The notes under the pieces: model-generated
What the model saw: only the letters and a program-made list of their open reading frames with translations
Databases searched by the model: none
What the model was told of the DNA's origin: nothing
Shown: in pieces, positions 1-39,741 of the stretch
Layout: every line of letters begins with the position of its first letter
Numbering within the stretch: position 1 is the stretch's first letter
Made by a program: the position numbers and the translations under genes
Assembly: GCA_018970605.1 (NCBI GenBank)
Contig: JAGWWA010000012.1
Coordinates: 1 to 39,741, forward strand
Length of the DNA: 39,741 nucleotides
Direction of reading: 5' to 3'
Origin: Planctomycetota bacterium
Lineage (GTDB): Bacteria > Planctomycetota > Planctomycetia > Pirellulales > UBA1268

Positions 1-195
1 GTGATCGCCCGCGAGACGATCTCCGCGATGCGGAAGAACGTGACGGCCAAGTGCTACGGCGGCGACATCTCGCGGAAGAAGAAGCTCTGGGCGAAGCAGA
101 AGGAAGGCAAGAAGCGGATGAAGAGCATCGGCAGCGTCGACATCCCGCAGAAGGCCTTCATGGCGGTGCTCGACACCGGGGCCGACCGGCAGTGA
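1..195 (+). CDS. lepA: Elongation factor 4 (LepA), C-terminal end only
   Basis: This is the last 64 codons of LepA, the ribosome back-translocating GTPase. The gene begins before the window, so the GTG at position 1 is an internal Val codon. The visible part is the LepA-specific C-terminal domain, recognised by the stretch [16 protein letters not shown], a lysine-rich run ([10 protein letters not shown]) and the ending [10 protein letters not shown], which are strongly conserved in this family and contact the ribosomal peptidyl-transferase region. The GTPase domain lies outside. The gene ends at TGA, and a hairpin repeat follows 35 bp later. Identification is secure despite the short length. 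Confidence 0.95.
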
Positions 196-230
196 TGCGC
201 TGGCTCGGTCGGCGTGACGACGCGAACGCA

Positions 231-369
231 GCTCGGGGCTGCCCGTGCCCTCTCGCTTGACGTTCGCCTCGGCCCTCCAGGCCTCGGCTCTCTGCGTGTC
301 CGCGGCGCTTCGCCATCCATGGCTCCGCTTGCTTCCACAGCCCGCTCGAGGGCACGGGCAGCCCCGAGC
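231..369 (-). repeat. Dispersed hairpin element, copy 1
   Basis: A 139-bp element with perfect 22-bp inverted arms at 231-252 and 348-369. Read on the minus strand it aligns closely with the element at 8043-8180, and more loosely with 30325-30462 and 39012-39149. It fills most of the space between lepA and the MFS gene and starts 35 bp after the lepA stop. On the minus strand an ATG at 316 opens a frame ([15 protein letters not shown]...) that is also present in the other copies. Confidence 0.85.
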
Positions 370-407
370 GTCACGGCCGTTGTAGAATCGTGCGAAAGCC
401 ATCCCCA

Positions 408-1658
408 ATGAACACGGCATTGCCGCCCGACCCCGTGTCTCGCGAAGGGGACGGGAGTGAGTCGACGTCGAACGAACTGCCCGCCACCGTGCGGGCGCTG
501 AACGAACTGCCCGCCACCGTGCGGGCATTGGGCTGGACGAGTTTTCTGACGGATCTCTCCAGCGAGGCGATCTATCCGCTCCTGCCGGCGTTCGTGAAGG
601 GGCTCGGGGGCACAGGAGTCGATATCGGCCTGATCGACGGCCTCGCCAACGCCGTGGCGGCGGTCGTACGGCTGTTTGCCGGCTCGCTCTCTGACCGGCT
701 CGGCCGCCGGCCGCTCGTGCTTGTGGGCTATGGTCTTTCGGCGATCCTGCGTCCGCTCATGGGGCTCGTGGTCACACCGCTCGGTGTGGTCGCCGTGCGG
801 ACGGCCGACCGGTTCGGAAAGGGGGTCCGCTCCGCGCCTCGCGACGCGCTGGTCACCGACCTCGTCGAGCCGGCAATCCGCGGCCGGGCCTTTGGTCACA
901 TCCGCGCCATGGACCACGCCGGCGCTGCCCTGGGGCCGCTCGTCGCCATGCTCTTCCTCTACGCCTTTCCGGGCCGGGAGCGGACGCTCTTCCTGCTCGC
1001 CATCCTGCCCGGCCTGGCGACGCTGGCCGTGATCTGGAGGTTCGTCCGCGAACCGCCGCGGCAGCTGGCAGCCGTCAGGCCAGCGACGGCCGCGCTCTCC
1101 GCGCCGCAGCTGAGCCTGCTGGGCTGTGTTGCCATCTGGGCCCTCGGGGCGGCCAGTGAGCAGTTTCTGCTGCTGAGGGCCGCCGATCTCGGCGTCGCCG
1201 CCTACGCCATTCCGCTTGTCTGGTTTGTGATCGGCGCGGTGAAGAGCATCACGGCGTCCCGTGCCGGGCCGCTTGTTGACCATCTCACCCCCCGGCCCGC
1301 GCTCGTGATCGGCTGGCTCGCCTTCGCGGTCGCCTACGCCGGGCTGGCTGCCACCACGTCGCTCGCGGCAGCTGTCGCCTGCATGCTCGTCGTCGCCGTC
1401 GCCTACGGGATCGCGGAGCCGGCAGAGCGGGCGCTCGTCGCGGCCCTGTGCCCCGACGGTCGCCAGGGCGCCGCCTTCGGATGGTATGCGCTCGTGCAGG
1501 GGCTGATGGCGCTGCCTGCCGGTCTGCTGGCGGGGTGGCTCTGGGACCGTGGCAACGCTGGACCTGCCACGGCCTTCACCGCGACGGCGGTCCTGGCATT
1601 CATCGCCGCAGGCTTCCTGGCCGCCACCGGGCGGATGCGCGGCGGCACGGTTTCATGA
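408..1658 (+). CDS. MFS transporter
   Basis: A 416-residue inner-membrane protein of the major facilitator superfamily with about 12 hydrophobic helices. The loop between helices 2 and 3 carries the family signature as [13 protein letters not shown], and the fourth-helix region has [19 protein letters not shown], typical of drug/sugar-type MFS members. The substrate cannot be told from sequence. The ATG at 408 is preferred over an in-frame GTG at 390. No clear ribosome site is visible, but a TAGAAT hexamer at 383-388 could be a -10 element. The N-terminal tail before helix 1 holds a perfectly duplicated 10-residue unit ([10 protein letters not shown] twice). The gene converges on the HAD gene with a 7-bp gap. 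Confidence 0.88.
471..530 (+). repeat. Tandem duplication of 30 bp inside the MFS gene
   Basis: Units 471-500 and 501-530 are nearly identical at the DNA level (they differ only near the end: gcgctg versus gcattg) and both encode [10 protein letters not shown]. The duplication keeps the reading frame and lies in the cytoplasmic N-terminal tail, just before the first transmembrane helix. It looks recent. Confidence 0.95.
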
Positions 1659-1665
1659 GCGGGCG

Positions 1666-2340
1666 TCAGCCGACGAGCATGGCCCGCCAGCCGGCGGCCA
1701 TCGCCGCAGTGACATCGAGCTCGGGATCATCACCGACGTAAAGGAGTTGCTCCGGCGGGCGTCCGAGGCGCTGTTCAACGTATCGAAAGAACGCCTGCGA
1801 AGGCTTTCGCCAGCCAATCTCCGACGAGGGAAACACTGCTCCGGCGCTGGCCGGCAGATCGAGGTGTGGCGCAACGGCGAGGAGGCGTTCGTCGAAGTTA
1901 CTCGCCACCGCCACTGCCAGCCCCGCGTTGAGCGCAGCCTGGGCCAGTGCGGCCCCACGGTTCACCGGCCGCCAGGCCTCAGGCAGGGCGTAGTGGGCCC
2001 AGAGGTCGGCGAAGATGGCCGCGGCTGCGGCGTGGGGGCCGAAGACATCGCCCACGATCTCTCGCCACCGCTCTCGTTCTCGATCGCGGGACGTGGCAAA
2101 CGGGATCTCCGCAGCCGCGTCGTTCGACTCCTGCCGCCGCCACGCCGTGGCGAACCGCCGGGCGACCGTCGCCGCGTCGAGGTCGATGCCGTGCCGTCGT
2201 CCAGCGGCTGCGTAGGTTTCGGCCACGGCCACGGCTGGCTCGACGAGCGTGCCCACCACGTCGAAGACGACTGCCGTCACGCCCGCGGGCGGAAACGCGT
2301 CCGGCGTGGCAACCACCGCCGACCGCGGGCGAGCGACCAT
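1666..2340 (-). CDS. HAD-superfamily hydrolase (REG-2/HDHD3-like)
   Basis: A 224-residue haloacid dehalogenase-like protein. Motif I is VVFDVVGTLV, with the nucleophile Asp27. The usual second Asp (DxD), which acts as general acid/base in phosphatases, is Val here, as is common in REG-2/HDHD3-like members (DAVGT). Motif II is the Ser in VAVASNFDER, motif III the Lys in GWRKPSQAFFR and motif IV LYVGDDPELDV. A helical cap follows motif I. The substrate is unknown. It starts 4 bp after the rseP stop, so it is probably the third gene of a dxr-rseP operon. With the altered motif I it may be a weak phosphatase or a non-phosphatase HAD protein. Confidence 0.85.
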   Translation of the reverse strand: MVARPRSAVVATPDAFPPAGVTAVVFDVVGTLVEPAVAVAETYAAAGRRHGIDLDAATVARRFATAWRRQESNDAAAEIPFATSRDRERERWREIVGDVFGPHAAAAAIFADLWAHYALPEAWRPVNRGAALAQAALNAGLAVAVASNFDERLLAVAPHLDLPASAGAVFPSSEIGWRKPSQAFFRYVEQRLGRPPEQLLYVGDDPELDVTAAMAAGWRAMLVG

Positions 2341-2344
2341 GCGG

Positions 2345-4401
<2,057 letters not shown>

Positions 4402-4402
<1 letters not shown>

Positions 4403-5595
4403 CAGACACCCGACCACGTTGCGACCTCCTGTCTGGCCCACGCGTCGAGATGAAGGATCTCGTCGAGCGTGGGTTCCGCCTCGAACGGGTGCCCATCCAG
4501 CACCCGCGTACATGCTTCGGCAATGTCTGTGAATCGCAGCCCGCCCGCAAGGAATCGGCCCACAGCCGCCTCGTTGGCCGCGTTGAGCACCGCTCCGGCC
4601 GTGCCGCCCCGGGCGGCAGCCTCATGGCCGAGCCGCACCGCCGGAAACCGTTCGACGTCCGGGGGCTCGAACTCGAGCGTCATCGGCTTCGCGAAATCGA
4701 ACTTCCGCGCCGGGCCGTCGGTGCGATCGGGATGGGTGAGCGCGTATTGGATCGGGAGCCGCATGTCGGGCGGGCTGAGCTGGGCGATCACCGATCCATC
4801 GACGAACTCGACGAGCGAGTGGACGATCGATTGCGGGTGGACGAGCACGGCGATCTTCTCGGCCGGCATGTCGAACAGCCACCGCGCCTCGATGATCTCG
4901 AGAGCCTTGTTCATCATGGTGGCGGAATCGATCGTGATCTTGGGGCCCATCGACCACGTGGGATGGGCGAGGGCCTCCGCCGGCGTGACCGTGGCGAGCG
5001 CCTCGCGGGGCTTCGTGCGGAACGGCCCGCCGCTGGCGGTGAGCACGATCCGCCTGACGTCGGCATGCCGTCCGGAACAGAGGGCCTGATGCACGGCGGA
5101 ATGCTCGCTGTCGACCGGCAGAATCGCGGCGCCGGATCGAGCCGCCAGCGCCATCACGAGCGGGCCGGCCATCACGAGCGTTTCCTTGTTGGCCAGCGCC
5201 ACCGTCTTGCCGGCCTCGACCGCTGCCCAGGTGCTCCGCAGCCCGGCGGCACCCACGATCGCCGACACCACACGATCGACGGCAGGGTCGCGGACGAGGT
5301 CGTCGAGCGCCTCCGGGCCGACGGCGAGGCGGGTGCCCGGTGGAAGCGACTGTTGGGAGACCTCGGCGGCCGCCTGCTCATCGACGACGACCACCCAGGC
5401 AGGTCGCATGCGGTGGGCCTGCTCGAGCAGGGCTGCCGTGCTTCGGTGGGCTGCGAGCAGCCACGTGCTGAACCGCCCGGCGGACGCCTCGATCACGTCG
5501 AGCGTGCTGCGGCCGATGCTCCCGGTCGATCCGAGGACGGCCACGCGGATGGACCGACCGCCGTCCAGCGACCCGTGACGAGCGGCCGCCAGCAT
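4402..5595 (-). CDS. dxr: 1-deoxy-D-xylulose-5-phosphate reductoisomerase
   Basis: A 397-residue cytoplasmic enzyme of the MEP isoprenoid pathway, converting 1-deoxy-D-xylulose 5-phosphate to 2-C-methyl-D-erythritol 4-phosphate with NADPH. The N-terminal NADPH-binding signature is VAVLGSTGSIGRSTLDVI. The catalytic region contains LANKETLVMAG, PVDSEHSAVHQAL and TASGGPFR, and the metal/substrate loop region SMGPKITIDSATMMNKALE. The ATG at 5595 has GAGGG about 10 nt upstream and gives the normal family length. A GTG at 5667 would add 24 residues with no better ribosome site. First gene of the dxr-rseP-HAD operon, divergent from ftsH. Confidence 0.96.
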
Positions 5596-5779
5596 GGACG
5601 ATCCCTCGCCTGAGGGGTCGCCTGAGTGCGACGGAAACGCGGAAGTGGCAAAACGGCCGGTGATCACGATTGGCGAAGTCTATGGGGTGTCGCCGGGAAC
5701 TTCCACCGCCCTCCGGCCACTCCACCCACGTTTTTGCCGTGATTTCTCAGCGGCTCGGGATGTCCGCGCGGCGTTTCGT

Positions 5780-5808
5780 TTGTCGCCGGTGATGCGTCCG
5801 CTTACGAT
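5780..5808 (+). promoter_or_regulatory. Putative sigma-70 type promoter of ftsH
   Basis: TTGTCG at 5780-5785 and TACGAT at 5803-5808 are separated by 17 bp, each matching the consensus at four of six positions. They lie 59 bp before the ftsH ATG in the 272-bp divergent space between dxr and ftsH. No experiment supports it. Confidence 0.4.
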
Positions 5809-5867
5809 TTCATGACTTCCCATCGGTCAGCGGCGGCCGGTCGGTGCTCCGTGGGCGCTCGAGCGGC

Positions 5868-7961
5868 ATGGCCAAAAAACGCGACATTCCCAAGCGCGTC
5901 CCCGACCGGAAGCCGGCCGTGGGCGGAAACCTCGTCTGGTCGCTGGTGGCCGCCGGCGTGGCCAGCCTCTTCGCCCTCAGCCTCGTCAGCGTCGCCCCAG
6001 ACCTCGAAATCTCCTACAGCGACCTCGAGCGGCTGATCGCGGCTTCGGCGGTCGACGGCCCGGATCGCTTCGTGACGCTCCAGAAGTCGGAGGGCGATGC
6101 GTCTGCGATCCGCTACGGCGACCTGCACGACGTGGTGATCGGCGCCTTCGAGGTGTCGGGCAGGGTGCGTGAGGCGCCGCGGGGCATTGCCGACGCCCAC
6201 CCCGCCGACGAGTCGAGCCAGCCCCGCCGGCCGCTGGTCGGAGGTCTCGCGAGTGGGGAGAGGCGGTTTCGCGCCGCCAAGCTCCCCAGCGAGAACTCCG
6301 AGTCGGAGTTGATGAAGACGCTCAAGGAGTATGGTGTTCCGTTCCGCTACGAGGATCCTCCGAGTCCCTGGCGGAACTGGCTGCCGATGCTGTTTCTGAC
6401 CGGCCTGTTCGGCGTGCTGTTCTTCGTGATGATGCGGCGGATTGGCGGCGCGGGCAGCCCGATGGCCTTCGGCCGCAGCCGCGGCAAGATGTATGCCCAG
6501 GAGGATCTCGGCATCACCTTCGACGACGTCGCCGGCATCGACGAGGCGGTCGAGGAGTTGCGGGAGGTCGTCGAGTTCCTGAGGAGCCCCGAGAAGTACC
6601 AGGTGCTCGGCGGCCACATTCCCAAGGGCGTGCTGCTCGTCGGGCCGCCCGGCACCGGGAAGACGCTCCTGGCCAAGGCGATCGCCGGCGAGGCGGGCGT
6701 GCCGTTCTTCGGCCTCTCCGGCAGCGACTTCGTGGAGATGTTCGTGGGTGTCGGAGCGGCCCGCGTCCGCGACATGTTCCAGCAGGCCGCCGCGAAGGCT
6801 CCCTGCATCATCTTCATCGACGAGCTCGACGCGCTCGGCAAGACCCGCGGCACGAGCGTCGTCGGCGGCCACGACGAGCGCGAGCAGACGCTCAACGCCC
6901 TGCTCGTGGAGATGGACGGCTTCGGCAGCAACTCCGGCGTGATCGTGCTCGCCGCGACCAACCGCCCCGAGACACTCGACCCGGCGCTCCTCCGCCCGGG
7001 CCGGTTCGACCGCCACGTGCTCGTCGATCGTCCCGACGTGCGCGGCCGTGAGGCGATTCTCAAGGTGCACGTGTCGAAGGTGAAACTCGATCCGTCGATC
7101 GACATCGGGCAGATCGCCCGGATCACCTCGGGTTTCGTCGGTGCCGACCTGGCGAACCTCGTCAACGAGGCGGCGCTGCTCGCCGCCCGAAACGACAAGA
7201 CGGCCGTCGGCATGGATGAGTTCAACGAGGGCGTGGAGCGGGTGACAGCCGGACTCGAGAAGAAAAAGCGGGTGATCCACGAGGACGAGAAGAAGCGGGT
7301 GGCCTATCACGAGGCGGCGCACGCCCTGGTCGCCTACTCGCTGCCCAATACCGATCCCGTCCACAAGGTGTCGATCATCCCGCGTGGCCTCGCGGCCCTC
7401 GGATACACCATGCAGCGGCCGGAGGACGACCGCTACCTGCTCACGCAGAGCGAACTCGAAAGCCGGATCCAGGTGCTGCTCGCCGGCACGATCGCCGAGG
7501 AGGCCGTCTACGCCGACGTCTCCACCGGTGCTCAGAACGACCTCGAGCGTGCCAGCGAGATCGCCCGCTCGATGGTGATGGACTACGGCATGAGCCGGCT
7601 GGGGAGGGTGACCTACCGCGAGAGTCCGCGGTCTCCGTTCCTCGCCGGCGCCGGCGGCGATGTGCCCGGCTCTCGCAGCCACAGCGAGCAGACGGCCCGC
7701 GAGATCGACGAGGAAGTCCGCCGGATCATCGACGAGGGGATGGCCAAGGTGCGGCGGATCATCGAGACGCGGCGGGCCGCTCTCGAGGCGGTGACCGCGC
7801 GGCTGATGGAGTGCGAGGTGATCGACGGCGCCGAGTTGAAGGAGATCGTGGAGGCCTCGGCCGGGGCCCCGCAGCTCGTACCCGGCACCGACACCGAACG
7901 CCGGCCGGTGCGGACCCACGTCGCCGATCACGGCGACGCCGCCGCATCTGCGGACGCCTGA
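5868..7961 (+). CDS. ftsH: ATP-dependent zinc metalloprotease FtsH
   Basis: A 697-residue membrane-anchored AAA+ protease that degrades misfolded membrane proteins and regulatory substrates. It has an N-terminal transmembrane helix (about residues 22-42), an extracytoplasmic region of roughly 130 residues and a second helix (about 168-186). The AAA module has Walker A GPPGTGKT near residue 259, Walker [12 protein letters not shown] near 312 and the second region of homology [18 protein letters not shown]. The zinc motif is HEAAH at 481-485; the usual FtsH form is HEAGH, so the Gly is Ala here. The third ligand region [12 protein letters not shown] is present. The ATG at 5868 (MAKKRD) is preferred over a GTG at 5844. 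The HflK/HflC-like proteins, known FtsH partners in E. coli, are encoded 6 kb away. Confidence 0.95.
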
Positions 7962-7987
7962 TACCGGGCACGCGTACACGTCGCAGT

Positions 7988-8226
7988 CCCCATCGATTCC
8001 GCGATTGGGCTTTCTGAATCCGATCGCAGGAAGCGTGACGCCGCTCGGGGCTGCCCATGCCCTCGAGCGGGCTATGGGAGCAAGCGTAGCCAGGATGGCG
8101 GAGCGCAGCGGACATGCAGAGAGTCGAGGCCTGGAGGGCCGAGACGAACGTCCGGCGAGAGGGCGTGGGCAGCCTCGAGCGGCGCGGCCGACGTGCCCCC
8201 ATCGCTTACGCGATTGGGCTTCCTGA
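7988..8226 (+). repeat. Pair of ~30-bp direct repeats bracketing hairpin copy 2
   Basis: The sequence CCATCG..TTCCGCGATTGGGCTTTCTGA at 7988-8017 returns at 8196-8226 with small changes (cgcttacgcgattgggcttcctga). The two copies flank the hairpin element 8043-8180 at near-equal distance. Each copy is itself an imperfect inverted repeat (CCCATCG.../CGATTGGG). They could be a target duplication or part of a larger composite element. The rest of the 445-bp gap between ftsH and the next gene shows nothing else I can name. Confidence 0.7.
8043..8180 (+). repeat. Dispersed hairpin element, copy 2
   Basis: A 138-bp element that aligns over its whole length with the reverse complement of copy 1. Its 22-nt arms (8043-8064 and 8159-8180) have 20 Watson-Crick pairs, and both mismatches are G-U wobbles in plus-strand RNA. 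It starts 81 bp after the ftsH stop. The shared open frame starts at the ATG at 8095 ([15 protein letters not shown]...). Confidence 0.85.
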
Positions 8227-8406
8227 CTCGAGACCCACGTCCGGCGATGGGCATGGGCCGCCCCCTGCATGGACGGCATGACCGTTTCACCCTGCCCCAG
8301 TCGCCCGGACGTTCACGGACCAGGCAGGTTCGTGTCGATGCACCAAACACGGCTCGGTGGGTGTGTACCGGACCGAGGAGGAGATGCGGCCCAGCCGCGG
8401 CAGGCA

Positions 8407-8655
8407 ATGATGACGAAGAGTGTTCTTCTGGCGGCCGGAATCTTCGCCTGCGTGTTGGGCGTGGAGATGCTGCTGGTCGATTCCGCCGTGGTGGTCCCGA
8501 TTGACGGCAGTGGTCCGGCCAGAACCATGGCGGCGCCCGACTGGGCGCCCTGGACGCTGCTCTCGATCGGAGCCGGGACGATCCTGCACTTCGGAAACCT
8601 CAACCTGCGGCCACCGGCGGGGCCGGTGGGCCGAGGGCCGATCGGCCATCTCTGA
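8407..8655 (+). CDS. Small hypothetical membrane protein
   Basis: An 82-residue protein starting MMTKSVLLAAGIF. It has two predicted transmembrane helices, about residues 5-25 and 47-64 (WTLLSIGAGTILHFG), separated by a polar loop, and a basic C-terminal tail. The start at 8407 has GGCAGG just upstream and a GGAGGAG further up; longer in-frame extensions run into low-quality sequence after hairpin copy 2. I recall similar two-helix proteins in planctomycetes, but I assign no function. Confidence 0.55.
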   Translation: MMTKSVLLAAGIFACVLGVEMLLVDSAVVVPIDGSGPARTMAAPDWAPWTLLSIGAGTILHFGNLNLRPPAGPVGRGPIGHL

Positions 8656-8738
8656 TTGCAACGCCCCGCCCGGGTTGGAGGCGGCCCTGCCGAGCGGTTA
8701 AGAGAACGAAGTCCGCTCACCGCCACCGGGGCGCCGCC

Positions 8739-9143
8739 ATGGCCCAGGCCCGTACCACCGTCCCGCCGGTCCGCGACACCGTCCTCTACGACGGGCAGTG
8801 TCGCTTCTGCCGCGGACAGATCTCGTTGCTCCGCCGCCTCGATTTCACCGGCCGACTGGAGTTCACCTCGCTCCACGATCCCCGCGTTCAGGAAAGCTTT
8901 CCCGAGTTGTCGCGGGACGAGCTCATGCAGGAGATGGTGGTGGTGGACACTCGGGGGCGTGTCTGGCGGGGTGCTGGGGCCGTGCGATACCTGTGCCGGC
9001 GGCTGGTGGCCCTGTGGCCGCTCGCCCTCCCGCTGCACGTGCCCGGGAGCATGCCGCTCTGGTCGGGCCTCTATCGGCTCGTGGCCCGCAATCGCTACCG
9101 CCTTGCCGGCACCTGTGCCGACGGTGCCTGCCGCCTTCCCTGA
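8739..9143 (+). CDS. DCC-family thiol-disulfide oxidoreductase-like protein (DUF393)
   Basis: A 134-residue protein with the family's hallmark near the N-terminus, LYDGQCRFCRGQI, giving the DxxCxxC motif. The thioredoxin-like fold is expected to carry out thiol redox chemistry, but substrates of this family are not well defined. The segment GAGAVRYLCRRLVALWPLAL is typical of the C-terminal half, and the protein ends in a Cys-containing tail (CADGACRLP). No clear Shine-Dalgarno sequence precedes the ATG. The following 244 bp up to the prepilin gene contain a short palindrome (GCCCGGTCGGGC at 9228-9239) and nothing else I can name. Confidence 0.85.
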   Translation: MAQARTTVPPVRDTVLYDGQCRFCRGQISLLRRLDFTGRLEFTSLHDPRVQESFPELSRDELMQEMVVVDTRGRVWRGAGAVRYLCRRLVALWPLALPLHVPGSMPLWSGLYRLVARNRYRLAGTCADGACRLP

Positions 9144-9387
9144 CTCCCCCAGTCGGGTTGTGGAGGCGAGAAAATGCGGTTTTTTCCGGCAGCGGGTCGG
9201 AATCCGCCCGTTCGCGGAGTACCATATGCCCGGTCGGGCAGTCATTCTGCTCCGAGGGGTGGCAGGCGGAATGATCCTTTTTGGGATTCGCTGCGTATCA
9301 CTTCCTACAACCCAATCCCTTCAGGTCTGACGTCCACTCCGCGTGGCGAGTCTTGAACGGGCACCTCCCTTCAGAAGGAACTCTCCC

Positions 9388-10497
9388 ATGAGTCGGTCTT
9401 CGTGCCGCGGACGCCGCGGCTTTACGCTTGTCGAACTGCTGGTCGTGATCGCGATCATCGGCGTCCTGGTGGCCCTGCTGCTGCCCGCCCTGTCGTCGGC
9501 CCGCTCGGCCGCCAACGCCTCGGGCAGTGCCAGCAACATGTCCGGTTTCGGGCGTGGTTTCGAGCTCTATGCCAACTCCAACAACGGCAACTACACCTCG
9601 GGTGCGTTTGACCACTGCCGCGACGGCGACATTCGCCAGTACGGCTGGGTGGCCGACCTGATCTCCCAGAAGGTGTCGCAGCCCGGCAAGGCGCTCGACC
9701 AGGGCAGCCGGAACAAGGTCAGCAAGACGGCGGCCGAATACATGGGCGTCAGCGACGCCAACACGACGGCCAACTTCGACACGGGCCTGGCCGCAGGCCG
9801 CTGGGACAACACCGAGACCCCCACCCCCACCTTTGCGAACAAGACGGGTGAGGCCTTCTTCGGTGGCGATGCCAAGGCCAAGGAAGTGTGGGACCAGGGC
9901 TACAACACGAACTACGCGACGACGTGGCACTTCAGCCGCGGCGATCCGTCGGGCACGAACGGTTATACCCCCGGCACGAAGTCGCTCTCCGATGGAGACG
10001 GCCCCCTGTCGCAGAACCATCTCGCCCAGGGCAACACCACCGCGGCCCGTGTGGCGCTGATGGGACCGGCTCGGGCGACAACGACGCCGGTGGTCGCCGC
10101 CGATGCGACGACGATCGTCAACTTTGCCGGCAGTCCGGTCGTGAAGGCGAACGATCTGCTCACGCAGAGCTTCACCGGCGGCATGACGGTGTCGGGAACC
10201 GTGACCGGTGACACCACCGCCGGGGTGAAGATCCACGAGTTCTCGGCAATCGAGCCGCTCCACCAGCCGAAGACGGCCAACGGTGGCGGTGGCCACGCCC
10301 CGGTCCTGTTCGCCGACCTGCACGTCGAGAAGGTTCAGGACACCGTCACGTCGGGTGCGACGGAGGTCAAGAACAAGGGCGACGGATATCTCGGCAACGC
10401 CGCCGATGGGTCGATCGGGGCCCTGGGGTATCAGGAGGTTGCGGATCAGATGTGGACCCGCCGCCTGCGGACGTCGCAGACCGGCTCCTATCAGTGA
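9388..10497 (+). CDS. Prepilin-type N-terminal cleavage/methylation domain protein
   Basis: A 369-residue pseudopilin-like protein. The leader is basic ([10 protein letters not shown]) and followed by [20 protein letters not shown], the type IV prepilin cleavage site (between Gly and Phe) plus the hydrophobic helix. The globular part is long and rich in Asn, Thr and Gly, and near the C-terminus has [16 protein letters not shown], resembling the conserved end of planctomycete DUF1559-type proteins. Such proteins are numerous in planctomycetes; their role (secretion, surface assembly) is not established. The ATG has AGAAGGAA 8-15 nt upstream. A strong terminator follows, so it is probably transcribed alone. 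Confidence 0.88.
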
Positions 10498-10528
10498 TCG
10501 AGCCTGCCTCCGCGACGACCATCGCATG

Positions 10529-10560
10529 CCGCGGCCGCCTTCGGGCGGCCGCGGTTTTTT
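10529..10560 (+). terminator. Rho-independent terminator of the prepilin gene
   Basis: A perfect 11-bp stem (CCGCGGCCGCC / GGCGGCCGCGG) with a TTCG tetraloop at 10540-10543, followed by six T at 10555-10560. It lies 31 bp after the prepilin stop and only 54 bp before the ATG of the P-type ATPase gene. Confidence 0.95.
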
Positions 10561-10601
10561 GTTGGTCCGCTGCGACGCGGTGCGTCTGGCGTGCGTCTGG
10601 C

Positions 10602-10607
10602 TATAGT
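10602..10607 (+). promoter_or_regulatory. Putative -10 element of the P-type ATPase gene
   Basis: TATAGT ends 7 bp before the ATG at 10615. Because a terminator ends at 10560, the gene needs its own promoter within 54 bp, and this is the only AT-rich hexamer there. A start point 6-8 nt downstream would put the RNA 5' end at the start codon. No convincing -35 hexamer is visible. Confidence 0.45.
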
Positions 10608-10614
10608 TGACGCC

Positions 10615-12660
10615 ATGGCTTCGGCGACCCTTCCCAGCGAATCGGCATCCGGCGACGCGACGGCGGCGGAGGCGGCCGTCGGCCGCGCGCTGCGGCTGCA
10701 GATCGCTGCCACGCTGGTGGGCGCCACGCTGCTGGCCTGTTCGCTCGTTGCCCGGTTCCTGTGGGCCAAGGATTTCTATCCCGCCATCCCGGCGGCCCTG
10801 GCCGCCCTGCTCCTGGGAGCGCCGCTGGTCGCCGCGGCCGTCAGGGATCTGTTCAGGGGGCAGGCTGGCATGAACGCGCTGGTGGCCCTGGCCGTCGTGG
10901 GCGCGGCGGCCTCGGGAAAGTATCAGGAGAGCGCCGCGGTCGCGCTGTTCATGATCGTCTCGGGGCTGATCGAGAAACGGACGGCGATCGGAGCTCAGGC
11001 GAGCATCGAGTCGCTCGTCAGGCTCGCGCCCACGAAGGCCCACCGCCTCGTGGCGGGAGCGACCTCCCTGGATGGCCGCGAAGAGGAGGTCGAGGCCAAG
11101 GATCTCCGCCCCGGCGACCGTGTCCGCGTCCGTCCCGGCGACACCATCCCGGCCGATGGCCGCGTGCTCACCGGCACCAGCACCGTGAATCAGGCGAGCA
11201 TCACCGGTGAATCGCTGCCGGCCGACAAGCTGGCGGGCGACGAGGTCTTCGGCGGCACGATCAACCTCACCGGGGCCCTCGACATCGAGGTCACGAAGGC
11301 GGGTGCCGACACGCTCCTCGGCCGCGTCAAGGATCTGATCCTGCAGGCCGAGCGGACCCGGACGCCGATCATGCGGCTGGTCGATCAGTATGCCTTCTGG
11401 TACACGCCGACGGTGCTGATGCTCGTGGGCGTGGTGCTGTTCTTCGCACTGCGGAGCGACCCGGAAACCGCGTTCAGCCGGGCGATCGCCATGCTCGTCG
11501 TGGCCTGCCCCAGTGCCCTGATCCTGGCAACGCCCACGGCCATGGTGGCGGCGCTCTCGGCGGCCGCGCGACTCGGCGTTCTGGTCAAGAGCGTGGTCAC
11601 CCTCGAGGCCGCCCGCAACCTGACGGCGATCGTGTTCGACAAGACCGGCACGCTGACGACCGGCATCCTTGCCGTCACGCGCTTGGCGCCGGTCGAGGGC
11701 GTCGAGGGAGCCGAGCTGCTCAGGCTCGCCGCATCGGTCGAACAGGACAGCCGCCATCCGGTGGCCCGGGCCGTGACGGAGATGGCTCGGCGGGCGAACC
11801 TGCCGCTCACGCGGCCCGACGCCTTCGAGGAGGTTCCCGGTCGGGGCGTGGTGGCCACCGTTGCGGGCAGTCGGGTGATGGTGGGTCGGGGAGCCTGGCT
11901 CGCGGGCGTGGACGGGGGCCTCGCGGCCGCCGAGTCCCGGGCGATCGAGGGCGTGCAGGCCAGTGACGACGCCGAGGGGTTGAGCATCCTGTTCGTCGTG
12001 AAGGATGGCCGGCTCCTCGGCTGGATCGGCCTCGAGGACAACGCCCGCCCCGAGGCGGCCGAGGCGGTGGACCGGCTGCGGTCTCTCGGGCTCAAGCGGC
12101 TGGTGATCCTCACCGGCGACCGCCGCAGCGTGGCGCGGCGGGTGGCCGAGCAGATGCACTTCAGCGAGTTCAAGGCCGAGGTGTTGCCGCACGAGAAGCT
12201 CGAGATGGTCGATGCCCTCAAGGCGCAGGGTCATCGCGTGGCGGTGATCGGCGACGGCGTCAACGACGCGCCGGCACTCGCCGCGGGCGACATCTCGATC
12301 GCGATGGGCGCCGCGGGCAGCGACGTGGCGATTCATTCCGCGACCATCGCCCTGCTCAACAGCAATCTCAACCGGGTGCCGTTCCTGATCGAGCTGTCGC
12401 GCCGCACGATCGGCGTCATCCGGCAGAACATGGTGATCGGCGCCGCCTTCATCGTGGTCTTTCTGGCGTTGGCGGGGGCCGGCTACGTCTCTCCGGTGAT
12501 GGCGGCATTCCTGCACATCGTCAGTGGTCTGATCGTGGTGTTCAACTCGGCCCGCCTCGTCCGCTGCGGCGAGGAGATCGAGCGGTCGGAGGCCGAGCGG
12601 CTCGCGGAGGTGGAGGCTAGCCGACGTCGCGACGCTGGAAGAGCAGCACGGCCAGGCTGA
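10615..12660 (+). CDS. Heavy-metal translocating P1B-type ATPase
   Basis: A 681-residue metal-transporting ATPase. The actuator loop has ASITGESLPAD, the phosphorylation site is DKTGTLTTG with Asp342, the P1B-specific HP motif is SRHPVARAV and the hinge is GDGVNDAP near 546. The transmembrane metal motif is CPS at 298-300 (VACPSALILATP), not the CPC of typical Cd/Zn/Cu pumps, so the second coordinating Cys is lost. There is no N-terminal CxxC metal-binding domain; the first ~30 residues are Ala-rich. The metal cannot be assigned. The last 44 bp overlap the convergent ABC permease gene. No Shine-Dalgarno is visible; see the adjacent -10 element. Confidence 0.92.
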   Translation: MASATLPSESASGDATAAEAAVGRALRLQIAATLVGATLLACSLVARFLWAKDFYPAIPAALAALLLGAPLVAAAVRDLFRGQAGMNALVALAVVGAAASGKYQESAAVALFMIVSGLIEKRTAIGAQASIESLVRLAPTKAHRLVAGATSLDGREEEVEAKDLRPGDRVRVRPGDTIPADGRVLTGTSTVNQASITGESLPADKLAGDEVFGGTINLTGALDIEVTKAGADTLLGRVKDLILQAERTRTPIMRLVDQYAFWYTPTVLMLVGVVLFFALRSDPETAFSRAIAMLVVACPSALILATPTAMVAALSAAARLGVLVKSVVTLEAARNLTAIVFDKTGTLTTGILAVTRLAPVEGVEGAELLRLAASVEQDSRHPVARAVTEMARRANLPLTRPDAFEEVPGRGVVATVAGSRVMVGRGAWLAGVDGGLAAAESRAIEGVQASDDAEGLSILFVVKDGRLLGWIGLEDNARPEAAEAVDRLRSLGLKRLVILTGDRRSVARRVAEQMHFSEFKAEVLPHEKLEMVDALKAQGHRVAVIGDGVNDAPALAAGDISIAMGAAGSDVAIHSATIALLNSNLNRVPFLIELSRRTIGVIRQNMVIGAAFIVVFLALAGAGYVSPVMAAFLHIVSGLIVVFNSARLVRCGEEIERSEAERLAEVEASRRRDAGRAARPG

Positions 12661-13603
12661 GCAGCGCCGCGGCGACGAAACCGGCGTAGAGCGTGGCGGT
12701 GCCGACGTAGCCGCCGGTGATCGGGTGGCCCTGGGTGAGGGCGTCGGCCGGCCAGAAGAACTGCAGGTTCGGCACCGCGACGTAGAACGGCCAGCAGACC
12801 GCCCGCAGCCAGGCGGGCCGGTCGGCCGACCCCACGACCGTGCCCAGGAAGTACTCGCTCACCAGACCCAGCAGAAACACCGTCAGGCACGCCAGAAGCG
12901 TGGGGATCTGTCCGAGTCGGGTGCTCGCCGCGATCGCCACGGCCGCGAGCACCAGCAGCGCCTCGAATACGAGGAGCAGCCCGATCATGAGCTGCGGGTT
13001 CCAGTCCACGGTTGGGCTCTGGAAGTGCCAGTCGCGGTCGATGCACCAGACCACGCCGAGGGCCGCCGTGAGCGCGGCTGCGAGGCTGACCGCGAACACG
13101 CTGGGGAAGGGGCGGCGATAGAGGTAGTTCGCCAGCCCGGCCCCGGCCAGGGACAGGCCGCCAAACAGGATGGAGAAAACAAGCACCGGCACGTCGAAGG
13201 TGACTTCGGCGCCCAGGCCCGTCTGCACCCGGTGGCGGATCGCCAGGAGAAACACCGCGGCCAGCGACCAGTAGCCGACGGCGAGCGCCGCCGCCACGCC
13301 CACGTACTTGCCGATCACCAGCACCGGCCGCGGCACGGGCTTGCTGACGACCGTGAGCACCGTCTTGTTCTCGATCTCCCTGGTCAGCACGCTCGTGGCC
13401 GTGAAGGCCGCAAGCAGCAGCCCGACCAGAAACAGCGTGCTCAGGCCGAGATCGATGAAGAGCTTGGTGTCGTCCTCGAGGGTGAAGGCGGCGAGGTTGA
13501 CGTTGAGCACCAGCGCCACGATGCCCGCCAGCACGAGCACGACGAACACCGGCTGGCGGATCGATTCGAGAAACGCGTTGCGGGCGACGGCAAGGAGAAG
13601 CAT
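12617..13603 (-). CDS. ABC-2 type transporter permease
   Basis: A 328-residue integral membrane protein with about seven or eight hydrophobic segments. The N-terminal part (ARNAFLESIRQPVFVVLVL) and the cytoplasmic signature TREIENKTVLTVVSKPVPR are typical of ABC-2 permeases of the NosY/gliding type, which pair with a separate ATPase. No ATPase lies beside it on this strand, but one is encoded at 18174-19385 in the divergent operon, so it may be an alternative partner. The start at 13603 gives the first helix close to the N-terminus; 45 upstream in-frame codons are Pro/Arg-rich and unlikely to be coding. Its 3' end overlaps the P-type ATPase gene by 44 bp. Confidence 0.85.
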   Translation of the reverse strand: MLLLAVARNAFLESIRQPVFVVLVLAGIVALVLNVNLAAFTLEDDTKLFIDLGLSTLFLVGLLLAAFTATSVLTREIENKTVLTVVSKPVPRPVLVIGKYVGVAAALAVGYWSLAAVFLLAIRHRVQTGLGAEVTFDVPVLVFSILFGGLSLAGAGLANYLYRRPFPSVFAVSLAAALTAALGVVWCIDRDWHFQSPTVDWNPQLMIGLLLVFEALLVLAAVAIAASTRLGQIPTLLACLTVFLLGLVSEYFLGTVVGSADRPAWLRAVCWPFYVAVPNLQFFWPADALTQGHPITGGYVGTATLYAGFVAAALLSLAVLLFQRRDVG

Positions 13604-13833
13604 GGGCCTTCGGGGAGCCGGGAGCGTGGATGGCCGCCAGGAAGCTGGCGTGCGGATGGCCACCTTACCACCGGCCGGCGTGGGTCCGGGGAGGCCCCCG
13701 CCCCGGGCGGGGCGGCGGGAACCCGCAGGCTGCGGCAACCGGTGAATCCTGCGATGGTAAACTCGGGGTCGGCGTCAGTCGCGGGCAGCGTTCCGCGCCG
13801 GCCGTGGGCATCCTGCAGCCGGAACCTCCACCT

Positions 13834-15882
13834 GTGACCGACGATTCCCTCGTCTACCGCCGCGGCACCACCGCCGCCATCGTCGGCTTGGTGATCCAGA
13901 TCGGCCTCACGGTGGCCACGGCCCTGGTGGGCCTCTGGACGCAGAGTCCCGCGATCCAGGCGGCGACCTGGCACATGCTCGGCGGCCTGCCAATCTGGAT
14001 CATCCTCGCGCTCGTCTACGCCCAGTATGACGCCGAGCGACGGGAGTCGTTGGCCGCCGAAAAACTTGCGACCCAGGACGCCGCTTCGTCGGTGCTCTTC
14101 GGCGACCTCTCCGACGAACTCCAGCGGGCCAGGCAACGTCTGGCCAACCTGCTTGGCTATGGACTGTCGGGCGTGAGTTTTCTGGTGGCCGTCTACCTGA
14201 TCGTTGCCGGGGCGGCGCTGCTCTGGCGCTTCTGGCGCATCGCCGCCGCGGCTGGGCCGGGCGTGGTGACCACGCTCGCCCCTGGAGCGAGCCCCGTGGG
14301 GCTGCTGTTCGTGTCGGCGGCGATCGCCTTCGTGGCCTTCATCTCCGCCCGCTGGATCAGCGGCTACACGCGGGTCAGGGCGTGGCGGCTCCTCCGGGGC
14401 GGCGCCAGCTACCTGATGAGCTGCTTCGTCCTGGCGGCGCTCGTGCTGGCGGGGGCGGTGGTTGCGGCGCTGCTTGACGACACCTCGTTCTTCCGCCTCG
14501 TCGCGGTGGCGGTGCCCTGTGTGATGATGCTCGTCGGGGCCGAGATCCTGCTGACGGGCCTCCTCGAGGCCTACCGTCCCCGGCGGCCCGGTGAAGTGCC
14601 GCGACCGGCGTTCGACAGCCGGGTGCTCGGCCTGCTGACGGCCCCGGAATCGCTCGGGCAGGTGGTTGGCGAGCTGATCAACTACCAGTTCGGCGTCGAG
14701 GTCTCGCGGAGCTGGCTCTACCGGCTGCTCGGGCGGGCCATCACGCCGCTGACGATCCTCGGCGGCGGCGTGCTCCTGGCCCTGTCGGCACTCGTGGTCG
14801 TCGGCCCCGATGAACAGGGCGTGGTGATGCGATTCGGCGAGGTGCGGGGTGCGGCGCGGGGCCCCGGGATCCACTTCAAGCTGCCCTGGCCGATCGAGAC
14901 GGCCGCCACCTATCCCGTCGGCAAGGTGCTCCAGATCGACGTCTCGAGCGACCCGATCGGCCGCACGGCGAACCAGGAGGCGATCCTCTGGAGCAGCGGC
15001 GACGACCGTTTCGACACGATCGGCATGGAGTACTATCCGACCGTTCTCGATGCCCGGACCGATGACGCCGGGGCCGGTGGGCTGGCGGTCATCGCGGCCG
15101 ATCTGGTGGTGCAATATCGCGTTCGCGACCTGCTCGACTTTCTGGAAGGGTCGCTCTCCCCGCGGGAGGCGATCACGCTGATCGCCCAGCAGGAGGCGAG
15201 CCGCTACTTCGCCAGCCATACGCTCGACGACCTGCTCACCCGTGGCCGGGCGGAAGGGGGCGTGGTGCTGGAGCAGGCGATCCAGGAACGAGCCGATCGC
15301 CTCGGTCTGGGGCTCGACGTGGTGGGCGTGTCGGTGACGGTCCTCAAGCCGCCCGGTGGGAAGGTGGCCCGGGCGTTTCACCGTCAGATCGGCGCCCAGC
15401 AGGAGCGGGAGACGCTGATCCAGGCGGGGCGAAAGGAGGCCGTCACGACGCTGGCGAAGGTGGCCGGGTCGGTGGACCACAGCAATCGCATCAATGCCGC
15501 GATCCTCCAGCTCGATGCCTTGCGAGCGACCGCGGCCGGCGATCCCGCCGCGGCCCGGCAGATTGCGATCCTCGAGCTCGACATCGAGTCGCTCCTCGGC
15601 GAAGCGCGGGGCGAGGCGGCGGAGCTGATTCATGCCGCCCGCGGCTACCGCTGGGCGAAGTCGGTCGGCGAACGCAGCGCCCGCGAGCGGTTCGCCGGCG
15701 AGCTCTTGGCCTTCGAGAAGTCGCCCAACTACTACCGTGTGCGGAAGTTCCTCGAGGTGCTCGCCGACGGCTTGGCGGAGCGGCGAAAGTTCATCATCGC
15801 CGGCGACCAGGGGGACCTCCCGATCCTGCAGATGGACTTCAGCGACCCGACCTCGGCCCTCGACACCCTGCTGGGCCAATGA
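13834..15882 (+). CDS. Large SPFH/HflK-like membrane protein
   Basis: A 682-residue protein, far larger than usual HflK (about 400). The first ~300 residues contain six or seven predicted transmembrane helices in no family I can name. A further helix (about 298-320) leads into the SPFH domain, starting VVGPDEQGVVMRFGEVRG and continuing GIHFKLPWPIETAATYPVG. Helical regions rich in Ala, Arg and Glu follow (about 520-640). HflK forms a membrane ring that modulates FtsH in E. coli. The GTG at 13834 is my choice; a GTG at 13804 is possible. A TAAACT hexamer at 13758 could be a -10 element in the 230-bp divergent space, where I see no other signal. The gene ends in an ATGA overlap with an ATG in frame with the next gene. 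Confidence 0.85.
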   Translation: MTDDSLVYRRGTTAAIVGLVIQIGLTVATALVGLWTQSPAIQAATWHMLGGLPIWIILALVYAQYDAERRESLAAEKLATQDAASSVLFGDLSDELQRARQRLANLLGYGLSGVSFLVAVYLIVAGAALLWRFWRIAAAAGPGVVTTLAPGASPVGLLFVSAAIAFVAFISARWISGYTRVRAWRLLRGGASYLMSCFVLAALVLAGAVVAALLDDTSFFRLVAVAVPCVMMLVGAEILLTGLLEAYRPRRPGEVPRPAFDSRVLGLLTAPESLGQVVGELINYQFGVEVSRSWLYRLLGRAITPLTILGGGVLLALSALVVVGPDEQGVVMRFGEVRGAARGPGIHFKLPWPIETAATYPVGKVLQIDVSSDPIGRTANQEAILWSSGDDRFDTIGMEYYPTVLDARTDDAGAGGLAVIAADLVVQYRVRDLLDFLEGSLSPREAITLIAQQEASRYFASHTLDDLLTRGRAEGGVVLEQAIQERADRLGLGLDVVGVSVTVLKPPGGKVARAFHRQIGAQQERETLIQAGRKEAVTTLAKVAGSVDHSNRINAAILQLDALRATAAGDPAAARQIAILELDIESLLGEARGEAAELIHAARGYRWAKSVGERSARERFAGELLAFEKSPNYYRVRKFLEVLADGLAERRKFIIAGDQGDLPILQMDFSDPTSALDTLLGQ

Positions 15883-15929
15883 CCTTGGAGCGTGCCGGCC
15901 GATCGCGGCGGCACGAAGACGATCGACCC

Positions 15930-16883
15930 ATGAAGAACTCGTTCACGATCCTGATCGGCGGCCTGATCGCCGCCGCCCTGCTGTCCTACATGTTTCTGTA
16001 CCAGGTCCGCTACGATCAGGTGGCGGTCCGCACCACCTTCGACAAGGCCGACGCGGGGAGCGTGCAGGACACGCCTGGGCTCAAGTGGCGGCTGCCATGG
16101 CCGATCCACAAGGTCACCCACTATTCCAAGCGGCTGCAGTTGCTCGAGGACAAGATCGAGGAGCTGCAGACCGCCGATGGCAAGAGCGTGATCGTCCGCA
16201 CCTACCTGACGTGGCGGATCGAGAACCCGCTCGATTTCTACGTCACGCTCAAGGATCCGAGCGAGGCGGCGCGACAGCTCGCCAGCCGGCTCCGGGAGAT
16301 CCGTGGCATCATCAGCCGCTACCGCCTCGATGAACTCGTGAACCTCGACCGCGACAAGCTCAAGCTCGCCGCCATCGAGGACGAGGCGAAGCAGGCGCTG
16401 GAGAAGTCGCTGGAGCAGTCGGGCTACGGTCTCAAGGTGGAGAGCGTGGGCATCTACAAGCTCGTGCTGCCGGAGGCGACCACCGAGAAGATCTTCGAGA
16501 CGATGATCAAGACCCGCGAGCGGCTCGCGGAAAACGCCCTGCAGGAGGGACAGGCACAGGCCTCGGCCATCCGCAGCGAGGCCAAGAGTTCCCGGGACAG
16601 GATTCTCGCCTTCGCCGAGCGGCGGGCACAGGCGATCCGCTCGCAGGGGGACCGCGAGGCCTCGAAGGAGTACGAGAGTTTCGCCAAGAACGAGGAGTTC
16701 GCGATCTTTCTGCGGAAGGTGGAGGCGCTCAAGAAGATGCTCGACCACAACACCACGTTCGTGCTTTCGGCCGACAGCCTCGGCATCCTCGACTGGTTCA
16801 ACCGCGACCCGGGGCAGGCGCCTGCCGCCGGAGCTCCGGCCGGCCGGCCGCCGCGGCCCGCGGCCGGTGGAGGGGCGCGATGA
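15930..16883 (+). CDS. HflC-like SPFH-domain protein
   Basis: A 317-residue protein with one N-terminal helix (about residues 6-24) followed by an SPFH domain (YDQVAVRTTFDKAD, PGLKWRLPWPIHKV), a long coiled coil (ENALQEGQAQASAIRSEA) and the HflC-like ending FAIFLRKVEALKKML. The tail is Ala/Pro/Gly-rich. HflC is the partner of HflK in FtsH modulation. The ATG at 15930 puts the helix directly at the N-terminus, as usual; an in-frame ATG at 15879, overlapping the upstream stop as ATGA, would add 17 polar residues. It overlaps the next gene by ATGA at 16880, so the three SPFH genes are tightly packed and likely co-translated. Confidence 0.88.
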   Translation: MKNSFTILIGGLIAAALLSYMFLYQVRYDQVAVRTTFDKADAGSVQDTPGLKWRLPWPIHKVTHYSKRLQLLEDKIEELQTADGKSVIVRTYLTWRIENPLDFYVTLKDPSEAARQLASRLREIRGIISRYRLDELVNLDRDKLKLAAIEDEAKQALEKSLEQSGYGLKVESVGIYKLVLPEATTEKIFETMIKTRERLAENALQEGQAQASAIRSEAKSSRDRILAFAERRAQAIRSQGDREASKEYESFAKNEEFAIFLRKVEALKKMLDHNTTFVLSADSLGILDWFNRDPGQAPAAGAPAGRPPRPAAGGGAR

Positions 16884-18136
16884 CGATCGACGTCGACCGG
16901 AGCGGGCCCGACGTCGAGCCCCTCGACCCGGCGCAGCAGTCGCTCGCCGAGGCGCTGCGGGTGAGCTTCGGCATCCTCAAGGCGGCGATGGTCGTGGCCC
17001 TCGTCGCCTACGCCTTCAGCGGCACGTTCAGCGTGGGCTCCAACGAAGTGGCGCTGCGGCTGCGGTTCGGCGACTACGTGGGCGGACCCGGCCAGCGGGT
17101 GCTGGAGCGTGGCACCTACCTGGCGGCGCCGTTTCCACTCGAGCAGGTGGTCAAGATCGACACGCGACCGATGACGCTCGCGATCGACGACGCGTTCTGG
17201 TACGAGTCGGGCGAGCGCGACCAGGGCATGACCAGGGATCAGATCCGCAACTCGCGTGCGCGGCCGCTCAATCCGGTTCGCGACGGATCCCTGGTGACGG
17301 GCGACATGAACATCGCCCACGCCCGCTGGACCGTGACGTATCGCGTGACCGATCCGGTGGCCTTCGTCACCAACGTGGGCGAGCGTCCGCTCGCCGAGAG
17401 CCTCGTCGCCTGTGCAGCCCAGCAGGGAATCGTCCAGGCGATCGCGCAGCTGCCCGCCGACGACCTGCTGAAGGGCGTGGTCAATCGCGAAGTGGCGACG
17501 GCCGTGGCGCAGCGGCGGCTCACCGAGATGGGCACGGGTCTTTCGATCGACCAGCTGACGCTCGACAAGGTGTCGGCGCCCGTCAGCGTGATCGGCAGCT
17601 TCGACGCCGTCACCACCGCCGAGTCGGATCGCTCGCAGCGGATCGTCGCGGCTCAGCAGGATCGGGCCCGGATCCTGGGTGAGGCGGCGGGGGAGGGGGC
17701 GGAGAAGATCCTGGCCCTGCTCGATCGCTTCGAGCGGGCAGGGGAAGCCGGCACCCCCGACGAGGTCGCCGCTGCCGAACGGGAGATCGAGGCTGCGTTC
17801 GGCGAACTGTCCATCGGGGGGACGGCGATCGGCGGCGAGGTGGCGCAGGTGGTCAACGCGTCCAAGACCTACCGCACCCAGGTGGTGGAGCGGGTGAAGG
17901 GGGACAGCGAGACGTTCCAGCGACTTCTCCCCCAGTACGAGCGGAACCCGCGGATCATTCTTTCGCGGCTCTGGGAGGACGCCCGCGAGCGAATCCTGAC
18001 CGGTGACGTGGAGACGTTCTACACCGTGCCGGGAAAGCTCGAACTCCAGCTCAATCGGGATCCCGTCATCCAGAAGGAGCGGCAGCAGGAGCAGATGCGG
18101 TCGCTCAAGGAAAAGCAGGCGGAGTCTGGCAGGTGA
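16880..18136 (+). CDS. Third SPFH-domain protein (HflK-like)
   Basis: A 418-residue protein with a ~35-residue polar N-terminus, one transmembrane helix (about 34-52) and an SPFH domain (SVGSNEVALRLRFGDYVG, then LAAPFPLEQVVKID). A coiled-coil segment rich in Ala, Glu and Arg covers about residues 250-320, and the protein ends in a charged helix (QKERQQEQMRSLKEKQ). It shares the HflK plan but is clearly different in sequence from the two upstream proteins, so the array is not a recent duplication. The ATGA overlap with the upstream gene decides the start. The ABC ATPase gene follows after 37 bp. Confidence 0.85.
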   Translation: MTIDVDRSGPDVEPLDPAQQSLAEALRVSFGILKAAMVVALVAYAFSGTFSVGSNEVALRLRFGDYVGGPGQRVLERGTYLAAPFPLEQVVKIDTRPMTLAIDDAFWYESGERDQGMTRDQIRNSRARPLNPVRDGSLVTGDMNIAHARWTVTYRVTDPVAFVTNVGERPLAESLVACAAQQGIVQAIAQLPADDLLKGVVNREVATAVAQRRLTEMGTGLSIDQLTLDKVSAPVSVIGSFDAVTTAESDRSQRIVAAQQDRARILGEAAGEGAEKILALLDRFERAGEAGTPDEVAAAEREIEAAFGELSIGGTAIGGEVAQVVNASKTYRTQVVERVKGDSETFQRLLPQYERNPRIILSRLWEDARERILTGDVETFYTVPGKLELQLNRDPVIQKERQQEQMRSLKEKQAESGR

Positions 18137-18173
18137 CCGCGACGGTGGCCGCCGGCGCCCGAGGGGGAATGCG

Positions 18174-19385
18174 ATGATCGCGACGGATGAGAAGCGGCAG
18201 GATCCGGCGAGCGGCACCGCTCGGCCGGCCGACGCGGCCGATGGCGTGGACATCAAGTGCGTGGGGCTCACCAAGACGTTCCGCGACTTCTGGATGCGGC
18301 CGCGGGTGCGGGCCGTGGAGGGAGTCGATCTCGAGGTTCGCCGCGGGCAGGTCTACGGGCTGCTCGGGCCGAACGGCTCGGGCAAGAGCACGACCATCAA
18401 GATGATCCTGGGGCTGATCTCGCCGACGTCGGGCCGCATCGCGGTGCTTGGACGGCGACCGCGGGACGTCGCCTCCAAGCAGCGGATCGGCTACCTGCCC
18501 GAGGAGAGCTACCTCTATCGCTTCCTGTCGGCCCGCGAGACGCTCGACTACTACGGCCGGCTGTTCCGCCTGCCCGCGCGGCTGCGCCGCGAGCGGATCG
18601 ACATGCTGCTCGAGATGGTGGGGCTCGACGCGGTCGAGCACCGGCCGGTGGGGGAGTTTTCCAAGGGGATGCAGCGGCGGGTGGGGCTCGCGCAGAGCCT
18701 GATCAACGACCCGCAGCTCCTGATCCTCGACGAGCCGACCAGCGGCATGGATCCGGTCGGGGCCAAGCAGATCAAGGATCTCATCGCCGACCTCGGCCGC
18801 CGCGGCAAGACGGTGCTCCTCTGCACCCATCAGCTGTCGGACGTCGAGGACCTCTGCGATCGCGTGGCGATCATGTTCGGCGGCCGGGTGCGGGCCGAGG
18901 GCACCTGCGACGAGCTGCTCGAGCAGGAAGACCGCACCACGATCCGCACCGCCGCCCTGCCGCCCGCGGTGGTGGCCGAGGTTCGCGGCGTGCTCGAGCG
19001 GCACGGGATCGGCCCCGTGGCCGTCGAGCGGCCGCGTCGGCGGATGGAGTCGCTGTTCCTGGAGATCGTCGAGCAGGCCCGCGTGGAAGGGGCAAGGACC
19101 AGCGGGGCCACCTCCGGGGGCCGGGTCGCCGACTTCCTTCGTTCGGGGACGGAGTCGCCGGATGTCGGCGTGGCCACGCCCGTGGGCCCCGTGGCCGACG
19201 TCACGCCCACAGCCGGCGTGCCGGCTGCCACGCCACCTGTCGCGCCGCCGTCTGGCACGTCGGTAGCCACGTCTTCTGCCACGCCGGCTGCCACGTCGGC
19301 TGCCACGTCGCCACCGCCCGCGGCCCAGCCCGCCGGTCCCATCGACACGGCGCTCATCGATCGTCTTACCAACCGCCAGCGGTGA
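18174..19385 (+). CDS. ABC transporter ATP-binding protein with a Thr/Ala/Pro tail
   Basis: A 403-residue ATPase subunit. Walker A is GPNGSGKSTT, the Q-loop region is IGYLPEESYLYRFLSARET, the signature is FSKGMQRRVGLAQ, Walker B is LLILDEPTSGMDP and the switch His is in LCTHQLSDVEDL. It fits the group that works with ABC-2 permeases. After about residue 310 comes a linker and then roughly 70 residues of Thr/Ala/Pro/Val-rich low-complexity tail, built from repeated Ala-Thr-Ser/Pro units. The ATG has GAGGGGGAA 5-13 nt upstream. It sits between the SPFH genes and its likely permease, whose ORF starts within 15 bp of this stop. Confidence 0.92.
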   Translation: MIATDEKRQDPASGTARPADAADGVDIKCVGLTKTFRDFWMRPRVRAVEGVDLEVRRGQVYGLLGPNGSGKSTTIKMILGLISPTSGRIAVLGRRPRDVASKQRIGYLPEESYLYRFLSARETLDYYGRLFRLPARLRRERIDMLLEMVGLDAVEHRPVGEFSKGMQRRVGLAQSLINDPQLLILDEPTSGMDPVGAKQIKDLIADLGRRGKTVLLCTHQLSDVEDLCDRVAIMFGGRVRAEGTCDELLEQEDRTTIRTAALPPAVVAEVRGVLERHGIGPVAVERPRRRMESLFLEIVEQARVEGARTSGATSGGRVADFLRSGTESPDVGVATPVGPVADVTPTAGVPAATPPVAPPSGTSVATSSATPAATSAATSPPPAAQPAGPIDTALIDRLTNRQR

Positions 19386-19396
19386 ATTCGGCCACG

Positions 19397-21223
19397 ATGA
19401 ACAGACCGAGTCAGCCCTGGCGCCTCGCGTCCCGCCCGCTGTTCGTGCTCGCCGTCGGCAGCATGGCCGCAGAGGTCTCTGCCGGGGTGTTCGGCGGTGG
19501 ATTTGCTGGCGTCGTGCAGGCGGCCTTCGCGGCCGCCTGCGCCTGGTGGACCTGGCGTGAGTTCGAGGCCGCTCCGCGGTGGCGGAGGCAGGCGACGGCG
19601 ACTGCCGCCGGCCTGGCGGGCATCGTCGTCGTCTGGTTCCTCGCGAGGCATGGCCGACCCGTCGAGGCTACCGGCTTGGCAGGCGTCATTGGCATGGCGG
19701 CGGGCTGCTGGCTCGGGCTGGCGGGCATCCACCTGGCGCTCTCGGGATCCACCGGCGTCACCGGTGTGGCCCGTGCGGTGCTCGACGAGGCGGTGCGGAT
19801 GAGGGCGTCGCTGGGGCTCGCGCTGCTTGTGCTCGTGCTCGTCCCCACGCTGCCGCTGGCACTCGACCATTCGGAGCGGCTCCAGTATCGCATGCAGTTC
19901 CTGCTGAGCTGGTCGCTGGGCATCACCGGCGTGATCCTGGCGCTGCTCACGATCGTCCTCGCCTGCGGGTCGATCTGCGGCGACATCGACTCGGGCCGCA
20001 TTCACATGACGCTCGTCAAGCCGCTACGGCGCTGGGAGTATCTGCTGGGCAAGTGGCTCGGGATCGCGCTCTTCGACCTGTTGATGGTGGCTCTGGTGGG
20101 GGCGGGCACCGCCACGTTCGTCCGGCTTCTGGCTGCGACCGAGGCGACCGATGCACAGGATCGCGCTGCCGTGACGGAGCAGGTGCTGACCGCCCGGATC
20201 GCCCTCCAGCCGGAGCCCGCGAATCGTGCCGAGTACGACGCGGCGATCGGCGCCGCGATTCGGCGGCTCGAAGACGATGAGCCCGATGCCTTCGTGCGGA
20301 ATCCCGGAGCCGCCCGCCGGCGGATTCGCCAGGAGTACGACTGGCAGTGGCACACCGTCACGCCCGACACGGTCTCGACCTTCGTGTTCCGGGGGCTCGG
20401 CGGGGTGAAGCGGCAGGCGGCCGGCCGCGCCGACGCCACCCTGCAGTTGCAGCTCAAGCCGCGGGCCTACAACGTCGATGTCGATCTCGCCGACGTGCGC
20501 TTCGCGATCTGGCTCAATGACCGGCCCTGGCCGATGACGGACGGCGTCCATGCGGAGCAGACACTCCCCACCCAGGCCGTGCACGTCCTCGACCTGCCGG
20601 TGGACGCGGTGGACGAGCAGGGCGACCTGCGGGTGACCATCGCCAATCGCAACCTCGTGCCTGCCGGCGAGACGCAGCCGACCGCCATCACGTTTTCTCC
20701 CGGCGACGGGTTGCGGATTCTCCACCGATCCGGCGGATTCGACGGCAACTTCATCCGCTGCCTGGCGGTGATCTGGATCAAGCTCACGATGGTGGCGGCA
20801 GTGGCCGTGGCCGCGGCATCGTGCCTGGGCCTGCCGATGGCGATCCTGGCATCGCTGGTGATCTACGCCACGGCCCTCGGGAGCGGCTTTCTCCGCGACG
20901 CGCTGGGGCTCTACAACGTGGTCTCCACGTCGGTGCTCGGATCGATGGCGGAGCGGGCGGGACGGGCGGCCAGCCTGCTCGGCGAGTTCCGCTTCTACGA
21001 AGCCTTTCGGATGCTGTTTGGCTCCGTCACCGACCTGGCGCTCTGGCTCACTCCGGCCTTCTCCGACTTCGACGCCGTGGGCCGGCTTGCGACCGGGATG
21101 CTGATTCCATCCGCCGACGTGCTGGCGTGCCTCTGGCGGATCGGCCTGGTCTATCCGCTCGTGGTCGGGCTGGCCGCCTGGGCCCTGTTCGAGCGGCGCG
21201 ACCTGATCCGTTCATCCACCTGA
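19397..21223 (+). CDS. ABC-2 type permease with large extracytoplasmic insert
   Basis: A 608-residue membrane protein. Four to six helices lie in the first ~230 residues, including ITGVILALLTIVLACGSICG followed by the ABC-2 motif DIDSGRIHMTLVKPLRRWEYLLGKW (split by the membrane-proximal turn). A polar region of about 200 residues (roughly 240-445) follows, with a beta-rich part (LQLQLKPRAYNVDVDLADV), then further helices to the end. The insert probably faces the periplasm. The ATG at 19397 is chosen; a GTG at 19382 that overlaps the ATPase stop as GTGA is equally possible and would add five residues. Expected partner of the upstream ATPase. Confidence 0.82.
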   Translation: MNRPSQPWRLASRPLFVLAVGSMAAEVSAGVFGGGFAGVVQAAFAAACAWWTWREFEAAPRWRRQATATAAGLAGIVVVWFLARHGRPVEATGLAGVIGMAAGCWLGLAGIHLALSGSTGVTGVARAVLDEAVRMRASLGLALLVLVLVPTLPLALDHSERLQYRMQFLLSWSLGITGVILALLTIVLACGSICGDIDSGRIHMTLVKPLRRWEYLLGKWLGIALFDLLMVALVGAGTATFVRLLAATEATDAQDRAAVTEQVLTARIALQPEPANRAEYDAAIGAAIRRLEDDEPDAFVRNPGAARRRIRQEYDWQWHTVTPDTVSTFVFRGLGGVKRQAAGRADATLQLQLKPRAYNVDVDLADVRFAIWLNDRPWPMTDGVHAEQTLPTQAVHVLDLPVDAVDEQGDLRVTIANRNLVPAGETQPTAITFSPGDGLRILHRSGGFDGNFIRCLAVIWIKLTMVAAVAVAAASCLGLPMAILASLVIYATALGSGFLRDALGLYNVVSTSVLGSMAERAGRAASLLGEFRFYEAFRMLFGSVTDLALWLTPAFSDFDAVGRLATGMLIPSADVLACLWRIGLVYPLVVGLAAWALFERRDLIRSST

Positions 21224-21246
21224 CCATTCCGGGAAGGCCGCACCCC

Positions 21247-23100
21247 ATGTCCGATCGTGTCGTCGAGGTGATCGCTGCGACGCTGCTCGTCGCCTGTCTC
21301 GCGGGTGCCGGCGTCGCCGCGCGGTCGATCGGGCGGCAACGGGAGGCGCTCGGGCTCGTCGTCTCCATGGAAGGAACCAAGGGGATGCCGCCACACGTGG
21401 CCCTCGCGACGGCGGCGCTCGGCACCTTCCGAGGGCTGGCGGTCGATGCCCTCTGGGCGCGGGCCGACGCGCTGCAGGAGACGGGCGAGTTCTTCGAGGC
21501 GCAGACGCTCGCCCAGTGGATCACGGCCCTGCAGCCGCGGTTTCCGCGGGTCTGGGGATTCCAGGCCTGGAACCTCGCCTACAACATCTCGGTGTGCACG
21601 CGGGCGGCCGAGGAACGATGGGAATGGATCAATCGCGGGATCGACCTGCTGCGTCGGCAGGGCATCCCGCTCAATCCCGGCGACGCGAACCTGCCGACGG
21701 AGCTCGGCTGGATCTACTTCCACAAGATCGGCGGCAAGACTGATCGCGAGCACTGGTACTACAAGGCCCGGCTCGTGCGGGAGTTTCGGGAGTTTCTCGG
21801 TGACCTGACCGGCGGTCGAACGACGGCGGAGGCGATCGAGCGGTTTCGCCGGATCGTCTCGGCTCCGGATGACCTGCAGACACTGCAGGGCGACCGCGAC
21901 GTTGCCGACGCGCTCGCGGTGCTGGCGGAGCATGGCGAGAAGCCCGACGAGCGGCTGCTGCGGATGCTCGGCCGCGCGGCGCTCTACGAGGCCTCGCTCG
22001 ACACGCAGCTGCTGGCCGGCAAGGCGCTGCCAACCGGCACCAACCGCGACCTGCTTGCCGCCCTGCTCGCCGACCCGCGGTTGTCGCAGGCGGTCTTCGA
22101 TCGGCTCGTGCCCCACCTGCAGAAACGCGTGCTGATCGACCGCTATCGCATGTCACCCGACTTCATGCTCGAGCAGATGGAGCGGTACGGGCCGCTCGAC
22201 TGGGGGCATCCCCACGCCCACGGCATCTATTGGTCGGAGCGCGGCTTCGCGCTCGCCCGCGAGGGCCGGCATCGCGAGCGGCTCAACGAGCTCACCATCA
22301 TCCGCACGCGGCTGGGCAACCTGCAGCACCTGATGCGGTCGGGCCGGATCGAATTCGACCCGCTCTCCGACCGGCTCGACGTGCTGCCCGACCCCCGGTT
22401 CATCGACGGCTACGAGCGCGGGATGCAAAACGCGGTGCAGCTGATCCAGTCGGCCGAGGGCGTCTCGGCGGCGGAGTTCGGCCGGGCGACCGTCGATGAC
22501 CTGCTTCGCGGCTACGAGTCGTTCCTCGAGCAGGCGACCGTGTTCTCCTACCTCTACGGCGATGAGCCCCAGGCCGCCGGCTGCTTCGGCAAGCTCGTGT
22601 CGATCGCCCAGGAGTCGGGCCGCGGCGACCAGCCGCTCTACACCGAGGGGCTGGAAGGCTTTCTGGCGCTGCGTCTGGGGTCGGTGATGGACATCGACGT
22701 TTCCAACACGCGGCAGTTCCTCGATGCGATGGTGCAGCGGGCCATGCTCGACGGCCTCGCCAAGGGACGGCTCGACACCTTCAACCGGTTCATGCGGCTG
22801 GCGTATTCGGTCTACGACCGCAGGTATGCCGCCAGCGCTCCGGGCACGAAGCACGTCGCCCAGGAGGCGAAGCTGCCCCCGTTTCCGGAGATCGTCGATG
22901 CCTCGTACGAGAGCGCGATGCGACAGACCTCGACGCCGCTGCTGATGCGGGCTCGGATCTGGGCCTGGACGCCCGACACGATCCGGTCGCGGGTCTGGGG
23001 ACGACTCGGCGAGATGCTCCGCGCACAGGCCGCCGCCGCCGACCTTGAGCCGACCCGGACGTTTCCCGCGCCGCCGGAGGCGACGGGCAGCCCGGAATGA
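21247..23100 (+). CDS. Membrane-anchored helical (TPR-like) protein of the SPFH/ABC operon
   Basis: A 617-residue protein with one N-terminal helix (about residues 6-23) and a long, mainly alpha-helical remainder. The part LAVDALWARADALQETGEFFEAQTLAQWITALQP reads like tetratricopeptide repeats, but I cannot define full repeats. Aromatic residues are frequent. No enzyme motif is visible. The ATG at 21247 is 23 bp after the permease stop and has GGGAAGG upstream, so it is almost certainly co-transcribed. Its conserved N-terminal block after the helix (LVVSMEGTKGMPPHVALATA) would be a good search seed. Function unknown; a scaffold for the SPFH/ABC machine is only a guess. Confidence 0.7.
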   Translation: MSDRVVEVIAATLLVACLAGAGVAARSIGRQREALGLVVSMEGTKGMPPHVALATAALGTFRGLAVDALWARADALQETGEFFEAQTLAQWITALQPRFPRVWGFQAWNLAYNISVCTRAAEERWEWINRGIDLLRRQGIPLNPGDANLPTELGWIYFHKIGGKTDREHWYYKARLVREFREFLGDLTGGRTTAEAIERFRRIVSAPDDLQTLQGDRDVADALAVLAEHGEKPDERLLRMLGRAALYEASLDTQLLAGKALPTGTNRDLLAALLADPRLSQAVFDRLVPHLQKRVLIDRYRMSPDFMLEQMERYGPLDWGHPHAHGIYWSERGFALAREGRHRERLNELTIIRTRLGNLQHLMRSGRIEFDPLSDRLDVLPDPRFIDGYERGMQNAVQLIQSAEGVSAAEFGRATVDDLLRGYESFLEQATVFSYLYGDEPQAAGCFGKLVSIAQESGRGDQPLYTEGLEGFLALRLGSVMDIDVSNTRQFLDAMVQRAMLDGLAKGRLDTFNRFMRLAYSVYDRRYAASAPGTKHVAQEAKLPPFPEIVDASYESAMRQTSTPLLMRARIWAWTPDTIRSRVWGRLGEMLRAQAAAADLEPTRTFPAPPEATGSPE

Positions 23101-23172
23101 GAGTCGTGGTCGGAGGTATACTCGTGGCCACGATCGGGAGTACGAGCGGCCGCGGCCGACACGGACCAATCC

Positions 23173-24984
23173 ATGCATGTTGGCTGCGGCAGTTCGGAGG
23201 GCTTCATCTCGGCGTCGGCGGTCGCGGCACTCGTTCCGCTGGCGGCGATCGACGTGCCCTCGTTCCAGGGAGTTCCCTGGGAGCCGCTCGGGTTCACGGC
23301 GGGCCTGTGCCTTGCGATTGCGGCCTGCATCAGCAGCATCGGCTGGGTCCGGCGGACGGGCGAAGTCCTCGGGACGGACGAGGCGGGCCGCTGGAATCTC
23401 GCCTTCGGCGCCATTGGCCTGGGTCTGCTGGCTGGCTGCATGCGGGGCGTGTGGTGGGCGGCGCCGGCGGCCATGGCCTGCCTGGGGGTCGCCGCAGGGC
23501 TCTTCATCCGTTCCAAGGATCCTGGATTGCCGGAGGGGCGTCGCGTGCTGGGCAGGGGCGGCCTGCGGAATCTGGCGGCCGAACTGCGTCCACACGTGGC
23601 GCCGTGGACCGTGGGCGCCGCTGACGGAACCCGCTCGCGGAGCCTCAAGGAGCAGCTCGCCGATCTGATCACGGGCTGGCGGCAGCGACTCTCGGGAACC
23701 AAGGCCAAGACGAAGTCGGGCCGGCGGAAAGGCAAGTCAGCCACGCCCATCGATTCGTTCAGCTTTTTGAAGAAGGACGGCACCGCCGTCGTCACGATCG
23801 CGCTGGCTGGCAAGCAGGAAGCCCGCGTGTCGCCCCATGTGCTCAAGGCGCAGCAGCTGCTGCAGGCGACGATCCGCGGCAATGCATCGAGGCTCAGCTT
23901 TGAGCCTGTCGAAAACCAGTACGACGTGAAGGTGCATGCGCGGGGCACCGACAAGAGCCTGGAGAAGCTCGGCGGCGATGAGGCTCGCGGCGTGATGGCG
24001 ACGCTCAAGGTGATGGCCGACATGGCCGGCCCGGATGCCGAGGCAGGCCGGCACGGAACCTTCGGCGTGCTGCTGCGGGGCGTGCGGTATCAGATCGATG
24101 TCGAGACGACGGGTTCTGCCACCGCGGAGCGGATGCTGCTGCGGCTGCAGCGGCCCGATGCCGTCCACGAGCAGCGCGGGCTCGACTCCCTGGGCTTCCG
24201 TCCCAAACTGCTCGGGCAGTTTCGCGAGGCCATCGGCAAGCCCTACGGCATGCTGCTGGTGGTGGGGCCGACCGGGTCGGGTCGCACCACGACGCTCTAC
24301 GCGGCCCTTCGCGACCTCGATGCCCGGAAGCGGAAGATCATGACGGTCGAATCCCCGGTGAAGCAGCAGCTTGACGATGTCGTCCAGATCGAGGTGGACG
24401 TGGCGGGGGGAGCGACCGTTGCCAGCGTGCTGCAGATGGTGATGCGGAAGGATCCGGACGTCGTGATGGTTGGCGATCTCGACGACCGCAAGACCTGCGA
24501 GATCGCGATGCAGGCGGCGCTCACCGGGCACTTCGTGTTCGCGGCCCTCGAGGGCCGCGACGCGATCGACGCGGTGACGAAGCTGCTCGACCTGGGCGTC
24601 GAACCAATGCTCGTGCAGACGGCGGTCACGGCCGTGCTGGCGCAGCGGCTCGCCCGCCGGCTGTGCCCACGGTGCAAGGTCGCCTGCGCGCCGCCCGAGG
24701 CGTTGGTGCGGAAGTTCAACCTCAAGCCGGGCGCCATCAAGCGGGTCTACAAGGAGAAGGGCTGCGATGCCTGCAACCGCACCGGGTTCCAAGGCGTCGT
24801 GCCCGTCCACGAACTGCTGGTCATGAACGACCAGATCCGCAAGCTGATCACCGCGAACCCTTCGGCCCGCGACCTCAAGGCGGCGGCCGTGCTCAACGGC
24901 ACGCTCACCCTGCAGATCGACGGTCTGACGAAGGTCGTTCACGGCGACACCACCGTCAACGAGATCCTGCGAGTGACCGGCTGA
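23173..24984 (+). CDS. GspE/PilB-family protein with degenerate ATPase motifs and N-terminal membrane helices
   Basis: A 603-residue protein. About residues 11-110 hold three or four hydrophobic helices, replacing the usual soluble N-terminal domain of GspE. A charged linker (about 160-195) leads to a GspE-like domain. The Walker A is GPTGSGRTTTLY, with Arg371 where Lys is expected; the Asp box is TVESP instead of TVEDP; Walker B is MVGDLDD with Asp435 in place of the catalytic Glu; the His box reads AALEGRDA, with Glu460 in place of His. The zinc site is intact (C498PRC, C531DAC). A TATACT hexamer at 23117 could be a -10 element. It may be a regulatory, ATP-poor paralogue of a secretion ATPase; the CvpA-like gene follows after 37 bp. 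Confidence 0.88.
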   Translation: MHVGCGSSEGFISASAVAALVPLAAIDVPSFQGVPWEPLGFTAGLCLAIAACISSIGWVRRTGEVLGTDEAGRWNLAFGAIGLGLLAGCMRGVWWAAPAAMACLGVAAGLFIRSKDPGLPEGRRVLGRGGLRNLAAELRPHVAPWTVGAADGTRSRSLKEQLADLITGWRQRLSGTKAKTKSGRRKGKSATPIDSFSFLKKDGTAVVTIALAGKQEARVSPHVLKAQQLLQATIRGNASRLSFEPVENQYDVKVHARGTDKSLEKLGGDEARGVMATLKVMADMAGPDAEAGRHGTFGVLLRGVRYQIDVETTGSATAERMLLRLQRPDAVHEQRGLDSLGFRPKLLGQFREAIGKPYGMLLVVGPTGSGRTTTLYAALRDLDARKRKIMTVESPVKQQLDDVVQIEVDVAGGATVASVLQMVMRKDPDVVMVGDLDDRKTCEIAMQAALTGHFVFAALEGRDAIDAVTKLLDLGVEPMLVQTAVTAVLAQRLARRLCPRCKVACAPPEALVRKFNLKPGAIKRVYKEKGCDACNRTGFQGVVPVHELLVMNDQIRKLITANPSARDLKAAAVLNGTLTLQIDGLTKVVHGDTTVNEILRVTG

Positions 24985-25021
24985 TCCGAGTCTTTCGCTC
25001 CCACCCCCGAACGGACGTGCC

Positions 25022-25966
25022 ATGTACGACATCCTCGTGATCGCCACCGTGCTCGGCTGCGGTTGGTTGGGTTTTCGGTACGGCCTGCAGGCGGCGGTCG
25101 TGGCGGCCCTCGAGCTGCTCGCCTGCCTGGCAATCGCGACGGTGGCGCACGAGACGGTCGCCGGCCTCATCGATGACGGCTTCCAGATGGTCGTGGGGCC
25201 GCTGGTGCCGCAGTCGTGGCTCATGCCGCTGGTGTTCGCCGCCCTGCTCTGGGGCGGATTTGCCCTCATCCGCCGCGGACTGCATCGCGGCGAGGGGGAA
25301 CAGTCCATCGATGACGACGACGGCGCCGTCGCCGTGGCCGGCCGCATCGCGGGGGCCGTTGCCGGGGGCCTCGGCGGGCTGTTGCTGGCGGGGGCGGCGC
25401 TCGTCAGCTTCTCGATGGTGCCGCTACTCTCCGGATTCAAGCCGGTGGGCGACAGGATGTTCATCGACGCGGGCCGGATCGCCCTGGAGGCGGGCGGGCT
25501 GTTCGCCGGCGATCGGCACGAGGGTCGCTCACTCGTGCTCCACGGCGAGCCGGTGTCGCGATCGTCGATCCTCTCGGCCGGGCTGACCAGTGAGCCCTGG
25601 CTCGACATGGACGGCGATTCGACGCCGACGGAGGCAGACCGGTTCCGCGACCTCGACGAGAACGGAGCCTTTACGGCCGACCTGTACTACACCGACGTCG
25701 ACGGGGATCGGATGCGACGGATCGGAATGCTCGACAAGTATGCCTGTGGGTGCTGGACGTCGGCCCTCAATCACGACGACCGGCCTCGGCCCGTCGAAAA
25801 AAAGCCTGCGGCCGCAAAGCCGCCTGTGATGCAGGCCAAGCCCGAGGCGGCTGCTGCGCCACAGAATCCTGCGGGCCCCGAACCGAAGGCACAGGCCAAC
25901 GAACCGAAGACTCAGGCGAGCGAACCGAAAACTCAGGTCAGCGGCACGAACGAGGCAGCACCCTAG
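25022..25966 (+). CDS. CvpA-like membrane protein with calcium-loop-like motifs and repeat tail
   Basis: A 314-residue protein. The first ~145 residues form about four helices in the CvpA (colicin V production) pattern: MYDILVIATVLGCGWLGFRYG, ending with a Gly-rich helix (GRIAGAVAGGLGGLLLAGAAL). A soluble region with DMDGDSTPTEAD, DLDENGAFTAD and DVDGDRMRR follows; the Asp spacing resembles EF-hand/dockerin calcium loops. The C-terminal ~60 residues are Lys/Pro/Ala-rich with three tandem EPKxQxx units. The stop codon TAG lies inside the terminal inverted repeat of the element at 25962-26146. Function unknown. Confidence 0.72.
   Translation: MYDILVIATVLGCGWLGFRYGLQAAVVAALELLACLAIATVAHETVAGLIDDGFQMVVGPLVPQSWLMPLVFAALLWGGFALIRRGLHRGEGEQSIDDDDGAVAVAGRIAGAVAGGLGGLLLAGAALVSFSMVPLLSGFKPVGDRMFIDAGRIALEAGGLFAGDRHEGRSLVLHGEPVSRSSILSAGLTSEPWLDMDGDSTPTEADRFRDLDENGAFTADLYYTDVDGDRMRRIGMLDKYACGCWTSALNHDDRPRPVEKKPAAAKPPVMQAKPEAAAAPQNPAGPEPKAQANEPKTQASEPKTQVSGTNEAAP
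25880..25942 (+). repeat. Three tandem 21-bp units at the end of the CvpA-like gene
   Basis: Units 25880-25900, 25901-25921 and 25922-25942 share the pattern GAACCGAAGACTCAGGCG and encode EPKAQAN, EPKTQAS and EPKTQVS. They form a charged, flexible tail. Confidence 0.9.
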
Positions 25967-26146
25967 AGCGCGTCTGAGATACGTGTATCAACGGCTCGGG
26001 GGCGGCAAAAGTCTCCGCTTCGCGGTCCTTCGGATCGTCGCCGGGGCGAGGATACGCCCAAGGCTCCTCGAGCGTTCGCCGACCCCCTCGCCTACCCGCT
26101 CAGGATTTCCAACTCATCGCTACAGCGAGAGGAAATGCGCTCTAGG
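25962..26146. repeat. 185-bp palindromic element between convergent genes
   Basis: Perfect 10-bp terminal inverted repeats, CCTAGAGCGC at 25962-25971 and its complement at 26137-26146, bound the whole space between two convergent genes. The TAG within each terminal repeat is the stop codon of the flanking gene (25964-25966 on plus, 26144-26142 on minus). The interior has further short inverted repeats, for example TTTCC...GGAAA around 26107-26135. It is unrelated to the four hairpin elements. It could be a non-autonomous mobile element or a bidirectional terminator. Confidence 0.75.
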
Positions 26147-27224
26147 CCACCGAGTCGCCGTCGGTGGACGCCTCGCCGCCCTCGATTTCCTTGAGCAGCC
26201 GCGTCATCGTGTTGGCGTGTACACCGAGAAGCTTGGCGGCGTTTGCCTTGTGGCCGCGAGTCACCTGAAGGGCCTCACGAATCGCCTGCTCGCGGAGCTT
26301 CGCAAGATCGAGGCAGGGCAGACGTCCGGGAGCGGCGATGGCTGTCGCTCCACCCTCCGTCGACTTCCGCGTCGGAACCTTCGGCTCCATCTGCAGGACG
26401 TAGGCCTGTTCGATCACGTGCTCGAGTTGTCGGACGTTGCCCGGCCACTCGAAGGAACAGAACTCGGCGAGCGCCTCGGCCGTCGGATTCCACTTCGGAA
26501 GCCGATACCGATCGGAGAACTTCGTCGCGAAGAACTCGATGTATGTGGGGATGTCCTCGGCTCGCTCGCGGAGCGACGGCACCCGCAGCTCGATCATGTT
26601 GAGCCGGTAGTAGAGGTCCTCGCGGAAGGTGCCCTTCTCGACCTCCTTTTCGAGGTCTCGATTGGTGGCGGCAACCACCTGCACATCGACAGGCTCCGGC
26701 TCGTTGGCCCCCACGGGGAGCACCTCGCGCTGCTGGAGCACGCGGAGGAGCTTGGCCTGCAACTCCGGCTGCATCTCCCCGATTTCGTCGAGGAACACCA
26801 CGCCACCTTCGGCGGCGCGGAAGATACCGAGCGAGCGGCCATTGGCACCGGTGAAGGCACCCTTTTCGTGGCCGAAGAGCTGGCTCTCCGCAAGCGACGG
26901 CGTGAGGGCTGCACAGTTGACCGGGATGAAGGCCTTGTTGCGGCGCGGGCCGCTGCGATGGAGCAGACGGGCCCAGAGTTCCTTGCCCGTGCCTGTTTCG
27001 CCGCAGACGAGCACCGTGCACTCGACCTCGGCAGCCCGCTCGATCGACTTCGCGATCCGCCGCATCGCGGCACTGTTGCCGAGCACCCAGTTGGTCGATT
27101 CGCCGGCGGTCGCCAGTCGCGTGCCACCCGACGCATCGACGATGACAGCGGGATCGAGGGATCCGCCTCGTGGATCACGAACGGCTGAGTCGGCCGACGC
27201 AAAACTCGATGGGCGGAGAGCCAT
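26142..27224 (-). CDS. Sigma-54-dependent transcriptional activator without a receiver domain
   Basis: A 360-residue enhancer-binding protein. A short N-terminal segment of about 45 residues has no recognisable sensor or receiver domain. The AAA+ domain has Walker A GETGTGKE at 75-82, the sigma-54 contact loop GAFTGA at 122-127, Walker B GVVFLDEIGEM and the arginine-finger region EDLYYRLNMIELRVPSLRER. The C-terminal FIS-type helix-turn-helix is AIREALQVTRGHKANAAKLLGV. It would activate genes with -24/-12 promoters; I found no convincing one in the window. Lack of a receiver suggests control by its partner proteins or level (PspF-like). The stop lies in the palindromic element. Confidence 0.93.
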   Translation of the reverse strand: MALRPSSFASADSAVRDPRGGSLDPAVIVDASGGTRLATAGESTNWVLGNSAAMRRIAKSIERAAEVECTVLVCGETGTGKELWARLLHRSGPRRNKAFIPVNCAALTPSLAESQLFGHEKGAFTGANGRSLGIFRAAEGGVVFLDEIGEMQPELQAKLLRVLQQREVLPVGANEPEPVDVQVVAATNRDLEKEVEKGTFREDLYYRLNMIELRVPSLRERAEDIPTYIEFFATKFSDRYRLPKWNPTAEALAEFCSFEWPGNVRQLEHVIEQAYVLQMEPKVPTRKSTEGGATAIAAPGRLPCLDLAKLREQAIREALQVTRGHKANAAKLLGVHANTMTRLLKEIEGGEASTDGDSVA

Positions 27225-27385
27225 GTCTCACCAGTCTCGGAGAGGCAAGCCGGAACCCCTGCAGTCCGCAGGCCGGCGACTCGTTTAGTATCCCCCTGTC
27301 GTAGGGCGATTGCAACCTGGCGCCGTCGGAATAACCGGAACCAGCCTCACCGGGCCCAAACGACCACGAAAATCATGGTTTTCCC

Positions 27386-27398
27386 GGGTCAGACACCC
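27386..27398. repeat. Short palindrome GGGTCAGACACCC
   Basis: A 13-bp sequence with GGGT/ACCC arms that touches the stop codon of the methyltransferase gene. The core resembles GGTCTGACC-type motifs seen in REP-like repeats of other bacteria. One copy only, so this is weak. The remaining ~160 bp between the two minus-strand genes show no further signal. Confidence 0.3.
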
Positions 27399-28156
27399 TA
27401 TTTTCCCACGGGGCGGGCCCCCAGGAACACCAGGTGCTGCCAGGGGAGCCGGTCGAACTCGCCGACCACCTCGTAGCCGGCCGGCTCGAGTTCCAGCCGA
27501 ATCTGGGCCTTGGTCATCTTGTGCAGCGGCTTGATCGGCACCGCCGGATCCTCGCCGCGAAACTCCACCAGAGCGAGGCGGCCGCCCGCGGCGAGGCTTT
27601 CGCGGACGCGGGCGAGCATCGCGTCGGGATGGGAAAACTCGTGATAGACATCGACGCACAGGCAGAGGTCGATCTCACCGGCGGGCAGCCGCGGATCGAT
27701 CGCGGTGCCGAGCACCGGCCTGATGTTCGTCAGTCCCTCCCGGCCGGCCGCCTCCGCCAGCATGCGGAGCATCTCCGGCTGGATGTCCACCGCATACACC
27801 GCACCCGTGGGGCCGACGCGCCTCGCGAGTTCGAGCGTGTAGAAGCCGTTGCCGCAGCCCATGTCGCAGATCGTCTGGCCGGGCCTCACGTCAAGAGCCT
27901 CGAGCAACAGCCGGCAGTCCTCTTCCCGCTGACGGCTTTCGCGGACGAGCCACGGGGCACCCGTGAAGTGCATCGTCTGGGCGATCTCGCGGCCACGATG
28001 GTGCGTTGCGGCGGGCGGGATCACGAGCGACGCATCGACCGCCGTGTCGATCGGCAGCGGCCGTCCTGCCGGAGCGTCGGCGGCGCTGCCGTGGGTGGCC
28101 GGCCCCGCGAGGCACAGCCAGACGACGACCGCGCGGTGGACACCTCGGGCGAGCAT
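27398..28156 (-). CDS. Class I SAM-dependent methyltransferase with a signal peptide
   Basis: A 252-residue protein. The N-terminus is a signal-peptide-like sequence: MLARGVHRAVVVWLCLAGPA, then a likely cleavage site after HGSA. The methyltransferase core has motif I as ICDMGCGNGFYTLELARRVG, the acidic end of strand 2 in VYAVDIQPEMLRM and LCLCVDVYHEFSHPDAML for motif post-II, ending with RLALVEFRGED. These are typical of the UbiE-like group; the substrate is unknown. A periplasmic SAM enzyme is odd because SAM is cytosolic. It lies 35 bp downstream of lpxI and may also have its own promoter (TATACT at 28170-28165). Confidence 0.83.
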   Translation of the reverse strand: MLARGVHRAVVVWLCLAGPATHGSAADAPAGRPLPIDTAVDASLVIPPAATHHRGREIAQTMHFTGAPWLVRESRQREEDCRLLLEALDVRPGQTICDMGCGNGFYTLELARRVGPTGAVYAVDIQPEMLRMLAEAAGREGLTNIRPVLGTAIDPRLPAGEIDLCLCVDVYHEFSHPDAMLARVRESLAAGGRLALVEFRGEDPAVPIKPLHKMTKAQIRLELEPAGYEVVGEFDRLPWQHLVFLGARPVGK

Positions 28157-28164
28157 ACGCCTCG

Positions 28165-28170
28165 AGTATA
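28165..28170 (-). promoter_or_regulatory. Putative -10 element of the methyltransferase gene
   Basis: TATACT (minus strand) ends 8 bp before the ATG at 28156, within the 35-bp space after lpxI. It would give a nearly leaderless RNA. No -35 hexamer fits at 17 bp. Confidence 0.35.
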
Positions 28171-28191
28171 GGGTTCGCCGGCCGGTCGGTC

Positions 28192-29118
28192 TCACGCGGC
28201 GGCCGTCAAGCCCTCGACGAGCGGAACACAGCCGGCATCGTGGCACGACAGCACCGAGATGCCCAGCCGACTGGCGGCCGCGGCGACCTCGGGCTCGTCG
28301 ATGAGGATCGTCTGACCCGCTTCGATCGCGAGGACGGCCGCGCCGGCGGCCGCGAGCGACTCCAGCGTGCCCACGCCGATCGTCGGCATGTCGAACCGCA
28401 GATCCTGCTGGGGCTTTGCCACCTTGACCACGGTCATGCCGCCGGTCGGGCAGAGCCGGCCGGCGCGGCGAATGCACTCGTCGGTGCCCTCGATCGCCTC
28501 GAGCGCCAACGGGGCGCGGTTCTTGACCACGACCGTCTGTCCGATGTCGAGCCGGCCGAGTTCCTTGGCGAGCCGCCAGCCGAAGACGACGTCGGCGAGC
28601 TGCTGGCGGGTGGGGGCGGGGCCGGCGATCACGCCGTCGCCGGCGAGCAGGTCGGGGGCGAAGTCGGTGGCCGGGCAGATCGTCACTCCCGCCGCATCGA
28701 AGGTGGCGGCGATCGCGCCGAGCAGCGAGTCGTCGCGGTTGTCGCGGCGGCGGCTGACGAAGTGGGGCCAGAAGGTCGCCAGGCCTGTCCAATCGGGCAG
28801 GTGGCGGGTCCACGCCCCGCGGGCGAAGATCTTCGACTTGTGGATCTTGCCGGCCATCGTCGCGCGGCGGGCGCCGGTGCGGCGGAAAAAGTCCACGGCC
28901 GCCCCGATCTCGGCGACGCCGACATGGCCATGCACGTCGGCGAGCGGCTCGAGGGCCGCGTCGGCGTGGTCGCGGATGGCGAGGATGGCGGTGCGGCCGC
29001 CACGGCGGCGGATCTCCTCGGCGACGACGACCGGGTAGCGTCCCCAGCCGGCGAGGATGCCGACGATCTCTCCGTCGAGAGGAGCACGGTGGCTGGCGGG
29101 GACGCGCGGCTCGGGCAT
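28192..29118 (-). CDS. lpxI: LpxI-type UDP-2,3-diacylglucosamine diphosphatase
   Basis: A 308-residue protein of the LpxI (DUF1009) family, which hydrolyses UDP-2,3-diacylglucosamine to lipid X and UMP in lipid A synthesis. The N-terminus (VGILAGWGRYPVVVAEEIR) and the C-terminal block (DMPTIGVGTLESLAAAGA, then AIEAGQTILID) are characteristic, as are GKIHKSKIFARG and VVVKNRAPLALEAIEGTDE. LpxI replaces LpxH in many bacteria. The ATG is 11 bp downstream of the lpxD stop, which supports co-transcription. Confidence 0.93.
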   Translation of the reverse strand: MPEPRVPASHRAPLDGEIVGILAGWGRYPVVVAEEIRRRGGRTAILAIRDHADAALEPLADVHGHVGVAEIGAAVDFFRRTGARRATMAGKIHKSKIFARGAWTRHLPDWTGLATFWPHFVSRRRDNRDDSLLGAIAATFDAAGVTICPATDFAPDLLAGDGVIAGPAPTRQQLADVVFGWRLAKELGRLDIGQTVVVKNRAPLALEAIEGTDECIRRAGRLCPTGGMTVVKVAKPQQDLRFDMPTIGVGTLESLAAAGAAVLAIEAGQTILIDEPEVAAAASRLGISVLSCHDAGCVPLVEGLTAAA

Positions 29119-29129
29119 GGCGTTCCTCG

Positions 29130-30185
29130 TCAGGCGGCCTCGGCGGTTCCCCGACCGCCGGAACCTTCGAGGCAGGCGACGCGGGCGGCAAGCTGCTTGA
29201 GCTCGCGGCGCATCTCCGGGAGCTTCGACATCGTCGCGAGCTGCAGTTTGCGGTCGCGGAGGTCGATGGCCGGTTCGCCGAGCACGATCTTGCCGGCTTC
29301 GATGTCGTTCGACACGCCCGAGCGGGCGCCGAGCACCGCCTTGTCGCCGATGTGCACGTGGTCGCGGACGCCGACCTGGCCGGCCATCACCACCCAGTCG
29401 CCGGTCGTCGTGCTGCCCGCCACGCCCACCTGCGAGCAGATCATGGCATGGCGCCCGATCCGGCAGTTGTGGGCGATCATCACCAGGTTGTCGATCTTGG
29501 TGCCCGCGCCGATCAGCGTCGGGCCGTAGGTGCCGCGGTCGATCGTGGTGGCGGCGCCCACCTCGACGTCGTCGGCGAGTTCGACCCAGCCGAGCTGGGC
29601 CGAGATCGTGTAGCCCTCGGGGCCCGGCTTGTAGCCGAAGCCATATGCGCCGAGCACCGCGTTGGCATGGACGATGCACCGCGCTCCCACGATGGTGTTT
29701 TCGTAGAGCACGGCGTTGGGGAAGATGACGCTCGCCGCGCCGATCCTGCAGCCGGGCATGATCCTCGCGCCCGAATGGATCGTGGCGCCGGCCCCGATCT
29801 CGACGTCGGCGCCGATCGTCGCGTACGGATGCACATCGACGTCGGCGGCGAGCCGTGCGGTGGGATCGACCGCCGCGTGGGGGCTCACGCCGATCCGCGT
29901 CGCGCACCGCGGCGGACGGAAGGTGGTGATCGCCGTGGCGAACGCCGCGTGGACGTCGGCGACCTCGATCGACGGCCGGTCAAGCGGGCCGGTGCCGGCG
30001 GGGACGATCGCTCCGCCGGCTCGGCTCTTGGCGAGGAGGTGGAGTTTGTCGGCCGCATCGACGAGCGTGATGTCGCCGGCCGTGGCGGAGTCGAGCGTGG
30101 CGGCGCCGAGCACCAGCCTCGTCGGCTCACCGCCGACGAGGGTGCCATCAACCTTCGTTGCCAGGTCTGCGAGCGTGATCGCCAT
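29130..30185 (-). CDS. lpxD: UDP-3-O-(3-hydroxyacyl)glucosamine N-acyltransferase
   Basis: A 351-residue acyltransferase that adds the N-linked hydroxyacyl chain from acyl-ACP in lipid A synthesis. The N-terminal uridine-binding domain covers about 1-100. A left-handed beta helix built from hexapeptide repeats follows (for example IGADVEIGAGATIHSGARI), with the catalytic His239-Asn240 in VMIAHNCRIG, the same position as in E. coli. A C-terminal helix ends the protein. The ATG at 30185 has GGGAGG about 10 nt upstream, so I prefer it to an in-frame ATG at 30209. First gene of lpxD-lpxI-methyltransferase. Confidence 0.95.
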   Translation of the reverse strand: MAITLADLATKVDGTLVGGEPTRLVLGAATLDSATAGDITLVDAADKLHLLAKSRAGGAIVPAGTGPLDRPSIEVADVHAAFATAITTFRPPRCATRIGVSPHAAVDPTARLAADVDVHPYATIGADVEIGAGATIHSGARIMPGCRIGAASVIFPNAVLYENTIVGARCIVHANAVLGAYGFGYKPGPEGYTISAQLGWVELADDVEVGAATTIDRGTYGPTLIGAGTKIDNLVMIAHNCRIGRHAMICSQVGVAGSTTTGDWVVMAGQVGVRDHVHIGDKAVLGARSGVSNDIEAGKIVLGEPAIDLRDRKLQLATMSKLPEMRRELKQLAARVACLEGSGGRGTAEAA

Positions 30186-30234
30186 GCTCCAAATCCTCCC
30201 GTGGGCCATCCGTCCGGAATCCGGGCGGGGCGGG

Positions 30235-30263
30235 AGGATAGGGATCGACGACCGGCCGTGCAA
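30235..30263 (-). promoter_or_regulatory. Putative sigma-70 type promoter of lpxD
   Basis: On the minus strand TTGCAC (30263-30258) and TATCCT (30240-30235) are separated by exactly 17 bp. They lie 49 bp before the lpxD start and give a leader of about 43 nt with a clear ribosome site. Confidence 0.5.
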
Positions 30264-30324
30264 GGCTTTTTCGGCCGATGTCAGGGCCTCGTGTGGGCAC
30301 CCTCGAGTTCGTGGCGTTCGCGAA

Positions 30325-30462
30325 GCGAGGGGCTACCCATGCCCGTCGCCGGACGCTCGCTGCGGCCTTCCTGGCCTGCGCTCGCTCGATGCTGACTTCG
30401 CTTCGCCATCCATGGCTTCGCTCGTCAGCAACGCCGGCTCCCGGGCACGGGCAGCCCCTCGC
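30325..30462 (-). repeat. Dispersed hairpin element, copy 3
   Basis: 138 bp with 20-nt arms at 30325-30344 and 30443-30462. Both arm mismatches are G-U wobbles if read as minus-strand RNA. The interior is closest to copy 4. It lies in the 483-bp space between lpxD and the sigma factor gene, 206 bp beyond the sigma gene stop. The shared frame starts at the ATG at 30409. Outside this element and the lpxD promoter, 30463-30668 shows nothing I can name. Confidence 0.85.
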
Positions 30463-30668
30463 CGCATCAACCCTCGCAGGTGACACCGAAAAGGGGAGCA
30501 GCCGGATCGGAGGCACGCGCAGAAGCCGGTGAGACTTGTGCCACTCGGCGGTCGCTCCGAAGCGTTTGAGAAGAGAACTCACAAGTCCCGCCGGCGCCGA
30601 GCATGTCTCCGGCCGGATGCGGTGCCGCTACGACGTGACGCTCTATAGAACGATCGCGAGCCGTCGTA

Positions 30669-31673
30669 TCAGAGCCAGTCGCCGACGGTCTGCTCGAGCC
30701 GGGCCTCGGACGCCATCTCGCGGAGTTTTTCCATCGCTCGGGTCTGGATCTGGCGGATCCGTTCCTTGCAGACGCCCATCTGGCTGCCGAGTTCGCGAAA
30801 CGTTCGGGGCGGCTTGCCATCGAAGCCGAACCGGGCCACGACGATCTTCCGCTCCCGGGGTTCGAGGTCGCCGAGGAACCGGCTGAAGAGCCCCTTGAGC
30901 ATCTCGATCTGTTCCGACGAGCAGTACTCGGCGTTCGGCTCGGCCTCGGCGCGGTCGCGGAGACCTTCGTCGTTCGCCACGAAGCGCTTGCGAAACTGCC
31001 GGCCACGATGCGAGAGCCGGAAGAAGTGTCGCTGGATGGCGTAGGTGGCGTAGGTGCTGAATCGGTTGCCGAGCGCGAAGTTGAACTTTTCCACCGCCCG
31101 CATCAGGGCCACGTTGCCTTCGCTGACGAGTTCGTCGAACGACCACGATGGATCGATGAACTTCTTCGCGATCGAGACGACGAGGCGGAGATTCGAGGTG
31201 ATGAGGATCGCCTTGACGGTCTCGGCCTCGGTGAGCCAGCCCTCGATCTGGTCGATCTGCTTGAGCGTGGCCCGGCGGCGGTCGAGCCTCGCCCGGGTGG
31301 TGGCGGCGCGGAACTTCAGCCAGTTCATGCGCCGGAAGTAGAACTGCTCCTCGTCCTTGGACAGCAGTCGATTCTGATACAGGCTGGCGAGGTACGGAGT
31401 CAGTCCCTTCGCATCGGCCGGCGGCCCGTCACGGGTCTCCAGGGGCACGATGGCGTCGGCCGGTGGCGTTGTCGCCAGAGCCTCGGCGTCGGCCTTGAGG
31501 AACTGTCGGCACGGGATGTAGTCGATCCCGCGGGCGAACACCGCTTCGCGGCGGGCTGCCAGTTCTGCCCGCCGCCGGGCTGCGGCCACTTCACCGGCGG
31601 TGATCCGTGGGGAGGGGCGTGCCGACCTGTCACGCGAGAGCAGTTTCGAGGCCTTTTTGGCGGCAGCAATCAC
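30669..31673 (-). CDS. RNA polymerase sigma-70 family factor
   Basis: A 334-residue sigma factor. It has a basic N-terminal region of about 75 residues, then region 1.2-like sequence (YLASLYQNRLLSKDEEQFYF), region 2 (SNLRLVVSIAKKF, FDELVSEGNVALMRAVEKF, then FSTYATYAIQRHFFRL) and region 4 (LEPRERKIVVARFGF, TFRELGSQMGVCKERIRQIQ). Region 3 is much shorter than in the housekeeping factor, so it is probably an alternative (group 2/3) sigma. The GTG at 31673 has AGGAG 7 nt upstream; an upstream ATG at 31745 has no ribosome site. The promoter it reads cannot be told from here. Confidence 0.9.
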   Translation of the reverse strand: MIAAAKKASKLLSRDRSARPSPRITAGEVAAARRRAELAARREAVFARGIDYIPCRQFLKADAEALATTPPADAIVPLETRDGPPADAKGLTPYLASLYQNRLLSKDEEQFYFRRMNWLKFRAATTRARLDRRRATLKQIDQIEGWLTEAETVKAILITSNLRLVVSIAKKFIDPSWSFDELVSEGNVALMRAVEKFNFALGNRFSTYATYAIQRHFFRLSHRGRQFRKRFVANDEGLRDRAEAEPNAEYCSSEQIEMLKGLFSRFLGDLEPRERKIVVARFGFDGKPPRTFRELGSQMGVCKERIRQIQTRAMEKLREMASEARLEQTVGDWL

Positions 31674-31680
31674 GGCGGTT

Positions 31681-31685
31681 CTCCT
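31681..31685 (-). promoter_or_regulatory. Ribosome binding site deciding the GTG start of the sigma gene
   Basis: AGGAG on the minus strand, with 7 nt to the GTG at 31673. It is the best-spaced Shine-Dalgarno sequence upstream of any candidate start of this gene. Confidence 0.7.
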
Positions 31686-31797
31686 CTGGGCGTTCCCGGT
31701 GGAGGAACATGCCCACAAGGGGAACCGCAGCGTCCGCAGCCTCATAACCGACGGAAAACCTGCATTTTCCGCCCGGCCCGCGTGGCGGCGGCGGGAA

Positions 31798-32694
31798 TCA
31801 GCGGCCGATGGTCCGGGTCGTCTTGCGCCGCGCGGCGGTCCCCGCCAGCCCAGCCAGCCCAAGGCCGAGGACCGCGACGGTTGCCGGCTCCGGCACCGCG
31901 GCCAGGTTGTTTTCGACCCAGACTTCGGCCAGGCCGTGGGCTGTCTCGAAGTCGGCGAACTGCTCGGGAGTGAGGCTGGCCGGGTCGAGGGCTCCGACGA
32001 CGAAGTACAGTGACTCGGACGACTGCAAGCCCGTCATGCCCAGTTGCATGGCGTAGAGATAGAAGCCTTGATCGGGAGCTGCTCCCGCCTTGGCGATCGA
32101 CGTGAACAGGTGCGTGTGAACCGTTCCCGCGGAGGCACCGGCCGACGTCACTTGAATGGTGTTGCCGGCGATCACTGCCGCCGACGATCCGGTGATGCCG
32201 GTCGTCCAGCCCCCGCCTCCCTGCTTGGTGAGGTCGAGCGACACGTCGGCGCCGGCCGGTGCGAAGGCGACGCTCCCGGTGCCGTTCCAGTAGAAGAGGT
32301 TGCGGGTGTCGCTGCCGATCGAGACAGGCAGGAATGAAAATGTCAGGGGCGTGCCGCCGGGCAGCGCCGTGTAGACGCCCGCCGGCGTGGTCAGCGAAGC
32401 GTTGTTGAGAAAAGACTGCGTGGCGGCACGGAAGCCCGGCTCGCCGGGGCTCGCGCTCTCGTAGGGAGCGGCGGTGCCGGTGGCCGGCACGACCTCTCCG
32501 CCGAACACCCGCATCTGAGCGGCCGGCACGGTCGCCGTCGTGGCCGCGTCGTCGTAGCCGCCGAGCACGAGGCTCGTGCCGCTGGAGGTGACGAACACGT
32601 CGTAATGCACGTCCTGGGCGGAGGCGGCGGGAGCGACGGTGGCAATGAGGACGGCGGGAATCACCATGCAACGGATGACGCGGAGCGAACGCAT
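31798..32694 (-). CDS. Secreted PEP-CTERM sorting domain protein
   Basis: A 298-residue exported protein. The N-terminus is a signal peptide (MRSLRVIRCMVIPAVLIATV, cleavage likely after APAASA). The C-terminus has the PEP-CTERM signal: VPEPATVAVLGLGLAGLAG followed by a basic end (TAARRKTTR), which is recognised by an exosortase. The middle is Thr/Ser/Gly/Ala-rich and probably beta-rich, with no enzyme motif. It lies 42 bp downstream of a prepilin-like gene on the same strand. No exosortase gene is in the window. Confidence 0.88.
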   Translation of the reverse strand: MRSLRVIRCMVIPAVLIATVAPAASAQDVHYDVFVTSSGTSLVLGGYDDAATTATVPAAQMRVFGGEVVPATGTAAPYESASPGEPGFRAATQSFLNNASLTTPAGVYTALPGGTPLTFSFLPVSIGSDTRNLFYWNGTGSVAFAPAGADVSLDLTKQGGGGWTTGITGSSAAVIAGNTIQVTSAGASAGTVHTHLFTSIAKAGAAPDQGFYLYAMQLGMTGLQSSESLYFVVGALDPASLTPEQFADFETAHGLAEVWVENNLAAVPEPATVAVLGLGLAGLAGTAARRKTTRTIGR

Positions 32695-32736
32695 GACGAG
32701 GGTCTCCAGGCGGGGAAACATGAGCACCGCATTCGC

Positions 32737-33450
32737 CTATTTGGGAATGCAGAAGTTGTCGGTGGGGGTTTGGGTGTCGGCCCACTCGGCCACGGTGACG
32801 GCGGGCGTCGGCCCGACGTGCCAGTCGGCGTAGAGGAAGTGGGACGAGCCGGCGTGTCGCTCGATGGCGGCGTCGGCCTCGATCTTCTGGAGCACCTGCT
32901 TGCGGGCGACGGTCAGCGACGTGAACCAGGCGTGGTTGTGCACGTGATCGTTCTCGATGATCGGAGCCTTCTGGTCGGCGATTTCGAACGCCACGAGCGT
33001 CTTCGACGACTCGCGAAGCTTGTTGTGGTTGGTGACGGCGAACGACCGGGGCTCGTCGGTCAGGTAGGCGTTCATCACGTAGCTGGTGAGTTTCTGGTCG
33101 AGCCGGTCCGCCGCCTTGAGGTCGTCGGGGCAGATGCGGATGGCGTCAACGCTCTCCATGAAGGGGGCGATGGTGTAGATCCACGACTGCTCCACATCGC
33201 CGGCCTGGTTGTGCGACGTGTCGGGAAACTGGCCGCGATGGGCATTGCAGAACTGCCCCATGGCGAGTCCCACCTGGCGGAGGTTGCTGGCGCACTGCGT
33301 CCTTCGGGCGGCAGCCCGCGACGCCTGCACGGCCGGGAGCAGCAACCCGATCAACACGGCGATGATCGAAACCACGACGAGCAGTTCCACGAGCGTGAAC
33401 GCGGCAGGGCGACGTCTTTCGAGACTCAGTCTTTCGAGATTCAATGGCAT
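32737..33450 (-). CDS. Prepilin-like protein (DUF1559 type)
   Basis: A 237-residue pseudopilin-like protein. The leader is basic ([15 protein letters not shown]) and followed by [20 protein letters not shown], with Ala in place of the usual Gly before the cleaved Phe. The [17 protein letters not shown] segment after the helix is typical of planctomycete DUF1559 proteins, and the C-terminal [16 protein letters not shown] matches the conserved ending. The start is the ATG at 33450. It is probably co-transcribed with the PEP-CTERM gene, a pairing suggesting a surface role. Confidence 0.88.
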
Positions 33451-33465
33451 GTGCAACTCAATTGC

Positions 33466-33494
33466 ATTTAAGGCGAAGGTGACGGCCGCGTCAA
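33466..33494 (-). promoter_or_regulatory. Putative sigma-70 type promoter of the prepilin/PEP-CTERM pair
   Basis: On the minus strand TTGACG (33494-33489) and TTAAAT (33471-33466) are separated by 17 bp and lie 15 bp before the start codon. The AT-rich stretch stands out in this GC-rich sequence. Confidence 0.5.
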
Positions 33495-33886
33495 GAGCCG
33501 GATGTGGAGGCTGCCGATGAGGCTGCCGACGGTGACCCAGGGATGGTCACGACGCACGCGGCAGGATCGCATCGAGGCTGACGGGGAGACCGCGCCGGCT
33601 ACGCCACAAGGCATGCCGGTCGCGACAGGCTCCAAACCCGAATCAGCACGCGGTCACGAGCGGTTCCTGCTCTGGAAAGGCCTCCCCGAGGGGGAGACTA
33701 TCAACTTTTTAGACCGCTTGCCGCGTCGGGTCAAGCAACGGACGCGGTGGGAAACGCCGAAAAACCGCGGCGATTGTGTCGATTCCGTGCGGAGTTTAGG
33801 CTGCGAAACTCGCCGTCTGCGGGGGCTGGGAGCCGATTCCGTGGCTCCCGCAGGACGGAACCGACCCTCATCCGGAACGCAGGTTC
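33495..33886 (+). other. Non-coding stretch upstream of the TMTC-like gene
   Basis: About 390 bp without a gene I can support. It holds several small hairpins: CTCCCC-GA-GGGGGAG around 33682-33697, CCGCGTC/GACGCGG at 33721-33727 and 33741-33747, and GGGAGCC/GGCTCCC around 33828-33850. An open frame here has no coding signs. The hairpins may belong to the 5' leader of the next gene, but no promoter is clear. Confidence 0.4.
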
Positions 33887-36040
33887 ATGGCCATTCCCCG
33901 CGACAATCATGGTTCGAAGCAGATCCAGGGCCGCTCGGCGAAGCCTGCGGCCGCATCCATCGCCCAGTCGGCCGTGGCGACCGATGCTCCGGGTGCCTGG
34001 CAGGAGTGGCTGATGCGTGCCGCCGTCATCGTGCTGGCATGCTTCTGGGTCTATTCGCCGGTCTGTCATCCGGTGCATCACGCCGACTGGCTCTGGGACG
34101 ACGACCAGCTGCTCACCGCCAATCAGACCGTCCAGCACCGCGTTTCACCCGACCCCAGCGTGCCGCCGGACGACGCCGCCACCCTGGCGAAGCTCTGGCT
34201 GAACCCCGAAGGCGCCGACTACTTCCCGCTGAGCTACACGGCGCTCTGGGCCCAGTGGCCGTTCTTCCAGATGGATCCCCGCACCGGCGGTCCCGTTCAA
34301 CCCGGCGGCCCGTCGGCCCCATGGCCCACCGGCTTCCACATGACGAGCGTGGTGCTGCATGCGATCGGCTCTCTGCTGCTCTGGCGGCTCTTTGCCGTCA
34401 TGAAGATCCCGGGCGCCTGGTTCGGGGCGATCCTCTTCGCCGTCCATCCCGTGTGCGTGGAAAGCGTGGCCTGGGTCTCTGAGCTCAAGAACACGCTCTC
34501 GATGCCGCTCTTTCTGCTGTCGGCGATCAGCTTCGTGAAGTTCGACGATGCGGCCGAGGAAGACGATTCGAAGTGGCTGAACTACGGGCTCTCGATCGTG
34601 TTCTTCCTGCTCGCGATGTTCGCCAAGACGTCGGTCGTGGCGATGCCCGTGGTGCTGCTGCTCTATGTCTGGTGGAAGCGGGGCGAGGTCACCATCCGCG
34701 ACGTCGTGCGGGCCGCCCCCTTCTTCCTGATCTCGATCGTGCTCGGCATCGTCACGATCTACTTCCAGCACGGCCGGGCCATCGGGCAGGAGACGATCAT
34801 CGTCCCGCCATACTTCGAAAACGGCCTGCCATCGATCAAGGGGATCTGCTCCCGGCTGGCGATCGCCGGCATGTCCACGCTGTTCTACCTCTCCATGATC
34901 TTCTGGCCGGTGAACCTCCTGCCGATCTACACCCGCTGGGAGATCGACCCGCCCAAGATCTGGCAGCTCCTGCCGATCCCGGTGATCCTCGGGGCGGCGT
35001 GGTGGTTGTGGCAGAACCGGGCCACGTGGGGGCGGAACGTGATCTTCGGCCTCGGTTTCTTCCTGCTGATGGTCGCGCCGGTGCTCGGGTTCATCACGAT
35101 CTCCTACATGCGGATCACCTGGGCCGCCGATCACTTCATCTACCTGCCGATGATCGGCGTGATCGCGCTGATCGCGGCCGCGGTCGCGGGCTGGTACGAC
35201 CGGCTGCCCTCCGGCGAGCGGCCGCTGCTGGTGGCCGGCTGCGCCGCCGCCCTCGCGGTGCTCACCTGGATCTCCTACGGGCTGGCCGTCACCTGGGTGA
35301 ACGAGGACGAGCTCTGGACGCACACGCTGCAGCACAATGAAAACGCCTGGCAGGCCCACAACCGCCTCGGTGCCAAGAAGTTCGCCCGCGGGCATGTGGA
35401 CGACATCCCCGTGCCGAACCCGGCGCTGCTCGACCCGGCGACGCAGGTGAAGATCAAGGGAGCGCTCCACCACTTCACGCGGTCAACGGCCCTGCGGCCC
35501 GACCTTGGCGAGACGCACAACAACCTCGGGACCGCGCTGTCGTCGAAGGGCCGTCTCGACGAGGCGATCGACCAATTCAAGGAGGCGGTCCGCGTGACGC
35601 CCCACGTGCCCGCGATTCACATGAACCTCGCCAACGCCCTGGCCGCCGGCGGCCGGTTCGCCGAGGCCGAGGCAAAGTATCTCGAACTGATCCAGGGCAT
35701 CGAGAAGAACCGAGACGATGCCATCAAGGCGACGGGCAACCCCAACATCCCCTACGACCCGGCCATCGGTGCGCTGATCAACAACTACGGCGTGGCGATG
35801 TTCAAGCAGGGCAAGAAGGACGAGGCGATCGCCGCCTTCAAGAAGGCGCTCGCGATCAATCCGAACCTGAAGGACGCCAAGGAGAGCCTTGCCGTGGCGA
35901 CCGGGGAGAAGCCGATGCCGGGCCCGCCAGGTCAGCCCACGCCGGAGTCCGCTCCAGCCCCGGGACAGCCGGCCCCGGTCGTGCCTCCGATGCCGATGTC
36001 GCTGCCCACGTCCCCGACGCTCGGGCCAACGGCCCCGTAA
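33887..36040 (+). CDS. TMTC-like membrane protein with C-terminal TPR repeats
   Basis: A 717-residue protein. The first ~480 residues have about ten helices. The first extracytoplasmic loop holds HADWLWDDDQLL (Asp71-73), the acidic motif of GT-C fold glycosyltransferases, and HPVCVESVAWVSELKNTLS resembles the conserved block of TMTC (DUF1736) proteins, which are O-mannosyltransferases in animals. TPR repeats follow (for example AIDQFKEAVRVTPHVPAIHMN and AIAAFKKALAINPNLKDAK), then a Pro-rich tail. I infer a protein or surface glycosyltransferase; activity is unproven. It converges on the CoA-transferase gene with an 11-bp gap. Confidence 0.82.
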   Translation: MAIPRDNHGSKQIQGRSAKPAAASIAQSAVATDAPGAWQEWLMRAAVIVLACFWVYSPVCHPVHHADWLWDDDQLLTANQTVQHRVSPDPSVPPDDAATLAKLWLNPEGADYFPLSYTALWAQWPFFQMDPRTGGPVQPGGPSAPWPTGFHMTSVVLHAIGSLLLWRLFAVMKIPGAWFGAILFAVHPVCVESVAWVSELKNTLSMPLFLLSAISFVKFDDAAEEDDSKWLNYGLSIVFFLLAMFAKTSVVAMPVVLLLYVWWKRGEVTIRDVVRAAPFFLISIVLGIVTIYFQHGRAIGQETIIVPPYFENGLPSIKGICSRLAIAGMSTLFYLSMIFWPVNLLPIYTRWEIDPPKIWQLLPIPVILGAAWWLWQNRATWGRNVIFGLGFFLLMVAPVLGFITISYMRITWAADHFIYLPMIGVIALIAAAVAGWYDRLPSGERPLLVAGCAAALAVLTWISYGLAVTWVNEDELWTHTLQHNENAWQAHNRLGAKKFARGHVDDIPVPNPALLDPATQVKIKGALHHFTRSTALRPDLGETHNNLGTALSSKGRLDEAIDQFKEAVRVTPHVPAIHMNLANALAAGGRFAEAEAKYLELIQGIEKNRDDAIKATGNPNIPYDPAIGALINNYGVAMFKQGKKDEAIAAFKKALAINPNLKDAKESLAVATGEKPMPGPPGQPTPESAPAPGQPAPVVPPMPMSLPTSPTLGPTAP

Positions 36041-36051
36041 GGCCGCCGGCT

Positions 36052-37335
36052 TCACGCCCGCCGGAGGTCGTGGAGCGCGGCCAGGAGCGGCTCGCGGTGA
36101 TCGGGATGCGCGATCGAGGCGAGGAGCATGCCCCGCTCGGCGAGCGTCCTGCCGTGGAGATCGACGGCACCGTGCTCGGTCACCACCCAGTGGATGTGGC
36201 CCCGCGTGGTCACCACGCCGGCGCCGGGCCTGAGCTGGGCGACGATCCGTGACAGGCTGCCGCCGGCGGCCGTCGAGGGCAGGGCGATGACGGGCTTGCC
36301 GCCGCGGCTCATCGCCGCACCCCGCACGAAGTCCATCTGGCCGCCGATTCCGGAATAGATCCGGTGGCCGATCGAATCGGCGCAGACCTGGCCGGTGAGG
36401 TCGATCTCGAGCCCCGAGTTGATCGCGGCCACGTTCTCGATCTTGCGGATGAGGTTGGTGTCGTTCGTGCGGTCGCAGGGGTGAAACTCGACGAGCGGAT
36501 TGTCGTCCACAAAGTCGTAGAGCCGGCGGCTGCCGACCACGAAACTCGCGATCGTCCGGCCCGGATGGATCGTCTTGCGGGCGTTGGTCACCGCCCCCGA
36601 CTCGATCAGCCGCACGACGCCGTCCGAGAACATCTCGGAGTGGATGCCGAGATCACGGCGGCCCTCCAGCCTGGCGAGCACGGCATTCGGGATGCCGCCG
36701 ATGCCCAGCTGCAGGCAGGCGCCGTCTTCGATGAGCGCGGCGACGTGCTCGCCGATGCGTTGCTCGACGTCGCTCGGCGGCAGGGGGGCGTGTTCCGGAA
36801 GATCGCGGTCGGCCGCCGTCCAGGCGGCGAGCCGGTCGAGCGGCACGGCGGTATGGCCGTGGGTCCGCGGCATCCGCTCGTTGATCTCCGCCAACACGAT
36901 TGCCGCGGCGTCCACCGCCGCACGCGCCGTATCGATGCTCGTGCCGAGCGAGCAGGTGCCGTGGCGATCCGGCGGCGAGAGCTGCACGAGCGCCGCATCG
37001 AGTTTCACCCGTCCGCTCGTGAAGAGATGCGGAATGTCGGAGAGGAAGATTGGCACGAAGTCGGCCCGGCCCTCGGCCACCGGCTCACGGAGGCCGGCGC
37101 CCGTGAACAGCGAGACCGAACGGAAGCGACCGGCGTGCTCGGGGGCCGTGAAGGCCAGGGGCCCCTCGAGGTGGAGGTGCCAGAGCTTCACGCCCACGAG
37201 GTCGGTCCGCCGGGCCAGGGCGTCGAGCAGCGGTGTGGGCGTGGCCGCAGCCCCGTGGACGAACACGTTCATGCCGCTCGTGATGTGCGACACGACGGCG
37301 TCGGCCGACGCGGCCCGGGATTTCCAGGACTGCAT
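36052..37335 (-). CDS. Acetyl-CoA hydrolase/transferase family protein
   Basis: A 427-residue CoA-transferase of the 4-hydroxybutyrate/acetate CoA-transferase type. The active-site Glu lies in GIHSEMFSDGVVRLIE, and the C-terminal part has GIGGQMDFVRGAAMSRGGKPVI, which forms the CoA-binding region. Other typical blocks are LGIGGIPNAVLARLEGRRD and the acyl-binding loop near FHPCDRTND. It moves CoA between carboxylic acids; the substrate cannot be fixed from sequence. The gene diverges from the photolyase with 48 bp between starts. Confidence 0.9.
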   Translation of the reverse strand: MQSWKSRAASADAVVSHITSGMNVFVHGAAATPTPLLDALARRTDLVGVKLWHLHLEGPLAFTAPEHAGRFRSVSLFTGAGLREPVAEGRADFVPIFLSDIPHLFTSGRVKLDAALVQLSPPDRHGTCSLGTSIDTARAAVDAAAIVLAEINERMPRTHGHTAVPLDRLAAWTAADRDLPEHAPLPPSDVEQRIGEHVAALIEDGACLQLGIGGIPNAVLARLEGRRDLGIHSEMFSDGVVRLIESGAVTNARKTIHPGRTIASFVVGSRRLYDFVDDNPLVEFHPCDRTNDTNLIRKIENVAAINSGLEIDLTGQVCADSIGHRIYSGIGGQMDFVRGAAMSRGGKPVIALPSTAAGGSLSRIVAQLRPGAGVVTTRGHIHWVVTEHGAVDLHGRTLAERGMLLASIAHPDHREPLLAALHDLRRA

Positions 37336-37383
37336 GGAATGCCTCCGGCTCCTACGATACCTGGGTCACCCGGAAAGAGACCC

Positions 37384-38940
37384 ATGCCCCGTTCGCTCGT
37401 GATCGTCCTCGGCGACCAGCTCGATCGGTCCGGCGCCGCCTTCGACGGCTTCGACCGTCGCCGCGACCGCGTCTGGATGGCCGAGGTTGCCGAAGAGAGC
37501 ACCCACGTCTGGACGCACAAGGCGCGGATCGCCGTGTTTCTGTCGGCCATGCGACACTTCCGTGACGCGGTCGAGGCCGAGGGGCTGGTGGTGGACTACA
37601 CCGAACTGGCGGCGGTTCCGCGGGCCGGCGAACCAGCCACGCTCGCCGAGGCGCTGGCGGCAAGCCTCGGCCGGATGGCGAAGGCCGGCTGGAATCCGGA
37701 GCGGCTCGTCGTCGTGGAGCCGGGCGAGTGGCGGGTGCAGGAGGCCCTGCGGGCCGCGGCGACGGCGGCCGGAATCCCCCTCGAGATTCGTGCCGACCGC
37801 CACTTCTTCTCGTCGCGCGAGGAGTTTGCCGAGCACGCCCGCGGCCGAAAGCAGCTCCGACTCGAATACTTCTACCGGCCGCTTCGGCAGAAGTTCGGCG
37901 TGCTCATGGACGAGGGCGAGCCCGCCGGCGGCCAGTGGAACTTCGATGCGGAGAACCGCGGGGCGTTTCCGAAGAGCGGCCCGGGCGTGCTGCCCGCGCC
38001 GGTTCGCTTCCCACCCGACGCCGTCACTCGCGGGGTCATCGATCTGGTGAATGCCCGGTTCGCCGGCCACCCGGGCAGCCTCGCCGCGTTCGACTGGCCG
38101 GTCACGCCGGCCGAAGCCCACGCGGCCCTCGACGATTTTCTCACGCACCGCCTGCCGCTCTTCGGCCGCTACCAAGACGCGATCTGGACCGGCGAGCCCT
38201 GGCTCTACCACTCGCGGCTGGCGCAGGCGCTGAACATGAAACTGCTCGACCCACGCGACGTGATCGCCGGTGCGGAGCGGGCATGGCGGGAAGGCCGGGC
38301 GCCGCTCGAGGCAGCCGAGGGTTTCATCCGGCAGGTGATCGGCTGGCGGGAATACGTCCGCGGCATCTACTGGCAGTTCATGCCCGAATACCTCGACCGC
38401 AACGCGCTCGGCGCCGATCAGCCGCTTCCAAACCTCTACTGGACCGGCACGACCGAGATGAACTGCCTCCGGGACGCCGTCGGCCAGACGCTGACACATG
38501 GTTATGCCCACCATATCCAGCGGCTCATGGTGACGGGCCTCTTCGCGCTCCTCTTCGGCGTGGATCCGAAGCGGGTGCACGAGTGGTATCTCGCCGTCTA
38601 CGTGGATGCTGTCGAGTGGGTGGAGCTTCCCAACACGCTCGGCATGAGCCAGTTCGCCGACGGTGGGGTGATGGCGTCGAAGCCCTACTGCGCGACCGGC
38701 GCCTACCTCGACCGGATGAGCAACGCCTGCAAGGGCTGCCGTTTCGATCCGAAAAAGGCCACGGGCCCCGACGCCTGCCCGTTCACCACGCTCTACTGGG
38801 ATTTTCTCGCCCGGCATCAGAAACGACTCGCCCGCAACCAGCGGATGACGATGCAGCTCAAGAACCTCGGTCGCAAGTCGGCCGCGGACATGCTGGCGAT
38901 TCACCGGCAGGCGGATGACCTCCGCGGGCAGATGCCATAG
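37384..38940 (+). CDS. Iron-sulfur cryptochrome/photolyase family protein (PhrB-like)
   Basis: A 518-residue flavoprotein of the bacterial FeS-BCP group; the best-studied member repairs (6-4) photoproducts with light. The N-terminal domain begins SLVIVLGDQLDRSGAAFDGF. The C-terminal FAD domain contains AHHIQRLMVTG and GMSQFADGGVMASKPY. The four cluster cysteines are recognisable at C361, C449, C452 and C465, with the CxxC...C spacing of Agrobacterium PhrB. The ATG has GGAAAGAG 4-11 nt upstream and a possible -10 hexamer TACGAT at 37353. Confidence 0.93.
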   Translation: MPRSLVIVLGDQLDRSGAAFDGFDRRRDRVWMAEVAEESTHVWTHKARIAVFLSAMRHFRDAVEAEGLVVDYTELAAVPRAGEPATLAEALAASLGRMAKAGWNPERLVVVEPGEWRVQEALRAAATAAGIPLEIRADRHFFSSREEFAEHARGRKQLRLEYFYRPLRQKFGVLMDEGEPAGGQWNFDAENRGAFPKSGPGVLPAPVRFPPDAVTRGVIDLVNARFAGHPGSLAAFDWPVTPAEAHAALDDFLTHRLPLFGRYQDAIWTGEPWLYHSRLAQALNMKLLDPRDVIAGAERAWREGRAPLEAAEGFIRQVIGWREYVRGIYWQFMPEYLDRNALGADQPLPNLYWTGTTEMNCLRDAVGQTLTHGYAHHIQRLMVTGLFALLFGVDPKRVHEWYLAVYVDAVEWVELPNTLGMSQFADGGVMASKPYCATGAYLDRMSNACKGCRFDPKKATGPDACPFTTLYWDFLARHQKRLARNQRMTMQLKNLGRKSAADMLAIHRQADDLRGQMP

Positions 38941-39011
38941 CCATGGCTTCACGAGATCCCAAGGCGCTCACGAGGCTCGGGGCCTCGCGTGGAGCCTTCG
39001 CGTGGTGCGCC

Positions 39012-39149
39012 GCTCGGGGCTGCCCATGCCCCGTCGCCGGACGCTCGCTGCGGGCATCCTGCCCTGCGCTCGCTCGATGCTGACTGCGCTTCGCCATCCT
39101 GGCTCCGCTGGTCAGCAACGCCGGCTCCCGGGCACGGGCAGCCCCTCGC
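39012..39149 (-). repeat. Dispersed hairpin element, copy 4
   Basis: 138 bp with 20-nt arms at 39012-39031 and 39130-39149 (17 Watson-Crick pairs). Closest to copy 3. It starts 71 bp after the photolyase stop. The shared frame starts at the ATG at 39097 on the minus strand (MAKRSQHRASAGQDARSERP). Confidence 0.85.
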
Positions 39150-39160
39150 TCCATGAAGTA

Positions 39161-39341
39161 ACGGGCGTGGCGGCTCGCCGCGGTTAATCCACTCGCTGGC
39201 GCTCGTGGCTTCCTGGCGGAGCGGACGGGCTCTTCGGGTCCAGGAAGCCCCGAGCGCGAGCGAGGGGATGGGCGTGGTCAGAGAAACAGGCGTGGTGGTT
39301 CGCAGCGGTTGATCCACTCGCTTCCGCTCGTGGCTTCCTGG
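39161..39341. repeat. Repeat cluster in +,-,+ order
   Basis: A ~56-bp unit at 39161-39216 returns at 39286-39341 with about seven differences. Its core (ATCCACTCGCT...GCTCGTGGCTTCCTGG) also occurs inverted at 39240-39269. Copies one and two can fold into a stem of about 27 bp. This cluster is distinct from the hairpin element just before it. I recall the core from planctomycete intergenic regions, but this needs checking. Confidence 0.8.
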
Positions 39342-39668
39342 GGAGCGAAATGGCTCCTTCCGGGTGTGAGGTGGTCACCGGGGCGGTGAGGAGTCGCGGA
39401 GATGCCTCGTTTTCGCGTGGTTTCCGCATGTTTCGGGGTGTGAGGCCGGTTTTTCCGCCCCCGTTCCTGTGATTTGGGCCTGGGGGCGTTTTTGGGTCCC
39501 CGGCGGAATTTCTCGGGATTTTTCCTGCGGTTTTTCCCGTGCTTTGCGCTGGTTTCGGCCCCCGGGCACGGGGCCGTGCCAGGCATTGGCACGGGATGTG
39601 CATTTTCTCTCCTTCGTCGCGACGCCTCGCGAGGCCCTCCGTGGCCGCGAGTCGTCGCCTGAAACCTG
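39342..39668 (+). other. Adenine-poor, T/G/C-rich non-coding leader
   Basis: No gene is supported here. Between 39421 and 39600 I count 11 A against 56 T on the plus strand. It contains a hairpin (CCGTGCC at 39574-39580, GGCACGG at 39588-39594) and T-runs. Minus-strand open frames of up to 139 codons look like composition artefacts. It may be the 5' leader of the last gene. Confidence 0.5.
39456..39493 (+). terminator. Terminator-like hairpin in the right-end leader
   Basis: CGCCCCC (39456-39462) and GGGGGCG (39482-39488) pair around a 19-nt loop and are followed by TTTTT. The loop is long, so this is uncertain. Confidence 0.35.
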
Positions 39669-39678
39669 AAGGAGGTGG
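39669..39678 (+). promoter_or_regulatory. Strong Shine-Dalgarno sequence
   Basis: AAGGAGGTGG matches the anti-SD almost fully. It is 5 nt (GGAGGT to ATG at 39682) or 8 nt (to the second ATG at 39685) before the start, and is the strongest ribosome site in the window. Confidence 0.8.
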
Positions 39679-39681
39679 CCA

Positions 39682-39741
39682 ATGATGGTCGTCGCATGCG
39701 GAATCACGTCTGAAGAAGTCCGGTCGCTGGCAAGCCAGGCC
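39682..39741 (+). CDS. Start of an unidentified gene (first 20 codons)
   Basis: The frame opens with two Met codons and reads MMVVACGITSEEVRSLASQA to the end of the window without a stop. The very strong ribosome site directly upstream is the reason to call it a gene. The second ATG at 39685 is the better-spaced start. I do not recognise the protein. The codons do not show a signal peptide or transmembrane helix. Confidence 0.6.
   Translation, partial: MMVVACGITSEEVRSLASQA

Follow-up and report, generated by a model that had tools for sequence, protein, structure and literature searches.

In E. coli, HflK and HflC form with FtsH a cage of 24 alternating subunits, and the published account of the FtsH-HflK/C assembly describes a membrane curvature opposite to that of the surroundings and an enhancement of lipid scrambling (PMC12048511). 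A survey of prokaryotic SPFH proteins reports no NfeD homolog identified for SPFH3 (HflK/C) and others, and its text contains neither the word 'ATPase' nor the words 'ABC transporter' (PMC2636767).

The cluster described here lies in a window of 39,741 nucleotides from a Planctomycetota bacterium (assembly GCA_018970605.1, contig JAGWWA010000012.1), the whole stretch of DNA that was analyzed. It places a trio of HflK/HflC-type SPFH genes, one of which encodes a subunit with its own predicted membrane domain, next to pump genes of two kinds, an arrangement present in many planctomycete loci. A literature search of titles and abstract openings, covering few subscription papers, returned no description of this cluster. 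Its features are as follows:

10591-12660, + strand: P, a P1B-type heavy-metal ATPase, with CPS as its TM6 motif (TIGR01525, Pfam)
12617 to about 13603, - strand (start uncertain; the ORF opens at 13738): G, an ABC-2 permease-like protein, divergent from A (ABC2_membrane_2, profile comparison)
13834-15882, + strand (GTG start at 13834 assumed): A, an SPFH protein of the HflK branch whose N-terminal membrane domain is predicted to have six helices (Band_7, tree, hydropathy)
14569-14742, + strand: conserved, probably cytosolic loop of A, approximately residues 246-303, from helix 6 to the SPFH anchor (alignment of 60 sequences)
15930-16883, + strand: B, an HflC-branch SPFH protein (Band_7, tree; start from relatives)
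16880-18136, + strand: C, a second HflK-branch SPFH protein (Band_7, tree)
18174-19385, + strand: D, an ABC ATPase of the DrrA/GldA/NodI kind (ABC_tran)
19397-21223, + strand: E, an ABC-2 permease in which about 200 inserted residues separate membrane segments (ABC2_membrane_2, hydropathy)
21247-23100, + strand: F, a TPR-like helical protein, probably membrane-anchored (hydropathy, TPR_14 in relatives)

An earlier, sequence-only reading of this DNA had described a six-gene unit of three SPFH genes, an ABC ATPase, a permease and a helical protein, with gaps of 11-37 bp after the SPFH trio; all six ORFs are present, and the window sequence gives gaps of 37 bp (C-D), 11 bp (D-E) and 23 bp (E-F). 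The ATGA overlaps that it placed within the trio are borne out for B and C (4 bp, ATGA at 16880) but probably not for A and B. The in-frame ATG that it took for the second SPFH gene, at 15879, exists, but a start of B at 15930 is more likely, because the B protein of the related locus L074 (whose A is 73% identical to that of the window) opens at the equivalent position and seven other B proteins begin near the membrane helix; A and B would thus be separated by a gap of 47 bp, without overlap. In the window, P precedes A by 1.2 kb. All eight genes, P, G and A-F alike, show dN/dS values of 0.12 to 0.30 against L074, the single relative compared.

Linkage was scored in 80 loci, the top 80 of 573 candidates when ranked by their similarity to A and hence biased toward near relatives (scan with a full-length A alignment; best-segment identity of A down to 27%), with enough flanking sequence in 61 for the downstream genes, in 73 for G and in 52 for P. 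Of the 61 loci whose sequence extends 8.5 kb or more past A, 56 have all five genes B-F downstream of it, and 59 have F there; whether the six genes stay together in relatives had been the check proposed with the sequence-only reading, and among near relatives they do. Among the five loci scored incomplete, L085 and L108 do carry E (lost in an overlap filter), L109 has an unusually long A ORF and no labelled B, L117 has no labelled F, and L092 has only B and C; the A, B and C labels were assigned with profiles that overlap one another, and in distant loci they are at times interchanged, and the locus sets themselves overlap (L083=L034, L085=L035, L087=L036, L076=L191). G is divergent beside A in 69/73 loci, and P is near the trio in 25/52 and was not found near it in 27/52. 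The six genes are thus linked, but the module is larger than first described: G and P, left out there, are also recurrent. Of 40 stretches fetched from matches in 119 evenly drawn genomes, 27 have A and more than 9 kb downstream, and all six genes are present in 13 of these 27 (L058 and L073, with no long A ORF, were left out).

Some more distant planctomycetes have P and the SPFH trio but lack D-E-F beside them (L045, L059, L060, L061 and L064), and six other long loci contain a partial set or SPFH genes alone (L055, L066, L067, L068, L071 and L044). D-E-F in turn occurs without nearby SPFH genes, and this genome has one such set in addition to that of the module; a D-E-F row is present in 14 of 20 regions picked from F matches (the permease of L164 is labelled G, F of L167 was added from a separate search, L175 is probably a module fragment with P-D-E-F, and G is present as well in L171 and L173). 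The module therefore looks like a union of two units. The ABC part can be absent beside the trio and P, and D-E-F can stand apart from SPFH genes; both observations run counter to the main reading given below. A module-specific ABC lineage was considered and rejected, the D tree showing no clean split (module copies need 5 changes and stand-alone copies 3; 6/38 inner branches are starred, and the intended outgroup row, from L090, fell among module copies). The position of P varies; it precedes A in the window, but other lineages have it between C and D. In the P tree, the 22 rows labelled upstream (at least three genomes entered twice) form one side of a single branch with support 100, which fits a single move of P with linkage kept afterwards; L119, one of 13 upstream P, is on the opposite strand and has a long branch. 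The best P match sits away from the module in G034, G002 and G095, and no metal gene was recognized around the distant P in the one of these that was fetched; these cases and the 27 loci without a P nearby also count against the main reading.

From the observed linkage we infer a physical association of the gene products. The most likely reading, which we hold tentatively, is an HflK/HflC-type SPFH assembly joined to transport ATPases, with a cage that would hold or control the pumps. By analogy with E. coli HflK/C, A, B and C would assemble as a periplasm-facing cage, and the membrane domain and invariant loop of A would provide a dock, at or within the cage, for P, the D-E-G exporter or both, or alternatively would present the pumps to FtsH. 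E and G would be two membrane halves served by D, F may act as an adaptor, and the cage would act on the pumps by controlling their surroundings, activity or turnover. As to the cargo, the evidence points, weakly, to metal handling as the best guess. The sequence-only reading is thus supported in part: the linkage among near relatives and the predicted extra helices of A agree with it, but the six genes on which it was built are not the natural unit, and its ring-enclosed transporter or membrane-domain organizer is a possible reading.

Matches to Pfam Band_7 in the whole assembly (76% complete) are limited to A (2.8e-21), B (9.6e-23) and C (3.9e-18). In a quick tree of 70 rows, rooted on five planctomycete SPFH proteins from outside the trio and including one E. 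coli pair, B falls with HflC of E. coli (support 99) and both A and C fall with its HflK (support 94). By this tree the trio has two members of the HflK branch and one of the HflC branch, so that the three different SPFH proteins first noted are three genes but not three unrelated types. In a profile search of solved structures, A matches HflK best (2.8e-38) and HflC next (6.2e-12), and the A/B/C profiles, which overlap one another, give 229 to 256 bits for E. coli HflK and 157 to 201 bits for HflC, against 16 to 76 bits for 14 other planctomycete SPFH-like ORFs. Both the tree and these scores would also suit a possible alternative, in which the trio is the planctomycete HflK/HflC complex for FtsH-linked membrane-protein quality control, and the pumps are co-expressed with it in envelope stress without contact. 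The presence of two FtsH genes above cut-off in the assembly (one at 5844-7961 of the window), which fits the main reading as well, and of lineages without D-E-F beside the trio, is in keeping with this alternative, but the six-helix domain of A and a P linkage that survives apparent rearrangement argue against it. So do the curated NCBIfam equivalog models, as A (101.5 bits) and C (98.1) fall below the hflK cut-off of 159.4 (TIGR01933), and B (121.2) below the hflC cut-off of 134.4 (TIGR01932). FtsH itself was rejected as a module member: besides the window, a relative at E 1e-30 as threshold lies near the module only in L050 among 120 loci searched, many with at most 5 kb upstream, which also counts against the main reading.

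Hydropathy predicts a single anchor helix in each of B and C, and peaks in A near residues 23, 52, 119, 163, 202, 235 and 314, six of which precede the SPFH anchor, in agreement with the extra multi-helix domain first noted in this protein. The loop that follows contains residues invariant in 60 sequences (Y247, P249, F260, S262, L265, Y284, Q285, G287 and W294). Helix-flanking charge counts, taken with hydropathy, are consistent with the SPFH domain outside and this loop inside, which fits a periplasmic SPFH domain behind an N-terminal anchor; the loop is probably cytosolic, judging its membrane side from the charge counts. A profile of the N-terminal domain gave no meaningful match among solved structures (best E 3.8). 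Relationship to cation diffusion facilitators (CDF) was considered and dropped, as the general CDF model is matched by 1/60 members (that of the window); the CDF models MamM and MamV are matched by one A-family member each. A more specific form of the cage reading, which we regard as rather unlikely, is an inner-membrane transport compartment, in which a three-protein HflK/C-type cage would capture P and a two-permease ABC exporter through the built-in membrane domain of A. If so, pumping would take place inside an enclosed periplasmic chamber, beside or in place of FtsH proteolysis.

P scores 548.9 bits with TIGR01525 (cut-off 346.25), and all three P proteins tested pass the heavy-metal and cadmium-family cut-offs. 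Together with the CPx motif, present in 58/61 aligned P rows (TPC in 3; some genomes twice), this identifies P as a P1B-type ATPase. The window protein fails as a Cu(+) P1B-ATPase, with 391.3 bits for the copper model TIGR01511 (cut-off 397; two tested relatives are over it, with 412.8 and 428.6) and no N-terminal metal-binding domain by Pfam, which finds only E1-E2_ATPase and hydrolase-type domains. In the ABC set, D matches Pfam ABC_tran (4.9e-33) and, as its top NCBIfam model, drrA (228.4 bits, below the cut-off of 312.45). E matches ABC2_membrane_2 (2.2e-10), with hydropathy peaks near 232 and 464 and none between, and G matches it at 1.8e-4 (21.3 bits, under the Pfam cut-off of 27.2); their profile comparison (probability 99.1) identifies E and G as homologous permeases. 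F matches no Pfam family above cut-off; its hydropathy peaks near residue 16 and, more weakly, near residue 60, and TPR_14 is matched by 10/53 of its aligned relatives.

NosDFY, an ABC system with a role in copper, provides the model for an envelope metal module, in which P would export a soft metal, a NosY-like ABC set would hand metal to a periplasmic metal protein or mature it, and the SPFH cage would be a scaffold. The family cut-offs passed by the three P proteins, the motif CPC in 44/61 aligned P rows (some genomes twice) and NosY as the nearest solved relative of E point this way. This explanation is nonetheless distinctly unlikely, as the window P has CPS, with five other variants among the aligned rows, and lacks an N-terminal metal-binding domain, NosD and NosL were not recognized among the Pfam-scanned window ORFs, and the match of E to NosY is weak (2.3e-5, positions 35-155 of 489), that of G being only 2.4.

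ABC-2 transporters are often lipid or polymer exporters, and the trio could instead make a special membrane patch for an envelope lipid or polymer exporter, as the curvature and lipid scrambling described for FtsH-HflK/C would allow (PMC12048511). This is improbable, since P is of the P1B kind and not a lipid flippase, and clustering of neighboring ORFs at 41 loci (clusters without one-by-one annotation) revealed no further shared family recognizable as lipid- or polysaccharide-related. An anti-phage system or a chance cluster is hardly credible: D matches six PADLOC models (best mad3, 4.6e-27), but the seven other module proteins match none at 1e-4, and recurrence of the gene set in 56/61 loci and dN/dS well under 1 against L074 make chance clustering very unlikely.

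Compared with known P1B-ATPases, P shares the DKTGT, TGES and CPx motifs of CopA and ZntA, and copper, cadmium and zinc ATPases are its best matches among solved structures; it differs in lacking their N-terminal domain by Pfam, in its variable third CPx residue and in a conserved LH...FNSA stretch near the last helix. The ABC set resembles NosF-NosY in its ATPase D and, weakly and over part of the profile, in E, but differs in its second homologous permease G, the long insert of E and the TPR-like F, as well as in the absence of recognizable NosD and NosL among the Pfam-scanned window ORFs. The trio shares with E. coli HflK/HflC the SPFH domains, the presence of both branches and the single predicted anchor helix in B and C. 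It differs in having three genes instead of two, in scores below the curated hflK/hflC cut-offs, and in the six extra predicted helices of A, which to our knowledge have no counterpart in E. coli HflK. Like the SPFH-NfeD operons (PMC2636767), the module holds its SPFH genes within a conserved gene arrangement. The E. coli hflK/hflC pair lies between hflX and yjeT, whereas the planctomycete trio is clustered with ABC and P-type pump genes, and the module thereby offers concrete candidate partners for the cage and a candidate docking loop, with which the contents of such a cage become directly testable.

The genes A, B and C (the SPFH trio), D (ABC ATPase), E (ABC-2 permease) and F (TPR-like helical protein) belong to a larger recurring module, as two further genes were found repeatedly beside them in 40 stretches around matches to A in 119 Planctomycetota genomes, and in 80 loci (the best 80 of 573 by similarity to A):

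10591-12660 (+), P, a P1B-type ATPase
12617 to about 13603 (-), G, an ABC-2 permease-like gene divergent from A
13834-23100 (+), A to F

The six reading frames of A to F were recovered where the sequence-only reading had placed them, and its domain calls were confirmed by domain searches, in which A, B and C matched Band_7 (SPFH), D an ABC ATPase and E an ABC-2 permease; F matched no family over its cut-off. The gaps are -4 bp (B-C), 37 bp (C-D), 11 bp (D-E) and 23 bp (E-F). Of the ATGA overlaps proposed within the trio, the 4-bp overlap of B and C stands, but that of A and B gives way to a 47-bp gap if B starts at 15930. An ATG at 15879 would extend B by 17 residues; because this extension is missing from B of locus L074 (whose A is about 74% identical to the window's by alignment), and seven further B proteins open near the membrane helix, the sequences indicate that 15930 is probably the start. 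Compared with this one relative, all eight genes have nonsynonymous changes per site about 3 to 8 times below synonymous changes.

The expectation that the six genes are kept together holds among near relatives but not more widely. In 56 of the 61 loci (among the best 80) with at least 8.5 kb beyond A, the full set, namely two more SPFH genes plus D, E and F, is labelled downstream of A on the same strand. Because these loci were chosen as those closest in A, this count does not describe the phylum. In the 40-stretch sample, a long A gene with >9 kb downstream is present in 27, and 13 of these contain all six genes, including L052, L054 and L072, where one of the SPFH genes carries a different SPFH label. 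There, the trio and P occur without D-E-F in L045, L059, L060, L061 and L064, and L055, L066, L067, L068, L071 and L044 have an incomplete set or just SPFH genes. The N-terminal domain profile of A matches 92 of 391 planctomycete genomes; relatives of F occur in 90/119 genomes, many matching only the first ~150 positions. D-E-F rows also exist with no SPFH gene close by. Among these is a second D-E-F set in the window's genome (L167, contig C11, no SPFH genes in the stretch examined), and similar sets stand in other planctomycete genomes. As each part thus occurs without the other, we read the module as two units, SPFH-P and ABC, that have apparently been joined. The next gene, 72 bp after F, encodes a GspE/PilB-type secretion ATPase (23173-24984, +) and did not recur beside F in the loci compared.

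Where 1.5 kb or more of upstream sequence was present (73 loci), G adjoins A divergently in 69. Of the 52 loci with enough flank on both sides, 25 have a P gene and in the other 27 none was found; P precedes A in 13 (12 arranged as in the window, L119 on the opposite strand) and follows it in 12 (C-P-D type order). When 61 P rows were placed in a quick tree, those labelled upstream (22, including the window's) formed one side of a single branch (support 100), although at least three genomes were entered twice and several rows elsewhere are long-branched. This pattern fits one rearrangement, with P linked to the module ever after. G034, G002 and G095 have their best P match at another place in the genome, and nine proteins scanned around that of G034 comprise P, four of unrelated families and four without a family; in G111 the best P match shares a contig with a piece of A. 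Just upstream of the window's P is a protein with a prepilin-type N-terminal methylation motif (9343-10497, +).

P exceeds the heavy-metal and cadmium-family model cut-offs, and the window's P is under the copper model cut-off; its third CPx residue is variable, with CPC in 44/61 aligned rows. Profile comparison shows E and G to be homologous. Against solved NosY, E has a weak likeness (2.3e-5) and G scores only 2.4. The two supports for a metal role are P and this likeness of E.

A quick tree built from 70 SPFH sequences, with five other planctomycete SPFH proteins as outgroup, places B beside E. coli HflC (99) and both A and C beside HflK (94). The A profile finds HflK best among solved structures (2.8e-38), followed by HflC (6.2e-12) and weaker SPFH chains. 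The window's A, B and C are below the curated HflK and HflC cut-offs, and are therefore named HflK-branch (A, C) and HflC-branch (B) proteins.

The extra multi-helix domain proposed for A is upheld as a prediction: hydropathy averaged over 60 relatives peaks near residues 23, 52, 119, 163, 202 (counted together with a small peak at 211), 235 and 314, and six more helices are predicted only in A among the trio. An invariant stretch spans ~247 to 294 in these relatives. The charges fit a predicted topology with the N-terminus in, the SPFH domain out and this stretch inside. A profile search found no meaningful relative of the domain among solved structures; a hint of a cation diffusion facilitator was not common to the family, and was rejected.

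The A N-terminal profile has no match in the 19 listed genomes of the window's order, and the nearest relatives from named genomes are mostly Phycisphaerae-type records. For the window's contig (C34) in its genome (G000), mis-binning, wrong placement or transfer are possibilities. L074, L089, L102 and L123, labelled Kuenenia, Verrucomicrobia, Vicinamibacteraceae and Nostoc, yet each with a planctomycete-type cluster (only G-A-B-C on a short contig in L123), are possibly mislabelled or contaminated records.

No account of the cluster was found in the literature searched, comprising titles and abstract beginnings with few subscription papers. A 2009 prokaryotic SPFH survey (PMC2636767) describes NfeD partners for some subfamilies, states that it identified none for HflK/C, and mentions neither ATPase nor ABC transporter in its text. 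The plainest rival explanation is that the trio serves ordinary FtsH-linked quality control and the pumps are merely co-expressed, and the window's assembly has two FtsH genes over the cut-off. One lies in the window (5844-7961, +), ~6 kb upstream of A, the other on contig C86. Of the 120 loci searched, just one other, L050, has an FtsH relative close to the module.

Because the recurrent neighbours of the trio are transport ATPases, we infer instead that these may be held at, or controlled by, an SPFH cage. By descent, the trio could build an HflK/C-like cage with two HflK-type subunits, in which the six extra predicted helices of A would bring a sizeable membrane domain, together with its conserved loop on the cytosolic side, to the wall of the cage, and the neighbouring ATPases would be retained or regulated there. 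In E. coli, HflK/C assembles 24 alternating subunits into a cage that surrounds FtsH (PMC12048511).
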